The position numbers and the translations under genes are program-made. A DNA stretch of 64,000 nucleotides from Phycisphaerae bacterium. Lineage in GTDB: Bacteria > Planctomycetota > Phycisphaerae > Phycisphaerales > UBA1924. The notes under the pieces were generated by a model. That model was not told the DNA's origin. It was given only the letters and a program-made list of their open reading frames with translations, and made no database searches. Of this stretch, positions 1 to 64,000 are shown piece after piece. Location: contig JAUILU010000003.1 in NCBI GenBank assembly GCA_030432905.1, positions 62,001-126,000 of the forward strand. The letters are read 5' to 3'. Every line of letters begins with the position of its first letter. Position 1 is the first letter of the stretch.

Positions 1-183
1 TTCGGAGCTACTCACTGCAGCTCCGATCTCGCATGATCGCGCCGTTGATTAACCCGTTGAATACGGTATGAAGTGAAACACTTGCCGTTGTAGATGGCGA
101 GTCGTAGACTGTTGGTGTGAAGTCAGTATCGTGACGCCTGCCCTGCCTGCCAGCGGGGCTGCGTCGTTTTTGGGGCGGTCCTC

Positions 184-438
184 TCATCGCTTTCTACCTT
201 TCATCAGCTCCTTGCCCGCGTTGGCCTCGGTCGGGCAACCCGCAGCGATCCAACTGCGCAGCTCGTCGGGTGAGTACCGAACCGAACGCCCGATTTTGCG
301 GGATGGGATCGCGCCGCAGTTGGTGAGACTCCACAGCCTGCGGGCGTCGAGCCCGAGTAGGCTGCTGGCGGCCTTCGCATCGATGAGCAGAGGCTCGGGT
401 TGGTCCGTTTTGGGTGGACCCGGTTTTTCAGGATTCAC
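184..438 (-). CDS. Small HTH DNA-binding protein, excisionase/RDF-like
   Basis: ORF 84 aa; 'LIDAKAASSLLGLDARRLWSLTNCGAIPSRKIGRSVRYSPDELRSWI' fits a winged-HTH/MerR-like excisionase fold; overlaps the upstream HTH ORF by 11 nt. Confidence 0.6.
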   Translation of the reverse strand: MNPEKPGPPKTDQPEPLLIDAKAASSLLGLDARRLWSLTNCGAIPSRKIGRSVRYSPDELRSWIAAGCPTEANAGKELMKGRKR

Positions 439-616
439 GGGTCACCCCGCTCTCCTGCATCCGGACGAGTGCCTCGTCGACAGCACGTGCATCAAAAAAT
501 CGACGTCGTCCTACCCTTATACAGGGCAACCGCCCCTCGTCTGCTTCTCGCTTGAGCCAGGCAACTGGGAGACCGGTTCGTTCGGCAAGTTCCTTGGTTG
601 TGCTTAATTTCTGCAT
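428..616 (-). CDS. Small HTH DNA-binding protein, excisionase-like
   Basis: ORF 62 aa; 'LSTTKELAERTGLPVAWLKREADEGRLPCIRVGRRRFFDARAVDEAL', typical HTH_17-like pattern. Confidence 0.6.
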   Translation of the reverse strand: MQKLSTTKELAERTGLPVAWLKREADEGRLPCIRVGRRRFFDARAVDEALVRMQESGVTRES

Positions 617-647
617 GCACCAAGCATGACAGCAAAATCAGCCCAAG

Positions 648-718
648 AACGCCCAAAACGCCCGAACCCACGCACTATGGCGCACAGTTCGCGTATCTTG
701 GCGCACTTTGGCGCATTC
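648..718. repeat. Phased short direct repeats upstream of the excisionase-like genes
   Basis: AACGCCC at 648 and 658 (10 bp apart); TGGCGCAC at 680 and 701, TGGCGCAT at 711 (21 and 10 bp apart). Confidence 0.5.
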
Positions 719-721
719 AGC

Positions 722-1765
722 TCAATCTTCGAAGTGCTTGGGCCACAATCGACGAGCTTGCTCGACGTCGTAGTACCACTTGCCACTAAATTTGAAACGG
801 AAGATCTGCTTCGATTTCCTCCTCGTGGCCGCGGCTTCGCGTAGAAGGGTGTCCATCCCTTCAGGGAACTGGTTCTGCAGCCAATACCGCGTACCTATCT
901 CGGCCACCAAGCCGCAGAATTTCTCGATCGAGCTCACGAATTGGTTGTACAGATCAGCCACCTCCGCCACAGCGGGTACGCCCCCAAACTCAGGCCCTGC
1001 CTCGTCTGCGAAAGGAAACCTGAGTTGCCAGAGGGCGAACCAGCGGTATGCCTCAACAGCGTTCTCGGAAGAGTCGGCATCCAGAACCGGTTCATTCATA
1101 ATCGGTCTTGCTGAACAGTAGTCCGCGAGGCCGCCAAGGCGGTGTATCGCGATCGTCCGAAAGTCCTCATCGCTCAAGCTTGCAAGGTCGTCAATCTCAA
1201 TTGAGTTTGCATTGATTGGTTCAAGCCAATCCGCCGGTCGGATAACGGTGATTAGCCAGCTCGCCATGACATGCGTATTTGTATCGATGGCCCAACTGTC
1301 GCCTGCCAGCAGTGCGTCCGCTTCTGACTCCTCAAGTCCTTTCTGGTACTTGGGCATCTTGTCAAGTGCAATTAGCGCAGCGGCGGCTGATTCCTTCTCA
1401 AGTTCCCCAGATGGGTGAGCACCTTTGAGTCCATTGAGCTGAGCTGAAAGATCGGATGGGCACTCGCCCGTGACCTTCACAAACATGATGTCGTGATGCT
1501 CAGTAAGGTCAGGATCGCGGACATGGCCTCGAAGGAGAACCTGGCGCGCTAATCCGATCGATCGTTGGTAGTTCCGTTCTCTCGCTTCGCCATACGCAAT
1601 GTCTAAGCGAACAAACTCTTCAAACGCGGCGCGAATCGCGTCTGCAAGCCAGGTGTGCTCAGCCAAGAGTGAACGGACCCGGATCTGACATTGTTTGAGG
1701 TAAGATGGTCCGTCGTTAACGGGTCTTGGTTCTGGCATAAGGCTGTACCGTAACAGAACTGCCAA
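722..1765 (-). CDS. Hypothetical protein, island-encoded, 14 nt downstream of the STAND gene
   Basis: 347 aa ORF, same strand, 14 nt after the STAND ORF stop; no family recognised. Confidence 0.65.
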   Translation of the reverse strand: MAVLLRYSLMPEPRPVNDGPSYLKQCQIRVRSLLAEHTWLADAIRAAFEEFVRLDIAYGEARERNYQRSIGLARQVLLRGHVRDPDLTEHHDIMFVKVTGECPSDLSAQLNGLKGAHPSGELEKESAAAALIALDKMPKYQKGLEESEADALLAGDSWAIDTNTHVMASWLITVIRPADWLEPINANSIEIDDLASLSDEDFRTIAIHRLGGLADYCSARPIMNEPVLDADSSENAVEAYRWFALWQLRFPFADEAGPEFGGVPAVAEVADLYNQFVSSIEKFCGLVAEIGTRYWLQNQFPEGMDTLLREAAATRRKSKQIFRFKFSGKWYYDVEQARRLWPKHFED

Positions 1766-1779
1766 GACGACAGTCCTAA

Positions 1780-4700
1780 CTATTTGATATACGGCGGAGC
1801 AGTAATGTCACCGACGATAGTTCCATCCCGAAGCGTGTACACGGCGCTAAATGGTGCCAGGAATCCTGAATAGTCAGAGATGTTGTTGTAGTTTGAACTC
1901 CGCCGTTCACCCAGAATACCCCATACAATGCACTGGTTTTCGGATTCAAGAGCATTCAGCAACTTGTCTCGGCGAACAACCAGTGAAAAGTTGCTTGCGT
2001 TACCAGAAACCCTGATCGCCCGGGCGATTACTTCACCCGATACATCAGCGAATTGGTATCCATCGCCAATCCAACGCAATCCAAGCATATCGCACAAATG
2101 TGGGCCCGGGTACACCGCTCCATTCGCGTCTTCGGATGAGCAAGCACTACGGATATGCTTCGCTCTGGTCCGTGGATGAATACCATGAGGATTAATCCAC
2201 TCGTCTTCTGATTCACAGTAGCTGCGTAGATGGCAAAATACATCACCCCATGGGTACTCGCCGGTCCACCCATTGCCTATATCAATCCCGAAACAGCCGT
2301 GACCCCAGAAGTCTATAGAATCCAACGCAGCTAAAAATGCCGACGATTCCGCTTTGCTGACAAGCCAACTTCGAGCGTGAATCCACATCGAGGCTGTATC
2401 TGCACGGCCTTGCCTAAGACGTGTCCGAATCGATTCTTCCCACTTCCAGTGGCCATCCAGCACAAACCAATCATTGTGATCAAGATCAGTTGCGGTCAGC
2501 AACTTTGAAGGATCTTCAAGCTCAGACTTGGCCCATTGCTCCCGTTCATCGAATCGATCTATATCGTTGAACGGTGAGTCGTATGGCTGAGTCGTGGTCC
2601 AGAATCTCTTGTCTGTAATGTTCAAATCCTCTTCATCCTTCGGCGGTAACGCGCCAGATTCAGACAGATCAAAGTTGCGAGCGTATAATTGCCACGGCCC
2701 TTGATATTGCAGCGGAATGCCATACTCGTGTCTCTCGGTCATATGGTGCCGATCAGAGATGTATCCGACTAACTCGTGTAGCGCGATCCACTGGTACTTT
2801 TTACCTATGCGTTCCACTTTGCTTTCTCGGTAACTAAACCTGTGAGAATCTGGCACTCGTCTGTCATGTTCCATGAACATTTTGGGAGTCCAGCCAAGCT
2901 TCTTAACCCGATCCAGCACCCAGCGTCTAGCTCGATCAGCATCATAATGCTGAATGTAACTACGATTTGGCGCCTGTGCCCCTAATCTAGTGCTATGGAA
3001 TTTCGAGGTCTTACTCTGCATTGTGTACCGGCCAAAGTCACCGTACCAGCCCGTACCAGCCTGCTTTGTATTCGGCCTGATGGAATCAGTAATGTCGCGC
3101 CACGCTGGGTCTTTCGAGAGCGCGCCGAGCCTGTCTTCGGAGGGTACACGCCGCTCTCGAGATCGGTATGTCGGATTGAATGTATCTGCCTTAACGTTAT
3201 CGGGAAGCACGCCACGGTGCTCTGCGTACGCAAGTACAGTGCGTGCGTAGTCCCGGAGCAACACGTGCAGCCTGACGTTGTCTGTATCGAAGACATGCTT
3301 GTACACAGCTGCTGCCAGTACCCGGAGCCCGTCATCTGATCGCTCCCGCATCGCGACACCAGCTGCCACAGCATACAAGCGTTCCACCACGTACGGGTCG
3401 TCTACATCGTCAAACTGCTCAATAAGCTCCGTAACAACATGTGGCCGATCAGTCAGCAGTCGAATCGCAGCATGTCCAGCACTGTCTCGGAATCGGCAAA
3501 CTGTGCTTGAGCCAAACCACAGCAATACAGACCCAACGAGACGTGCCTGGTCGTTCGACACTAAATCGAGCGGCACGCGCATAGCCCAATCCACGATCAT
3601 CAAAGGCATTAAGGCCGAGTCATTGGTCATGTACGAGACCGGAACAGTCCACGCTCTGTCACGCCGCGGTAGCTTCATCAAACTAAGCTTGCTATGGAGA
3701 AAGTCGGCATTGAGTGGGTGCCCTGGTATCGTTGAGATTTTCAGTAAGGAGTTGAGAATCTCTTCAGGTGTCCCATTGACTGCTGCTGCTTTTAAGAAAC
3801 GATGAGTAGCACCGGTGATTGTGTCCCCATCGCGCCACGGCAGCGAATCTATGAAATCCTTCAGCAATTGGGGACGTCGGCTATTCTCTGGATCTAGTAA
3901 TTCCAGCAATTCGACCTCGAACCTCCCAGGAACCAACATCGCAAGCGAGGCGGCGACGCCCCTTCTCTCCCAATAGTTGCCGTTATTGAGCCAGTCCAGC
4001 TTCCCGCCGGGAGCAATTAGAGTCTTCAGCTCATCCAGTGACTTTGCTTGCTTTAACAGCGAATCCGCAATGAAGTAGTCACTGAATCGTTCGAAGCCAA
4101 AGCGTACCTTCTTCTGAGGATTGTCCGTCCACCAGTCATCGATCAATTCAACCAGCAAACCCTCGGACATCAACCTTCGGAACAATGATGACGACCATTC
4201 CTTGCTTGGAGAGTATCTATTGACTGCTTGCTTCGCATCCTCGAATGAAACTGCACTGCCATTCGCTTCACGGACAAGATCCGCCACATCTGCAATAGCA
4301 GAACGAATATCGTCCGGATCGCAGTCAATGTCTTTGTTTACCTTGTGCGTGAGATTTATCTGCCATTACTGCATCACCGTATCGAACGCGATTGGCCCAC
4401 TGGGAAGCTCCTCACCTTCGAACGCCTTGCAGACTATGTCAAGGAACAGTGGATTCTGAAACTCAGAAAGCAGTGGTGGAAATTGCTGTGACTGAATGTT
4501 GTAGTGCTTGAAATATGTGGTAGCGAGTGTCGGCAATACATCGCCAAGACCATTGTGTTCAATCAGACCCCACCCCTCTGGCATACCCACAGCGAATTCA
4601 TCTGGCAGTGTGATTCGTTTGTAGTCGGTTCTGCAAGATACGATTAACTTGATGCACGGATGGTTGTCCAGCTCTTTTGCTACCGGAAGTAGAAATGAAC

Positions 4701-6126
4701 TCCACAGCCTGCGGTCCACTGCCTCATTGAGTGCATCGATTACAAGCAACGCAGGTCGCCCAGCAAGTTCGCCTGCAGCATTGAGAGTTGGCAGTAAGCT
4801 GTCATGTCCGTGTGCCCAACCAGTCAACTGCACGATCTGGCTGAGTGGCGGGTCGACGCCCCTAAACCACTCGCCAAGAAGTAGTAGTGCTGGTTGCTTC
4901 TGATTCAAGGCCATGTCAACGCAGTGTGCGAGAAGGTGGCTCTTGCCGTTACCCGCATCTCCTTCAACGAGCATCAGCCTTTTGTCAGCCTTGTTGGACT
5001 TATTCAGGAACGACTGAATACTGATAGTCGACTCATAGAGTTGGCGGACAGAGTAGTCTTCATACTTGGACTTGTCCTTCGCGTCGTCAATGTGACGTTT
5101 CGATCTATTCAGAGCGTCTCTCAAGAGGCTGAGCAGCAAAGCCAACTGCTCGACACGAGTAATTAGACTCTCAATATTGGCGCCTCCGAACGATGGTGCA
5201 TCCAGCACTCGAAATCCTGCCAAGCAGTCTGCAATAGCCCTGATGGGCCACTCAGGGGCCTTCTCGTCATGACCGTCAGGCGCCGCAGGCCGTTCGATTG
5301 TGCTTGGGATGTCATCAAGCTCTTGTTTAGTCCACAAATCACCAGGAAGGCTGTCGAGGTTGTCACGAAACTTGTCAATGGCACTGAGGAAGGTGTCGAT
5401 CACATGTTCCAGTCGATTCTCATATGATGGCCCCCATGTAAAGGTATCTAGTTCATGTGTCGCATCACCCGACACATTTAGCTCTGGTCTGTAACGCTCT
5501 GCGAGTTGGATCTCTGCCTTCTCAAAGTTGTGGATCATCCACGCATGATCAAACGAGGGCGTGCCAAACCAATACTGTCGTATGTAGTTGAATGCTGGTC
5601 TTTGAAGAAGATCCTGCATCTCGAACTGTCCAACATAAGTAAAATCGACATCTGAACCATTGTCCCACGTTTTCCATTTTGCGACGTGCTCGTTCCATCT
5701 ATCTCGCTGTGATTTAGAGGGCTTGCCTTTCGCACCACCCTTTGGCGATTTCGCACCTTTCTTGCCTGTCAGATCAAGTGGTACATAGACATGGTATTTT
5801 TTGAGATCCGGGTGGTTTGTAAGTGCAGCTCGCACCGATTCGTCGATCTGTCTGAATTTGCTAGAGTCTATTTTGTCGGTGAACCACTTGGCCTGAACTG
5901 CTACCTTGCCAATACCCGGGACCTCTGCGTAAGCCTCCACGCCGCCGTCACCGCCGGCTCCTTCAACGCGGTTGACTTGGACGTTTGGATGAGATTCTAG
6001 TATCTGGCATCTGAAGAGTTGGACTGCCATCTCCTCGAAGCCGCCTTGCTTCGTGCCTTTGGAGTCGGGACGAACCGTTTTGAAGTCAATCTCAGCGGTC
6101 GTGGAGTTCTGAATTCCGATGCTCAT
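1780..6126 (-). pseudogene. Mrr-like nuclease/STAND NTPase (Avs/AVAST-like) interrupted by one in-frame TAA at 4366-4368
   Basis: ORFs 4366-6126 (586 aa) and 1780-4287 (835 aa) are in the same frame. The 26 codons between them read without another stop: VMQ*WQINLTHKVNKDIDCDPDDIRSAIAD(V)ADLVREA. N-terminus 'GGDGGVEAYAEV..VAVQAKWF' (PD-(D/E)XK/Mrr), Walker A 'GDAGNGKS', Walker B 'ALLVIDALNEA', then 'FGFERFSDYFIADSLL'. Confidence 0.75.
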
Positions 6127-6443
6127 ACGAACTAATTGCCCTCGCGAGTAGAAACTGGTCTCGATGTGACCACATAGTACCCAAGAGTGAAGTTCGCAAA
6201 CTATCAGCGCAGTTACTCTATGGCTGTGAGAAGAATAATGCAGAATCCGACATACTCAATGGATCACAACCGACAGCAATTCCACACTGCGCCGAAGAGT
6301 GCCCGTACTTGTCTGCAAAGCCAAGTCGTCGTTCAATCATTCTGCCGTTGTATCAAATGCTGCGGATGATTAGGCTAGACAAAAAATATCTTCGATGGGG
6401 GCTTGTGTCTGAGCGAGTTGATGACGCATCGTGCGTCAGCAAT

Positions 6444-6650
6444 TTACTCCAAGATGGGTTTGGCCAAGCCTACGACCTTAGTGCCGTCGGGTTTCTCGAT
6501 CTCGATTCACCACATGGTGTTCTCGGGCAGCGGTTCGGCAACGACGGCGTGGAGGTCGTAGGCGCAGTGTGAGAGGGGATTGTCCACCTTGCCAACTGTT
6601 GAGATCGTGCCAGTCCTCGTATGTCTATGCAATGTCTGAAGTAGCTTTCC
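6444..6650 (-). pseudogene. Possible gene remnant with internal TGA
   Basis: Minus-strand reading LHRHTRTGTISTVGKVDNPLSHCAYDLHAVVAEPLPENTMW*IEIEKPDGTKVVGLAKPILE*; protein-like composition, no family recognised. Confidence 0.3.
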
Positions 6651-6730
6651 CAAGCAACTGCTGGCACTATCGCTGCTGCTGTGCCTATGAGCATGTTAGT
6701 GTTCGTCTTTCCAAGACTTTATACGCCTAG

Positions 6731-6780
6731 CTTGCAGCTTCACATGCTGAATGTCGTCGTTCCGATTCCGGTCACCCGGT
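6731..6780 (+). repeat. tRNA-Gly(CCC)-like 3' fragment, att-like copy 1 (degenerate)
   Basis: CTTGCAGCTTCACATGCTGAATGTCGTCGTTCCGATTCCGGTCACCCGGT; aligns to copy 2 at 21519-21568 and to anticodon-arm/T-arm/acceptor of a tRNA-Gly. Confidence 0.55.
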
Positions 6781-7034
6781 TGCTGTCTCCCGCTCACTTG
6801 CACAGTGCTTCATGGCTGCTTTCTTTGCCAACGGAACTCAGCATCATTCTTTTTCTGTCGGTATGTATCTCCGGAACCTGAACCATGCTCCTGCGTTGTG
6901 CAGAGGCATCTACGCCGTCGTGGGGACGGCAGCTCATGCAGCGTCTACCGGACCGAGCCGATCCCGGGCTTGGTGCCGGCGAATCCACCGGGAGTTTGCG
7001 GGGCGATGGCACACCGTGCCAGGAGTACTGAGCT

Positions 7035-7454
7035 ATGAAAGCCAAGACCATCGTTTCGCTTCTCTCCGCAGCCGCAGTGATCTCGGTCACTGCCCCCGCA
7101 ATCGCCGGCGGCATCGATCCCATCCGTGTTGAGGCACGCATGGAAGCCGGCAACGACCAGTCGCAGGCACGCGCACGCTACCGTGACCGCGTCCGCAAGA
7201 ACACGCTCGAGCAGCGTTTCGACGTCGAGGTCGAGGACTTCGAGCCGGGAACCGAGCTCTCGGTTTCCGTCAACGGCGAGCATATCGGCATCATCTTCGT
7301 CAACGACCTCGGTGTCGGCGAGATGCAGCTGCGCACCGGCGCGTTCATCGACGACCCTGGCGACGGCGACCCCATCGACCCCGACTTCCCTCGCATCATG
7401 CCCGGTGACTCGGTCTCCGTTGGCCCGCTCTCGGGATCGTTCGAACTCGACTAA
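7035..7454 (+). CDS. Secreted hypothetical protein
   Basis: 139 aa; signal peptide MKAKTIVSLLSAAAVISVTAPAIAGG. Confidence 0.65.
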   Translation: MKAKTIVSLLSAAAVISVTAPAIAGGIDPIRVEARMEAGNDQSQARARYRDRVRKNTLEQRFDVEVEDFEPGTELSVSVNGEHIGIIFVNDLGVGEMQLRTGAFIDDPGDGDPIDPDFPRIMPGDSVSVGPLSGSFELD

Positions 7455-7559
7455 GCACAATATCCGTAAGGCGAACTCCACAACCGCCCACGCACAGCCG
7501 CCAGCTCGGGGAAACCCGGGCCGGGCGGTTTCCACAGATCTCTCACAGAAAGGCCCACC

Positions 7560-8381
7560 ATGTTCCGATCAGCCCCCCTGCTCGCGTTCGCCGTGTGCGC
7601 TGGCACAGCCGCATCTCAGCAAGTCCTGCCAGCGGACTTCGAGAACTCAACCACACTCGACCGGCTGTTTGCGTTCGGTGGTGTGGCCTCGTTTCAAACC
7701 GCTCAATCCGCTCAGCTCGTCTACGAACAGTCTTCGTTACAGCTAGACATCGCGTTTACAGGCGCAAGCTCGCTGAATTTCTCGAATGTCGGGCTTGGCG
7801 TACTCAATACTGGAACATCGGGCTTTCAGGTTCAGCCAGGCGCTGATGTGTTTAGCATCACAGTCTTAGCTCCTCAGCCGCTTCCGGGTGGGCTTGAGCT
7901 CGTGGTCACAATCCGTGATGACGACAACAACGACACCTCGATCGACATCGCCAGTGACGACGATGAATGGATTTCAGCTCCGATCGCTGTCAGCCCTGGT
8001 CTTGAGATCTACAACGTCCCACTCTCAACCTTCACCGATGGCAACCCCGGAGCAGGCAACGATGTGCCAGACTTCGCAACTGGCCCTGTCGGCGGAATGG
8101 TGCTCACATTCCAGACTTCGACCTCACTCCTGCAGGGACGGATCGAGACGCCAGTTACACTGTTCATTGATCATGCGGGCATATTTGTCGGTGATCAATC
8201 AATCCCCGGCGGTACCTGCATCGCCGATGTCAACAACGACGGGATGCTCTCGCCGACTGACTTCTCAGCGTGGATCAACGCGTTCAACAGCGCCTCGCCC
8301 GAATGCGATCAGAACGGTGATGGTGCCTGTACCCCCACCGACTTCACAGCCTGGATAAACAACTACAACACTGGCTGTTAA
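7560..8381 (+). CDS. Secreted protein with C-terminal four-Cys GC-type dockerin-like module
   Basis: 273 aa; signal peptide; C-terminus CIADVNNDGMLSPTDFSAWINAFNSASPECDQNGDGACTPTDFTAWINNYNTGC. Confidence 0.8.
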   Translation: MFRSAPLLAFAVCAGTAASQQVLPADFENSTTLDRLFAFGGVASFQTAQSAQLVYEQSSLQLDIAFTGASSLNFSNVGLGVLNTGTSGFQVQPGADVFSITVLAPQPLPGGLELVVTIRDDDNNDTSIDIASDDDEWISAPIAVSPGLEIYNVPLSTFTDGNPGAGNDVPDFATGPVGGMVLTFQTSTSLLQGRIETPVTLFIDHAGIFVGDQSIPGGTCIADVNNDGMLSPTDFSAWINAFNSASPECDQNGDGACTPTDFTAWINNYNTGC

Positions 8382-8411
8382 GAACCAACACGGTTATCCC
8401 GCCCCACACAC

Positions 8412-8458
8412 CCAGAGCGCCCGTGTTCGCCCCGCGACGCGGGCCGCTCTGTGGTTTT
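8412..8458 (+). terminator. Putative intrinsic terminator between convergent genes
   Basis: CCAGAGCG...CGCTCTGTGG followed by TTTT. Confidence 0.45.
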
Positions 8459-8485
8459 CTCCGAATTAGATTAAACAAGTGGCTC

Positions 8486-9889
8486 TTACTGGCAGCCTTC
8501 GTTGTAGTTTCGGATCCACGCCGTGAAGTCTGTTGGCGTGAGGTACCGGTCGCGGTTCTGGTCCGCCGAGAAATCACCGGCCTGGTACTCTGTCATCCAT
8601 GCGGCAAAGTCGGTAGGAGTAAGTGCATCATCATCATTCATATCGGCCGGACAAGGCGGCTCTTTGGTGTGCTCAAGCAATGCGCCGTGGACATCAAGCA
8701 CACCGCCGCCCACCTGATCATTTAGGTTCGAGGGGAGATCGACGAAGGGCCTCGCCGATCGCTCCATGTGCCTGGCTACCTTTCTCGGAGAGTGATCCCA
8801 GCCGACCGCGTTGATAAGAGCCGCGGTGCCCGATACCCATGCAGTCGAGAAGCTGGTGCCTTCCCCGATTTGATACGTGCCATCAACGTACGTTCCGATC
8901 GCCTCGACTCCAGGCGCCGCGACCACAACATGGTCACCGACATTCGTAAAGTCTGTAATGCGGTCTTGCCAGTCACTCGCAGCGACCGCAATCGATCTGT
9001 TCTCCTGGAACGCTGACGGGTACTGATCATTCCCGCTGTGCCCGAGGTTCCCAGCAGATGCGGAAACTGTGATCCAATGCCGACGCGCCTCATCGACCGC
9101 GTCGCGAAGCACGAGCACATCTTCGTCGGGAGCAGATGTGCCGAGACTGAGGTTAATGACCTCAACGCGTTTGTCTATTGCAAAGTAGATCGCCTTGGCG
9201 ACTGTAAACGAGGTCGTCCGCCCGTCGCTGTCGAGCGCCACGATCGGCATGATCTTCGCATCGGGCGCGACTAGATGAATCATCCCGGCGATCATTGTCC
9301 CGTGACCGACAAACTCGTCAGGTATGCCGTTGCCGCTTGTGTCCGTGCCTCTAGCAACATCGTCGGTATCAGACGCTTCTGTCACAAAGTTCCAGCCCGG
9401 CACGAGTCTATCGACAAGCTCCGGATGGTCCGCGTCCACGCCTGTGTCGATCACCGCAACGGTCACACCAGAACCGGTCGAGATCGAATGTGCCGCTGGC
9501 AGGTTCAGTGCGCTCGCCGCGGCTTGTCCACGGTAGTCATTGGTCGAGCGACCACCGTAGAAACTCCGGGTATCCCCGCCCGGATCGGTCGCAGAGAAAT
9601 TGAGTTCGAAGTGGTCGAGCTCCAAATCACCCATCGTCAATAGCTCGAACTCGTCACGAGTCATGCCCATCGGCAGGGAGAGGAGGTAGATGTTCCTGCT
9701 GGCAATGGCGTCTAGCGTAGACGTGCCGTAGCGGTCGTTAAAGTCGTCAACGCTCGCCCCGACAACAAGCTCCGCAATGATCTGTCCCGAGATCGGTTCG
9801 TCGTCCGGGTCAGCATGCACAATGCCCGTCGCAGCGACTAGGGCGGCGGCTGTCAAGATACTACGGGAACGTCGCTTACGAGTGTTCAT
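8486..9889 (-). CDS. Secreted S8 subtilisin-like serine protease with variant C-terminal dockerin-like module
   Basis: Catalytic motifs VIDTGVD, GHGTMIAG, GTSFSTAWVSG. ATG at 9889 starts a signal peptide (MNTRKRRSRSILTAAALVAATGIVHA) and overlaps the CHAT stop as ATGA. Confidence 0.85.
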   Translation of the reverse strand: MNTRKRRSRSILTAAALVAATGIVHADPDDEPISGQIIAELVVGASVDDFNDRYGTSTLDAIASRNIYLLSLPMGMTRDEFELLTMGDLELDHFELNFSATDPGGDTRSFYGGRSTNDYRGQAAASALNLPAAHSISTGSGVTVAVIDTGVDADHPELVDRLVPGWNFVTEASDTDDVARGTDTSGNGIPDEFVGHGTMIAGMIHLVAPDAKIMPIVALDSDGRTTSFTVAKAIYFAIDKRVEVINLSLGTSAPDEDVLVLRDAVDEARRHWITVSASAGNLGHSGNDQYPSAFQENRSIAVAASDWQDRITDFTNVGDHVVVAAPGVEAIGTYVDGTYQIGEGTSFSTAWVSGTAALINAVGWDHSPRKVARHMERSARPFVDLPSNLNDQVGGGVLDVHGALLEHTKEPPCPADMNDDDALTPTDFAAWMTEYQAGDFSADQNRDRYLTPTDFTAWIRNYNEGCQ

Positions 9890-12669
9890 GTCCATGATCC
9901 TACCGCAAAGAGTCCGCCCCACAAAGCAGGATGTTGCCCTTCGGCAGACGACTTGGCAAGTAGCTTTGCCAGCCCCTCTACAGGGTCCAGAAACTCCGAT
10001 TTGTTATCAGAGTACAAGGTCGTAAATGTGTCCTTCGCATACGAGTCAGAGAGACGCCATGTGCTCGCGATGACACTGCGCGCGCCCGCCAGGAGCATTG
10101 CCCGGATGAGACCAAAGTTTTCGCCCGAGTAGTCGCCGTCGACGTAGCCCGTTTCGCACCCTCCCAGGACCACCGCCACACCAAGCAAAGGCAGCTCAGC
10201 CACACGTCGCGCCGAGCACCAACCATCACCGAGTAGCAACCGTGACCCCATCGGATCCTGTGGCGCATACTCCGCATGGCAGGCAAGGTGAACAACGTTC
10301 ACGCTCGCAGCTTCCTCAGCAAGCGACTCCAGAGTGACGCTTTCTGCGTACAAACTCCGGCAGTTTGCATTTTTAGCAATAGCATCGATCTCGTCAGCGA
10401 TGTAAGGCGCCCGCTCGTCGGGCACGCCGGCGACAAGCAGGCCGTCTCGCCGATCCGAAACCAGATCTGACGTCTGCCTCGCCCACGTCAAGCTCGGAGC
10501 CAGAACGGGTGTGCAGCGTTCTACCAGCGCAACGCCCCCGACACGAACTGCCGATACTGGCAGGTTCGCAAGCGCACGGGGCAGCACGAAAACGATGCGC
10601 TTAGATTCTTCGATCGTGCTTTGAACGCCGCCGAGTAAACCGTCCCCCAGAAAATCGAGAGCTGCCTCTATCCGGGCATTGAGGCTTTCGGACACTTCGC
10701 GACCGATCGCAAGCCGGACCTGCGCCCGATCGATGTCATTCAACAACGATCGGCACTTCGAGACGGCGGCTTCGTATCCAATACTGCACGAAGTCAAGTG
10801 TACTTGGTCGTATTGTACGACGATGCAATGCAGTTCCTGCCCAACGACCTCGATTGTTATCGCCGCGCAATCTGGCGGAACGGCATCGAGCAGCTCGTCA
10901 TATGCAAACCGGAATTCGTGGTTGGCAACGCCCCGGCCACTATCAACAGTTGCCTCTTTGCTTGCGATTGCCGACTGGAGATCATGCAACCTGAGTCGCA
11001 TCTTATTGATCGCAGAGTCGCCCACGCCATCACTCTGCGCAGCCTCGATCATGTCGAGTGTCGCTACGACATCGCATTCAAGTTGTAAGATCTCCTCGTT
11101 ACTCACACCAGGACTCACGCCGAGCGATTCGATAAGCGACCTTGCGTTTCGGCGTTCAGATGCTTCAAGCGCGAGCACCGGGTCATCGGTCTTGATCGCC
11201 AGCCTCAACGCCTCGTCATACACACCTGATTGCCCACCAACACACGCGGCACGGAGGCGGTCACCTGAGAACATCCCTCTTGTTGTTTCAACACATGCGA
11301 ACGCCTCGCTGATCGATTCTCGTGCCTGCTCGTAACGCTCCGCGTGGCGGTGGATGCCGGCCCGTGCTGAAAACAGCTCAGCGTCGAGATTGGCAAGCCC
11401 GAGTTCATCGACGAGTTGTTGTGCGTCGTCTACCACACCTGACGCTTCGTTCGTTTGGCCCAGAGCCACCAGAGCCCGGCCCTTATCAAGCAGAATCCGT
11501 GCCTTGGCTGGTGCGTGGGGTGAAAGCGTGAGAGCGTATTCGAGCGCTTCGATCGCGTCTGCGTGAATGCCTGCAGATAGGAGCAGGCCGCCCCGGAGTG
11601 CTTCTGATCGGGCAGCGCTGTTATGGAGCTTGTGTTCCAGACATGTATCACGTGCGCTTGAAAGCTCGGTGAGTGCGGCTCCGAGATCGCCGTTGCGACC
11701 GAGCCCTACGCCATAAGCCATGCGTGCCCGCACCAACTCGGCCTGCATTCCAGCATCGGTGAGTGTGTCGATCGCGGCGGGGAGCCTCTGCAAGGCCTCG
11801 CGCACATCGCCAATCGCGAGAAAGAGCTCAGCCGCCTCCGCTTCAAGTCTTGCCGACTCCACAGCATCATTTGATTCGCGGAATCTTGAGCTCGCACTCA
11901 GGAACAGGCCAAGGGCTTCGTGCAATCTGCCGCGCCTGCTGGCAAGGTCTGCAAGGTTGCCCTCAACGATCGCGGATCCGAAGGTCTGGCCGCAAGACTC
12001 GAAGCCCTGAAGAGCTTGCTCAAAGGAGGCCTTTGCCTGTTCAAATTGGCCAACGTCGAGAAATGCCTCGGCGCGGTTGCTCGCGAGCTGCGCCGCCAGG
12101 CTCTCGTTGATCCCGGGCACACGGATCGCCGCGTCGAATCGCTCGAGTGCTTCACTTGGCCTGTCGAGCATCCGCAGAACTACACCGGCGAGCATGATCG
12201 CGGTCGCTGATCGGTTGTTGTCGCCCAGACGATCGAATGTTTCCCCGGCCCGCAGCGCGAGTTGCAGAGCCTCGTCCCGCAGGCCCAGCACGTTGTGCGA
12301 CTGAACCGATGTCAGGCACGCCTCTGCAATCGCATGATCGTCACCCGAGGCCTCGGCAGCGGTGACTGCGAGCTCCGACATCGCAAGAGCCTGCTTCATC
12401 TTGCCCGAATACGACAGAGCGTGGCACATTGCCGAGTGAGCTCGCGCGGAAAGCCGCCGATCGCCAACCTCGGGTGCCAGCTCGATGAGTCGGGTCCCCA
12501 TCGCGAGGCCCTGCTCAGGATCCTCAAGCGTCGCGGCCCGGCATTCGTCGATCCAGCACTCGAACAGTGAATCGGGAGATACGGAACCGCGCAGCAGATC
12601 GAGTTGCTCAGCTTTCTGGAGCAGCATTGAATCGCACATCCGAACTGAACCGGGACTAGGCAATATCAA
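9886..12669 (-). CDS. TPR-repeat protein with C-terminal CHAT (caspase-like) protease domain
   Basis: TPR-like helical repeats; CHAT His motif 'HLACHAEY', Cys motif 'VVLGGCETG', 'GENFGLIRAMLLAGARSVIASTWRLSD'. Confidence 0.85.
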   Translation of the reverse strand: MILPSPGSVRMCDSMLLQKAEQLDLLRGSVSPDSLFECWIDECRAATLEDPEQGLAMGTRLIELAPEVGDRRLSARAHSAMCHALSYSGKMKQALAMSELAVTAAEASGDDHAIAEACLTSVQSHNVLGLRDEALQLALRAGETFDRLGDNNRSATAIMLAGVVLRMLDRPSEALERFDAAIRVPGINESLAAQLASNRAEAFLDVGQFEQAKASFEQALQGFESCGQTFGSAIVEGNLADLASRRGRLHEALGLFLSASSRFRESNDAVESARLEAEAAELFLAIGDVREALQRLPAAIDTLTDAGMQAELVRARMAYGVGLGRNGDLGAALTELSSARDTCLEHKLHNSAARSEALRGGLLLSAGIHADAIEALEYALTLSPHAPAKARILLDKGRALVALGQTNEASGVVDDAQQLVDELGLANLDAELFSARAGIHRHAERYEQARESISEAFACVETTRGMFSGDRLRAACVGGQSGVYDEALRLAIKTDDPVLALEASERRNARSLIESLGVSPGVSNEEILQLECDVVATLDMIEAAQSDGVGDSAINKMRLRLHDLQSAIASKEATVDSGRGVANHEFRFAYDELLDAVPPDCAAITIEVVGQELHCIVVQYDQVHLTSCSIGYEAAVSKCRSLLNDIDRAQVRLAIGREVSESLNARIEAALDFLGDGLLGGVQSTIEESKRIVFVLPRALANLPVSAVRVGGVALVERCTPVLAPSLTWARQTSDLVSDRRDGLLVAGVPDERAPYIADEIDAIAKNANCRSLYAESVTLESLAEEAASVNVVHLACHAEYAPQDPMGSRLLLGDGWCSARRVAELPLLGVAVVLGGCETGYVDGDYSGENFGLIRAMLLAGARSVIASTWRLSDSYAKDTFTTLYSDNKSEFLDPVEGLAKLLAKSSAEGQHPALWGGLFAVGSWT

Positions 12670-13228
12670 ACGGCTCCGAGCTAAACGTGCGATCCTTGAG
12701 CCTGATCTCGAGCTTGGCGCGCATGGGCTTCACCGTGGTGAACCAGCCGTCGTCATCGCGGCCAAGAACAATCTCGGCGCCATCGCCGACAAGTACGACT
12801 TCGGCTTCATCGACACCGTCAACCATCACGCTCACCGCACAGCCGGCGGGCACGAACTCGACAAAGAAGTCGACGCTGATGTGATCTGATTCGAGCATGA
12901 GCTGCCGACGCGCGGTCCCAGCGGACCGGAGACCCGCGACGGGCTTCAGGCTGTCGAACACCAGACTGAGCAGCGACACCGCAGGCGATGACTCGCTCGC
13001 GTCGAGCTCTTGCTGCATGATCTGGTAGGCTCGGTGCAGCGACTGACCAGGCGCATCCTCAGAATCGTCTGTTGAGGCGCTCACGATTAGAGCGGTAAAG
13101 CGGTCACGGAACATACGCAAAGAATCATTCGAATCGCATAGCTCGTTCAGCCGGCCAACCTGGCCTTCATCGAGCTCACCCGCGGCTTCTAGGGCAATCA
13201 GTTCGAAGTACTCATTCTCGGTAGACAT
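12656..13228 (-). CDS. Hypothetical anti-sigma-like regulator
   Basis: 190 aa; acidic helical N-terminus 'EYFELIALEAAGELDEGQVGRLNELCDSNDSLRMF'; lies between the ECF sigma and CHAT genes. Confidence 0.55.
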   Translation of the reverse strand: MSTENEYFELIALEAAGELDEGQVGRLNELCDSNDSLRMFRDRFTALIVSASTDDSEDAPGQSLHRAYQIMQQELDASESSPAVSLLSLVFDSLKPVAGLRSAGTARRQLMLESDHISVDFFVEFVPAGCAVSVMVDGVDEAEVVLVGDGAEIVLGRDDDGWFTTVKPMRAKLEIRLKDRTFSSEPFDIA

Positions 13229-13317
13229 GGGTGACCTCTGTTATGTGGCACTGCAGGCTCAGGAGCACTCTCAACAGCCCTCAGATACAGCCAAGCGTGA
13301 AAATCTCCAAACCGGGC

Positions 13318-13851
13318 TTACTCTCCAGACCCGACTCGCAGAATCCGGGCCAGCTTCTCAAGGCATCTCTGACGCGTGGGTCCGATACTCCCGCGCGGGA
13401 TCCCAAGCTCCATTGAGATCTGGTCGTACCCGGAGGCCACGGGCCGGCAGTGGATCGCGATCAGGAGTTCTTTGCAGCGCCCCCCTAGTTCATCAAGCCC
13501 CTGGTGGAGTTCGCTCAGACGCTCCTGCCGATCCATCTCGGCATCTGCGAGTGCCTCTGGTACCGGTTCGGGCAACCTCAGCTTGTTTTTCTTTACGTGT
13601 TTGGCGCACGCCCTGACCGCGGTCGTGATGAGCCACTTCGGGACAGATTGTGCGTCCCGCAGAGAATAAAGGCTCCGGTAGGCGGCGAGGAAGACCTCCT
13701 GGAAGATGTCGTCGCAGGCAGACGCGTCGAAACCGTTGCGTTTCGGGATGGAGTACACGAGCCTGGAGTGCAGATCAACGAACTCGCGCCAAGCGGACTC
13801 ATCGCCCTCGATACAGCTGCTGACGATCTGTGAGAGGGGCCGACTGGGCAT
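13318..13851 (-). CDS. ECF-type RNA polymerase sigma factor
   Basis: Region 2 'DDIFQEVFLAAYRSLYSLRDAQSVPKWLITTAVRACAKHVKK', region 4 'YDQISMELGIPRGSIGPTRQRCLEKLARIL'. Confidence 0.85.
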   Translation of the reverse strand: MPSRPLSQIVSSCIEGDESAWREFVDLHSRLVYSIPKRNGFDASACDDIFQEVFLAAYRSLYSLRDAQSVPKWLITTAVRACAKHVKKNKLRLPEPVPEALADAEMDRQERLSELHQGLDELGGRCKELLIAIHCRPVASGYDQISMELGIPRGSIGPTRQRCLEKLARILRVGSGE

Positions 13852-13955
13852 GCGTGTAAGTTCTCTTCGGTAACTGCCTGTCAGTTTACATGACCTTCTG
13901 ACACTTTTTTACCTGAACCGGGTATCTGGCACAAACCCGGCGTCCTCTTATTGAT

Positions 13956-15761
13956 GTGCAAGTCCGATCACACACAGAACGGCACCAGGCCAAACCGGCT
14001 CAGCCTGCCAAGATCATGCTCGTCAACTGGGCCCCGATCTGGAAAGGTGCCCACGTCGGGGGTGGGGTCAACGGTTATCTGCATCACCTCGGCCCCGCGC
14101 TCCGGGCGCAAGGGCATGAAGTCACGTACATCTTCGGCGGGCTGCTCTATACCGATCAGCCGAAGGGCTGTTTCTCAAGGCGACACGACGACTACCACGG
14201 CATCCGTGTCATAGAGATCATCAACTCCCCCGTGCTCGCACCGTCGGCGTCGCAATTCCGCGAGCCGATGGCTGAGGTGCACTCGCCCGAGCTGGTTGAC
14301 GAGTTCGCGCGTCTCCTTGGTCTCATCAAACCAGACCTTGTGCACTGGCACAACATCGAGGGCTTCAGTATTGGGTGCGTCGATGCCTGCCGAGAGATTG
14401 GGGCGCAGGTTGTTTACTCGCTTCATAACTATCACACGCTCTGCTCGCAGGTGACGCTATGCCAGGGCAACCAGACACCTTGTCTGGACTTCAAAGCGGG
14501 CCACGCCTGCTCAACATGCATCAAAGCGCCTGACCCGTTCAGCGAGAAGGCAAGGCGTATTGAGAGCTACGCAGCTGACCAGAACAACACGCTCAACCGA
14601 CTCCGCTCGGAGCTTCAGCGGAATGTCTCGGGCCTGAAACATGAGCTGAGCTGGCCCAAGCGTCTCGTCTCGGCATCGGTGAATACGTACAGGAATCTGC
14701 GCGCAATCAAGCACGCCGAGGCGAACCCAATAGCACTGCACGCACCGGGGAGCCCGACGGCGACTGAAGAGGACCTGGCTACATCCCCGTCGCCGAACGG
14801 GTCAGGTTTGTCGCTGTCGCTCCCGGTGCTCAGTGCAGAACAGATCGACCATGAGTACGGCCAGACTGCGGGCCACCCTTTGGACAATATCCCCAAACGG
14901 GACCCTTCCAGCGAAAAGCTGCTGGGTGCACACGCAAGACGCCGATCGGCGATGATCGAGATGCTGAACCACTGCGACAGTGTGCTCGCGGTCTCCGATT
15001 TCGTCAGGCTGAAATACGAGGCAGAGGGTGTGGCTCCGGAGCGCATCTCGACCATGCGCATCGGAACGAGCCTTGCCGACCTTCGTCCGCCAAGAAGAAA
15101 GAACGCTCCCCAGACCGGCCCGGTGCGCATCGTGTTCCTCGGCTACAACCACTTCAACAAGGGCATGCCGCTGCTGCTGGCGGCTATGCGGGGTATGAGT
15201 GGTGAGGACCTCCGGCGGATCGGTCTGTCAATCTACGCACCGGGCGTACAAACAATCGGACCAAGGTTCCGGCAGCTCTATCCGCCGCTGGCTGAGCTGA
15301 ACATCCGCGACTCCTACGAACCCAGTGAGCTTGAGCACATTCTGACGAGCCACGACGTGTGCTACGTCGGCAGCTCATGGTGGGATCCCCTGCCTCAGAC
15401 AGCACTTGAATCACTTGTATTCGGAACGCCCGTTCTAGGAGCCGAGGCGGGTGGGATTCCGGAGGCAATACACGACGGGAAAAACGGCTTCCTGTTTCGA
15501 GCGAACGACCCGCACTCGCTACGGGCGAGGCTGGTAGATGTCATTGAAAGCTTCGGCACGCCGAGTTGGCCCAGGCAGATCGATTGCCCAAAGACGATCA
15601 CCGAGCACGCGGCTGAATTGACTCGCTTGTACGGACGCATGATCACAATGCCATCAGAGCAAGCACTCCCGGGACGCGATACCGATTCCGGCAATACTCA
15701 TAAGACCGACCAGACTCACACCATGCGATCCCGCCAGCGTGAACAAGCAACACAGAAGTAG
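13956..15761 (+). CDS. Glycosyltransferase family 4-like
   Basis: 'MLVNWAPIWKGAHVGGGVNGYLHHLGPALRAQGHEVTYIFGG', 'WWDPLPQTALESLVFGTPVLGAEAGGIPEAI'. Confidence 0.85.
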   Translation: MQVRSHTERHQAKPAQPAKIMLVNWAPIWKGAHVGGGVNGYLHHLGPALRAQGHEVTYIFGGLLYTDQPKGCFSRRHDDYHGIRVIEIINSPVLAPSASQFREPMAEVHSPELVDEFARLLGLIKPDLVHWHNIEGFSIGCVDACREIGAQVVYSLHNYHTLCSQVTLCQGNQTPCLDFKAGHACSTCIKAPDPFSEKARRIESYAADQNNTLNRLRSELQRNVSGLKHELSWPKRLVSASVNTYRNLRAIKHAEANPIALHAPGSPTATEEDLATSPSPNGSGLSLSLPVLSAEQIDHEYGQTAGHPLDNIPKRDPSSEKLLGAHARRRSAMIEMLNHCDSVLAVSDFVRLKYEAEGVAPERISTMRIGTSLADLRPPRRKNAPQTGPVRIVFLGYNHFNKGMPLLLAAMRGMSGEDLRRIGLSIYAPGVQTIGPRFRQLYPPLAELNIRDSYEPSELEHILTSHDVCYVGSSWWDPLPQTALESLVFGTPVLGAEAGGIPEAIHDGKNGFLFRANDPHSLRARLVDVIESFGTPSWPRQIDCPKTITEHAAELTRLYGRMITMPSEQALPGRDTDSGNTHKTDQTHTMRSRQREQATQK

Positions 15762-15834
15762 AACTGTGCATGTATCTGTTTCGGTTTAGCCGCCTCCTGC
15801 TTGTAGGCAGCGCAACTCCTGTGCAGGGATATGC

Positions 15835-17712
15835 ATGAAAGGCTTAGTTATGAAAAAGGAAGTGGCACTCATAATTGCATCTGGAACGATCTCGGCCTCA
15901 GCACAAGAGGCTGTCACGGTAACGACGCTTTACGATGTGTCAGATTCGCCGCTGGCGACGGTACTGCCGCAGGACCTGCCCGGACCGGATGGTGTGGTCT
16001 CGTTCCGCGAAGCGGTCGCGGCGACGAACAACGCTGCCGGACCACAAACGGTGACATTCGCGATTCCGGAGTCTGAGTGGTGGCTTCTTGATGATGTAGC
16101 CCTGCTTGAGCTTGTCGACGGGCCGTTCCTCATCACGGACGACCACACCACGCTCGACTTCTCATCCCAGACAGACTTCACCGGCGACACCAATCCCAAC
16201 GGCGGCGAAGTCGGGATCTACGGCCTGCAGGTCAACGGCTGGGGACACCCGGCGATCTTTATCTACGCCAGTCACACGACTGTCAAAGGCCTCGGGCCGG
16301 TCTACCAACGCCGGCTCTCGGTGACCGTTCAGGACGGCAACTTCAACCGCTTCATTGGCAACACCACCGACGGGATCGAACTCGACCCGTACCCCGGCAC
16401 GACCATGGGCAACATCATCGGAGGCACCGAAGAAGGCGAGGGCAACTCGCTCGGTTCCGTCGAGATCCTCTGCGGCGCCAACGACAACATTGTCGTTGGC
16501 AACACAATCCGCGAGGTCAACGTCGTGGGCAGCCGGTACTGCGAAGAAGGAAACGAGTACCCGACGAACAACCGCATCGGCGGGCCAACTCCCGAGGAGC
16601 GCAACGTCATCAACGGGTTCGGCAGGAGGAGCGGCGAAGGCTTCCCGTCGGGCGAGGGCGTGCTGGTGACCTACGCAAAGGACACGCTCGTCGAAGGCAA
16701 CTACATCGGCGTGACAGCGGACGGGATGAGCAGGGTCAATCAGATCGGAACTTCTGGCGTGCGTGTCTACGACGCGTTCGACACCATGATCCGCGGCAAC
16801 CTCATCTCAGGGATCAGAGCACTTGGGTCCAACCACTCAGCAGGGCAGATCTTCGGACAAGCGATTGCGGTCGGATCGATCAACGCTGACACGTATCGTA
16901 CGACCATCCAGGGCAACCTCATCGGTACCGACGCGACGGGTCAGAACCCTATTCAGACCCGCAGCGGCATCGTCGTTGCCCCTTCGACCGGACTCTACAC
17001 CGTCCACGACACGGTCATCGGCGGCACAAACGAGGGCGAAGCGAACACCATCGCCTACACCGAGGTGCGAGGCGTGACAGTCTCGGCACTTGTGGACACG
17101 GCAACGATTCTCGGTAACAGCATATTCGGCAACGTCGGGCTTGGGATCGATCTTTACAAGATCGGGCTGGGTGAAAGCGGTGTCACGCCGAACGACCCGG
17201 GCGATGCAGACTCAGGCGGCAACGGGCTTCAGAACTACCCCGAGATCAACAGCGTTGTGGCGTCGGGTTCGACGATGACCGTGTCGGGCACCTTCAACAG
17301 CATGCCGAATCAAGACTATCGGCTTGAGTTCTTCGCAAGCACGGAGTGCGATCAGAGCGGCTTCGGTGAGGGCGAATGGTTTGTCGGTGCGATCGAGGTA
17401 ACGACAGACACCAACGGTGATGCACCATTTGACGCAGTCGTCGATATGGCCCCGAATGGGATGGGGTTTGTCACCGCGACCGCCACTGATCTGGCTGCAA
17501 ACGCGACCAGTGAGTTCTCAGCGTGCTTTGGCATGGCTACGACCACTTGCGTCGTAGACGTCAACGGTGACGGCCAACTTACGCCCACCGACTTTACCGC
17601 TTGGATCACAGCATTCAACAACAAAGATTCGCGTTGCGACCAGAACGACGACGGCAACTGCACGCCGACGGACTTCAATGCGTGGATTAACAATTACAAT
17701 GACGGCTGCTGA
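15835..17712 (+). CDS. Secreted parallel beta-helix repeat protein with dockerin-like module
   Basis: Repeated 'N.I.GN.I' strands (e.g. 'TTIQGNLIGTDATGQNPIQTRSGIVV'); C-terminus CVVDVNGDGQLTPTDFTAWI...NDGC. Confidence 0.8.
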   Translation: MKGLVMKKEVALIIASGTISASAQEAVTVTTLYDVSDSPLATVLPQDLPGPDGVVSFREAVAATNNAAGPQTVTFAIPESEWWLLDDVALLELVDGPFLITDDHTTLDFSSQTDFTGDTNPNGGEVGIYGLQVNGWGHPAIFIYASHTTVKGLGPVYQRRLSVTVQDGNFNRFIGNTTDGIELDPYPGTTMGNIIGGTEEGEGNSLGSVEILCGANDNIVVGNTIREVNVVGSRYCEEGNEYPTNNRIGGPTPEERNVINGFGRRSGEGFPSGEGVLVTYAKDTLVEGNYIGVTADGMSRVNQIGTSGVRVYDAFDTMIRGNLISGIRALGSNHSAGQIFGQAIAVGSINADTYRTTIQGNLIGTDATGQNPIQTRSGIVVAPSTGLYTVHDTVIGGTNEGEANTIAYTEVRGVTVSALVDTATILGNSIFGNVGLGIDLYKIGLGESGVTPNDPGDADSGGNGLQNYPEINSVVASGSTMTVSGTFNSMPNQDYRLEFFASTECDQSGFGEGEWFVGAIEVTTDTNGDAPFDAVVDMAPNGMGFVTATATDLAANATSEFSACFGMATTTCVVDVNGDGQLTPTDFTAWITAFNNKDSRCDQNDDGNCTPTDFNAWINNYNDGC

Positions 17713-17738
17713 TGCAACCGAGTTCAGGGAGAATTGAA

Positions 17739-19808
17739 ATGCATCTGAACAAAAAACTCGCACTAGCAGCCCTCCTGCTCGGCTGCGGCTCGGCAACTTG
17801 CCAGGAGTACACGCAGCAGAGCCCGTCGCCCACGGATATGCACCTGACCGCGATCGAGTTCGTGAACAGCGATTCTGGATGGGTCACTGCATCCTGGGCC
17901 AACAGTGGCGGTCTCTTTGAAACCGCAGATGCCGGCCAGAGCTGGGACACGGTCTTGATCCGAGAAGTGGAACGGTTCGATGCCCTCGACATGATCGATG
18001 GCAGCACCGGATATGCAGCAGGCGACGCGCTGTACAAAACAACAGACGGCTGGCAGACATGGACCCGCACAGAACTCCCGGCAGCACCGCAAGGCACACA
18101 TACGGGTGTATCGTCCATGCAGTTCGTCGATGCGAATACAGGCTGGCTCTCGACACGTCCGAGCGGCGCACAGAGCTACCTCTACAGCACGATCGACGGC
18201 GGAGCGAACTGGACCTACCTCGGCACGTTCGAGCTCGACTCCTGGAAATTCAACGACGCGTCCGTTGGCTGGGCGGCATTGCTCGACCACTCCTTCGTGC
18301 GCACCAACGACGGCGGACTGTCTTGGACACCTGTTCAGATGCCCGCCTCGATCACAACCTCGAGCAATGTCATCGAGGTCTTCTCGTACGACGAGGCAAT
18401 CGTCACCACCTTCCAGGATGCAGAGACTCGGTACAGTATGCACAAAACTACCGACGGCGGAGCGAACTGGGATTCGTCGCTTCCGGGCGTGCCTCGCGAT
18501 GCTGAGTTCACGGACCAGATGAATGGATACGGGTTCGAGCAGTTCGGGACATACTCCAGCTCGACCGACGGCGGGATGACTTGGACCGAGGACACAGAAG
18601 CCGAGATCGGGCATGAGAAGTTCACATGCGTTTCAGTGCTCGGAGACAGTGTCTATCTCGGTGGTGAGTACGGGTACATCACCGCCTCTGCAGACAACGG
18701 AGCGACCTGGAGCCAGATCTCGAAAGGGTCGGGTCAGGATCTGCGGCGGGTCGGGTTCGCCGATTCGCAGCACGGCTGGGTGACCGGTGACGGCACCATC
18801 CTCGGCACTACCGACGGCGGCGAAACATGGAATCACCTCCCTGGCCCGGTGCTGACCAACTTCTTCCAATTGTTCCATTCAGGACCTGCGGATGTCTGGC
18901 CTTTCAGCGCGACCGATGTCGCCATCCGATGGAACAGCGTCAACCTGATCCGGACCACCGACGGCGGGCAGTCGTGGACGCTCGAAGACCCTGACGACAT
19001 TTGGCCCGACGGCAGGATCTACTTGCTCGATTCCGACACCTACTTCAAGTACGACCCAGCGGGAAGGCGGATTCACAAGTCGACCGATGCGGGGCAGACT
19101 TGGACGGCGGGCCCAGCCACCGTGCCGCCGCTTGACGCGGGCGACACGATTCTGGACTTCTACTTCTACGACGAGATGAACGGCTGGATCATCGGCAGCC
19201 CGATCATCGCGTTCCACACACAGGACGGCGGGCAGACCTGGACAGAGACCGCCCAGATCATCCGCCTTCCCAGTCCTGTCTACAGGCGCGTCCGGTTCGT
19301 CACCCCAGACATCGGATGGATGGTCGGAAGTTACGGCTTGATCCTCCGCACAACCAATGGCGGTGACACGTGGGTCGAACAGACTCAGCCTGATACTTTC
19401 GATGATACAAATGTCGATCTCGTAGTCGTCAGTGAGACCGAAGCATACCTCGCCGGCGTAAGCGACGGACAGAGCATGGTGAAACGAACCACTGATGCGG
19501 GCACCACATGGATCGAACAGTACACACCTACATTCGGCGCTCACGGAAACGCTACCGCCAACAACGGGCTCGCGGTTGTCGATGGGAACGTCTGGACATC
19601 AGGGATCTTCGGTTCGATCTTGCACGGCCAAGCTTCTGGCGATTGCCTCGCAGACGTCAACAATGACGGCACGCTCTCGCCGACCGACTTCACCGCATGG
19701 ATCGCGGCGTTCAACTCAAACGCACCCGGCTGCGATCAGAACGGCGACGGGAGTTGCACACCCACAGACTTCACCGCCTGGGTTGCCAATTTCAACGCCG
19801 GTTGTTAG
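17739..19808 (+). CDS. Secreted YCF48/BNR-like beta-propeller protein with dockerin-like module
   Basis: Repeated 'TTDGGQSWT/STDAGQTWT' Asp-box motifs; start with upstream AGGGAGA; C-terminus CLADVNNDGTLSPTDFTAWI...NAGC. Confidence 0.8.
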   Translation: MHLNKKLALAALLLGCGSATCQEYTQQSPSPTDMHLTAIEFVNSDSGWVTASWANSGGLFETADAGQSWDTVLIREVERFDALDMIDGSTGYAAGDALYKTTDGWQTWTRTELPAAPQGTHTGVSSMQFVDANTGWLSTRPSGAQSYLYSTIDGGANWTYLGTFELDSWKFNDASVGWAALLDHSFVRTNDGGLSWTPVQMPASITTSSNVIEVFSYDEAIVTTFQDAETRYSMHKTTDGGANWDSSLPGVPRDAEFTDQMNGYGFEQFGTYSSSTDGGMTWTEDTEAEIGHEKFTCVSVLGDSVYLGGEYGYITASADNGATWSQISKGSGQDLRRVGFADSQHGWVTGDGTILGTTDGGETWNHLPGPVLTNFFQLFHSGPADVWPFSATDVAIRWNSVNLIRTTDGGQSWTLEDPDDIWPDGRIYLLDSDTYFKYDPAGRRIHKSTDAGQTWTAGPATVPPLDAGDTILDFYFYDEMNGWIIGSPIIAFHTQDGGQTWTETAQIIRLPSPVYRRVRFVTPDIGWMVGSYGLILRTTNGGDTWVEQTQPDTFDDTNVDLVVVSETEAYLAGVSDGQSMVKRTTDAGTTWIEQYTPTFGAHGNATANNGLAVVDGNVWTSGIFGSILHGQASGDCLADVNNDGTLSPTDFTAWIAAFNSNAPGCDQNGDGSCTPTDFTAWVANFNAGC

Positions 19809-19834
19809 GTAGTCTGCATAAGAAGCTAGTACAA

Positions 19835-19857
19835 AAAGCCGAGGATTCTCGGCTTTT
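19835..19857 (+). terminator. Intrinsic terminator
   Basis: AAAGCCGAG-GATT-CTCGGCTTTT. Confidence 0.8.
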
Positions 19858-19955
19858 CTTGTATCCATAGTTTAGGAATGAATCTCCTAAACGTGAATGA
19901 CAAACCTCCACCGGCATTCAGCCGTTGGCAACCACATCACAGATTGGAGATTCAG

Positions 19956-21242
19956 ATGACACGGATTTCGATGACTCGCGGAGCGATCGCAACTACGACA
20001 ATGATGCTTGCCGGACTGGCCGCAGCACAGCCCACGTTCCAGGCCGCTGCACCCGTGCCGACCGGGCATCGCCCCGGTGGTGTCGAATTCGGCGACTTTG
20101 ACGGCGACACCATGATCGACATGGTCTACTCCAACGATGTCCCCGACAGCGTTTCAATCCGCTTCGGAACAGGCGCCGGATTGTTTGGTGCAGCTGTCAA
20201 CTTCCCAACCGGTGCCAACACGGGCCCAGATTCCTTTGCGATCGCGGACTTCGATCAGGACTTGGATCTAGATGTCGCGGTGGTATTGAAGAACATCAAC
20301 ACCGTCGCAATCCTGACCAACAACGCCGGCACGCTCAGCCTCGCAGGCCAGTTCGCTGTAGGTGCCGATCCTCGCCGGATCCATGCCGCAGATATTGACG
20401 GCGATGGCGACGCAGACCTGTTGACCTCGAACCGTGACAGCAACACCGTCAGCGTGCTCACAAACACAGCCGGCTCGTTTAATGTCACCTCCACCCTGGC
20501 GGCTGGTGATCGACCGGTCGCTGCGATCGGAGCGGACCTTGATGGTGACGGCGATATGGAAGTCGTTGCGTCGAACAACCGCGGGCGAGCCGTCATGGTC
20601 TTCACGAACACCGGCGCTGGCTTTGCAGCACCTGTGAGCATCGGTGTTGGCCCCATTGTCCGACCGGAGGGGCTCGATGCTGCCGACCTTGACGGCGATG
20701 GCGATGAGGATGTCATCGTTGCTCTCTCCGACGACGGCGTCGGCTTCGTAGGCGTGATGACCAATCAGGGCGGCGCTCTCTCCGCACCGATCAGCACGAA
20801 CAGCGGCGGTGTCAACACAGACAGCGTCACGGCCGGTGATCTCGACGGCGACGGCGACCTCGATGTCGCGGCGACGAATCAGGACTCCAACAACATCGGC
20901 ATCCTGGTCAACAACGCGGGCAGCCTGTCACTCTCGAGCACGCTGGTGGCGGGCACACGACCCGAGCGGATCGTCCGAGCCGATGTGAACGGCGACAACC
21001 TGCCGGACCTCGCGACCGCCAACCGCGACAGCAACACCATCTCGATCTTCGAGAACACCACGGTTGGCAACAATGACTGCCTCGCAGATGTCAACGGTGA
21101 TGGTGTACTCAGCCCGACCGACTTCACGGCATGGATCGACGCGTTTAACAACACATCGCCCGAATGTGACCAGAACGGAGACGGGAACTGCAACCCGACC
21201 GACTTTACAGCTTGGATCGCGAACTACAACGCCGGCTGCTAG
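19956..21242 (+). CDS. Secreted FG-GAP/VCBS repeat protein with dockerin-like module
   Basis: Repeated 'ADLDGDGDxDVVAxN' Ca-binding-type repeats; ATG at 19956 with signal peptide; C-terminus CLADVNGDGVLSPTDFTAWI...NAGC. Confidence 0.85.
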   Translation: MTRISMTRGAIATTTMMLAGLAAAQPTFQAAAPVPTGHRPGGVEFGDFDGDTMIDMVYSNDVPDSVSIRFGTGAGLFGAAVNFPTGANTGPDSFAIADFDQDLDLDVAVVLKNINTVAILTNNAGTLSLAGQFAVGADPRRIHAADIDGDGDADLLTSNRDSNTVSVLTNTAGSFNVTSTLAAGDRPVAAIGADLDGDGDMEVVASNNRGRAVMVFTNTGAGFAAPVSIGVGPIVRPEGLDAADLDGDGDEDVIVALSDDGVGFVGVMTNQGGALSAPISTNSGGVNTDSVTAGDLDGDGDLDVAATNQDSNNIGILVNNAGSLSLSSTLVAGTRPERIVRADVNGDNLPDLATANRDSNTISIFENTTVGNNDCLADVNGDGVLSPTDFTAWIDAFNNTSPECDQNGDGNCNPTDFTAWIANYNAGC

Positions 21243-21271
21243 ATTCGATCGAGCGGTATTGACCACAACCG

Positions 21272-21304
21272 CGACCGACCCTGGGAAACCTGGGTCGGTC
21301 GTTT
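21272..21304 (+). terminator. Intrinsic terminator
   Basis: CGACCGACCC-loop-GGGTCGGTCG followed by TTTCT. Confidence 0.7.
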
Positions 21305-21518
21305 CTGTGAGCGGCCCTTGGATCCACTACTGCCCCAGAGCGGTTCTGACGAGAAGCAAGATGCACTGCCGAGTTTCGAGCGGCAAGCTCGGCCATGCCT
21401 TTGAGATTTGCTGCAACTCCACGAGTTCTGACTCTGCGGCACAATCGCTGCCACTAACGCTGTCAGGCGTGAGGAGGCTGCCATAAACACCTTTATCACC
21501 AGCACTTTGCAAAGCAGT

Positions 21519-21568
21519 CCTGCAGCTTCCCAAACTGAATGTCGTCGGTTCGATCCCGATCACCCGCT
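21519..21568 (+). repeat. tRNA-Gly(CCC)-like 3' fragment, att-like copy 2
   Basis: CCTGCAGCTTCCCAAACTGAATGTCGTCGGTTCGATCCCGATCACCCGCT: anticodon-loop-like TTCCCAA, T-arm GTCGGTTCGATCCCGAT, acceptor CACCCGCT; no matching 5' acceptor (GCGGGTG) upstream. Confidence 0.65.
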
Positions 21569-21679
21569 TTCTCACTTCCGAGCCAATACAAACGATACCG
21601 GCCTACGTGCCATCCATGGCGAAGTGCTGATTATGTTCAGACAAGTGAAGCCAGCTCTCAACCACCGTTGAATCACGGA

Positions 21680-22867
21680 CTAGTAAATCGGTGTAAACGG
21701 CAGAATGATCGAAACGGTAATTAAGATAATGATGACCCACTCTAAAACTTCGAGTCGTTTGGTCGCGGTCGAGTCTGACATTTTGCCGTAGAGGCTCTCT
21801 GTGACCTCGAGCTTTCGCTGCACGCTCGCCTGCCAGGCCGGGAGATCGAGGCGGTTGGCCGACACGCGGTAGAGCCGGGCGAGATACTGGTTGCCGAGCA
21901 ACTTAATGGCGTTGTTCACACCCTCGAACATCACTGCGGCATCGGTCTGCACGGACGCGAACCGCCGGAGCATCCGGCTTGATGCGAACGCGGGCCAGAA
22001 CCGCGCCTTTGTCAACGCCGAGAGCGTTTCGTCTGCGTGGTCCAGGATCTCGTCGAGTTCCTGGTCGAGCACACGGAGTTCGAGCAGCTCGATGTTCGCG
22101 TGCTGGAGCACGGACACAACATCGTCAGGCTCGGCGTCGAAGAGGACCGCCGCGTTCCAATCGACGACAGCGAGGTCGTTCTCGGTGTAGGCGATGGTCG
22201 ATTCGGTGGTCCGTTCGATCTGACCACGAGATAGCCCGACGCGCTCGGCTTCGATCGCTTGGGCGATGACGGCGCGGTGCGTGTCGAGCAGGGAAGTCGG
22301 GGAACCGCCATCCCACGAGGTGATGGCGAAGACGGCGTAGTCCTCGACGGCATCCGAGAGCTTCGGGCGTTCGACCGCGGGCTTGATGGCCTCGAGCACG
22401 CGAGCAACGCGCTGGCGCGCATCGGCCTCGAGGTCGGCGTGCTCGTAGAGCGCGGCGCCGAGTTCTGGAAGGCCGGACAGGTTGCTCGGCAACGGCATGC
22501 GGTACGTCAGCAACGCGGCGCCAAAGTCGTAGATCAAAACCTCAACAGGGCCATCTGTCACAGCGCTACCGACCTTGACGGATTCGCCCTCGGCGATGAG
22601 CCTGATCGGTGGCGGGCTGTAGTCGAACCAGACCGGCGCGGGCCGGCGTGACCGGACAACCTTGTGGCGGGTTGCTTCGCGCACGAGCGGCTGGGCCGAG
22701 TCGAGGTCGATCTGGAAACCGATGTCGAAAGCGAAGAAGGCCAGAGCGTGGCCGGAGATCTGGACGGTCGTTGGGTCAGCGGACACAGACATGGCGAGTG
22801 ACTCCACAGTCAGAGCTGGCAACTGACCGGCCATCAGACCGGTCAAGATTGCCGCCATGATTATCAC
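21680..22867 (-). CDS. RMD1/DUF155-like membrane-anchored protein
   Basis: C-terminal 'RLEVLEWVIIILITVSIILPF' and central 'ENDLAVVDWNAAVLFDAEPDDVVSVLQHANIELLELRVLDQELD' resemble the DUF155 family. Confidence 0.6.
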   Translation of the reverse strand: MIIMAAILTGLMAGQLPALTVESLAMSVSADPTTVQISGHALAFFAFDIGFQIDLDSAQPLVREATRHKVVRSRRPAPVWFDYSPPPIRLIAEGESVKVGSAVTDGPVEVLIYDFGAALLTYRMPLPSNLSGLPELGAALYEHADLEADARQRVARVLEAIKPAVERPKLSDAVEDYAVFAITSWDGGSPTSLLDTHRAVIAQAIEAERVGLSRGQIERTTESTIAYTENDLAVVDWNAAVLFDAEPDDVVSVLQHANIELLELRVLDQELDEILDHADETLSALTKARFWPAFASSRMLRRFASVQTDAAVMFEGVNNAIKLLGNQYLARLYRVSANRLDLPAWQASVQRKLEVTESLYGKMSDSTATKRLEVLEWVIIILITVSIILPFTPIY

Positions 22868-22959
22868 ATCGTTGAGCCAGCTTGTTCACTGCCGGGCACT
22901 CTCTGATCTATAATTTATTTGAGGCGGCCAGGCCGTGACCGCACTCTTCGAGGTGGCCC

Positions 22960-23787
22960 ATGGTCAAGAAGTCCCCGGAGCCCAGCCGCGGCTCCGCATC
23001 CCCGAGTTCGACACACCGCCCGCCGGTCGCCGGGGGCGTTCTTCCGCTGAGCATCCTTCCCCAACCGACCGACGAGACCTGCGGGCCCACGTGCCTGCAC
23101 GCGGTGTACCGGTACTGGGGTGAGAGCGACTCGCTCGAGGAGGTCATCGACTCTGCGCGTTCGCTCAACATCACAGGCGCAGGCCGCGGCACGCTCGCGG
23201 TCATGCTCGGCGTGCACGCTCTGACCAAGGGCTACCGGGCAAGCCTGTACACCTTCAACCTGAACGTATTCGACCCGACGTGGTTCGATGAGGACGGCGA
23301 GGCCGAGCCCGGCGAACTGTCAGACAAACTGCAGCAGCAGCTGGCAGCCAAGCGGGATGCCGACCCGCGGTTTGGTGTTGCGACCGAGTCGTACATCGAG
23401 TTTCTCAGGCTCGGAGGCACCATCCGCTTGAAGGACCTGACGAGCCGACTCATCTCCGGGTTTATTCGACGGGGCGTGCCGGTGTTGACGGGCTTGAGTT
23501 CGACGTATCTGTACCGCTGTGCACGCGAGTTTGGGCCGAACGATGACTACGACGACGTCCGCGGCGACCCGAGCGGGCACTTTGTCGTCCTGCACGGGTA
23601 TGACTCTAAATCGAGGAGTGTTTCGATCGCGGACCCGCTCGAGAACAACCCGGGATTCGAGACCCAGCAGTACAGCGTCTCGATGGGTCGGCTCGTTCCC
23701 GCGATCATGCTGGGCGTGCTGACGTACGACGCCAACTTGCTGGTGATCGAGCCTGCGGACGCGAGCCGCGGCGGAGACAGACCATGA
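22960..23787 (+). CDS. C39-like/papain-fold cysteine peptidase
   Basis: 'LPQPTDETCGPTCLHAVYRYWG' (Cys) and 'GHFVVLHGYDSKSRSVSIADPLENNPG' (His/Asp). Confidence 0.75.
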   Translation: MVKKSPEPSRGSASPSSTHRPPVAGGVLPLSILPQPTDETCGPTCLHAVYRYWGESDSLEEVIDSARSLNITGAGRGTLAVMLGVHALTKGYRASLYTFNLNVFDPTWFDEDGEAEPGELSDKLQQQLAAKRDADPRFGVATESYIEFLRLGGTIRLKDLTSRLISGFIRRGVPVLTGLSSTYLYRCAREFGPNDDYDDVRGDPSGHFVVLHGYDSKSRSVSIADPLENNPGFETQQYSVSMGRLVPAIMLGVLTYDANLLVIEPADASRGGDRP

Positions 23788-25229
23788 AGCCGATTCTTGT
23801 CGTGGATTCACCCAAGCGTTGGCCTCTGGCGATCCCGGGGACCGAGCTGGTTTCTTCGTACCAATACTTGTCTGATGAAACGCTCGCGGAGGGCGCGGGC
23901 CGGAAGGTGTTCAACCTCTGCCGATCGTTCAAGTACCAAGCCGCGGGCTACTACGTCTCGCTGCTCGCCGAGGCACGCGGACACAGGCCCCTGCCTTCGG
24001 TCAGCTCGATCCAGGACCTCCGGCTTGCCCCCGTAGTCAAGCTGGTGTCCGAGGACCTCGACGAGTTGATCCAGAAATCGCTCTCGCGTGTGAAGGCGGA
24101 TGGGTTCGATCTCAGCATCTACTTCGGGCACAACCTCGCGACCAGCCACGACCGACTCGCGACAGCGATCTTCAACGCGTTCCCCGCGCCCCTCCTGCGC
24201 GCACGGTTCGAGAGGAACGGCTCCTGGAAGCTGACCGCGGTCCGGGTCATCGGGCTGGGTGAGGTTCCAGAGTCGCACCACGACTTTCTGGTCGGACAGG
24301 CCGAGCGGTACCTCAGGCGTGCGCCGCGCAAAGCCAAAGCGGCGCCTGCGACACGTTTCGATCTTGCGATCTTGCACGACCCGGACGACCCGATGCCCCC
24401 ATCGAACGCGGAGGCGTTGCAGCGGTTCGTTGATGCCGCGGAAGAGACGGGTATCGCCTGTGACCTAGTCCGCAAAGACGCCTATGGCAGGATCGCCGAG
24501 TACGACGCGTTGTTTATCCGCGAAACGACGTACGTGAATCACCACACGTACCGCATCGCACGCCGCGCCGAGGCAGAGGGCATGGTCGTCATCGACGACC
24601 CTCGGTCGATCGTGCGATGCACGAACAAGGTCTACCTCGCCGAGACCATGGCAAGGCACCGCGTCGCGACACCCAGAACGCTTGTGCTGACTAAGGACAA
24701 CGCGCTCGATGGCCTGCGAACGCTCGGCTTCCCATGCGTTCTGAAAAGGCCCGACAGCTCGTTTTCCAGCGGCGTCGCCCGGTGCGATGCCGAGCAGGAC
24801 GCGGCGGGGATGCTCGCCTCTTTCTTTGAGCACAGCGACCTGCTCGTTGCACAGGAGTACGTGCCGACGGACTTTGACTGGCGGATCGGTGTGCTCGGCG
24901 GGGAGGCGTTGTTCGCCTGCCGATACGGGATGGCGCCCGAGCACTGGCAGATCGTCAAACGCGACGACGATGGTGTGCACGAGGGCGACGCGGAGACCAT
25001 GCTTATCAGCGATGCCCCGGCGGACGTTGTGAAGCTGGCGACGCGCGCCGCGAACCTGATCGGCGACGGGCTCTACGGCGTGGACCTCAAGGTCGTACGC
25101 GGGAAGCCTGTCGTGATCGAGATCAACGACAACCCGAACCTCGACGCTGGCGTTGAGGACGAAGCACTCGGCGACGAGCTGTACCGCCGGATCATGCGGC
25201 ACTTTTTCTGGAAACTCGAATCGAGATGA
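23784..25229 (+). CDS. RimK-type ATP-grasp ligase with N-terminal RLAN-like domain
   Basis: 'GRKVFNLCRSFKYQAAGYYVSLLAEARGHRPLPS' N-terminal domain; ATP-grasp 'GFPCVLKRPDSSFSSGV', 'GVDLKVVRGKPVVIEINDNPNLDAGVED'; ATGA overlap with the upstream gene. Confidence 0.85.
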   Translation: MKPILVVDSPKRWPLAIPGTELVSSYQYLSDETLAEGAGRKVFNLCRSFKYQAAGYYVSLLAEARGHRPLPSVSSIQDLRLAPVVKLVSEDLDELIQKSLSRVKADGFDLSIYFGHNLATSHDRLATAIFNAFPAPLLRARFERNGSWKLTAVRVIGLGEVPESHHDFLVGQAERYLRRAPRKAKAAPATRFDLAILHDPDDPMPPSNAEALQRFVDAAEETGIACDLVRKDAYGRIAEYDALFIRETTYVNHHTYRIARRAEAEGMVVIDDPRSIVRCTNKVYLAETMARHRVATPRTLVLTKDNALDGLRTLGFPCVLKRPDSSFSSGVARCDAEQDAAGMLASFFEHSDLLVAQEYVPTDFDWRIGVLGGEALFACRYGMAPEHWQIVKRDDDGVHEGDAETMLISDAPADVVKLATRAANLIGDGLYGVDLKVVRGKPVVIEINDNPNLDAGVEDEALGDELYRRIMRHFFWKLESR

Positions 25230-26488
25230 CCAACGAACCAACCAACTGGACGTACCCACTGGGCCTCTTTGACGCCTTCGGCATCGAGCTGGAGTACATG
25301 ATCGTGGACCGAGACACGCTCGATGTGCGCCCGATCTGTGACGAGCTCTTTCGCAAGGCGAACGGCTCGGACACTTCAGACGTCGAGCCCGACGGGCCCG
25401 AGGGCACCGTTTCATGGTCGAACGAGCTTGCGCTGCATGTGGTCGAACTGAAAACACAACGACCCGTGCCATCGATCGATGGGCTCGCGGACTCGTTTCA
25501 GGAGCACGTCCGCAGGATCGATGCGCTGCTGGAACCGATGAACGCGCGGCTACTACCCACCGCGATGCACCCGTGGATGGACCCGAACACCCAGACGAAG
25601 CTCTGGCCCCACGAGTACAACGAGATCTACCGCACGTATGACCGGATCTTCGGGTGCAAGGGTCACGGCTGGGGGAATCTCCAGAGCACGCACATCAACT
25701 TACCGTTCGCCAACGACGAAGAGTTCGGGAGGCTCCATGCCGCTCTGCGACTGGTGCTGCCTCTGCTCCCGGCGTTGGCGGCGAGTTCACCGATCGTCAA
25801 CGGTGATTGGTCGCCGATCTCCTGCCACCGGATGGAGGTCTACCGGACCAACTCCAAGCGAGTGCCCATGATGACGGGGCTCGTGGTGCCCGAGCCTGTG
25901 TTTACACGGGCGGCGTACGAGCGAGAGATACTTGGGAAGCTGTACGACGACCTGAAGCCGCTGGACCCGGAGGGCGTGCTGCGCCATGAATTCGCCAACG
26001 CACGCGGCGCGATGGCGCGATTCGACCGGGGTGCGATCGAGATCCGCGTGCTTGATATCCAGGAATGCCCCAAGGCCGACCTCGCGATCGCGGCGCTGAT
26101 TACCGAGGTTGTCCGTGCGGTCGTCGGCGAGCGATGGATGGGCTACGAGGACCAGAAGCTCGTCAAGACCGAGCCCCTGCACGGCGTGCTGCTGGACACG
26201 ATCCGGTACGCGGACCGCACACGGATACGCGAACGGGCTGTCCTCGATGCGTTCGGCGTGAAGCAGAGCATGGTCTGGGCGGCGGATCTTTGGGGTTCGC
26301 TTCTAGAACAGGTCATGCCCGATCATCCGACCTGGTCGCCGATGCTGCGCCGGATGATCAAGACGGGCACACTGGCAAACCGCATCGGGCAGCAGGTCAG
26401 GCGGTTCCCGAACAGAACGGAGTTGCAGGCTGTGTACGGCGAACTCGCCGAGTGTCTGCACAACGGGGAGTTGTACCGTGTCCCCTGA
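25226..26488 (+). CDS. GCS2-type glutamate-cysteine ligase-like carboxylate-amine ligase
   Basis: 'GLFDAFGIELEYMIVDRDTLDVRPI', 'NLQSTHINLPFANDEEFGRLHAALRLVLPLLPALAASSPIVNG'; ATGA overlap with the upstream gene. Confidence 0.8.
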   Translation: MTNEPTNWTYPLGLFDAFGIELEYMIVDRDTLDVRPICDELFRKANGSDTSDVEPDGPEGTVSWSNELALHVVELKTQRPVPSIDGLADSFQEHVRRIDALLEPMNARLLPTAMHPWMDPNTQTKLWPHEYNEIYRTYDRIFGCKGHGWGNLQSTHINLPFANDEEFGRLHAALRLVLPLLPALAASSPIVNGDWSPISCHRMEVYRTNSKRVPMMTGLVVPEPVFTRAAYEREILGKLYDDLKPLDPEGVLRHEFANARGAMARFDRGAIEIRVLDIQECPKADLAIAALITEVVRAVVGERWMGYEDQKLVKTEPLHGVLLDTIRYADRTRIRERAVLDAFGVKQSMVWAADLWGSLLEQVMPDHPTWSPMLRRMIKTGTLANRIGQQVRRFPNRTELQAVYGELAECLHNGELYRVP

Positions 26489-27200
26489 GTCCGCCAGCGG
26501 GCTGCCGGGCTTCATTCTGCTGACCTGCGAGCACGGCGGCCGGGACGTGCCGGATTCATACAAGAGCCTGTTCCGTGGGCAGAAAGAGGTTCTCGACAGC
26601 CACCGGGGCTACGACATCGGTGCCCTTGGCGTCGCGCTGCGGATGGCGTCCCGCCTCGCGGTGCCGATCATTTTCTCGACTGTGACGCGTCTGCTGGTTG
26701 ACCTGAACCGTTCTGACAACGCAGCCGACGTCTTCAGCGAGTTCACGAGGGGCCTTGCCGCTGATGAGCGTGAACGGATCCTCGCGACTCACTACAGACC
26801 CCACCGAGAGCGTGTGGAGCAGTTGGTCACGGCGGCGATCGCATCTGGACATCGCGTGCTTCACCTCGGCGTTCACTCATGCACCGATGAGCTGAACGGA
26901 AACGTGCGAGACCTCGATATCTCGCTGCTGTTTGATGAGGCACGGGGCCTTGAAGCAGAGCTTTGCGATCGGTTCCGGGCGGCGCTCCAGCGGGAAGCAG
27001 GCGGATTGCGGTACCCATTCAACGAGCCGTACCGGGGTGCTGACGATGGACTGACAACGACATTGCGGTCGCGGTTTGCGCCGGAGGAGTATCTGGGGAT
27101 TGAGATCGAGGTTCGGCAGGGCATGGTTCGCAGGGCCGCCGAGCAGAAAGCAGTCGGCGATCTTTTGGCGGTCTCGCTTCGAACCGGGCTAGGCGGCTAA
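26478..27200 (+). CDS. N-formylglutamate amidohydrolase-like protein
   Basis: 'LLTCEHGGRDVP', 'LDSHRGYDIGALGVALRMASRL', 'TVTRLLVDLNRS', 'LGVHSCTDELNG'; GTG start overlapping the upstream gene. Confidence 0.8.
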   Translation: MSPESASGLPGFILLTCEHGGRDVPDSYKSLFRGQKEVLDSHRGYDIGALGVALRMASRLAVPIIFSTVTRLLVDLNRSDNAADVFSEFTRGLAADERERILATHYRPHRERVEQLVTAAIASGHRVLHLGVHSCTDELNGNVRDLDISLLFDEARGLEAELCDRFRAALQREAGGLRYPFNEPYRGADDGLTTTLRSRFAPEEYLGIEIEVRQGMVRRAAEQKAVGDLLAVSLRTGLGG

Positions 27201-27228
27201 TCTCCCGGAGAACGCTGGAGGACCACGG

Positions 27229-27969
27229 ATGCCACAGTCTTCGGCACCTGCCGACCGTCTGTACTTTGGATTCAAGCCCGGGCGAGAGCTCGGCGGCAAG
27301 TACGTCATCGAAGGCCTGCTCGGACGGGGCTGGGAGGGCGAGGTCTACCGCGTCGTCGAGAACCGGACGGGTGCGCTCCGCGCTGCGAAGGTGTTCTTCC
27401 CCCAACGAAACAACAACGACCGCGCGGTCAATTTCTACGCCAAGAAGCTCGAGCGGCTCCGCTCATGCCCGATTGTGATCAAGTACCACCACGCCGAGAC
27501 GATCCATCGGCGCGACGAACCGGTGACGGTGCTGATCAGTGAGTACGTCGAGGGCGAGATCCTCGACGACCTCATCCGCCGGGGCCGGGGCAAGCGGCTG
27601 CCGGACTACGAAGCCCTGCGGATCTTCTACGAGCTCGTGGTCGGTTTGGAGAGCATCCACGCCGAGCGTGAGTACCACGGCGATCTGCACACCGGCAACC
27701 TGCTCGTCCAGCGGCGGGGTGTGCACTTCGACGTCAAACTCGTTGACCTTTTCGACCACGGCAGACCCTCGAAAGCAAACGCCCAGTTCGACCTGATGTG
27801 CTCGATCAGACTGCTCTACGACATGCTCGGCGGGCAGAAGAGGTACAGCGCCCTGAGGCCAGAGTTAAAATGGATCATGGGCGGGCTTCGGCAGTCGCTC
27901 GTCCTGAAACGATTCCCGACCGCGGCCAAGCTTCGCACGCACCTAGAACGTTTCGAGTGGCAGCGATAA
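27229..27969 (+). CDS. Ser/Thr protein kinase-like protein
   Basis: Gly-rich loop 'LLGRGWEGEVYRV', 'AAKVFF', catalytic 'YHGDLHTGNLLV', 'VKLVDLFDHG'. Confidence 0.75.
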   Translation: MPQSSAPADRLYFGFKPGRELGGKYVIEGLLGRGWEGEVYRVVENRTGALRAAKVFFPQRNNNDRAVNFYAKKLERLRSCPIVIKYHHAETIHRRDEPVTVLISEYVEGEILDDLIRRGRGKRLPDYEALRIFYELVVGLESIHAEREYHGDLHTGNLLVQRRGVHFDVKLVDLFDHGRPSKANAQFDLMCSIRLLYDMLGGQKRYSALRPELKWIMGGLRQSLVLKRFPTAAKLRTHLERFEWQR

Positions 27970-27975
27970 CTCCGG

Positions 27976-28815
27976 CTAGTCGCCTCGTCTGATTGTCGGG
28001 CGGTACATCGCGATCGAGAGATCGTCTGGATGGCCTGTCGGCGAATCTGTCATCGCTCGGCTCGTAAGATCGACCAGCTTGCCCAGAGCCTGCGCCGCGT
28101 TCCCGACTCTGCACGCTGATGAGATCTGGTCGAGTGTGAGGTTGTCTGAGAGCCCGTCGGACGCGACGAGAACGGTGTCCATCGGACGGAGATCGACCGG
28201 CGGGCCGACGTGGACGAACATCTCGGGGAAGCCGAGCACGTTGAGGACGACGCCGCTGTCTTCGTGCGCCTGAGCCTCAGAGGCGTTGATGAGCCCTGCC
28301 TCGACGCCGAAGCCAACGAGCGAGTGCGGGAGCGTCGCAAACCTGATGGCCCCGCGTTGGCCGACGACAACCGAGGGCGAATCGCCCGCATGGAAGACTC
28401 TTGCGACGCCTTCGCTGATGAGCACCGCGGTCAGTGTTGAGCCGGCACCGACGCGTAGATCGGCTACCGCTTCGTTGGCGCGGTCAAACCCCGCGAGGAC
28501 CGCAGACGTGAGGTCTGCATCGCCCGCTTCATCGATCGAGGCAGCCAGGGCTTCGACGGCGGCAGCCGACGCTCGATCGCCCGCGGGCATCCCGCCGCAA
28601 CCGTCGGCGACCGCGAGTAGCACCCCTTCAGACCCCGCTGGCATCACGAGCACTGCGTCTTCGTTGGTCTCAGGTCTGGCTGGGGAGGACACCGAGGTTG
28701 CAGCCAGCGCCGCGTGCTCGTAACGACGGAGCACCTTGTCCCCTCCACCTGAGTGTACGAAAGGCTGCGTCAAACTCTCGGGCGGGTTCGCCATCGGACA
28801 GATTGTCTCCAGCAA
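27976..28815 (-). CDS. PP2C-family protein phosphatase
   Basis: 'RPETNEDAVLVMPAG', 'LLAVADGCGGMPAGDRASAAAVE', 'DTVLVASDGLSDNL'. Confidence 0.85.
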   Translation of the reverse strand: MLETICPMANPPESLTQPFVHSGGGDKVLRRYEHAALAATSVSSPARPETNEDAVLVMPAGSEGVLLAVADGCGGMPAGDRASAAAVEALAASIDEAGDADLTSAVLAGFDRANEAVADLRVGAGSTLTAVLISEGVARVFHAGDSPSVVVGQRGAIRFATLPHSLVGFGVEAGLINASEAQAHEDSGVVLNVLGFPEMFVHVGPPVDLRPMDTVLVASDGLSDNLTLDQISSACRVGNAAQALGKLVDLTSRAMTDSPTGHPDDLSIAMYRPTIRRGD

Positions 28816-28967
28816 GGCAGGGGTGAAACCTGCTCAGGTAGTCTATTCTCAAGTTCGCATGGACACTCCCTGTGCGGTTCATTGGGAGGTCGGCGTTGAT
28901 TTTGGCCTATGTGGCGACAAGAGATCGGTGACAGGCGGCTCACCCAGAGCCTGAGGATGGGGCAAGC

Positions 28968-29939
28968 ATGACTATTCGGGCATTCATCGACGAGCACTTC
29001 CGTCACTTTAACGCCGCGGCTCTCCGCGACGCCGCGATCGCCTTCGAGGAGTGCATCGACTCGGAAGGGCAGATGCTGATCACGCTCGCCGGCGCGATGA
29101 GCACGGGCGAGCTCGGCCGCTCTCTCGCCGAGATGATCCGCCAGGACAAGGTCCACGCGATCTGCTGCACCGGCGCCAACCTAGAGGAAGACTTGTTCAA
29201 CCTCGTCGCACACACGCAGTACCGACGAGTCCCCCACTACCGGGACCTGACGCCCGACGAGGAGCAGGCTTTGCTCGATGAAGGGCTCGCTCGCGTGACC
29301 GACACCTGCATCCCGGAAGAAGCAGCGATCAGGAAAATAGAGCGCCACCTCATCCCCCTTTGGAAGCAAGCCGACACGGACGGCAAGCGTCACCTGCCCC
29401 ATGAGTATCTCTACCAGCTCATCCGATCCGGCACACTCGAACCGGAATACGAGGCGGACCCGGCCAACTCGTGGCTGCTGGAAGCCTGCGCCAAGAACCT
29501 GCCGATCTTTGTGCCGGGCTGGGAAGACTCAACTCTGGGCAACATCTTCACCGCACGCGTGCTCGACGGCACGCTCTCGTCCACCGACCCAGTCCTGCCC
29601 GGCACCGAGTACATGCGCTCGATCGCGGGCTGGTACCGCGAGCGCGCCGGCGACCCGCGTGCACCCGGCTTCTTCCAGATCGGCGGCGGTATCGCGGGCG
29701 ACTTCCCGATCTGCGTTGTCCCCATGCTGCTCTACGACCTGAAAGAAGATATCCCGCTCTGGTCGTACTTCTGCCAGATCAGCGACAGCACCACCAGCTA
29801 CGGCTCATACTCCGGTGCTGAGCCGAACGAGAAAATCACGTGGGGCAAACTGGGCCGTGAAACCCCGCGGTTCATCGTCGAATCCGACGCGACCATCGTT
29901 GCGCCGCTGATCTTTGGCTACATCCTGGGCGCCGAGTGA
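28968..29939 (+). CDS. Deoxyhypusine synthase-family protein
   Basis: 'MLITLAGAMSTGELGRSLAEMI', 'ICCTGANLEEDLFNLV', 'SYGSYSGAEPNEKITWGKLG' (retains the Lys of the WGK active-site motif). Confidence 0.8.
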   Translation: MTIRAFIDEHFRHFNAAALRDAAIAFEECIDSEGQMLITLAGAMSTGELGRSLAEMIRQDKVHAICCTGANLEEDLFNLVAHTQYRRVPHYRDLTPDEEQALLDEGLARVTDTCIPEEAAIRKIERHLIPLWKQADTDGKRHLPHEYLYQLIRSGTLEPEYEADPANSWLLEACAKNLPIFVPGWEDSTLGNIFTARVLDGTLSSTDPVLPGTEYMRSIAGWYRERAGDPRAPGFFQIGGGIAGDFPICVVPMLLYDLKEDIPLWSYFCQISDSTTSYGSYSGAEPNEKITWGKLGRETPRFIVESDATIVAPLIFGYILGAE

Positions 29940-30015
29940 GAACGAACGCACACACCGAGTTACAGAATTGAAGAGATGTCAATCACTCAGTGCCGCCCGG
30001 TTTGAGCTAGCACAC

Positions 30016-31260
30016 TCACTCTCTTTCGGTGCGAGTCCATGCGGTTTGTCTTTCCCCGACTAGCTTGACGTAGAGAAGAGGTTTACTAAGCACATACTGG
30101 ATTATTCTGGCCACATCACCGATTCGCAGTAGCTCACTGCCGGCAGCCCATATCGCAACCAACACACCAACCGCCAGAAAAGCCAGAGAAATCGAGGCGG
30201 TTACGAGCACTGCTCTAGACACCACCGCCGATTCAGCGGCCAAATCGAACGAAACCAGCAGTGCCGCCGCACTCCAAACACTGACTGCAACAAACAAATG
30301 AAGACACAACGGGGGGACGCTCAGGTCGAGAGCCATAAGAAATGTCCGCCATGATCTGAGACCGCGGAACAACAATGGCAGGCTGTACGCAAAGATCATC
30401 CGGACGTGGCCGTGCTCCCAGCGCAGATGTTGCGTGTTGTGACCTGTGTAGGTTGACGGTGTAGGAGAGCTGACAAACAGGCGAGTTGAATAGTGTGGTG
30501 GATGACCCTGGTGGGCCAGATCGAGCCCAAGCCTCATATCTTCTACCGTCTCACCGGAAGCAAGCATCTCCGGCGTTACCAGATCAAACGGGAATGCCAT
30601 CCCGGTTCCCCCGAGTTGGCAGCTGCCGCCCATCTTCTGAAGGCCGCTGTTCCGGACCAAGCCTCGGACACGGAATGCAAACGCTGCTATCCGTTCTCGA
30701 GCCGGTGCATGAACGGGCGGCTCGAGCAGATAGACCATCTGCAGCGGCTGATTCAATCTGGCACACTCACTAAAGAAAGCCCGAACTGATTGATGTCTCA
30801 CAGGTGCATTGATTACGCAGTCCGCGTCCAGCACCATGACAACCTGGGGCGGCTCATCTAGGTTTGCAAGATGGCTTAGAGCCGCCGAGAGCGCAAACCC
30901 TTTGCCGCGAAGGTCATCATCGAAGCGTTCGATCACATCTACACCAGCTGACCTAGCGATCTCAGCGGTATCGTCGGTGCAGTTGTCTGCGACAACCACG
31001 ATGTGGGTTTCTGGTGGCAACGCTGTACGAGCAGAACACAGTGTCGCCGCGATCATCTTTGTTTCGTTATGTGCCGGAATAACAACTGCCGTCCGAACGG
31101 GCTCGACTGAGTGACGCGTCGGATCGGGACCGAGCTTAAGGAATCGACGGGCAGGAGCCGCACCAAAGAGAATGCAAAGTAAAAAGAATCCCGAGAGCGC
31201 AGCATGGAGACCGGCAATCACAGCACCAACAAGTAGCAGAATGAATACAGCTGCACTCAT
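30016..31260 (-). CDS. Glycosyltransferase family 2, membrane-associated
   Basis: 'TAVVIPAHNETKMIAATLCSA', 'VVMVLDADCVIN', C-terminal TM segments. Confidence 0.8.
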   Translation of the reverse strand: MSAAVFILLLVGAVIAGLHAALSGFFLLCILFGAAPARRFLKLGPDPTRHSVEPVRTAVVIPAHNETKMIAATLCSARTALPPETHIVVVADNCTDDTAEIARSAGVDVIERFDDDLRGKGFALSAALSHLANLDEPPQVVMVLDADCVINAPVRHQSVRAFFSECARLNQPLQMVYLLEPPVHAPARERIAAFAFRVRGLVRNSGLQKMGGSCQLGGTGMAFPFDLVTPEMLASGETVEDMRLGLDLAHQGHPPHYSTRLFVSSPTPSTYTGHNTQHLRWEHGHVRMIFAYSLPLLFRGLRSWRTFLMALDLSVPPLCLHLFVAVSVWSAAALLVSFDLAAESAVVSRAVLVTASISLAFLAVGVLVAIWAAGSELLRIGDVARIIQYVLSKPLLYVKLVGERQTAWTRTERE

Positions 31261-32450
31261 TCTGTAAACCGTTCGATGAGTGGCGCCACGGCGGCGTCGA
31301 TGTTGTGCTGCGCAGCAACTGCTGCTCGCCCGTGCTCACCCATTACACGAAGCGACCGCTCATCGGAGTCAAAGCACTCTCGAATAGCAGCCGCGAGCGC
31401 ATCAAGATCCCCTGCGGGAACGAGCCAACCGTTCACGCCGGGCTTGACAAGTTCGGGGATGCCCGCGATCGAGGTGGCAATGACGGGACGCCCAAGCGCA
31501 AACGCTTCCATGATGGCGACGGGTAGCCCTTCACCGAAGCTGGCCATCGCAACGGCACGCGCTGCAATCATGTGTTCGCGCACCGTGGCGGCGTCGATCC
31601 AGCCTGTGATCTCTACCCGGTCCTGCAAACCACAGTCAGATACTTGTTGCTCGATTTCCGAGCGCAACTCACCGTCGCCGCAGAGCACAAGACGTGCATC
31701 GGGATAGTCCGGAGCAATACGTGAGAACGCATCAACCAACAACGGCACGCCTTTCTGCGGTGACAGCCGCCCCACGAACACAAGATTGTTTGAATGTAAT
31801 GAGGAAGGCGGCACTTGATCTAAAAAGAGCGAATCTACACCACACCGAACGATCTGCACTTTGGGCCAGTGCTCAGTCGGGAGAAACCGACGGAGCTGAG
31901 CACCCGTGTAGTGGCTAATACAAGCCACGAACTCTGCATCGATAGCTTTCTCGGCGAGCTGGTAGCCGCGAGGCGAGTCCCACTCGTCAGGCCCGTGGAT
32001 CGTGAAGCTGTAGCGAGGACCACCGAGACGTCGGCAGTACCGCGCGACAGCGGCGGGGTTGGTCCCGAAGTGCGCGTGGAGATGGTTGATATCTCGACGA
32101 GCACACCGGCGAAGCAGCCAACATGCCTGGGCAACATATACGAAATGCTTCAAACCAAGAGGTGTACGAATCGCAGATGCAAGTGCAATGAATATCGTGC
32201 GGATGAACGAGATTGGTTTCGATAGCGCGACCAGTAGTGTGTGAGCCAATACCTCGGCAGGCGAGTGAAGCAACACTTCTGTTTTTGTGCTCTCAGTGTG
32301 GTCATCCGGGTCGACAAACCCGTCGGCCGAGGCACGGATACTGAACCGATGAACTTCAATCCCTGCTCGCTCAAGAGCCGCGATCTCACGCCTGATAAAC
32401 GTATGACTAACCGACGGGTACTGGTTGACAAGATACGCGACACGCGTCAT
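31257..32450 (-). CDS. Glycosyltransferase family 4
   Basis: 'VAYLVNQYPSVSHTFIRREI', 'NLVFVGRLSPQKGVPLLVDAF', 'EGLPVAIMEAFALGRPVIATSIAGIPEL'; ATGA overlap with the next gene. Confidence 0.85.
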   Translation of the reverse strand: MTRVAYLVNQYPSVSHTFIRREIAALERAGIEVHRFSIRASADGFVDPDDHTESTKTEVLLHSPAEVLAHTLLVALSKPISFIRTIFIALASAIRTPLGLKHFVYVAQACWLLRRCARRDINHLHAHFGTNPAAVARYCRRLGGPRYSFTIHGPDEWDSPRGYQLAEKAIDAEFVACISHYTGAQLRRFLPTEHWPKVQIVRCGVDSLFLDQVPPSSLHSNNLVFVGRLSPQKGVPLLVDAFSRIAPDYPDARLVLCGDGELRSEIEQQVSDCGLQDRVEITGWIDAATVREHMIAARAVAMASFGEGLPVAIMEAFALGRPVIATSIAGIPELVKPGVNGWLVPAGDLDALAAAIRECFDSDERSLRVMGEHGRAAVAAQHNIDAAVAPLIERFTE

Positions 32451-32794
32451 GACGTTGAATTTTCTGCTTGCTGGACGATGATCTGAACGGTGCCCAACAG
32501 CAGCCGCCACGAGAGCAACGATGACCTCTATCAGAAGCAGTAGTGTAGATTGTCACAGCCATTTACAAAAGCCCAAAACACCTGCTGTGGGCAGCTGGCC
32601 CGCCGAAGTACCGTGGGGGGCCAAAAAATCTTAAGATTGCGAGCTAGATCGGTGTGTAACTGGGCAATTTCAAAAAAGAGAGTAAGCTGGTGTGAATCTG
32701 CCGCAACACCCACTCTGCGCACACCACCCAATCCCATGTGCCTGCACAGTTTACAGCAGCAACCGCCCTCGCGAACACTCCTCTTGGTTGGCGT

Positions 32795-33859
32795 TTAGTT
32801 GCTGTCGCCACGCAAGAGTGTGACCCAGTCTTGGTAGCGGCCGCTTGCTGAGTTTCCAAACCCAAAGATGATGTTACCAGTCTTGGGATCAGCGAACCCG
32901 AAACCGGACGAACGCTTTGGAGGGCACTGTCCTTCTTCGGCCTGAGTGAGTTTCCAAGATTCATCGTCGCGTTCGATCCAGACGACACCGTCAACATTGG
33001 ACCGAGCATCGGCGGTGCCGCACCAAACTGCCAACCTGTCGTTCACATCGTCGAATGCGAAGCAAGGATTCCGACGCCCCTCGATGCCCTCTGGAATAGA
33101 TACCTGGTTCCATCCGGGACTCTTAGCTCGTGTATTCAGCGTCCACACATCGCTCGCCATTGGCATCTGATTACCGGATGCCGCTTCGAGCTGACCGGAA
33201 AAAAGAACGAGCAGACCGGTCTCAGAATCAAATCCGTAGGCGAACCCGAACCGAGGCGCAGGCGATGACTCGTTGTTGATCTCGTTCCATACAACTTCGC
33301 CGTCTTCGTTGAACTCACCGAGCCATGTATCCCCTCTGAATCCCTGATGGGATACTCCTAGCGTCACAATGAACCTCTCCGACTTTGGATCGAAGACGAA
33401 CGCGTGCAGTGCGCGGGGCGAGGGGGCGTTGATCTGTTCGATTCGTTCAAACGAGAGCGTGTCTTCTTTGTAGGTTGCGCGGTACAGCTCGTTGTTGCAG
33501 ACAAACCTGCCGTCGTAACCACCGAATAGATACGCCTCGCTGCTCTGATCGGTAAGTGCGACACGCATCGAGCCGCCGCCAGCGGGGACATCGCCCTCGG
33601 TTTGTAGCATCTGCCACGACAACTGGCCGACGTCGTACACCCAGGCATCGGAGAGCGGGCTCATCTGTGGTTCATATCCAGAACCAGCATACAGCACCAC
33701 ATTGTCGCCGAATTGCATGACACTCGCGTGCTCGCGGGCCTCGGGGCCTTCGTCTTCCCATGTCACACGCTCGCCCCACTCAGCCGGCGGTTCAAGCCCA
33801 ACTGGAATCGCGGCGAGGGTAATGGAGATTCCGATACACAACGATGGGAGAGTGAGCAT
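32795..33859 (-). CDS. Kelch-repeat-like secreted protein
   Basis: Kelch-like blades 'SDAWVYDVGQLSWQML', 'AYLFGGYDGRFVCNNELYRA', 'SDVWTLNTRAKSPGWNQV'. Confidence 0.7.
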   Translation of the reverse strand: MLTLPSLCIGISITLAAIPVGLEPPAEWGERVTWEDEGPEAREHASVMQFGDNVVLYAGSGYEPQMSPLSDAWVYDVGQLSWQMLQTEGDVPAGGGSMRVALTDQSSEAYLFGGYDGRFVCNNELYRATYKEDTLSFERIEQINAPSPRALHAFVFDPKSERFIVTLGVSHQGFRGDTWLGEFNEDGEVVWNEINNESSPAPRFGFAYGFDSETGLLVLFSGQLEAASGNQMPMASDVWTLNTRAKSPGWNQVSIPEGIEGRRNPCFAFDDVNDRLAVWCGTADARSNVDGVVWIERDDESWKLTQAEEGQCPPKRSSGFGFADPKTGNIIFGFGNSASGRYQDWVTLLRGDSN

Positions 33860-34020
33860 GCCACTGGTAGTGCCTAGAAACGTTCTGGTTGCACCACGAA
33901 CATCACTCTAAATGCTCACTCTGTAAAGCCCCTCAAGGCTTCGTAACAGCACCTAAACCAGTTGTGATACACTGAACCGCATCACCCCGCCGGAGTTCGG
34001 CGAGATTCGGAGACCACCCG

Positions 34021-34389
34021 ATGCCCACCACCACACCGGAACACGACGCACGCATCGCCAGCATGACATTCTCCTCCGTCTATCCGCACTATGTCACGAA
34101 AGTCGAAAAGAAGAACCGGACCAAGCAGGAACTCCACCAAGTCATCACATGGCTCACGGGCTTTGACGATGCAAAGATTAATAAGCTCATTGACGAAGAA
34201 GTAACCTTCGAGACTTTCTTCAAGCGAGCCAAACTCAACAAGAACGCCCACCTCATCAAGGGCGTTATCTGCGGCTACCGCGTTGAAGAGATCGAGAACC
34301 CGCTCACGCAACAAACACGCTACCTCGACAAGCTCGTCGATGAACTCGCCAAGGGTAAGAAGATGGAGAAGATTCTCCGCGAGGCATGA
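34021..34389 (+). CDS. DUF2200-like protein
   Basis: '[33 protein letters not shown]...[49 protein letters not shown]'. Confidence 0.75.
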
Positions 34390-34393
34390 ACCG

Positions 34394-35818
34394 CTAGCAG
34401 CCTGCGTTGAAGTTCTGGATCCAGGCCGTGAAATCAGTCGGCGTGCACATCCCGTCGCCGTTCTGGTCGCACTCGGGCGCCATCGAGTTGAACGCGCCGA
34501 CCCATGCCGTGAAGTCGGTCGGGGTCAGCATCCCGTCGCCGTTGACGTCTGCGACACACGGCGGCGCTACGCCATAGAAAACTCTAATCGAAGGCTCGCC
34601 CGAGTACCCCACCGCGACATCGGTCGCGCCGTCGCTGTTGAGGTCACCGAATACGATCGCGGTGCCCACGCTCGTCGCGTCGTAAGTCCACGAGGGTGCT
34701 GTCGAGAGTACGCCGCCCTCGTTGAGGTAAATGTGCGCCTTGCCGTCGGAGAAATGAACCTCACCGATGTCGATGTCGCCATCGTCGTCAACATCAACCG
34801 CGCGAATATCCTGCACTCCGACGAACGGCGCACCGCTCATCCAGTCCTCGGTCAGCATTGGAGTCGGCCCTGTCGAGGTGTTTCGATACTTGCTCGACGG
34901 GTTGCTGGTTCCAGATCGACCGACCACGAAATCGGGCTTGGTGTCGCCGTCGAAGTCCCCTGCCGCGGCTCCGCGGTCGGTCGTGTCGGCACCCGTCGTC
35001 CAGATCGGAGCAGTATCAAGCACACCCGCGTTGTTGCGGTGGATCGCGGTCTCGAAGTTAGCCCATTTTGTAATCAACACATCGTCGAACCCGTCGTTGT
35101 CGTAGTCCGCGATCGCGATGCTGTTCTGGATCGACTCGTCGTCGCTCTCCCACGACGGACTGGTCGGCAGGTTCCCGTTGTCGTTGATGAACATATACGT
35201 GTGCCTAAACGGGCTCGGGTTGATACCCTGGTTCGTTGTGATGACGTCGAGGTCGTCGTCGTTGTCAACATCGAAGAGCGCTACACCGAGACTAAACGTC
35301 GCAACCGGTTCGTTGGCCACCCAGCCCGCGGTGGTCGAGGGACCGGTGGGCGATCCGAAGTAGATCACGCTGTCGGAGAATGAGGTGCCGCCGTTGGAGG
35401 TGAAGATATCCGGGAAGCCATCTTTGTTGATGTCGCCCACCTTGAGATCAGCGGTGGAGACCTGATCATCGGAGATCCACGAGGGCTCAGCCTCAAGCCC
35501 GCTGCCTGTGCCGAAGTAGATCAGGTTGTGCCAATCGTCGTACGGCGGGAAGCTGTTCGAGATGTAGCACCCGACAACCAGGTCGTTGTGCCCGTCGCCG
35601 TTCATGTCCGCGATCTCGAGTGCGCCGACCTGCCTGCGGAGCGTGTTCATCCAGTCGGGCTCGGTACCGAACGGGCTCGGCCCGCGCGAAACAAACGGCT
35701 CCGACGGCGCGGCGTACACATCGGGCGTCGAACTCAGATGCCCGTCCTCCGAGAACTCGATCTGCGAACAGGCCTGACCAGCGGCGGCAACAACCGAGAA
35801 AGCGAGCATCGTGCGCAT
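34394..35818 (-). CDS. Secreted FG-GAP/VCBS repeat protein with dockerin-like module
   Basis: 'ADMNGDGHNDLVVG', 'GDINKDGFPDIFTS', 'VDVDDDGDIDIGEV'; C-terminus CVADVNGDGMLTPTDFTAWV...NAGC. Confidence 0.85.
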   Translation of the reverse strand: MRTMLAFSVVAAAGQACSQIEFSEDGHLSSTPDVYAAPSEPFVSRGPSPFGTEPDWMNTLRRQVGALEIADMNGDGHNDLVVGCYISNSFPPYDDWHNLIYFGTGSGLEAEPSWISDDQVSTADLKVGDINKDGFPDIFTSNGGTSFSDSVIYFGSPTGPSTTAGWVANEPVATFSLGVALFDVDNDDDLDVITTNQGINPSPFRHTYMFINDNGNLPTSPSWESDDESIQNSIAIADYDNDGFDDVLITKWANFETAIHRNNAGVLDTAPIWTTGADTTDRGAAAGDFDGDTKPDFVVGRSGTSNPSSKYRNTSTGPTPMLTEDWMSGAPFVGVQDIRAVDVDDDGDIDIGEVHFSDGKAHIYLNEGGVLSTAPSWTYDATSVGTAIVFGDLNSDGATDVAVGYSGEPSIRVFYGVAPPCVADVNGDGMLTPTDFTAWVGAFNSMAPECDQNGDGMCTPTDFTAWIQNFNAGC

Positions 35819-35880
35819 CGGGGACTCCTTGGGTAGTCGGAACCGCCAGCGTAACCGGCACGCGATGCCGCCTCAAGGCT

Positions 35881-37008
35881 CTACGCGCCAAACGCCCCGG
35901 GCGATCTCCCGAACTTCGCGCTGAAATCCGCTTGCAAACGCCCGATGACCTCACCCGACTGGCCCGCCCGAACGAGCGCCACGGCGCAGCCGCCCATCCC
36001 GCCGCCTGTCATGCGGCAGCCAAGAACCCCGCCCTCGGCACCGATACGCTCTGCAAACTCAACAAGGCAGTCGAGTTCTCCGCAGCTTACCTCGAAGTCA
36101 TCACGGAGTGATCGGTGACTCAGGTACATCAGCTCGCCTGCTTCTTCGTACCGGCCCGCACGCACCGCATCAGCGAAACCGCGAGTTCTTTCGTTCTCGG
36201 CAAGAACATGACTCGCTCGTTTACGCTGTATTTCGTTGAGCGAATCGAGATCAGACGCCCTTGTCACGTTGCGTAGCGACCCGACGCCGAGCGCAGCCGC
36301 GGCTTGCTCACAGGTCGAACGCCGGTCGCCGTAGACACTCCCGGCGAGCGTACGGCTCACATCTGTGTCGATGATTACAACTTCGGCTAGGGACGGGTCG
36401 AGTTGGATGTGCTCGAACTCGAGTGATCGGCAGTCGAGAAGAATCGCGGAGCCCGGCTTGGCAGACGCGATGGCAATCTGGTCCATGATGCCGCAACGGA
36501 CACCCGCAAACTCATGCTCCGCGCGTTGGCAGAGCTTGGCTTTGTCGAGAAGACCGAGCTCGGTTCCTGCATGCTGCTCGACAAGATTCACTATCCCCAC
36601 CGCGACCGCGGCGCTGCTGGACAGCCCCGCTCCGGTCGGAATGCGCGACTCGATGTGCACCCGCATCGGCGGGCATTCGCCGAGCCGGCTCTGTGCGAGA
36701 TGGAAAACGCCCGCGACATAACGCTTCCAACCCGGCTCGTGCGCCAACGGGTTCTGAATGTTCAGCTCTGCCAATTCGTTCAACGAGGCTGAATGAACAG
36801 TGGTAACCCCATCTTCTGCCTCGCTGGCTGCGATGACGACATGCCTGTCGATGGGCATGGGCATCGCAAAGCCCTCGTTGTAGTCCGTGTGGTCCCCGAT
36901 CAGATTCACCCGGCCCGAGGCGCTGGCGATGAACTCGGCATCGCAACCGAAACGAGACACGAACGCCTCCCTTGCAGAGTGTGTGGTTGCGTTCAGCCGA
37001 TCGCTCAT
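35881..37008 (-). CDS. galK: Galactokinase
   Basis: 'ASGRVNLIGDHTDYNEGFAMPMPIDR', 'RIPTGAGLSSSAAVAV', 'GCRMTGGGMGGCAVALV'. Confidence 0.85.
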   Translation of the reverse strand: MSDRLNATTHSAREAFVSRFGCDAEFIASASGRVNLIGDHTDYNEGFAMPMPIDRHVVIAASEAEDGVTTVHSASLNELAELNIQNPLAHEPGWKRYVAGVFHLAQSRLGECPPMRVHIESRIPTGAGLSSSAAVAVGIVNLVEQHAGTELGLLDKAKLCQRAEHEFAGVRCGIMDQIAIASAKPGSAILLDCRSLEFEHIQLDPSLAEVVIIDTDVSRTLAGSVYGDRRSTCEQAAAALGVGSLRNVTRASDLDSLNEIQRKRASHVLAENERTRGFADAVRAGRYEEAGELMYLSHRSLRDDFEVSCGELDCLVEFAERIGAEGGVLGCRMTGGGMGGCAVALVRAGQSGEVIGRLQADFSAKFGRSPGAFGA

Positions 37009-37051
37009 CCGGGCCCCCTGCCGACGTTGATCATCCGGGCTAGGCTAGGGC

Positions 37052-37564
37052 ATGAGCACACCGTCGAATGCCAGCCCGCTCGTCGGGATCGTCATGGGTT
37101 CCCGATCCGACTGGCCCACGATGCAGCATGCCTCGTCGATCCTAGCCGAGCTCGGCGTGCCCCACGAGTCCCGCGTCGTCTCGGCGCACCGCACACCGGA
37201 GAGGCTCTTCGAGTACGCCGATCAGGCCGAAGCCCGAGGCATCCGCGTCATCATCGCCGGCGCCGGAGGGGCGGCGCACCTGCCGGGCATGGTCGCCTCA
37301 AAGACCCACCTCCCCGTCCTCGGCGTGCCGGTCCAGTCCAAGGCGCTCAGCGGCCTCGACTCGCTGCTCTCGATCGTCCAGATGCCCGGGGGCGTGCCGG
37401 TCGGGACACTGGCCATCGGCGAGGCCGGCGCGAAGAACGCGGGCATACTCGCTGCGCAGATCATCGCGACCAGCAACGACGACGTGCGTAAGGCGCTGCT
37501 CGCGTTCCGAACCAAGCAGACAGAGTCGGTCCCCGAGTTGCCGTTCGACGGAGACGGGCATTGA
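37052..37564 (+). CDS. purE: 5-(carboxyamino)imidazole ribonucleotide mutase
   Basis: '[46 protein letters not shown]', '[16 protein letters not shown]'. Confidence 0.93.
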
Positions 37565-38688
37565 ACCGCCCGACGACGCTCGGCATCCTCGGGGGGGGGC
37601 AGCTGGCGCAGATGATGGCGATCGCCGCCCGAAAGCTCGGCATCAAGTCCGTCGCCTACGACCCGAGCCGAGACGCGTGCGCCCAGAACCACGCCAAGCT
37701 CGTCGTCGGCTCCTACTCCGACACGCTCACGCTCGAACGCTTCGCGGACTCGGTCGATGTCGTCACCTACGAGTTCGAGAACGTCCCGACCGAAACCGTC
37801 CGCGCCATCGGCGGCGCACGAACCATCCATCCGAGCCCGGAGGCGCTTCGGGTCTCATCCGATCGGATCGCAGAGAAAGAGTTCTTCACCAAGTGCGGCG
37901 TGCCGATCGGGCCTTACCGAGCCATCAACGGCGGCGACTCTCTCCGAAAGGCAGCCGACGAACTCGGGCTGCCCGCGGTCCTCAAGTCCTGCAGCGGCGG
38001 CTACGACGGCAAGGGACAGTTTCTGCTTCACACGCACGACGAACTGGAGAACGCGCTCGGGCAGATCGGCGAGGCGCCGTTTATCTATGAGGCGTTCGTC
38101 CCGTTCGAGCGCGAGCTCTCTGTCATCGCGTGCCGGAACATTTTCGGCGACATCAAGACCTACCCCATCTCACAGAACACCCACCAGCACGGCATCCTCG
38201 TCCGTAGCGAAGCGCCCGCGGCGGTTTCCGACGAGACCCAGCAACAAGCAATCACCATCGCAACGAGCATCGGCGAGGCACTCAAGTACGTCGGTGTCTT
38301 CGCGATTGAGCTTTTCGATGTGGGCGGCAAGCTGCTGGCCAACGAGATGGCCCCCCGCGTGCACAACACCGGGCACTGGACCACCGAGGGCGCCGAGACC
38401 TCGCAGTTCGAGAACCACGTCCGTGCGGTCTCTGGCATGGAGCTCGGCCCGACCGAGGCAGTCGGTCACAGCGTGATGCTCAACATCATCGGCGCGATGC
38501 CCGACGCGGACATCGTCGATGGAATTCCGAATGCGCACCTGCACGACTACGCCAAGGCGCCACGGGCGGGGCGAAAGATCGGGCACATTACGATCAATTC
38601 GGAGAACGCCGACGAGTGCAGAACGACCGCCGCGGCTATTCAGGCCAGACTCCGAAACACCATGCCCGGCGGGGGCGTCAGGCCCTAG
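37561..38688 (+). CDS. purK: 5-(carboxyamino)imidazole ribonucleotide synthase (ATP-grasp)
   Basis: '[22 protein letters not shown]', '[35 protein letters not shown]'; TTG start overlapping the purE stop. Confidence 0.93.
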
Positions 38689-38697
38689 CCACTCGAG

Positions 38698-40032
38698 TTA
38701 GCGCAGCAACTGCACGATGTCAGCGAACCGGTGCCCGAGTTCGATCATGCCCTCTTCGTCGTAGTGAATCCCGTCGGGAAGCATGCCGAGGTCGTCGGTG
38801 TCGAACCAGTACACGTTCGGGATGTTGCCCGCGACGTACACCTGCGCCTCGCGCACCATCTCCGTGTGAGGCTGACCCGCGTCGCGGATACGACCCAAGA
38901 TAAACGGCATGTTCGGCTGACCCAGATGGATCCTCATGCTCGCGATGAACTTGGTCAGGTTGCCGGCGTACTTGCGTGCGCGGTACCGCTTGTCGCAGTC
39001 CGACTCGCCCTGCATCCACAGGAAGCCGGCGATGTCGTACTGGTAGCCCATCTCTGTGAGCTGCGCCAGTGCCGCGTCGATCGTGAACTTCAGCTCGTTC
39101 CAGAGCACGCCCCCGTTTGGAAACTCACGGGTCGGCGTGGTCCACTGGCTAAACATGTCGGACCCGCCCACTGCGAACTTGATGATGACGATGTCGTCTT
39201 CCGGGAAGACGATTGACATATCAGAGCCGAAGCTGATCTCTGGACCGAAGTAGAACTGGGGCGCCTCATCCGAGCACGGTGCGCCGGACGTTCCTGTCTG
39301 CAGCGACTCGAAGCCAGGCGATGCGGAATTGCCCCAGTACATCTTCACGTCGTCGATCTGCCCCGTCCACATCGGGTCCACGTTCCGGACATCGTCACAG
39401 CCGGCCATGTTCGACTGGCCCGCCATGATGAACACCTTCAGGCCCCCGGTCGGCGCAACTTCTTTCGGGTCGAGCCTGACGTTTCGAATGGCGAACATCT
39501 CATCCGCGTAGGCGCTCGTGTCGCCGATGATCCGGAGATCGGTCAGGTTCGACATGACCATCTGAAACTCTTCAGCGGTCGGCGCTCGCCTGTGACCGAC
39601 GAGCGACCACGGCGCACTCTCGTCCATGGGAATTGTGAACGAGTGAAAGACATTCGGCGTCAGATCAGGGGAGAGCGCGAGCTTGAGTGTCAGCGTGCCG
39701 TAGGGAGTTTCGCCCGACATTCGTATCTTTGGAGAGCTCGGAGCGTAGTGCGGCGCTGAAGTCAGAAACTCGAACGAGAGCGTTCCCTGATACGCCGCGG
39801 CGACATTGCCGAGGTACTTCGAGGGCGCCTTGAACGACATGATGCCGTAGTGTTCGTCGTACTGGTAGATCACGCCGGGTTCATGGATGACAGGTGCCCT
39901 GTTGTTGGCAACTGTGACCCAGCCGTCGGCGTTGTCCTGAAAGTCACTGACCGCGATCTGGGCATGCCCGAACGCCGCCCAGAGCGTGGTCAGGACAAAC
40001 AAAAACACACTGCAACCACGCGCTGATCTCAT
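38698..40032 (-). CDS. Secreted sialate O-acetylesterase/SGNH-type carbohydrate esterase
   Basis: 'GLKVFIMAGQSNMAG', 'YDIAGFLWMQGESDC', 'DDLGMLPDGIHYDEEGMIELGHRF'. Confidence 0.8.
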   Translation of the reverse strand: MRSARGCSVFLFVLTTLWAAFGHAQIAVSDFQDNADGWVTVANNRAPVIHEPGVIYQYDEHYGIMSFKAPSKYLGNVAAAYQGTLSFEFLTSAPHYAPSSPKIRMSGETPYGTLTLKLALSPDLTPNVFHSFTIPMDESAPWSLVGHRRAPTAEEFQMVMSNLTDLRIIGDTSAYADEMFAIRNVRLDPKEVAPTGGLKVFIMAGQSNMAGCDDVRNVDPMWTGQIDDVKMYWGNSASPGFESLQTGTSGAPCSDEAPQFYFGPEISFGSDMSIVFPEDDIVIIKFAVGGSDMFSQWTTPTREFPNGGVLWNELKFTIDAALAQLTEMGYQYDIAGFLWMQGESDCDKRYRARKYAGNLTKFIASMRIHLGQPNMPFILGRIRDAGQPHTEMVREAQVYVAGNIPNVYWFDTDDLGMLPDGIHYDEEGMIELGHRFADIVQLLR

Positions 40033-40359
40033 CGAGCATTCCTTCGCTTCTTCAGTTCGGCTCGGACACCGCGCAGTCCGTGCGGCGTCGGGGTAACTCC
40101 ATACCGAACCTACCGCGACCGCACACAGCCGCAAGCGCATTCTCAAAGCGATGGGAATTCTTCTACATATCGGTCGCCCCTCAGACCGTTACCGGTCGAG
40201 CCGAGAACGCCGATCACGGCCCGCGCCGATAACCGGCAGCCTGGCCCGTTCGACCAGCCACAGCCCCGATCGCCTGACCTGCTGGCCCACGATCGAGGGC
40301 GTTTAGGATGTTGGATACAGGATCGCCGGACGCCTAAATCGTGGCTACTATCCGGGCGT

Positions 40360-40432
40360 GCCATCTTAGCTCAATTGGTAGAGCAGCGGTTTTGTAAACC
40401 GCAGGTTGTCGGTTCGAGTCCGACAGATGGCT
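40360..40432 (+). tRNA. tRNA-Thr (TGT)
   Basis: GCCATCTTAGCTCAATTGGTAGAGCAGCGGTTTTGTAAACCGCAGGTTGTCGGTTCGAGTCCGACAGATGGCT folds as a full cloverleaf; anticodon TGT. Confidence 0.97.
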
Positions 40433-40435
40433 TTC

Positions 40436-42451
40436 TTACTCCCCCGCTTCAACCAAGTCAGCCTTCCCGTACCGCTTGGCGTGCGCGCCGGTCGCCGACT
40501 CCTCGATGATCCAAGGCCCGAAGTCCTGGTCCATGTCGTAGAGCAGCACCGTGCTTTCATCTGATGCCCAGCTCCGCTCTGGGGCGAAGCTGTTGCCGGT
40601 GTACCTGGCCGAGCTTGAGAGGCGAACCGAATCGATCTGTCCCTCGAACAGGCTGACCGCGTTGCCTCCGCCGTTGACGTCGCCGCCGATTATCATGGGC
40701 AGGGTGTTGCGTGTGCGGTTGCCGGCGCCGTTAACCGTGCCGGCGAGTTCGCCGTCGATGTAGAGCCGGACCGTGCTGCCATCGTAGACGCCCGCCATGT
40801 GGTGCCAGACTCCCGTTCTGATCGTGCCCGTCTGTGCCGCTGCAGTCGCATACCGGCCGTCGAGGTGAATGACAAACTCTGCATTGCCGTCCGAAACGAA
40901 GAAGCCGAACTCACTGTTCTCAGTCTTGGCGACAAGCCCGGTCCTGCCGTCGTAGTTGTCGGCGTTGAACCAGCATTCGAGTGTCATCGGCCCATCGGGC
41001 AGCTCGAACTGATCCGACATGACGGCGGCGTACGAATCCCCGTCTAGCTCGAGAAGCCGATCCTCGTCGGCCAGTTGCAGTCTCTCGATATCGAGCCTGA
41101 CCGGAACGTCCCGGTAGACCGTCGGGATCGCGTACCTGTGTCCGGGCATGAGCATGTCCATATCCAGCGCGAAGCGGACATCGCGGAATGTGTTGTCGAG
41201 GCCGCCCGTGCGCCTGAAGTCGAACCCGAGCGTGACGCTCTGGCCCGGGTCGAGGCTGCCGTGGGCGTGGTCGGGCCAGGCGGCCCACCTGCTGTCCATC
41301 GATTCCGGCGTGAGGGCGTAGTCCACGGGCCTTGAAGTCGGGTTTGCGATCGTGATTTTCGTGTGCGCGTCGCTCTCGCCGTAGCTGTTGAGCTCGATGC
41401 TGGGCGAGACCACCGGCACCAGACCCGCAAGATCGGCCGCCTCGTCCGCGAACTCCGCGGTGATCTCGCGGACGTCCATCGCGGCTCCGACGGGGTACGC
41501 CGAGTGCGCGATCTGGTTCGGACGCACGGTCACGACGTTGTAGTGATGAAGCCAGCCCGCCTCGGGGACGGTTTTGTTCTGGTGACCGCCGACGGTTGCC
41601 AGCGTGATGTACTCGATGCCGTCACGCGGGTCGTATCGCATGCGGTGGATGTGCCCCGCGAACACGCCCGACACGTTGCCAGCATCAACGAGCATGCTGT
41701 GGACCTGCTCCCACGAATCGCCGTAGTTGCCGCCCGTCCAGCGTGGGTGGTGCAGGAACAAGAACACGTGCTCGGCGTCCTTGCCCATTTCGAGCATATC
41801 TGCGAGCCACGAGAGCTGCTCCTCGCTCATCTCCTGGCACTCGGGTTTGCGGAAGTTCTTCTCGCCTGTTTCTTCGTTGCCCTCGTCGGTGTAGAGGATG
41901 ATGAACATGCAGTTCTTGTGCTCGAACGCGTACCACAGCGGGCCGAAGTGCATCTCGTAGTGCTCGTCGTGCTCGCCTTCTGGTCTGTTGTCGCCGCGCC
42001 AGTAGACGTCGTGGTTGCCCGCGACCGGGAACCACGGGCAGATCAGCTCGTCCATGACACCTTTGAACTCGGCCATCTGCCTCATCCAAGCGCCGGTCTG
42101 GTTGTAGCCCTGGATCATGTCGCCGACCGTCATGACAAAGTCGGGTTCGAGCAGGTTCGTGTCACGGACCGCGTCCTTGAGCACGTTGATGCCCGCGTTC
42201 GGTCCGCCCGTGCGGTCGCCGTAGACCACGAACGTGAACGCGTCCTCTTCGCCCGGGATCGGCAGCGTGACCGCCGAGTCACGGTTGGTATGGAACCGTG
42301 AGCGATCATCGGAGAGTTCGTGGTCCGGGTTGTGCCGATACAGGTGCCTCGAATGCGGCTCGGCTTTCGACTCGTCCTGCACCTGCGCCGAACCTACAAA
42401 CGCTGCCGAGCAGACGACCGCGGCACACACAATGCTAGAAATGATCTTCAT
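40436..42451 (-). CDS. Secreted metallophosphoesterase with C-terminal LamG/concanavalin-like domain
   Basis: 'FVVYGDRTGG', 'VMTVGDMIQGY', 'FPVAGNHDVYW', 'FAGHIHRM'; C-terminal 'MTLECWFNADNYDGRTGLVAKTENSEFGFFV...TGVWHHMAGVYDGSTVRLYIDGELAGT'. Confidence 0.85.
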   Translation of the reverse strand: MKIISSIVCAAVVCSAAFVGSAQVQDESKAEPHSRHLYRHNPDHELSDDRSRFHTNRDSAVTLPIPGEEDAFTFVVYGDRTGGPNAGINVLKDAVRDTNLLEPDFVMTVGDMIQGYNQTGAWMRQMAEFKGVMDELICPWFPVAGNHDVYWRGDNRPEGEHDEHYEMHFGPLWYAFEHKNCMFIILYTDEGNEETGEKNFRKPECQEMSEEQLSWLADMLEMGKDAEHVFLFLHHPRWTGGNYGDSWEQVHSMLVDAGNVSGVFAGHIHRMRYDPRDGIEYITLATVGGHQNKTVPEAGWLHHYNVVTVRPNQIAHSAYPVGAAMDVREITAEFADEAADLAGLVPVVSPSIELNSYGESDAHTKITIANPTSRPVDYALTPESMDSRWAAWPDHAHGSLDPGQSVTLGFDFRRTGGLDNTFRDVRFALDMDMLMPGHRYAIPTVYRDVPVRLDIERLQLADEDRLLELDGDSYAAVMSDQFELPDGPMTLECWFNADNYDGRTGLVAKTENSEFGFFVSDGNAEFVIHLDGRYATAAAQTGTIRTGVWHHMAGVYDGSTVRLYIDGELAGTVNGAGNRTRNTLPMIIGGDVNGGGNAVSLFEGQIDSVRLSSSARYTGNSFAPERSWASDESTVLLYDMDQDFGPWIIEESATGAHAKRYGKADLVEAGE

Positions 42452-42515
42452 GGCGTTCCCCTTTGCGCACACACTGTACACGACCCAGGGGATAGGTCAG
42501 CCGTTCACGCGATCT

Positions 42516-43328
42516 TCACTTTGCCGTAACACGATCTTGCAATTCGGTGTCATCGGCAAGCAGCCTGTACGACTCCCTGCTGACCATCACAAGCCCCATG
42601 ATCAGCAGGAACACGGCGAAGATGCGTTTTAGAGACCGCTGGTTGATTCTGCCCCCCACGGCCTTGCCCACAAAGGTGCCCACGGCTCCGACGCCGATGA
42701 ACATGCCGATCGTCGCCCAGTCGATCGAAAGCCCATCCTCGACCATCCCGCCCTGATAGCGGAAGAACGCCATCCAGGAGTTGGCGACGATCACCACGAG
42801 GCTCGTCGCCACCGCGTGGTGGATTGAAAGACCGGCAAAGAGCACGAGCGAGGGCACGATCAGGAACCCCCCGCCGACGCCGACGATGCCCGTCATCACG
42901 CCGACCGCGAGCCCTTCGAGCATGACGAGCCAGACCGACGGCTCGGCCTTGGCCTCGGCTTGGACCGCGTTCTTGGCTGACTTCTTGAACATGAACCACG
43001 CCGCGGTCAGCATGACGATCGCGAATAAGATGAGCTGCGCCGCGTCGTGCATCTTGCCGCCGACAACCGCGCCCAGCGAAGCACCGAGCATCCCCGGCAA
43101 GCCGAAGAGCGCCGCGGTCTTCCACTGCACGAGCCCCTTGCGTGCGTGCGGGATGACCCCGAACGCGGCGATCCCGCCGACGATGGCGAGCGATTCGGTG
43201 ATCGCGATCTTGCCGTCTTTGCCGAGCAGGTACACAAGAATCGGCACGGTCAGGATCGACCCGCCCGAACCGAGCAGCCCGAGCGTGATGCCGATGAGCG
43301 CTGCGCCGAGCAGTGCTAGAAGAATCAT
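42516..43328 (-). CDS. TauE/SafE-family sulfite/anion exporter
   Basis: Multi-TM; 'GLLGSGGSILTVPILVYLLG', 'VGMMTGIVGVGGGFLIVPSLVLF'-type repeats. Confidence 0.85.
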   Translation of the reverse strand: MILLALLGAALIGITLGLLGSGGSILTVPILVYLLGKDGKIAITESLAIVGGIAAFGVIPHARKGLVQWKTAALFGLPGMLGASLGAVVGGKMHDAAQLILFAIVMLTAAWFMFKKSAKNAVQAEAKAEPSVWLVMLEGLAVGVMTGIVGVGGGFLIVPSLVLFAGLSIHHAVATSLVVIVANSWMAFFRYQGGMVEDGLSIDWATIGMFIGVGAVGTFVGKAVGGRINQRSLKRIFAVFLLIMGLVMVSRESYRLLADDTELQDRVTAK

Positions 43329-43349
43329 GCGCGTCCTTCCGTCAACGGC

Positions 43350-44792
43350 TTAGCCGCGGCTGACTGTCTTGTTGCCGCCCTTGGCCCAAGCGTCGAACCC
43401 GCCAACCAGATTGATCGGCTTGTAACCCTGCCTCAGCAGGTACGACGTCGCGAGCACCGACCGCACACCCGACTTGCAGTGCACAACAACCTCACGGTCC
43501 TGCGGAATCTCCTCGATCAGCGAGGGCAGCCTGGTGTGCGCCGCATTGAACGAGCCTTCGATGGCAGCCTCCGCGTGCTCGGTCGCCTTGCGGACGTCGA
43601 GCACGAACGGCTCGCCCTGCCCCTGACGGTTGAGCAACTCCTCGGGCGTGATGTCCGTAACCGTCGAAAGCGTGCCGCCCGAAGATGCGTAAGCGCCAAG
43701 GTCTTCGGGCGTGATGAAGTGCCGGACATTATCGAGCCCGATACGGACACATTCACGGACGGCTTGTTCGACGTTCTTCTCCGCCACCACGAGCACAATC
43801 TCGTCAGTTGGGCTGGCGTACGAACCGGCAGCGGTGTGGAACATCGGCCCGATCGGTGAATGGAGCGACCTTGACAGGTGCCCCTTTTTGAACGCGTCCG
43901 TCGGACGGGTGTCGATCACGAGCGACTCGCCAGATGCAGAACCGATCTGATCCGCACCGAGCTTCGTCGGTTCGGGCAGTTTCCCGAGAACGGGCACGCC
44001 GTCGCGGTTCTGGTGCTTCATCCTCGCGAAGTAGATTGGCGGCTCGGGCTGTCCTTCGAGTATGAAGTCCACAAACTTTGACTCTGTATCTACGAGCCTA
44101 AGCGCCGGGCTGAATCGCTTCTCATACCCCGCCGTCGATTGCGGCACCGCGCCGAGCGCCTTGCCGCAAGCGCTGCCCGCGCCGTGGGCGGGCCACACCT
44201 GAACGTGCTCCGGGACATCGCTCACAAACTTCGACGCCGACAAGTGCAAGAGCTTTGCGGAGTCTTCCTTCACGCCCTCGATTCCAGCCGCGGTTTCAAG
44301 CAGATCCGGCCTGCCGAGATCACCGACGAACACAAAGTCGCCCGTGATCATGCCCATCGGGACGTCCGCGCCTGAGCCTCTGTCCGTGACGAGGTAGCTC
44401 ATGTGCTCCGGTGTGTGGCCCGGCGAGTGGATCGCCTTGAATTCGATGTTGCCGATCGAGAACGTGTCGCCGTCACCGAGCAGGACCGCGTCGTACGACC
44501 CGCCGCCGACCTTGCTGTCGAGCCAGCTTGATGTCCAATCCGGCCCGCCGAGCTTCGAGAGATAGACCCGTGCGCCGACCGTCTCCGCGAGTTCACGCAC
44601 CCCGGACAGGAAATCCGCGTGGATGTGTGTCTCAGCCGCGGCGACGATCCGCAACCCGTTGGCTTTGGCGAGGTCGATGTACCTGTCCACATCGCGTTCG
44701 GGATCGAACACGATCGCCTCGCCCGTTTTCTGGCAGCCGATGATGTACGCTGCCTGAGCGAGCGCGTCGTCGTAGACCATTCTGAAGAACAT
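43350..44792 (-). CDS. MBL-fold hydrolase with rhodanese domains (persulfide dioxygenase-rhodanese-like)
   Basis: 'AAETHIHADFLSG', 'HSPGHTPEHMSYLV', 'GDFVFVGDLGRPDL'; C-terminal 'FVLDVRKATEHAEAAIEGSFNAAHTRL..VVVHCKSGVRSVLATSYLLRQGY'. Confidence 0.85.
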   Translation of the reverse strand: MFFRMVYDDALAQAAYIIGCQKTGEAIVFDPERDVDRYIDLAKANGLRIVAAAETHIHADFLSGVRELAETVGARVYLSKLGGPDWTSSWLDSKVGGGSYDAVLLGDGDTFSIGNIEFKAIHSPGHTPEHMSYLVTDRGSGADVPMGMITGDFVFVGDLGRPDLLETAAGIEGVKEDSAKLLHLSASKFVSDVPEHVQVWPAHGAGSACGKALGAVPQSTAGYEKRFSPALRLVDTESKFVDFILEGQPEPPIYFARMKHQNRDGVPVLGKLPEPTKLGADQIGSASGESLVIDTRPTDAFKKGHLSRSLHSPIGPMFHTAAGSYASPTDEIVLVVAEKNVEQAVRECVRIGLDNVRHFITPEDLGAYASSGGTLSTVTDITPEELLNRQGQGEPFVLDVRKATEHAEAAIEGSFNAAHTRLPSLIEEIPQDREVVVHCKSGVRSVLATSYLLRQGYKPINLVGGFDAWAKGGNKTVSRG

Positions 44793-44949
44793 GACCGACC
44801 TCCGAGCCGCACCGAGAGCCGGTGCTTGACTGTGGTATTGTTGCTCGCTCGGTACACTCACGCGAGTTCAGCCTTCGATCTGCCAGGAACCCATCGCCAT
44901 CAGTCAGAGCAAGTCCAACCCGCCCCGCCCACACTCTGGCTTCAACGCC

Positions 44950-46170
44950 ATGGTCGGCAACCCGCCCTACCTGAGCCAGCTCAGCGCCTCGACCGCGACC
45001 GACCGTGGATTGGCGGCTCTCATTAAGGCCAGAACAGAGGGCGCGACCTCCGCGTACACCGACACCGCAGCCGCATTCTGGATCGACGCGTTCACAATGA
45101 CAGCCCCGGGCGGCCGGGTCGCCTATCTCCTCCCGCAATCGGTCCTTGCCTCGCGCGACGCCGCCGAGATCCGGAATCGGCTCGCCCGCGAAACATCACT
45201 CGAACACCTTTGGGTCAGCACCGACAACAACTTCTCGGATGCTCTTGTCGCGACGTGCGCTTCGGTGGTCCGCAAGGGCCGAGACTTGAACACGCCCGTG
45301 ACCCGCGCTCATTCGCTCGAGTTTCTGAAGCTCCGCGAAGCGCGACAGCCAGCTGCTACCAGCGACTCGGACAACACATGGGGTGCGCTGGCCGCCGATG
45401 CGTTTGGCATCCCGACCGTCGCGTTCTCTGCCGGTGGTGAGATCGGTTTGATCGCCGACGCCACCGCCGACTTCCGCGACGAGTACTACGGCTTGGCCGG
45501 TTTCATCACAGAACACACCGACGGCATGACCGATCAAGAATTCCCGCCCCTGATTACGAGCGGGATGATCGACCCGGCAACCAATCTCTGGGGCAGACGC
45601 AGCTCGCGGATTCTCAAATCATCGTGGACCTCGCCACGCATCGATCGGCAAGCGATGGCCAAAGCCGGCACGCTCACCGATTGGATCGAGAAACGCCGCG
45701 TTCCGAAGCTGCTGGTTGCGACACAGTCACGAGTGATCGAGCTGATCGCCGACGAGCCCGGCACGCTGCTGCCCTGCATGCCCGTGCTCACCGTGACACC
45801 GAAAAACCGGCCGGACATGTGGCGACTCGCCTCGGCACTTGGGTCGCCGGTGGCGTGCATGGTCTCTCTCTCGAAGTACTCGGGCACAGCGCTCACAACC
45901 GACGCGATCAAGCTCGCAGCCAAACAGCTTGTAAGACTGCCGATACCGAAACCCTCACCGGACTGGGACCGCGCCGCCGAGTTGTACCGCGAGGCGTGCT
46001 ATGCCGATTCCGTCGAAACTCGCCTCGGCCTGCTCGTCGAGTCCGCGCACAAAATGAACACGGCCTTCAACATCAAACAGGCAGATCGCGCGAGACTCAT
46101 GGAATGGTGGACACCGCGACTCAGACGAACGCTGACCGGCAAATCGAATCAAACCAGTCCCAGCGACTAA
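44950..46170 (+). CDS. N6-adenine DNA methyltransferase-like protein, apparently N-terminally truncated
   Basis: Begins at motif IV '(GFNA)MVGNPPYLSQL'; 'GRVAYLLPQSVLASRDAAEIRNRLA'. In-frame upstream sequence runs only to 44830 (stop at 44827) and contains no SAM-binding motif I. Confidence 0.65.
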   Translation: MVGNPPYLSQLSASTATDRGLAALIKARTEGATSAYTDTAAAFWIDAFTMTAPGGRVAYLLPQSVLASRDAAEIRNRLARETSLEHLWVSTDNNFSDALVATCASVVRKGRDLNTPVTRAHSLEFLKLREARQPAATSDSDNTWGALAADAFGIPTVAFSAGGEIGLIADATADFRDEYYGLAGFITEHTDGMTDQEFPPLITSGMIDPATNLWGRRSSRILKSSWTSPRIDRQAMAKAGTLTDWIEKRRVPKLLVATQSRVIELIADEPGTLLPCMPVLTVTPKNRPDMWRLASALGSPVACMVSLSKYSGTALTTDAIKLAAKQLVRLPIPKPSPDWDRAAELYREACYADSVETRLGLLVESAHKMNTAFNIKQADRARLMEWWTPRLRRTLTGKSNQTSPSD

Positions 46171-47657
46171 CGGGGCGACGGCTTCGTGGGCGTCCGCCTG
46201 GCCTTCTTCTTGTGACGAGGCCTGCGGCTCTTGGGCTGAGCACCCGCATTGGCCGAGTCATCCTTCTTGCGCTTGACGGGCGCCTTCTTGGCCATCGGTT
46301 TTTTGGAGCCGGGTTTCTTTGAAGTCGCCTTCTTTGTACCCTGTTTCTTGGTAGTGGTCTTCTTCTTATTTGCGGGCCTGTAGTCTCTGTCCTGCCCATT
46401 GCGTGCGGGCTTGTTCTTGCTGGGCCTGCGCCGCTGGGATGGCTTGGGCTTGCCGGGCGGGCTGCGTTCGATGCGTTCATCGCTGATGTCCGCCGGCACC
46501 GGGAGTTCCTTCAACGGCGAATCGGTCAGCCGCTCGATCGCCTTCAGGTACCCACGCTCGTCGCGGTCGCAGAACGCGATGGCCTGCCCTGCTGCGCCCG
46601 CTCGACCGGTTCTTCCGATCCGGTGGACGTAGGACTCGGGCTCGTTTGGGATGTTGAAGTTGAAGACGTGCGTCACACCATCGACGTCGATGCCTCTGGC
46701 TGCAACATCGGTCGCCACCAGCACGCGGGCGCGCCCGTACTTGAACGCATCGAGCGCCCGTTGGCGGTTGTTCTGTGACTTGTTGCCGTGAATTGCAGCC
46801 GCCGAGACATTGCCCCGGTTGAGAACTTTCGTGAGCTTGTCCGCGCCGTACTTCGTCCGCGTAAACACGAGCGCCCGCTCGACCGACTTGTCTTCGAGCA
46901 GTCTGAGCAGCATCGCCGGCTTCGCGCTGGCGGGGATCATGTAGAGCGACTGCTCGATCAGCGGCGCCGTCGAAGCGACCGGGTTCACGCTGATCTTGAC
47001 CGGGTCGGTCAGCAACGAATCCGCGAGGTTCGAGATGTTCTTGGGCATGGTCGCCGAGAACAGCAGCGTCTGACGTTTCTCGGGGATCTCGCTTGCGATT
47101 CGGCGGATCGGGTGGATAAAGCCCATGTCGAGCATCCGGTCGGCCTCATCGAGCACGAACATCTCGATCGCGTTCAGGTTGATGTGGCCCTGCTCCATCA
47201 GGTCGATCAGTCGGCCCGGCGTCGCGACGAGAATGTCCACGCCCGACTTGAGGTGCCTGACCTGCTTGGACTGGCTGACGCCGCCGAAGACGGTCGTGTA
47301 ACGAAGGCCTGTGTTCTGGCCGTAGGTGCCGAAGCTGTCGGCGATCTGTGTCGCAAGTTCGCGCGTCGGTGAGAGGATCAGCGCTCGCGGGAGGACCGGG
47401 CCTCGCCGTTTTTTGTCGGGCTTGCTGACGAACAGCCTGTGAAGCAGCGGCAGCGCGAACGCCGCCGTTTTCCCGGTGCCTGTCTGCGCGCAGCCGAGCA
47501 CGTCCTCGCCGGCCATGATCGGCGGGATCGCCTGCGCTTGGATGGGTGTTGGTGTTTCGTAGCCCTCGCGCTGGATCGCCTTGAAGATCGGGTTCGCGAG
47601 ATCGAGTGAACTAAAGTTCTGCAACGCAGAATTCTCCAAAATCCAGTCGGCAACCAC
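46167..47657 (-). CDS. DEAD-box RNA helicase with Lys-rich C-terminal tail
   Basis: 'AQTGTGKTAAFALPLL', 'VLDEADRMLDMGF', 'LFSATMP', 'HRIGRTGRAG'; tail 'KKKTTTKKQGTKKATSKKPGSKKPMAKKAPVKRKK'. Confidence 0.9.
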   Translation of the reverse strand: MVADWILENSALQNFSSLDLANPIFKAIQREGYETPTPIQAQAIPPIMAGEDVLGCAQTGTGKTAAFALPLLHRLFVSKPDKKRRGPVLPRALILSPTRELATQIADSFGTYGQNTGLRYTTVFGGVSQSKQVRHLKSGVDILVATPGRLIDLMEQGHINLNAIEMFVLDEADRMLDMGFIHPIRRIASEIPEKRQTLLFSATMPKNISNLADSLLTDPVKISVNPVASTAPLIEQSLYMIPASAKPAMLLRLLEDKSVERALVFTRTKYGADKLTKVLNRGNVSAAAIHGNKSQNNRQRALDAFKYGRARVLVATDVAARGIDVDGVTHVFNFNIPNEPESYVHRIGRTGRAGAAGQAIAFCDRDERGYLKAIERLTDSPLKELPVPADISDERIERSPPGKPKPSQRRRPSKNKPARNGQDRDYRPANKKKTTTKKQGTKKATSKKPGSKKPMAKKAPVKRKKDDSANAGAQPKSRRPRHKKKARRTPTKPSPR

Positions 47658-47897
47658 CGCTGGAAGGTCTGTGGACAGGCTTGCACCAATATGTGAATTG
47701 GGAAAAGCGTGGCCGCTGGGCTGAGCAATCCTCGGAGTACGCCCGGGATGCCGCCAGCAGTTTCTCGGTTCAGCGCACCCGACTCAACGTTCGTGTGCAC
47801 CCGAGGCCACCGGCTAGTACGAGAAGTGTAGGCACAGATTCACCCTGGCCCGCGCTTCGGTTTCAATATTGCCTTGCCGTCCGAGAACAGACCCCGC

Positions 47898-49835
47898 TTA
47901 CGCCGTAACCGCCTCGCCAGCCGAGGCCGTGACGAGTTCGCTGCTCAGGCTCTCAATCGCGTGAACGAGCACCGCTAACGAGCTGTCAAACTCAGCAAGT
48001 TCGAGCCTTTCCTCGGGTGTGTGATCCAGCGAGCTATCGCCCGGCCCGTAGGCCGCGATCGGGCATCCCCAGATCGGAGCTACGACATTCAGGTCCGCGG
48101 TCCCGGTCTTGAGCTTGGGCCGGGGCGTGCCGCCGATTGATCTGATGCCGGAGGTGATCGCTCGCACGACCGGGTCGTTCCGATCGGTCTGGTGCGCAAC
48201 CTCGGCGCCCCTGCACGTCATGCTCGCGCCACGGGGCAGCATCGCTTCGAGTTCCTTTTGCAGTTCGGCCGGCTGAACCCCGACCGGCAGCCGGAACCCG
48301 GCCTCGACCGTCGCGTTCTGGGTCAGGCCGTCCGATCCGCTCCGCATCGAGAGCACGCTCGCCTGGATCTGGTCGAAGACCTTTGCCTGATCGCTGTTGA
48401 ACGACCCGACGAACGTCCGCACGTCGTCCCACCACCGCGCTGCCTCGTCGCACGCGGAGAGTTGCTCGCCGGCGGAGTGCGAGCTGTCGCACGAGAACTC
48501 AGCGTTGACGAGAAGTCGCCCCTTGTAACCGAGCGTCACCCCGTCCCAGCCGCTGGGCTCCCCGATGATGCACGCGTCAGGCGTGTACCGCCGAGCCAGG
48601 TGGTTCGCACCGATCGACTCTGCCGACTCCTCTCCGACCGCGGCAGCCACGCTTACTCCAACTCTCTCGGGCAGCCTCGCCCTAGACGCCGCGACCAGCA
48701 TCGCAGCCAGCGGCCCCTTCGCGTCCACGGCCCCCCTGCCGTGCAGCACGCCGTCCTCGATGCGCACGGGTATCTCGCCGGGCACCGTGTCTATGTGCCC
48801 GAGCAGCATGAGGTGCGCCGAGCTTGTTCCCGCCGGCGCGCCCCGGTGCGCAACTGCATTGCCGACTTCGTCGATCTCGCACACAAAGCCGAGACGTTCC
48901 GCGTGCGCCGAGAACACACGCGACGCGTTCCGCTCAGTCCCGGTCACGCTTGGCACCGCGACCAGATCAACGAACACTTGCGCATCCTCAGAAACCGAAT
49001 CGGCCCCCGGCACCGGGGCACCTCCCGTGTGGAAGGCTGTGCCCCGGCCCGAGAGCGCGTTTGCGATCGGCGCCTTCCCCTGCGCCGAACCGATGACCAC
49101 CCGGCGCACACCACCGGCGATCGCTTCTTCCGCTGCAAGAACCTTGTTCTTCATCCGCCCCTTTGCCGCCTCACGCACAACCGAGAGCGACTGGGCATCC
49201 ACATCTTCAACCAACGAATCCGGGTCAGTATGGTCGCGCAGCACGCCGGGCACATTCGAGAGCAGAAGCAGATCGTCCGCACCGATCGCAGTCGCCGTCG
49301 CAGCAGCGGCCCGGTCCGCATCGACGTTGATCGCCACGCCTTCGGGAGTCACCGCGGGAGGTGTCAATACCGGGACCTTGCCCATTTCAAGCAGCGACTC
49401 GATAAACCCGCCATCAACCTGTTCAACACGACCCGAAAGATCGTCGCGGATGATCACCGTCGCATCGCCCTCGACAGCGCGGATCGCACTCTTGCGTCTG
49501 CCCTGCCAGATGCCCGCGTCGATGCCGCTCAAACCGATCGCATCAACACCGAGCGAGCGCAGCTGTGACACGACCTCTTTGTTGATCTTGCCGCAGTACA
49601 CCATCGAGAAAATGTCGAGGGTTTTGCGGTCGGTCCGCCTCGATTCATGCCCGCTCGGGCTGACGATCGTGCGTGGCGCATGCCCGAGCTGCTTCGAGAG
49701 TTCATTGGTCTCGTGCGACCCGCCGTGCACGACGACCACACGCTCGCCCCGACCGACGAGCTCGGCGACCTCGCCCATGAGCGCCGCCGCGTCGATCCCC
49801 TCACCACCGCCGATCTTGATCACAACCGTTGACAC
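47898..49835 (-). CDS. Fusion of LysZ-type amino acid kinase ([LysW]-aminoadipate/glutamate kinase-like) and M20 LysK-type deacylase
   Basis: N-terminus 'VVIKIGGGEGIDAAALMGEVAELVGRGERVVVVHGGSHETNELS...GRMKNKVLAAEEAI'; C-terminus 'LMLLGHIDTVPGEIPVRIEDGVLHGRGAVDAKGPLAAMLVAA...VGEESAESIGANHL...IIGEPSGWDGVTLGYKGRL'; one continuous frame. Confidence 0.85.
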   Translation of the reverse strand: MSTVVIKIGGGEGIDAAALMGEVAELVGRGERVVVVHGGSHETNELSKQLGHAPRTIVSPSGHESRRTDRKTLDIFSMVYCGKINKEVVSQLRSLGVDAIGLSGIDAGIWQGRRKSAIRAVEGDATVIIRDDLSGRVEQVDGGFIESLLEMGKVPVLTPPAVTPEGVAINVDADRAAAATATAIGADDLLLLSNVPGVLRDHTDPDSLVEDVDAQSLSVVREAAKGRMKNKVLAAEEAIAGGVRRVVIGSAQGKAPIANALSGRGTAFHTGGAPVPGADSVSEDAQVFVDLVAVPSVTGTERNASRVFSAHAERLGFVCEIDEVGNAVAHRGAPAGTSSAHLMLLGHIDTVPGEIPVRIEDGVLHGRGAVDAKGPLAAMLVAASRARLPERVGVSVAAAVGEESAESIGANHLARRYTPDACIIGEPSGWDGVTLGYKGRLLVNAEFSCDSSHSAGEQLSACDEAARWWDDVRTFVGSFNSDQAKVFDQIQASVLSMRSGSDGLTQNATVEAGFRLPVGVQPAELQKELEAMLPRGASMTCRGAEVAHQTDRNDPVVRAITSGIRSIGGTPRPKLKTGTADLNVVAPIWGCPIAAYGPGDSSLDHTPEERLELAEFDSSLAVLVHAIESLSSELVTASAGEAVTA

Positions 49836-49855
49836 GACTCAGTCTCCACTCTCAA

Positions 49856-50884
49856 TCACGCCGGGTGCAGCCCGGGGAATTCCAAACCTGCCCGCTCATC
49901 GAAGCCGCACGCGATGTTCATCGCCTGCACCGCAGAACCCGCGGCTCCCTTGACCAAGTTGTCGATCGCGCACAACGCGATCACGCGCCCAGACCCCTCA
50001 TCAACCGCGAACCCGACGTCTGCGTGGTTCGACCCGACCAGCACACGCGGGTCGGGGAGTCTGTTCGCGCCGTTCCGCTCGGCAACAATCCGCACAAACG
50101 GCTCGTCCGCGTACGCCTCTCGGTACAGCTTCCACAAGTCCCGCGTCGTCAAACGCTCGGTCGGCTCGACGTGAGCCGTGCAGAGCACGCCCCGCACCAT
50201 GTCGATCGCGCTGACGGTCGCGTCGATGTCGATCTCGCCCAGCGACTGACGGACCTCGGCAAGGTGCCTGTGCCCGAAGGGGCTGTAGGTCCGAACTGAA
50301 CGCGCACGGACCGGGTGATGCGACCCGGCGCTCGGCTCGGCGCCCGCTTCGGACGACCCGACCTTCACGTCGGCGATGACGCGCCGGATTAAGCCGTTTC
50401 GTGCCAATGGATACAGCGCGAGCGTCATCGCCGTCGCGTTGCAGCCGACGCCCGAGATCAGCGTCGCGTCTGCGAGTTTCTCGCGGAACAGCTCGGGCAA
50501 GCCGTAGACCACATCATCCAGCGCGCTCGGGGCGGCATGGTCACCGCCGTACCACTGCTTGTACACCTCGGCGTCACGCAACCGGAAATCGGCAGAAAGA
50601 TCAACAACCCGCTTGCCGATTGAACGCCAGCGTTCGATGTCACCCGCTGCCTTGCCGTGAGGCATGCACATGAACACCACATCGCACGGCTCAACATCCG
50701 CGGGATCACAGAACAACAGATCCAGATGACCTCGCAGATTCGGGTGAACACGGTGGATCGGCTTGCCCGAGTTGGCCCTCGACGAGACCTGTGCGATCCG
50801 TACGCCCGGGTGAATCGAGAGGATGCGCAGCAGCTCGCCGCCCGTGTAGCCGCTGGCGCCGATGATGGAAGCGGTCATCGTCAC
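49856..50884 (-). CDS. lysY: [LysW]-aminoadipate/glutamate semialdehyde dehydrogenase (ArgC/LysY family)
   Basis: 'ASIIGASGYTGGELLRILSIHPGVRI', 'DLSADFRLRDAEVYKQWYGGDHAAP', 'LISGVGCNATAMTLALYPL'. Confidence 0.85.
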   Translation of the reverse strand: MTMTASIIGASGYTGGELLRILSIHPGVRIAQVSSRANSGKPIHRVHPNLRGHLDLLFCDPADVEPCDVVFMCMPHGKAAGDIERWRSIGKRVVDLSADFRLRDAEVYKQWYGGDHAAPSALDDVVYGLPELFREKLADATLISGVGCNATAMTLALYPLARNGLIRRVIADVKVGSSEAGAEPSAGSHHPVRARSVRTYSPFGHRHLAEVRQSLGEIDIDATVSAIDMVRGVLCTAHVEPTERLTTRDLWKLYREAYADEPFVRIVAERNGANRLPDPRVLVGSNHADVGFAVDEGSGRVIALCAIDNLVKGAAGSAVQAMNIACGFDERAGLEFPGLHPA

Positions 50885-51738
50885 GCCAGTTCTCCCGCGC
50901 CGACTCGTGCTACGTGCTCGGCGACGAGCATCGGGATGTTCACGCCGGTCACCGCGATGCTGTTTCTAAATTCCATCGAGTGGTTGATCTCATTGACGAG
51001 CAGACCCCGCTTCGGGCATTCGAGCAGATCGATCGCGACCGCATCGCCGCAGACGACCTCCGCCGCCGAGGCCGCGATCTCGCGGAGCTCGTGCGTCAGT
51101 TCGATGCCCTCGGTCGTGGCGCCCCTGGCGGTGTTTGTGACCCAGTGCCCGCTGTACCGGGCGATCGCCGCGATTGGCGCACCGCCGACCACGAACACCC
51201 GCAGGTCACGCCCGGGCTTGTCGATGTGCTCCTGCGCGTACACGACCGAGTGCTGGGGCGAACCAAGCGTGCCGCGATGTTCGAGCACAGCCTCAGCAGC
51301 GTCTCGGTCATTCACCCTCGCAACGAGCCTGCCCCATGACCCGACTGTTGGCTTGAGCACCACCGGGTAGCCGATCTGCTCGATCGCTTCTAAGCCGGAC
51401 TCCGGGGTCGTTGCCACCCGAAACCTGGGCACCGCGACACCGGCACCGGCCAGAGCGACCGAAGTAGCCAGCTTGTCTGAGCAGAGTTCGAGCGTCGAGA
51501 GTGGGTTGACGCACCGGATCCCCGCCGATTCGAGCACCCGCGTGGCGACGAGCGAGTTGGTCAGACTCACCGCCCGATCGACGACGATGTCGAACCCGTG
51601 CCAGAAATCTAGATCCTCAGGATCGAAGACCTGCTGACGAAGATCGACCGCCTCGACCTCGATCCCGAGTTTTTCAAACTCGTCGAGCAGGAGCCGTTCT
51701 TCGGTCCGCAGCCTTGTGTATGTCATCGCGATACGCAT
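50881..51738 (-). CDS. lysX: LysX/ArgX-type RimK-like ATP-grasp ligase acting on LysW
   Basis: 'DRAVSLTNSLVATRVLESAGIRCVNPLSTLELCSDKLATSVALAGAGV', 'YPVVLKPTVGSWGRLVARVNDRDAAEAVLEH', 'GLLVNEINHSMEFRNSI'. Confidence 0.85.
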   Translation of the reverse strand: MRIAMTYTRLRTEERLLLDEFEKLGIEVEAVDLRQQVFDPEDLDFWHGFDIVVDRAVSLTNSLVATRVLESAGIRCVNPLSTLELCSDKLATSVALAGAGVAVPRFRVATTPESGLEAIEQIGYPVVLKPTVGSWGRLVARVNDRDAAEAVLEHRGTLGSPQHSVVYAQEHIDKPGRDLRVFVVGGAPIAAIARYSGHWVTNTARGATTEGIELTHELREIAASAAEVVCGDAVAIDLLECPKRGLLVNEINHSMEFRNSIAVTGVNIPMLVAEHVARVGAGELA

Positions 51739-51768
51739 GTGATTTCCCTCTCAGCTTGGTGCCCGGAC

Positions 51769-51951
51769 TTACTCGCCCCAGTCTTCTTCGACTTCTGGCG
51801 CGATCTCCAGCGTGAGCGGATTGAGGTTGGTGACCTCGAGCTCGACGCCGCAATCGCCGCAGCGGGCGACCTGCCCGTTGAGCGGTGAGCGGTCGAAGGT
51901 GATCTGCGAATCGCACTCTGGGCAGGCAGCGGTTTCGGTCGTGGTTTGCAT
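51769..51951 (-). CDS. lysW: LysW-type amino-group carrier protein
   Basis: 60 aa; 'CPECDSQITFDRSPLNGQVARCGDCGVELEVTNLNPLTLEIAPEVEEDWGE': two CxxC pairs and canonical C-terminal EDWGE; AAGGAGA upstream. Confidence 0.93.
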   Translation of the reverse strand: MQTTTETAACPECDSQITFDRSPLNGQVARCGDCGVELEVTNLNPLTLEIAPEVEEDWGE

Positions 51952-51980
51952 GTCAATCTCCTTGAAACTTGGTCAATACA

Positions 51981-52008
51981 AAGAAAAACCCCCGGATTCG
52001 TCCGGGGG
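51981..52008 (-). terminator. Perfect intrinsic terminator in the lysW 5' leader (candidate attenuator)
   Basis: Minus strand: CCCCCGGA-CGAA-TCCGGGGG-TTTTTCTTT, ending 30 nt before the lysW ATG. Confidence 0.8.
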
Positions 52009-52044
52009 TGGTCGTCAGCTTTCAGTATCTAGATTCGGGGAGTA

Positions 52045-52143
52045 CTAGTCGCCCGCTCCGACACAAGCCGAAATCACAGCCCGGACGCTCATGGCGCCTT
52101 TGGCTTTCGATTTACCGGCTTGTTTCATCTGAACGTGCTTCAT
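52045..52143 (-). other. Candidate leader-peptide mini-ORF (MKHVQMKQAGKSKAKGAMSVRAVISACVGAGD)
   Basis: 32-codon ATG-TAG ORF upstream of the terminator; 5 Lys in the first 15 residues; no clear Shine-Dalgarno seen. Confidence 0.3.
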
Positions 52144-52287
52144 GTCGTGTGGCAGTGTACCTGCGACTAACCTTCGGTCAAGCCGCCCTGATCACTTGAG
52201 CAGCGATCTGAACATCTGATTTCATCGAACCTGGCCCCGCCGGCGTGCCGATATGGGTTTACACGATCTGCACACGGAGAATGCCCC

Positions 52288-53178
52288 ATGCCCGAAGACC
52301 ACGGACCAGCCCGCGAAGTCGCGCCGTGGAAGGACAAACTCCACGAGATCATTTTCGAGGCCGACACCCCTGCTGGCAAGGCCTTTGACGTCTCGCTGAT
52401 CGTCATCATCCTGCTCTCGGTCGTGGTTGTGATCGTCAGCACGATGCCCTCGGCCCAGGCAGAGCCATACAGAACGCTTTACCTCTCACTCGAATGGATC
52501 TTCACCGCCGCGTTCCTCGTCGAGTACGTGCTCAGATTGATAATCGTCCGCAGGCCGCTGCGCTACGTGTTCTCTTTCTACGGCATCATCGACCTGCTCT
52601 CGATCCTCCCCGCCTTCATCGGGCTGATCCCGGGCAGCAGCGCCGACAAGCTCATGGTCATCCGCACGCTCAGGCTCCTACGGATCTTCCGGGTCTTCAA
52701 GCTCACGCGGTATCTGAGCGAGGCGTCCGCGCTCCGCGAGGCGATGCGTCTCAGTCGCCACAAGCTCGCGGTGTTCATGACGACCGTGCTCATCGTTGTG
52801 CTTATCGCCAGCGCACTCATGCATGTGATCGAAACTCAGCCGAGCGTTAAGTTCCCGAACGGCAATCCGGGATTTAACACGTTGCCAGACTCGCTGTACT
52901 GGGCGGTGATCACCATGACCACCGTCGGCTACGGCGACGTCGTGCCTTTCACGGGTGCCGGTAAGGTCATCACCATGGCGCTCGTGCTGGTCGGCTACTC
53001 GATCATCATCGTCCCGACCGGTATCCTCACCGCTGAGATCGCAAGCACAAACAAGAAAAAAGTCGTCACGACACGAGCGTGCCCCTCCTGTATGAAAGAG
53101 GGGCACGACATCGACGCTATCTTTTGCAAACGCTGCGGCGAGCCGCTGGAATCAACGGCTACCGACTCAGCGATCTAG
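52288..53178 (+). CDS. Voltage-gated-like ion channel (Kv-type)
   Basis: 'TLRLLRIFRVFKLTRYLSE' (S4) and pore 'MTTVGYGDVVPFT'; C-terminal Cys-rich knuckle 'CPSCMKEGHDIDAIFCKRCGEPL'. Confidence 0.88.
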   Translation: MPEDHGPAREVAPWKDKLHEIIFEADTPAGKAFDVSLIVIILLSVVVVIVSTMPSAQAEPYRTLYLSLEWIFTAAFLVEYVLRLIIVRRPLRYVFSFYGIIDLLSILPAFIGLIPGSSADKLMVIRTLRLLRIFRVFKLTRYLSEASALREAMRLSRHKLAVFMTTVLIVVLIASALMHVIETQPSVKFPNGNPGFNTLPDSLYWAVITMTTVGYGDVVPFTGAGKVITMALVLVGYSIIIVPTGILTAEIASTNKKKVVTTRACPSCMKEGHDIDAIFCKRCGEPLESTATDSAI

Positions 53179-53184
53179 TTCGGA

Positions 53185-54000
53185 TTACTCTTCATCTTCG
53201 AGCAGCGACATCGCATCGGCGGTTGCCTTTGCGACCTCTTCGGCGGGCAGGACAGCCCAGATGTACGACTCGGACCAGCTGCCGCCCATGCCGCCGGTCG
53301 CTTCGAGTTCGTCCGAGTCAGGCATCTGTGTGATCACGAGACCGACAAACGCGCCGGTGCGATCAACCGCGGGCAGGCCGACCTCTAGAGAGTTGGTGCT
53401 GATGTAGAGCAGGTCCCTCGGCGTGCTCAGTTCGGCGCTGATGTGCGCTTCGTTGACGACCGGAGCCCTTGCAAAGAATTCGCCTAAGCGGGTGAGTTGG
53501 AAAACAGACTGACCGGGAATCGGCCGCTCGGTGTCGGCGGAGATATCAAGAAATTTCAGCGGTTCGGCGGGCTTCTCGTCGAGCGTGAGCCAGCACAGAT
53601 CGCGATCGGAGTCGCGCGCGACGATCGTCGCGTCGAGCCCTTCGGTGTCGTCACCGATGAGGACCTTGATGTCGCGGATGGTGGTCTGAGCACCGCCGTA
53701 CATCCGGCCATAGAGACCGCCCATCATCGAGTTCGCCAGCAGCACGTTGCCGTCTTCGCTGATGATCGTGCCCGACATCTCCATCTCGTGCTCTTCGGGC
53801 TCGCCGCCCCAGGGGCTCTCCATGGTCATCACACACTTGACGCGGACCAGGCTGTCGAGGGTGGCCTCGGTGATCGCCTGATACTGTTCGCCGCGGGCGC
53901 GTTCTTCGTCGGTCGCAATCTGTGCACTGGCGGTAAACCCGCAAGCCAGGCACGCAGACACAGCGGCGGCACAAGAAATGGTTGACATACGCAGTTTCAT
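53185..54000 (-). CDS. Secreted trypsin-like (S1C) fold protein, apparently catalytically inactive
   Basis: 'SGTIISEDGNVLLANSMM' lacks the catalytic His; 'DSDRDLCWLTLD' keeps the Asp region; 'NSLEVGLPAVDRTGAFVGLV' replaces GNSGGP. Confidence 0.65.
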   Translation of the reverse strand: MKLRMSTISCAAAVSACLACGFTASAQIATDEERARGEQYQAITEATLDSLVRVKCVMTMESPWGGEPEEHEMEMSGTIISEDGNVLLANSMMGGLYGRMYGGAQTTIRDIKVLIGDDTEGLDATIVARDSDRDLCWLTLDEKPAEPLKFLDISADTERPIPGQSVFQLTRLGEFFARAPVVNEAHISAELSTPRDLLYISTNSLEVGLPAVDRTGAFVGLVITQMPDSDELEATGGMGGSWSESYIWAVLPAEEVAKATADAMSLLEDEE

Positions 54001-54039
54001 CTGATTCTTCCTATTCAAAGTTCGCTCACTGAGTCTCAT

Positions 54040-56151
54040 TTAGTCGCTTGATTCGGCCTGTTCGTCTTCGTCTTCTTCGAGCTCAACCGGTTTCCAGTTC
54101 GGCTCGACGAATTTAAACGACGAATCATAACCGCGGAGGATCTCAAACACGACACGGTCGGGCTGCTCGGATTCGATCCGCTCCATCACACGCTCAAAGT
54201 CGCGTGTGCCCTTGATATCCTCGCCGTCGATCCGGTGGATCAGGCTGTCCATCGTGATACCCGCAGTCTCGGCCCAACCAGCCGATTCCGTAGAGAGCAC
54301 GATGACGCCCTTGACGTCCTCGTCCCACCGGCGATCGTCACGGTCGAAAAACGTCACGGCCCTAACCGAAAGACCGAAATCGCTGCTGCTGACCCGGCGG
54401 GCTTCCTCCGGAGTTGTTCGGCTTCTCTCAAGCTCGACAGTGCAGCTCATCAGCTCACCGCCGCGCACAAACCCGATCTCGGCCTCATCGCCCACGGACT
54501 TGTTGCGCACAGCCCGAAAGAGCAGACCGGACTGCTCGACAACGCGGGGCTTGATGTCCTCGCCGTCGAATGACACGATCACATCGCCGGCTTTGAGATC
54601 CGACTCGGCGGCGATCGACCGGGGGTAGACGCGCGTAATCCGGAAGCCGCCTTGCTGCTCCAGCCCCATCTTCGCGGCTAGCTCGGGCACGACCGGCTGG
54701 GTCGCGATGCCAATCCACGCTTTCGGAAGCTCGCGGGGAGGGTCTGGGCGTTCGACTTCTTCGGTATCGAACAGCGTGACAAAGTTCTTCCCGTTGCGGT
54801 CAAACTCGACCAGCAGACTCTCTGGTCGCTCGCCGGCCTTGTCTTGTTCGAGGAACGCGTCGTACTTCTGCAGCATGTCGTCGAACGATTCGATCGGTTC
54901 GCCGTCGATGCCGATGAGGACATCGCCCCACGAAACCGGGACCTCGGCGAGCGAGGCCGGCCCGCCCGAGCGGACACCCGAAATCAGCACGCCCTTGTCG
55001 GAATCGAACCTGCGAGTCCTGGCCATGTAAGGCGTGATCTCACGGAGGCTCATGCCCCACTCTCGCAGGTACACCTGCTTGCCCGTGTCGGGCAGGAGCG
55101 GGTCGAGCGTCACACCTATGTCCATCTCTTCGTCGTTGCGGAGCACGGTCAGGTTGAGCACATCGCCCGGCTTACCTTCAGAGAACAGCGACATGATCTG
55201 CGGGATCTGCTCCGGGTAGTCGACCGTGAATCGCTCGCCGTTGACCGCGAGAATCACGTCGCCCGCGTGCAGCCCGGCTTCCGCGGCCGGCCCGTCGGAC
55301 GTTACCGAATCAACGAACACGCCCTCGGTGTAGCCCGTGCGTTCGAGATGCAGTAGATCGACTTCAATCGTCGTGCGTGCGACCTCGCCGTGCTCGCCGA
55401 GTTCTTTCGCCACGGCCTTGGCCAAGTTCGAAGGAGTCGCAAATCCAGCGCCTGACCCGCCTCGCGTGTTGACACCGATGATCTGGCCGTAGATGTTGAC
55501 GAGCGGCCCGCCCGAGTTGCCCGGGTTGATCAGCGCATCGTGCTGGATCCAGTTGGTCAGCATCCCGCTTCGGTTGCCCGAGAGGTACATGGGCGTGAAC
55601 TCGTCGTCGGCGCCCGAGGTGAAGACACGGTCGGTGTTGGAAACGATGCCGTAGGTCACTGTCCGGTCGAGCGCGTAAGGCGAGCCCATCGCGAGGACTT
55701 GATCGCCGACCTCGAGCGTGTCCGAATCGCCGAACGTGGCAAACGGCAGATCTTTGTCGCCTTCGAGCGCATCCATATCCAGTTGAAGCACAGCCAGGTC
55801 GGTCATCGGGTCTTCGCCCACAAGTGTCGCTGGGACACGCCGTTTGTCGGCGAGCGTGCACCAGAACTCGATGCCGGAGTCGGTCACGTGCGCGTTGGTC
55901 AGGACGAGGCCCTCGGGCGAGATGACCGTGCCGCTGCCGTTGGACTGGTACCGGCTCTCTTGGCCGCCCCAGTAGCTGACGCCTGTCACCTCGACGTGAA
56001 CGAGCGACGGGAAGACTGCATCGCGCGCCTCGGTCAGCATCTGCCGGAACCCCTCGCGGTAGTCCGACGACCCGGCGCCCGCACCAACCTGACACCCGCC
56101 GGCACCGATGACGAACGCCAAAGCACATACACTCGCACTGGATCGAATCAT
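54040..56151 (-). CDS. HtrA/DegP-like serine protease with about four PDZ-like domains
   Basis: 'GTVISPEGLVLTNAHV', 'DLAVLQLD', 'LINPGNSGGPLVNIYGQIIGVN'; PDZ-like units around 'AGDVILAVNGE', 'WGDVLIGIDGE', 'AGDVIVSFDGE', 'MDSLIHRIDGE'. Confidence 0.9.
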   Translation of the reverse strand: MIRSSASVCALAFVIGAGGCQVGAGAGSSDYREGFRQMLTEARDAVFPSLVHVEVTGVSYWGGQESRYQSNGSGTVISPEGLVLTNAHVTDSGIEFWCTLADKRRVPATLVGEDPMTDLAVLQLDMDALEGDKDLPFATFGDSDTLEVGDQVLAMGSPYALDRTVTYGIVSNTDRVFTSGADDEFTPMYLSGNRSGMLTNWIQHDALINPGNSGGPLVNIYGQIIGVNTRGGSGAGFATPSNLAKAVAKELGEHGEVARTTIEVDLLHLERTGYTEGVFVDSVTSDGPAAEAGLHAGDVILAVNGERFTVDYPEQIPQIMSLFSEGKPGDVLNLTVLRNDEEMDIGVTLDPLLPDTGKQVYLREWGMSLREITPYMARTRRFDSDKGVLISGVRSGGPASLAEVPVSWGDVLIGIDGEPIESFDDMLQKYDAFLEQDKAGERPESLLVEFDRNGKNFVTLFDTEEVERPDPPRELPKAWIGIATQPVVPELAAKMGLEQQGGFRITRVYPRSIAAESDLKAGDVIVSFDGEDIKPRVVEQSGLLFRAVRNKSVGDEAEIGFVRGGELMSCTVELERSRTTPEEARRVSSSDFGLSVRAVTFFDRDDRRWDEDVKGVIVLSTESAGWAETAGITMDSLIHRIDGEDIKGTRDFERVMERIESEQPDRVVFEILRGYDSSFKFVEPNWKPVELEEDEDEQAESSD

Positions 56152-56384
56152 CTATAAACCTCTAACACCGCACAGGTGCGATTCAACAACTATTCATGGG
56201 TATGCAGAACTCTAACGCATCCCGCCGGTACGGATCCTAGCAGAAACAAGAACCGGTCGCGGCCAGACAAAGTACCTATACAACCGAACCTTCTGTAGTC
56301 GATGGACTTAAGAAGCCGTAAAATCCAACCGGAACGAATCCCAACGAACCCAGCAAGGCATTCTGGCCTCCTCGGAGCCACTTT

Positions 56385-57311
56385 TTGATCGAGACCAGCG
56401 AAATCCGTGTGGACTACGGCGAGGTGAACGCCGTCGCCGATCTCACCCTCTACGTCGGAGAGGGCGAGGTGTTCGGGCTCATCGGCCCGAACGGCGCGGG
56501 CAAGACCAGCCTCATCCGTGTCCTGGCGACGCTCAGTGAACCGACCTACGGCGACGCGAGCATCGCGGGCTTCAACGTCTTCGAGCAACGCACACAGGCA
56601 CGCCGGCAGATCGGCTACATGCCCGACCTCGCGCCTGTCTTCAAGGATCTGCGCTGCTGGGAGTTCCTCGACATGTTCGCCGCGTCGTACAAACTACCAC
56701 GAAGCGAACGCAGAGCACAGGTCGCAAGAGTGCTCGAAGTCGTCAACCTCACCGCCAAACGTAACGCGATGGCCGGCACACTCAGCCGGGGCATGACACA
56801 GCGGCTCGTCCTCGCAAAGACGCTCCTGCACGACCCTGCGGTGCTTCTGCTCGACGAGCCTGCCAGCGGCCTCGACCCGATCGCACGAATCGACCTTCGC
56901 AACCTGCTGCGCGATCTTGCAACGCAAGGCAAGACCGTGCTTATCAGCTCGCACATCCTCAACGACCTCAACGAGTTTTGCACCTCGATCGGCATCATGG
57001 AGCAGGGCAACCTCGTTATCTCTGGTGCGATCGACGACCTCGTCGGCAAGCTCAACACGCACAGAAGGTACATCCTCACCACGTTTGGAGCCGCCGAGTC
57101 GGCCTCAGAGTTACTGAACAATCACGCGGGCATCAGCCGGGTTGAAACCAAAGACAACCGGTGCGAGTTCGATTCACTGCTCGACGACGAGGGCATCGCG
57201 ACGCTGCTGGCTTCGCTCGTGCAGTCCGGGGTGCCGATCACCGCGTTCTACGAGCAACGACGGGGCATCGAAGAACTCCTCGTCCAAACCGGCGCGACGG
57301 AGGTGTCATGA
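56385..57311 (+). CDS. ABC transporter ATP-binding protein
   Basis: Walker A 'GPNGAGKTS', signature 'LSRGMTQRLVLAKTLLHDP', 'VLLLDEPASGLDP'; annotated start is TTG. Confidence 0.9.
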   Translation: MIETSEIRVDYGEVNAVADLTLYVGEGEVFGLIGPNGAGKTSLIRVLATLSEPTYGDASIAGFNVFEQRTQARRQIGYMPDLAPVFKDLRCWEFLDMFAASYKLPRSERRAQVARVLEVVNLTAKRNAMAGTLSRGMTQRLVLAKTLLHDPAVLLLDEPASGLDPIARIDLRNLLRDLATQGKTVLISSHILNDLNEFCTSIGIMEQGNLVISGAIDDLVGKLNTHRRYILTTFGAAESASELLNNHAGISRVETKDNRCEFDSLLDDEGIATLLASLVQSGVPITAFYEQRRGIEELLVQTGATEVS

Positions 57312-58957
57312 TCGCATCATCCGGACGCCCCGAACTCAACCCGCTCTGGGTGCGTGGCTACCGCGAGCGGTGCCGACTCAAGCACATGCTCAGCTGGGGC
57401 ACCATCTGGATAACGCTCGCCACGTTCGTGTTTCTGGTGACCTACATAACTATGGTCGAGCAGGACGTATCCACCAAGGCCGAAGCTGCCAAGGCGGCCC
57501 TGCCCGGGATACTTGTCATTCAGGCGATCATCCTGATGCTCTTCGGCACGGGCGCTGTTGCGTCGGGCATCTCGCAGGACCGTGACGATGACCTGCTCAA
57601 CTACGTCCGCATGACTCCGATGAGTCCTACGGCAAAGGTCATCGGCTACCTCTTCGGCCTGCCCGCTCGCGAGTACCTGCTGTTCGCCGCGACCATGCCC
57701 CTGGTCATCATCATCGTCGCGATCAGCGGCTTCAGCCTGCTCACACTCTCGCACTTCTACCTTGTCTTCTTCACATCGGTGCTGGTCTATCACATGACCG
57801 CGCTCGTCGTCGGCATGGTCTCGCCCAAGCCCAGGCTCGCGTCGCTCATGTCGATGGGGCTCGTGATCCTGCTCTACTTTGCGCTCCCGAACCTCTCGCG
57901 CGTGGGCATCACGTTCTTCGAGTTCCTGACCATCCGGCCGACGTTCTTCGGTCTTGTCCAGCAAGAGCTACCCGAAGAGCTCCGCGCCCAGGTCGAGGCC
58001 AGCGGCATCGACACGTTCAGGCCTGTGCCCTTCTTCAACGGCGCGATCCGGCCCACGCTCTACTCGCTAATGGTGCAAGGCTTTCTCATCGTGACGATGT
58101 TCAGCATCGTCCACCGCAAGTGGCGCGACCAAGCCAGCCATATCTTCTCAAAACCCGGCGCACTCGCCGTCTTCTGCGGCGTCTCGGTTTTCACTTTCGC
58201 GAGCCTCTGGGCGATTGTTGCTCAAGACGACACATACAACCGACTCTTCGGCAGAGTCACAACAGACCGCATCCCTGAAACGTTCTATGTCCTGCTGATG
58301 ACGTGCACCATGATCGTGGGAGGCACGTACATTTTCCTCATCTGCACGATTACGCCGTCGAAAGATCTCGCGATGTCGGGCATCCGCCAGGCTAAACGGC
58401 TATGCCAGACCAGACTCTCACCGTTGTCAGATGCGGCATCCAGCCTGCCCGCGGCGATCGCGATGATCGTGATCAGCATCCTGTGCATTGCTGCGATCAT
58501 CTCACTCGCCGCAAGGCACGGCGACTACATAACCTCAGCTCCCGCTGTCCAGCCGGTTATCGCCTGGCTGCTCCTGTTCATAGGGATCGCGATCTTCGTG
58601 CAAGGCGCCGCCGAGAGCACAAGCACCCGCGTGTTCGGTGTCTGCGTGTTTGTGCTGTGGATGATCCCGTTCTTCTCGATGGTCATCCTGTTCGCGGCTT
58701 TCGAAGCGTTCGAGGCCGGGATGTACATCAGCCAACCCTTCCCGCCTGTCTCGCTCGGCTTCTCGACCGCTTGGATGCTCGAAACCACGGCACCCCCCGC
58801 GACATTCAACGGCGGTTTCAGGTTCATGCCGCGCGAAGACGAACTCACCGCCAACCCCGCGGGCATCGCGTTTACCGGCGCGATCGGCTATGCCGCTGCC
58901 GCAGTAGCCGTTCAAGCCCTGCGCTGGAAACGCCGTAATAAACTCTGGACCATCTAG
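57308..58957 (+). CDS. ABC transporter permease
   Basis: Multi-TM protein; ATGA overlap with the upstream ATPase gene. Confidence 0.85.
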   Translation: MIASSGRPELNPLWVRGYRERCRLKHMLSWGTIWITLATFVFLVTYITMVEQDVSTKAEAAKAALPGILVIQAIILMLFGTGAVASGISQDRDDDLLNYVRMTPMSPTAKVIGYLFGLPAREYLLFAATMPLVIIIVAISGFSLLTLSHFYLVFFTSVLVYHMTALVVGMVSPKPRLASLMSMGLVILLYFALPNLSRVGITFFEFLTIRPTFFGLVQQELPEELRAQVEASGIDTFRPVPFFNGAIRPTLYSLMVQGFLIVTMFSIVHRKWRDQASHIFSKPGALAVFCGVSVFTFASLWAIVAQDDTYNRLFGRVTTDRIPETFYVLLMTCTMIVGGTYIFLICTITPSKDLAMSGIRQAKRLCQTRLSPLSDAASSLPAAIAMIVISILCIAAIISLAARHGDYITSAPAVQPVIAWLLLFIGIAIFVQGAAESTSTRVFGVCVFVLWMIPFFSMVILFAAFEAFEAGMYISQPFPPVSLGFSTAWMLETTAPPATFNGGFRFMPREDELTANPAGIAFTGAIGYAAAAVAVQALRWKRRNKLWTI

Positions 58958-58980
58958 CGGCTCAGATTATCACGAAGGGA

Positions 58981-61900
58981 CTAACAGCCCGCGTTGAAGT
59001 TTGTAATCCAAGCCGTGAAATCGGTCGGCGTGCAAGCACCGTCGCCGTTCTGGTCGCACCGCGGCAGATTCGCGTTGTATGCACCAATCCATGCCGTGAA
59101 ATCCGTTGGACTGAGCACGCCGTCGCCGTTGACATCAGCTAAACACTCATCGCATGCGTTATCGAGAACACAGAGCTCGACCTCGATAAACTCGTCGGCT
59201 TCCAGATTTGAATCGCCATCGCCAGCAGGGGCCTGAATCTGGAGCGCCCCGCCGTCGTCGGTCTGATACGCCCCCACCGCAAGGTAAACGGATTCCGGAA
59301 CGTTGCCGCCGAATTGTGCGTTCAGATCGATGAGACCCTCGACGACACCGCCGCGAACGACGGTCGCACTGACAGCGTCGAACCAGCCGGCGAACGAGTT
59401 GGTAGATTCAGCTCCTATGAACGCGTCCGAGCCCGCAACAAGTCCGCCCTTGGCCCACATCGCCGAACCGAGTTGGCCCGGCGTTTCGGCCAGGAGCAGG
59501 AAGTGGTCACGCGTCGTGGGCGTGGTCATTGCGACATAGAGTTGATCACCGTCGAGACCGGCGTAGAGCGAGAGGCCATCGCTTTGAGCGACCAGAGTGG
59601 CCGATGAGTCGAGCGATCCATCGATCGTGAACTTCAGCGGCTCGCCGCCCGACACCGCAAAGTGCCAGTCCTGGCCGTTGTTGTTGTCCCAGATGCCCGC
59701 GCTGTTGTTGAACACGATGTCGAGCTGCGTCGCGTTCGACGCAACGGGTACGGTGGTCGACCAGGTTTGCTCGGCCGCGTTATAGGTCATCGCGGGATCG
59801 GGCGAGACGACACTCGACCAGTTGTCGAATCCGACGTGCATAAGCACCGAGCCAGCACCCACCAATGGGCCGCCCGCCGGGTCGTATGTGACCGTGACGG
59901 ACTGACCGGCAACTGGCATCTCAGGGTCGAGCATGACACGGTCGCCGCCCGGGTTCGAGCCGTTGCCGTCGCCCACCCAGACGTGCTGGATCGGCGAGCG
60001 TTTGACGTTGCCGAGCGTATCAACCGCTTCGACGTAGTAGTCAACGAGCACCTCAGAAAGTCCCGAGACCTGCACGAAGTACTGGTCGGCGATGTCATCG
60101 GGCATCTCGAAGAAGTTGATGGACGGGTCGTTAAAGAAGTTGCCCGCAGGGAAGGCTCGGCCTGTCATCGGGAGACTCGTCCAGTCACCCGGGGTGCCAG
60201 CTGAGGTTGGCCGCCCGTCGTACGTCTCGTTGTGATAGTCATCCAGCGGGTTTTTACCGTCGGCGTCGATGCGGTATTTGAGAGTCACGGACGAAACGCC
60301 AGAGACGTCGTCAACGAACGTCCAGACATGGAAGTCGGTGGGCATCACGGTGGGCACAAAGCCGTGCGGCGAGCCAAAGTTCACCGAGCCCGGGTTCCAC
60401 GGGAAACGCTGCGGGATCCAGATCGTGGGTGGCGTTTGATCCACACCGGTCGGGATGACCTGCGCGGTGTGCTGGAGTGCTTCGTTGCACGCGATCGTGG
60501 GTTTGACCTCAAAGTCGAGCGATGTGCCGTAGTACATATAGCCCGAGTTGAGTGCGCCGAGGAAGAAATGCCACGCACGCTCGGCGGGGCGCGATGTTGC
60601 ACTGGGTGAAACAACATCCGCGATCCGGACTGGCAGGCCGTTGTCGGTCGAAATCTGCTCGGCGGTATCGACATGATTCTGGGCCGCGGTGATCACGGCC
60701 CAGTTGCGGATGTCCTCGGCCCAGCCGTTCTCGATATCGATCTGCCCCTGTGCGTTGACGGGCGGGTAGTTCCAATTGAGGAACGTGGGCGAACCGAAGT
60801 CGCCGTCGGCGTTGACCCACGCGCCGTCCTCAATGTGGACAACGTCGTCGGCAGGAACCGGGTGATCCGCGAGATACTCTTCGACAACCGTCGCGTGGTA
60901 GCCCTGTGACTGAGCAGATGTAACAAGATTGGGTGTTGCCTCGAGGTAGTACGAGAATCCACCCCCGAAGAAATTGTCGCCGTCGTGAACGAGACTCACG
61001 AGCATCGGACGCGAAGGGTCATTGCGGGTCTCGAGATCGCTAAAGAACGTCGTACCGATCGGGTTCGCGCCGTCCTCCCAGCTAATCGACTGACTCGACG
61101 GTACCGCGATGATCTCATAGAGCGTCGGGCTGTCGGGGTTCGATGCCGGGTCGGCGTAACGAACGCGGCGGGGCGTGAGCGAGAACGGGAAGGCCTCCGC
61201 TGGAGCACAACCGCGTGAGATCTGCCTGCGGTAGTACGCGTTTGCGCCCTGCGCAGGGTTGAGCTGATCGGCGAGATTGGGCGGCTCGCAGTTCACGCCT
61301 CCTGATCCGAACACAACCGGGAAGTCTTCGCACGCGCGGCTGATCTTCTCGGCGCTCACGATCGACCAGTCGACGCCCTCCTCGTCGAGCACCTTGACAA
61401 GCCGCTCCGAGAACGCCATCTCCGATGGGAAGAAGCCCTTGGACATCGGGGCGGTTGTGCCCCACGTCTGCGTGTACACGTGCTGATAGGCCTGGATCTC
61501 TTTGCGCTGCGTGCTCTCTTCGAGCAGGGGCATCAGGCTGTGGTGATACGGAAAAATAATCACATCAAGTCGAGGCTTGTTCTGGCCGATCGTGCGCCAA
61601 CTGCGTGCTTGCTGTTTCGGCTGGTTCCATGAAGGCGTGTAACCGAGCTGGTTGGCGCTGCCGAGCGACTCGATGTTCTGTATGAGCCCGCCCGAGTAAC
61701 TTATCTGAGCGCCGGCCTCGGGTGCCCAGCGGATCGCATCAATCGCGTCGCGTACTCGGTACTGGTATGCAGCCACGCGGTCGGCCTTCGAGAAGATCTC
61801 AACGAGGTCGTTCTCAGGGTTGCCGGCACCCGCGTTCTTGCGCTGGATCGACTCCCACGCGTTCTCGTACCGATCCGGTGCTCCGAACACTCGCGTCTGG

Positions 61901-62019
61901 TCGGGCCAGTAGATCGGCTGCTCCATGTGCCAGAGATAGGTAAAGTGCAGCGACTCCTGCGCCGCCACCGACATTGGCAATACTGCACCCAACACGACGG
62001 CACGATTGACCTTCATCAC
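58981..62019 (-). CDS. Secreted GH57-like glycoside hydrolase with starch-binding-like region and dockerin-like module
   Basis: 'LHFTYLWHMEQPIYWPDQ', 'FPYHHSLMPLLEESTQRKEI', 'KGFFPSEMAFSERLVKVLDEEGVDW'; C-terminus CLADVNGDGVLSPTDFTAWI...NAGC. Confidence 0.75.
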   Translation of the reverse strand: MMKVNRAVVLGAVLPMSVAAQESLHFTYLWHMEQPIYWPDQTRVFGAPDRYENAWESIQRKNAGAGNPENDLVEIFSKADRVAAYQYRVRDAIDAIRWAPEAGAQISYSGGLIQNIESLGSANQLGYTPSWNQPKQQARSWRTIGQNKPRLDVIIFPYHHSLMPLLEESTQRKEIQAYQHVYTQTWGTTAPMSKGFFPSEMAFSERLVKVLDEEGVDWSIVSAEKISRACEDFPVVFGSGGVNCEPPNLADQLNPAQGANAYYRRQISRGCAPAEAFPFSLTPRRVRYADPASNPDSPTLYEIIAVPSSQSISWEDGANPIGTTFFSDLETRNDPSRPMLVSLVHDGDNFFGGGFSYYLEATPNLVTSAQSQGYHATVVEEYLADHPVPADDVVHIEDGAWVNADGDFGSPTFLNWNYPPVNAQGQIDIENGWAEDIRNWAVITAAQNHVDTAEQISTDNGLPVRIADVVSPSATSRPAERAWHFFLGALNSGYMYYGTSLDFEVKPTIACNEALQHTAQVIPTGVDQTPPTIWIPQRFPWNPGSVNFGSPHGFVPTVMPTDFHVWTFVDDVSGVSSVTLKYRIDADGKNPLDDYHNETYDGRPTSAGTPGDWTSLPMTGRAFPAGNFFNDPSINFFEMPDDIADQYFVQVSGLSEVLVDYYVEAVDTLGNVKRSPIQHVWVGDGNGSNPGGDRVMLDPEMPVAGQSVTVTYDPAGGPLVGAGSVLMHVGFDNWSSVVSPDPAMTYNAAEQTWSTTVPVASNATQLDIVFNNSAGIWDNNNGQDWHFAVSGGEPLKFTIDGSLDSSATLVAQSDGLSLYAGLDGDQLYVAMTTPTTRDHFLLLAETPGQLGSAMWAKGGLVAGSDAFIGAESTNSFAGWFDAVSATVVRGGVVEGLIDLNAQFGGNVPESVYLAVGAYQTDDGGALQIQAPAGDGDSNLEADEFIEVELCVLDNACDECLADVNGDGVLSPTDFTAWIGAYNANLPRCDQNGDGACTPTDFTAWITNFNAGC

Positions 62020-62219
62020 CCAAACTCCAACAAGCGACCTTGTCTCGATCCACCCAGGCCAAGTATAACGAGAACCAATCCGAATTTACTTACTAGTTCC
62101 GTGAACTAGCTCAGCCCGGCTTGTTGAATGATCCGCCGATCGTCCAAGATACATACTGGTTTATGACCCCAATCGCCTATAAACTCGATACGGGAACTCA
62201 AACTCGTGAGGAGTCACAC

Positions 62220-63839
62220 ATGAGCGTCATCGCCTTCAAACATGCTCGGCTGATTACTGCGGTACTAACCGTAGTTGCCGGATTCTTGTTCGCCAGTGCC
62301 GCATCGGCGGACATCGCCAAAGTCAACAGCCATCTCAAACGAGCCGAGGTCAACCTGCAGTCAGTGGCAGTGAATCTCGAAGGGCGAACATCGCCCCCGG
62401 GCGGCTCTGCGGGCAAACTGCTGGCGAATCGGCTAGAGCAGGCGCTCAACGACATCAACCCGGCCAAGGAACTTCTTGAAAAGATCCCCGCGGGCACCGA
62501 AGGCCGGGACGATGCCGTCGCCCGTTACACAGCCGCGGCGAACGAATACAACCGCCTTCGCGCGATCATGACCGGCTCTGACGAGCCCGCCCCGGCGCAG
62601 CAATCCCAAGGCACCCGGCTCAACTACCAGCAAGAAGAAACACTTAGCGGCGCCCGATTCAATCTCCGTGAAGTCGAAGCCGGCGCGAACACACTCACCA
62701 CCGCCCTCGAGAAGCTCCGCGAGGTCGAGGACCAACTCACCATCGACTACCGCGAAGTTGACGGCTTGCTCGGCGTGATCGAGAACGCTCGCCGCAAATC
62801 GGGCTTTGTGAAGAACGCACTCGATAAACTCCCGGCCGACGGCGCGGGTGTGCCCGAGGTCAAACAGGCGCTCGTCAACGCGGACGCGAAAGTCACAACC
62901 GCTGCCGACTTCCTCAAGCCTCTCAACGAGAAACTCCGCAAACTGGTTGATCCCGCGAACTACCCGGAGTTCGAGACCGACCGCAAACGACTCAGCGAAC
63001 TCTCGGTCATGTTCGGCAACCCGATGGTGTTCCAGACAAACAGGCTGCTCGCGGCGGAAACCGTGGCACAATCCGAAGCCGCCAAGAACGAATGCGTCCG
63101 CATCGCCCAGAAATACGCCCGGCTCATGCACCAACGCACCGATCAGGGCCGATCGATCGAGGGCATCGGCAACAGCTTCCTCCGCAAGCACGCGGAGTTC
63201 ATGGCGCAGGCCGAGACCGAACGAGCCGCGTTGCCTGGTGCTATCCGTGATGATCTGAACAAGGCGCTCGAGCACGCGAGTAATGCCGTCGCTCAGCAGA
63301 AACCGCTCTGGTTCACGGGCGGCATCCCGCAGGTCATGGGATTCGCCGAGGAACGTGTAGTCCTCCTCGAAGCTTTAGACGAAGAAGCCGGCAAGCAGAT
63401 GCGGGCCGAGCTCGAAGAGACGCAGAAACAGCTCAAGACCCAGGCCGACTCGCTCCGCGAACTCATCATCCGCGAGAACCGCATGCCCAAAGACGGTTTC
63501 CAAGGCGAAGACCGCGAGAAAGCCATCAAGACCGCACTGAGCGCCTGGAAAGTCCAGCAGGAAGAGTTCGATGTTCTCGCGATCCGCATCCCATCAGAAA
63601 ATTGGGCACGCGAGACCAAGTGGACCTACAGCAACGGCACGTGGTACTTCGTGGACAGATCCAAGCTCCAGGTCCGGCTCTTCGTCGCCGACCATGAGAA
63701 CCCCGAGCTCGCCATAGATCGGCCGATCAATATCTGGAAAGACCACCAGAAAGGAGACTCGATGATCGGCACCCCCTTGTACGGCTTCGAGGACAAACTC
63801 CAGCCGAGCGACTATCTATTAAAGTCTAATGTTAAGTAG
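62220..63839 (+). CDS. Secreted helical/coiled-coil hypothetical protein
   Basis: Signal peptide 'MSVIAFKHARLITAVLTVVAGFLFASAASADI'; extended helix-rich body. Confidence 0.7.
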   Translation: MSVIAFKHARLITAVLTVVAGFLFASAASADIAKVNSHLKRAEVNLQSVAVNLEGRTSPPGGSAGKLLANRLEQALNDINPAKELLEKIPAGTEGRDDAVARYTAAANEYNRLRAIMTGSDEPAPAQQSQGTRLNYQQEETLSGARFNLREVEAGANTLTTALEKLREVEDQLTIDYREVDGLLGVIENARRKSGFVKNALDKLPADGAGVPEVKQALVNADAKVTTAADFLKPLNEKLRKLVDPANYPEFETDRKRLSELSVMFGNPMVFQTNRLLAAETVAQSEAAKNECVRIAQKYARLMHQRTDQGRSIEGIGNSFLRKHAEFMAQAETERAALPGAIRDDLNKALEHASNAVAQQKPLWFTGGIPQVMGFAEERVVLLEALDEEAGKQMRAELEETQKQLKTQADSLRELIIRENRMPKDGFQGEDREKAIKTALSAWKVQQEEFDVLAIRIPSENWARETKWTYSNGTWYFVDRSKLQVRLFVADHENPELAIDRPINIWKDHQKGDSMIGTPLYGFEDKLQPSDYLLKSNVK

Positions 63840-64000
63840 TTCGTTAATACAAGTGGCCTGATCGGCTCAGGTGTGCCGATCGCGTTGTTATGGCTATGTG
63901 TTACACATTACTACTCGACATACACGGTTCGTCTTGCGATAACAGCATGCTTTAGTTGTGAATGTCGCAACGTAAATTCAGACAGTTCGTGAGTTGCTTA

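Follow-up and report, generated by a model that had tools for sequence, protein, structure and literature searches.

A conserved four-gene operon of two predicted amide-forming ligases and two hydrolases as a candidate non-ribosomal peptide pathway in a Phycisphaerae bacterium

A conserved operon at 22960-27200 of the window (the whole 64,000-nucleotide stretch of Phycisphaerae bacterium DNA analysed here) consists of four genes encoding a papain-like C39-type hydrolase, an RLAN-RimK ATP-grasp ligase, a GCS2-family ligase and an N-formylglutamate amidohydrolase (FGase) family hydrolase. Judged from sequence, these genes may specify a cytosolic non-ribosomal pathway for a small, probably gamma-glutamyl-type peptide, with two glutathione-like ligase steps and hydrolases that would trim or recycle the product, a reading to which we assign a probability of about one half. 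The four genes have a conserved order, retain intact active-site residues and are co-inherited, and two of them are sometimes fused.

Organization and conservation of the operon

Five co-directional ORFs occupy 22960-27969 of the plus strand, all at the coordinates given in the first-pass annotation, which had also located the three gene overlaps exactly, namely ATGA at the C39/RLAN-RimK (23784-23787) and RLAN-RimK/GCS2 (25226-25229) junctions and the 11-nt GTGTCCCCTGA at the GCS2/FGase junction (26478-26488). Pfam confirmed its family calls for C39, RLAN/RimK, GCS2, FGase and the kinase encoded by the fifth gene. The extent that it had proposed for the system, up to 27969, was not sustained, as the conserved unit ends at 27200 and the kinase gene is a neighbour only. 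A consensus scan of 22700-29100 returned only two promoter-like matches, one on each strand, both in the 92-bp divergent gap. The features discussed below are:

21680..22867, minus strand: divergent 395-aa protein without Pfam family, a frequent but optional neighbour in this Planctomycetota order
22885..22914, plus strand: promoter-like site TTCACT-18-TATAAT (10/12, consensus scan; resemblance only), in the 92-bp divergent gap before the operon
22960..23787, plus strand: papain-like C39-type cysteine hydrolase, 275 aa (Pfam PF13529, conserved residues, AF2 model)
23784..25229, plus strand: RLAN domain (~27-169) fused to a RimK/LysX/ArgX-type ATP-grasp ligase (~195-455), 481 aa (Pfam, conserved columns, AF2, profile)
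25226..26488, plus strand: GCS2-family carboxylate-amine ligase, 420 aa, of a subfamily far from YbdK/GshA (Pfam, conserved columns)
26478..27200, plus strand: FGase family metallohydrolase, 240 aa, GTG start (Pfam, conserved residues)
27229..27969, plus strand: short Ser/Thr kinase-like protein, 246 aa, neighbour (Pfam Pkinase, E=4e-16)
27976..28815, minus strand: PP2C phosphatase, convergent with the kinase gene, neighbour (Pfam PP2C_2; NCBIfam Stp1-like under cutoff)

Scanning of a genome collection recovered all four genes in the order C39>RLAN>GCS2>FGase in 36 of 80 RLAN loci and C39-RLAN-GCS2 without FGase in a further 22, and the same order and tight spacing recur also in relatives, whose genes were called in this high-GC DNA by a codon model. 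This recurrence is far beyond chance. The four-gene set was found in at least nine phyla (Planctomycetota, Pseudomonadota, Thermodesulfobacteriota, Nitrospirota, Bacteroidota, Ignavibacteriota, Balneolota, Spirochaetota and Omnitrophota), cultured non-model carriers of the full set being three Pontibacter species, Marivirga sericea and Thiobacillus thioparus, and the cassette is horizontally mobile between phyla.

C39 and RLAN also co-occurred across 61 related genomes (22/3/1/35, with 22 carrying both, 4 discordant and 35 carrying neither; Fisher p=2e-12), and the distances of partner proteins correlated above all permutations, a correlation to which shared organism history also contributes. 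In four genomes of distant Planctomycetota, RLAN-RimK and GCS2 form a single fused ORF of 974-1022 aa. Only the last 77 FGase residues remain in relative G015, beside the gene of the 395-aa divergent protein, a deletion scar indicating that the cassette was lost in one piece; genome G010 keeps C39 alone beside the same neighbour. FGase, whose gene about half of the loci lack, is either dispensable or otherwise supplied. Both this absence and the solitary C39 of G010 were counted against the pathway.

Properties of the predicted ligases and hydrolases

The RLAN-RimK protein belongs to the RLAN family PF14401 (E=7e-45, 152.7 bits versus a cutoff of 25), and its RimK domain was recovered by Pfam with E=6e-7 (29.8 bits versus a cutoff of 21). 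Residues D434, E446 and N448 lie at the usual ATP-grasp metal positions, in columns invariant in 66 homologues. The C-terminal part of the AF2 model matched the structures of RimK, ArgX and LysX, to which it is closest, and the sequence profile matched RimK/LysX chains. The score against the RimK subfamily TIGR00768 (alpha-L-glutamate ligase) was below the curated cutoff (77.2 versus 143.4 bits), and the conserved HWQI loop differs from the RimK loop in profile alignments, being nearer to the LysX HWI. The cassette ligase shares the fold and the D-E-N metal-site pattern of RimK/LysX/ArgX in its C-terminal half but differs from them in its extra RLAN domain.

RimK adds glutamate to ribosomal protein S6, and RimK, ArgX and LysX all act on protein substrates. 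The structural proximity of the catalytic half to these enzymes would suit a protein- or peptide-tagging system, in which RLAN-RimK attaches an amino acid, glutamate or another, to the C-terminus or a side chain of a protein, GCS2 extends or caps the tag, and C39 and FGase remove it; two ligases with two hydrolases fit such a cycle of making and removal, and the extra RLAN domain could bind protein. We nevertheless regard tagging as rather unlikely, given that neither the operon nor its surroundings hold a conserved gene for a target protein or a tag, that the RLAN-GCS2 fusion resembles GshF, and that mobility of the cassette across phyla favours a self-contained pathway over reliance on a host protein.

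The C39 protein, which has no ABC transporter fusion, was assigned to Peptidase_C39_2 (PF13529; E=7e-10, 40.1 bits versus a cutoff of 24), with Q35, C41, H207 and D225 at papain-type active-site positions that are near-invariant in 66 homologues. Its AF2 model (pLDDT 92) matched the isopeptidase PeiR, the C39 domain of PCAT and the phytochelatin synthase Alr0975 in Foldseek, matches that denote a broad fold class with TM-scores of ~0.4-0.5. Identity to Alr0975, whose matched structure is glutathione-bound with a glutathione acyl intermediate, is ~10%, and other C39/isopeptidase folds scored equal or better. The nearness of the model to glutathione-bound phytochelatin synthase and to PeiR was counted in favour of the pathway. 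With phytochelatin synthase and glutathionylspermidine amidase, papain-like enzymes that act on glutathione-type amides, the protein shares its character as a papain-like Cys-His-Asp hydrolase and its association with peptide-forming ligases, but it differs from them in its best sequence family.

Membership of the second ligase in the GCS2 family PF04107 was clear (E=6e-26, 91.8 bits versus a cutoff of 21), and its metal/ATP residues E21 and E23 and the E272/R274 motif are near-invariant in 43-71 homologues. None of the NCBIfam equivalogs for glutamate-cysteine ligase/YbdK was reached (best 57.7 versus 332 bits; gshA_cyan_rel 53.9 versus 176), and PDB profile matches were weak, with E=3e-4 for YbdK (1r8g) and E of about 1e-3 for known gamma-glutamylcysteine ligases. 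A genome search found a single GCS2, the cassette copy, and no GshA of the proteobacterial type (PF04262), leaving the cassette enzyme as the sole glutamate-cysteine-ligase-like enzyme found; a GSH-S_ATP domain match lies elsewhere in the genome.

Some carriers of the cassette, such as Nitrosomonas and Legionella, make glutathione by other enzymes. Synthesis of glutathione or of another low-molecular-weight thiol by the cassette, with GCS2 making gamma-Glu-Cys, RLAN-RimK replacing GshB and C39 acting like a phytochelatin synthase, is in our view improbable. It is consistent with the lone GCS2 in a genome in which PF04262 was not found, with ligase classes that match GshA and GshB, and with the resemblance of the C39 model to Alr0975. 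Besides the glutathione producers just named, the great distance of GCS2 from known gamma-glutamylcysteine ligases (far under the NCBIfam cutoffs), the match of RLAN-RimK to RimK/LysX and not to GSH synthetase, and the candidate GSH-S_ATP domain elsewhere in the genome argue against it.

The fourth protein is a member of the FGase family PF05013 (E=1e-23, 85.1 bits versus a cutoff of 28.9) and the sole FGase that a genome search recovered. It retains the conserved residues E18, H19, H42, D46, R71, N77, R78, H129, H133, E209 and E211, and its nearest solved relative is Atu2144 (2odf), itself named hypothetical. Histidine degradation is known to employ relatives of FGase, and this link and the presence of two hydrolases would accord with an operon for degradation or salvage, the hydrolases freeing amino acids from amides and the ligases playing a secondary part. 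Such a role is very improbable, since the ligases are the constant part, RLAN occurring without hydrolases and the reverse being seen in G010 only, and since no catabolic genes adjoin the cassette.

Genes adjoining the operon

The kinase gene starts 28 bp past the FGase stop codon and had been proposed to add a cluster-associated regulatory layer. A profile search of 105 loci turned up no homologue of this kinase next to the core genes, and in relative L034 the FGase gene is followed directly by a deoxyhypusine-synthase-like gene, with kinase and PP2C both absent; on these two results the kinase was rejected as a regulatory part, and the kinase and PP2C genes are a local insertion of their own. 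A different kinase (695 residues; weak match) lies upstream in the distant locus L129, one of the loci with the RLAN-GCS2 fusion.

The window also carries a deoxyhypusine/homospermidine-synthase-like gene, placed after the kinase/PP2C pair. Its position just downstream of the cassette, and directly after FGase in L034, would befit a glutathionylspermidine-like system, in which a peptide-polyamine amide is formed by an ATP-grasp synthetase and cleaved by a papain-like amidase; the cassette has the same pairing of enzyme classes, an ATP-dependent ligase with a papain-like amidase, as GspSA. We consider this very unlikely, because the gene adjoins the cassette in one close relative only, RLAN-RimK falls outside the GspS family, and C39 and CHAP are distinct papain-like groups.

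About half of the relatives have the gene of the 395-aa divergent protein next to C39, and it occurs also in many RLAN-less genomes; an RMD1/DUF155 identity, guessed from its C-terminus, was rejected, as it had no Pfam match and is not DUF155. An MFS transporter was discarded as a fixed partner and retained only as a weak association, since it adjoins only five loci and the family is common and mostly encoded elsewhere in the same genomes; the scarcity of adjoining transporters was counted against a diffusible product. Among 2406 ORFs tested, no small ORF beside the cassette was conserved in more than three loci, which argues against a ribosomal precursor peptide and, a precursor gene next to the ATP-grasp ligase being the criterion, against a RiPP/graspetide cluster. 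An anti-phage defence system was likewise rejected, with none of the four core proteins matching PADLOC models and the kinase matching generic kinase models only.

Proposed pathway and related systems

Conserved order, co-occurrence and the RLAN-GCS2 fusion support the earlier view that two amide-forming ligases act together with two amide hydrolases. In the pathway that we favour, RLAN-RimK would form one amide bond via an acyl phosphate and GCS2 the other, probably a gamma-glutamyl amide, a two-step logic that would parallel glutathione synthesis by a GCS-type and an ATP-grasp ligase, as in fused GshF. Less certainly, the hydrolases may oppose or finish the ligase steps, the candidate substrate of C39 being an amide of gamma-glutamyl or isopeptide type and that of FGase an amide of N-acyl-glutamate type, the kind that RimK-type enzymes make. 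The first-pass annotation had described a peptide-tagging or peptide-metabolite system with a kinase; the families, the operon and the ligase/hydrolase set stand, the kinase as regulator does not, and of the two functions a peptide metabolite appears to be the likelier.

Iyer, Abhiman, Burroughs and Aravind reportedly predicted, in 2009, RimK-family amidoligase clusters with RLAN (PF14401), GCS2, papain-like and GNAT neighbours, which the cassette resembles in protein families and in the principle of linked amidoligases and peptidases. Two later papers, PMC4431377 and PMC10318531, cite Iyer et al. 2009 for linked ATP-grasp/COOH-NH2 ligase/GNAT neighbourhoods, among them fusions of GNAT with papain-like DUF3335 domains. 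The present data document the association with FGase, the fusion of RLAN with GCS2, the scar left by en-bloc deletion and the occurrence across phyla. The cassette is also akin to glutathione biosynthesis (GshA and GshB, or fused GshF) in combining a GCS-type with an ATP-grasp ligase, sometimes in one chain, but its subfamilies are remote from GshA/GshB and it adds C39 and FGase. The literature searched on RLAN, RimK+GCS2, NFGase and DUF3335 yielded no experimental characterization.

More tentatively, the cassette might make a yet-to-be-identified gamma-glutamyl-type small peptide common to many phyla, a "second glutathione" in logic and not in structure, which would move horizontally, be made by RLAN-RimK and GCS2 and be matured or recycled by the papain-like enzyme and FGase, with GCS2/C39 giving way in some lineages to a GNAT acyltransferase and an acyl-capped version. 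Recurrence of the same gene order across at least nine phyla, movement between them and occasional fusion suggest that the product is presumably useful. The four-gene cassette, for which no product was found in the literature searched, appears to be a self-contained set of genes for building and dismantling a small non-ribosomal peptide.

Genes and enzyme families of the cassette

The five co-directional reading frames listed in the first-pass annotation, with their strand and overlaps, match the window sequence exactly, and each of its family assignments was backed by Pfam.

21680-22867, minus strand: divergent gene, 395-aa protein
22960-23787, plus strand: C39 papain-like peptidase
23784-25229, plus strand: RLAN-RimK ATP-grasp ligase
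25226-26488, plus strand: GCS2-type ligase
26478-27200, plus strand: N-formylglutamate amidohydrolase-like protein (FGase)
27229-27969, plus strand: kinase
27976-28815, minus strand: PP2C phosphatase
28968-29939: bacterial deoxyhypusine/homospermidine-synthase-like protein, scoring below all NCBIfam cutoffs

The 92-bp gap ahead of the C39 gene holds a promoter-like site, and homologue alignments revealed near-invariant active-site residues in all four core proteins. Residue 200 of GCS2 is Cys in the window and Asp in all 70 other aligned homologues, which may reflect a sequencing error or a substitution affecting activity. RLAN-RimK scored 77 bits against a cutoff of 143 for the NCBIfam RimK subfamily model, and GCS2 58 bits against 332 for the best-scoring glutamate-cysteine ligase model, thus placing both ligases outside the characterised equivalogs. 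The C39 structure model (pLDDT 92) matched the pseudomurein endoisopeptidase PeiR, PCAT C39 domains and the phytochelatin synthase Alr0975. In the RLAN-RimK model (pLDDT 88, pTM 0.65), only the C-terminal half matched RimK, ArgX and LysX; among the matches listed, none was to the RLAN domain itself.

Such a linkage was reportedly predicted by Iyer and colleagues in 2009, according to passages of PMC4431377 and PMC10318531 citing that work. The literature searched, of which the 2009 prediction was not part, contained no experimental characterisation of the system, and the locus was therefore filed under a predicted, uncharacterised kind.

The divergent gene belongs to a conserved family with no Pfam match, encodes a hydrophobic segment on its C-terminal side and, in roughly half of the relatives, lies beside the cassette; genomes without the cassette carry the family too. 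At 17712-21242, two secreted-looking proteins share a repeated C-terminal motif, a DVNxDGxxxPTDFTAWIxxFN-type tail.

Coupling and distribution of the core genes

C39 and RLAN co-occur among 61 relatives (both in 22, RLAN only in 3, C39 only in 1, neither in 35; Fisher p=2e-12, kinship ignored). Distances between partner proteins were correlated (r 0.49-0.69, exceeding every permutation; r 0.13-0.56 for distant pairs only). In relative G015, only the last 77 residues of an FGase (L147:6683-6916; 66% identical to that of the window) adjoin the divergent gene, and this 3' remnant marks the site of an en-bloc cassette deletion. Relative G010 carries, beside the divergent gene, a lone C39 with intact active-site residues (L146:5968-6891) and no adjacent RLAN, GCS2 or FGase.

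RLAN (PF14401) was detected in 25/61 relatives, in 53/199 genomes drawn from the phylum and in none of four genus-mates, making the cassette an accessory trait. Gene order among relatives is C39, RLAN, GCS2, FGase. A collection-wide scan with the RLAN alignment yielded 80 loci, comprising all four genes (36), C39+RLAN+GCS2 (22), RLAN+GCS2 (9), RLAN+GCS2+FGase (2), C39+RLAN (2) and RLAN without the other three (9), with almost no other recurrent neighbours. Complete four-gene cassettes come from Planctomycetota, Pseudomonadota, Thermodesulfobacteriota, Nitrospirota, Bacteroidota, Ignavibacteriota, Balneolota, Spirochaetota and Omnitrophota, and shorter sets reach further phyla; many carriers are metagenome bins whose individual phylum labels are possibly wrong. 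Cultured carriers include Pontibacter, Marivirga and Thiobacillus, and a Legionella plasmid record bears consecutive annotations for RimK, a glutamate-cysteine ligase family protein and N-formylglutamate amidohydrolase. Interleaving of phyla on the RLAN tree points to horizontal transfer; many inner branches of this tree are weakly supported. At three loci (L132, L133, L134; family f17), two adjacent genes encode RLAN and the RimK-type ATP-grasp part separately.

A well-supported clade nested within the cassette RLANs, comprising Nevskiaceae plus a few others, has a GNAT acyltransferase directly 3' of RLAN, and searches of its six genomes for C39 and GCS2 found neither. Locus L131 encodes a GNAT-RLAN fusion, and Azospirillum a GNAT-DUF3335 (C39-like) fusion followed by RLAN. 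We infer that GNAT is one acylating partner in place of another.

The kinase and downstream neighbours

The kinase had been proposed as a cluster-linked regulatory layer, a role that found no support: none of 105 loci has a counterpart beside the core genes, and no other relative examined has kinase or PP2C beside the cassette. In relative L034, a deoxyhypusine-synthase-like gene 80% identical to that of the window lies directly 3' of FGase, with neither kinase nor PP2C between the two. Because of the 0/105 count and this arrangement, we conclude that kinase and PP2C either were inserted locally or are neighbours unrelated to the cassette; their absence from L034 may also reflect loss there. 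The two genes (27229-28815) are convergent with few bases between them, possibly an antagonistic pair, and the likeness of the kinase to defence-linked kinase models is generic only.

Predicted chemistry

Glutathione synthesis uses ATP-dependent ligases of the same classes as the two in the cassette. Two such ligases, sometimes fused, with no precursor peptide gene found alongside the cassette, fit the assembly of a small peptide in two steps. By enzyme class only, the papain-like C39 would suit a gamma-glutamyl or isopeptide bond and FGase an N-acyl-glutamate bond. GCS2 is present at 38/38 FGase-bearing loci within the 80, consistent with FGase acting late or in an accessory role. Protein tagging is a possible alternative, because RimK, LysX and ArgX act on proteins.

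The ligase fusions bear on the functional coupling of the core genes as well as on the small-peptide reading. Four loci encode RLAN-RimK and GCS2 as one reading frame of ~1000 residues, with C39 upstream in two and FGase downstream in one:

L126:4387-7455
L127:4053-7058
L128:2391-5357
L129:5751-8675

Next to the last of these (L129:1362-4670) are a canonical RimK that carries a TrkA_C domain and a Ser/Thr kinase of 695 aa. The four fusion proteins are good candidates for biochemistry.
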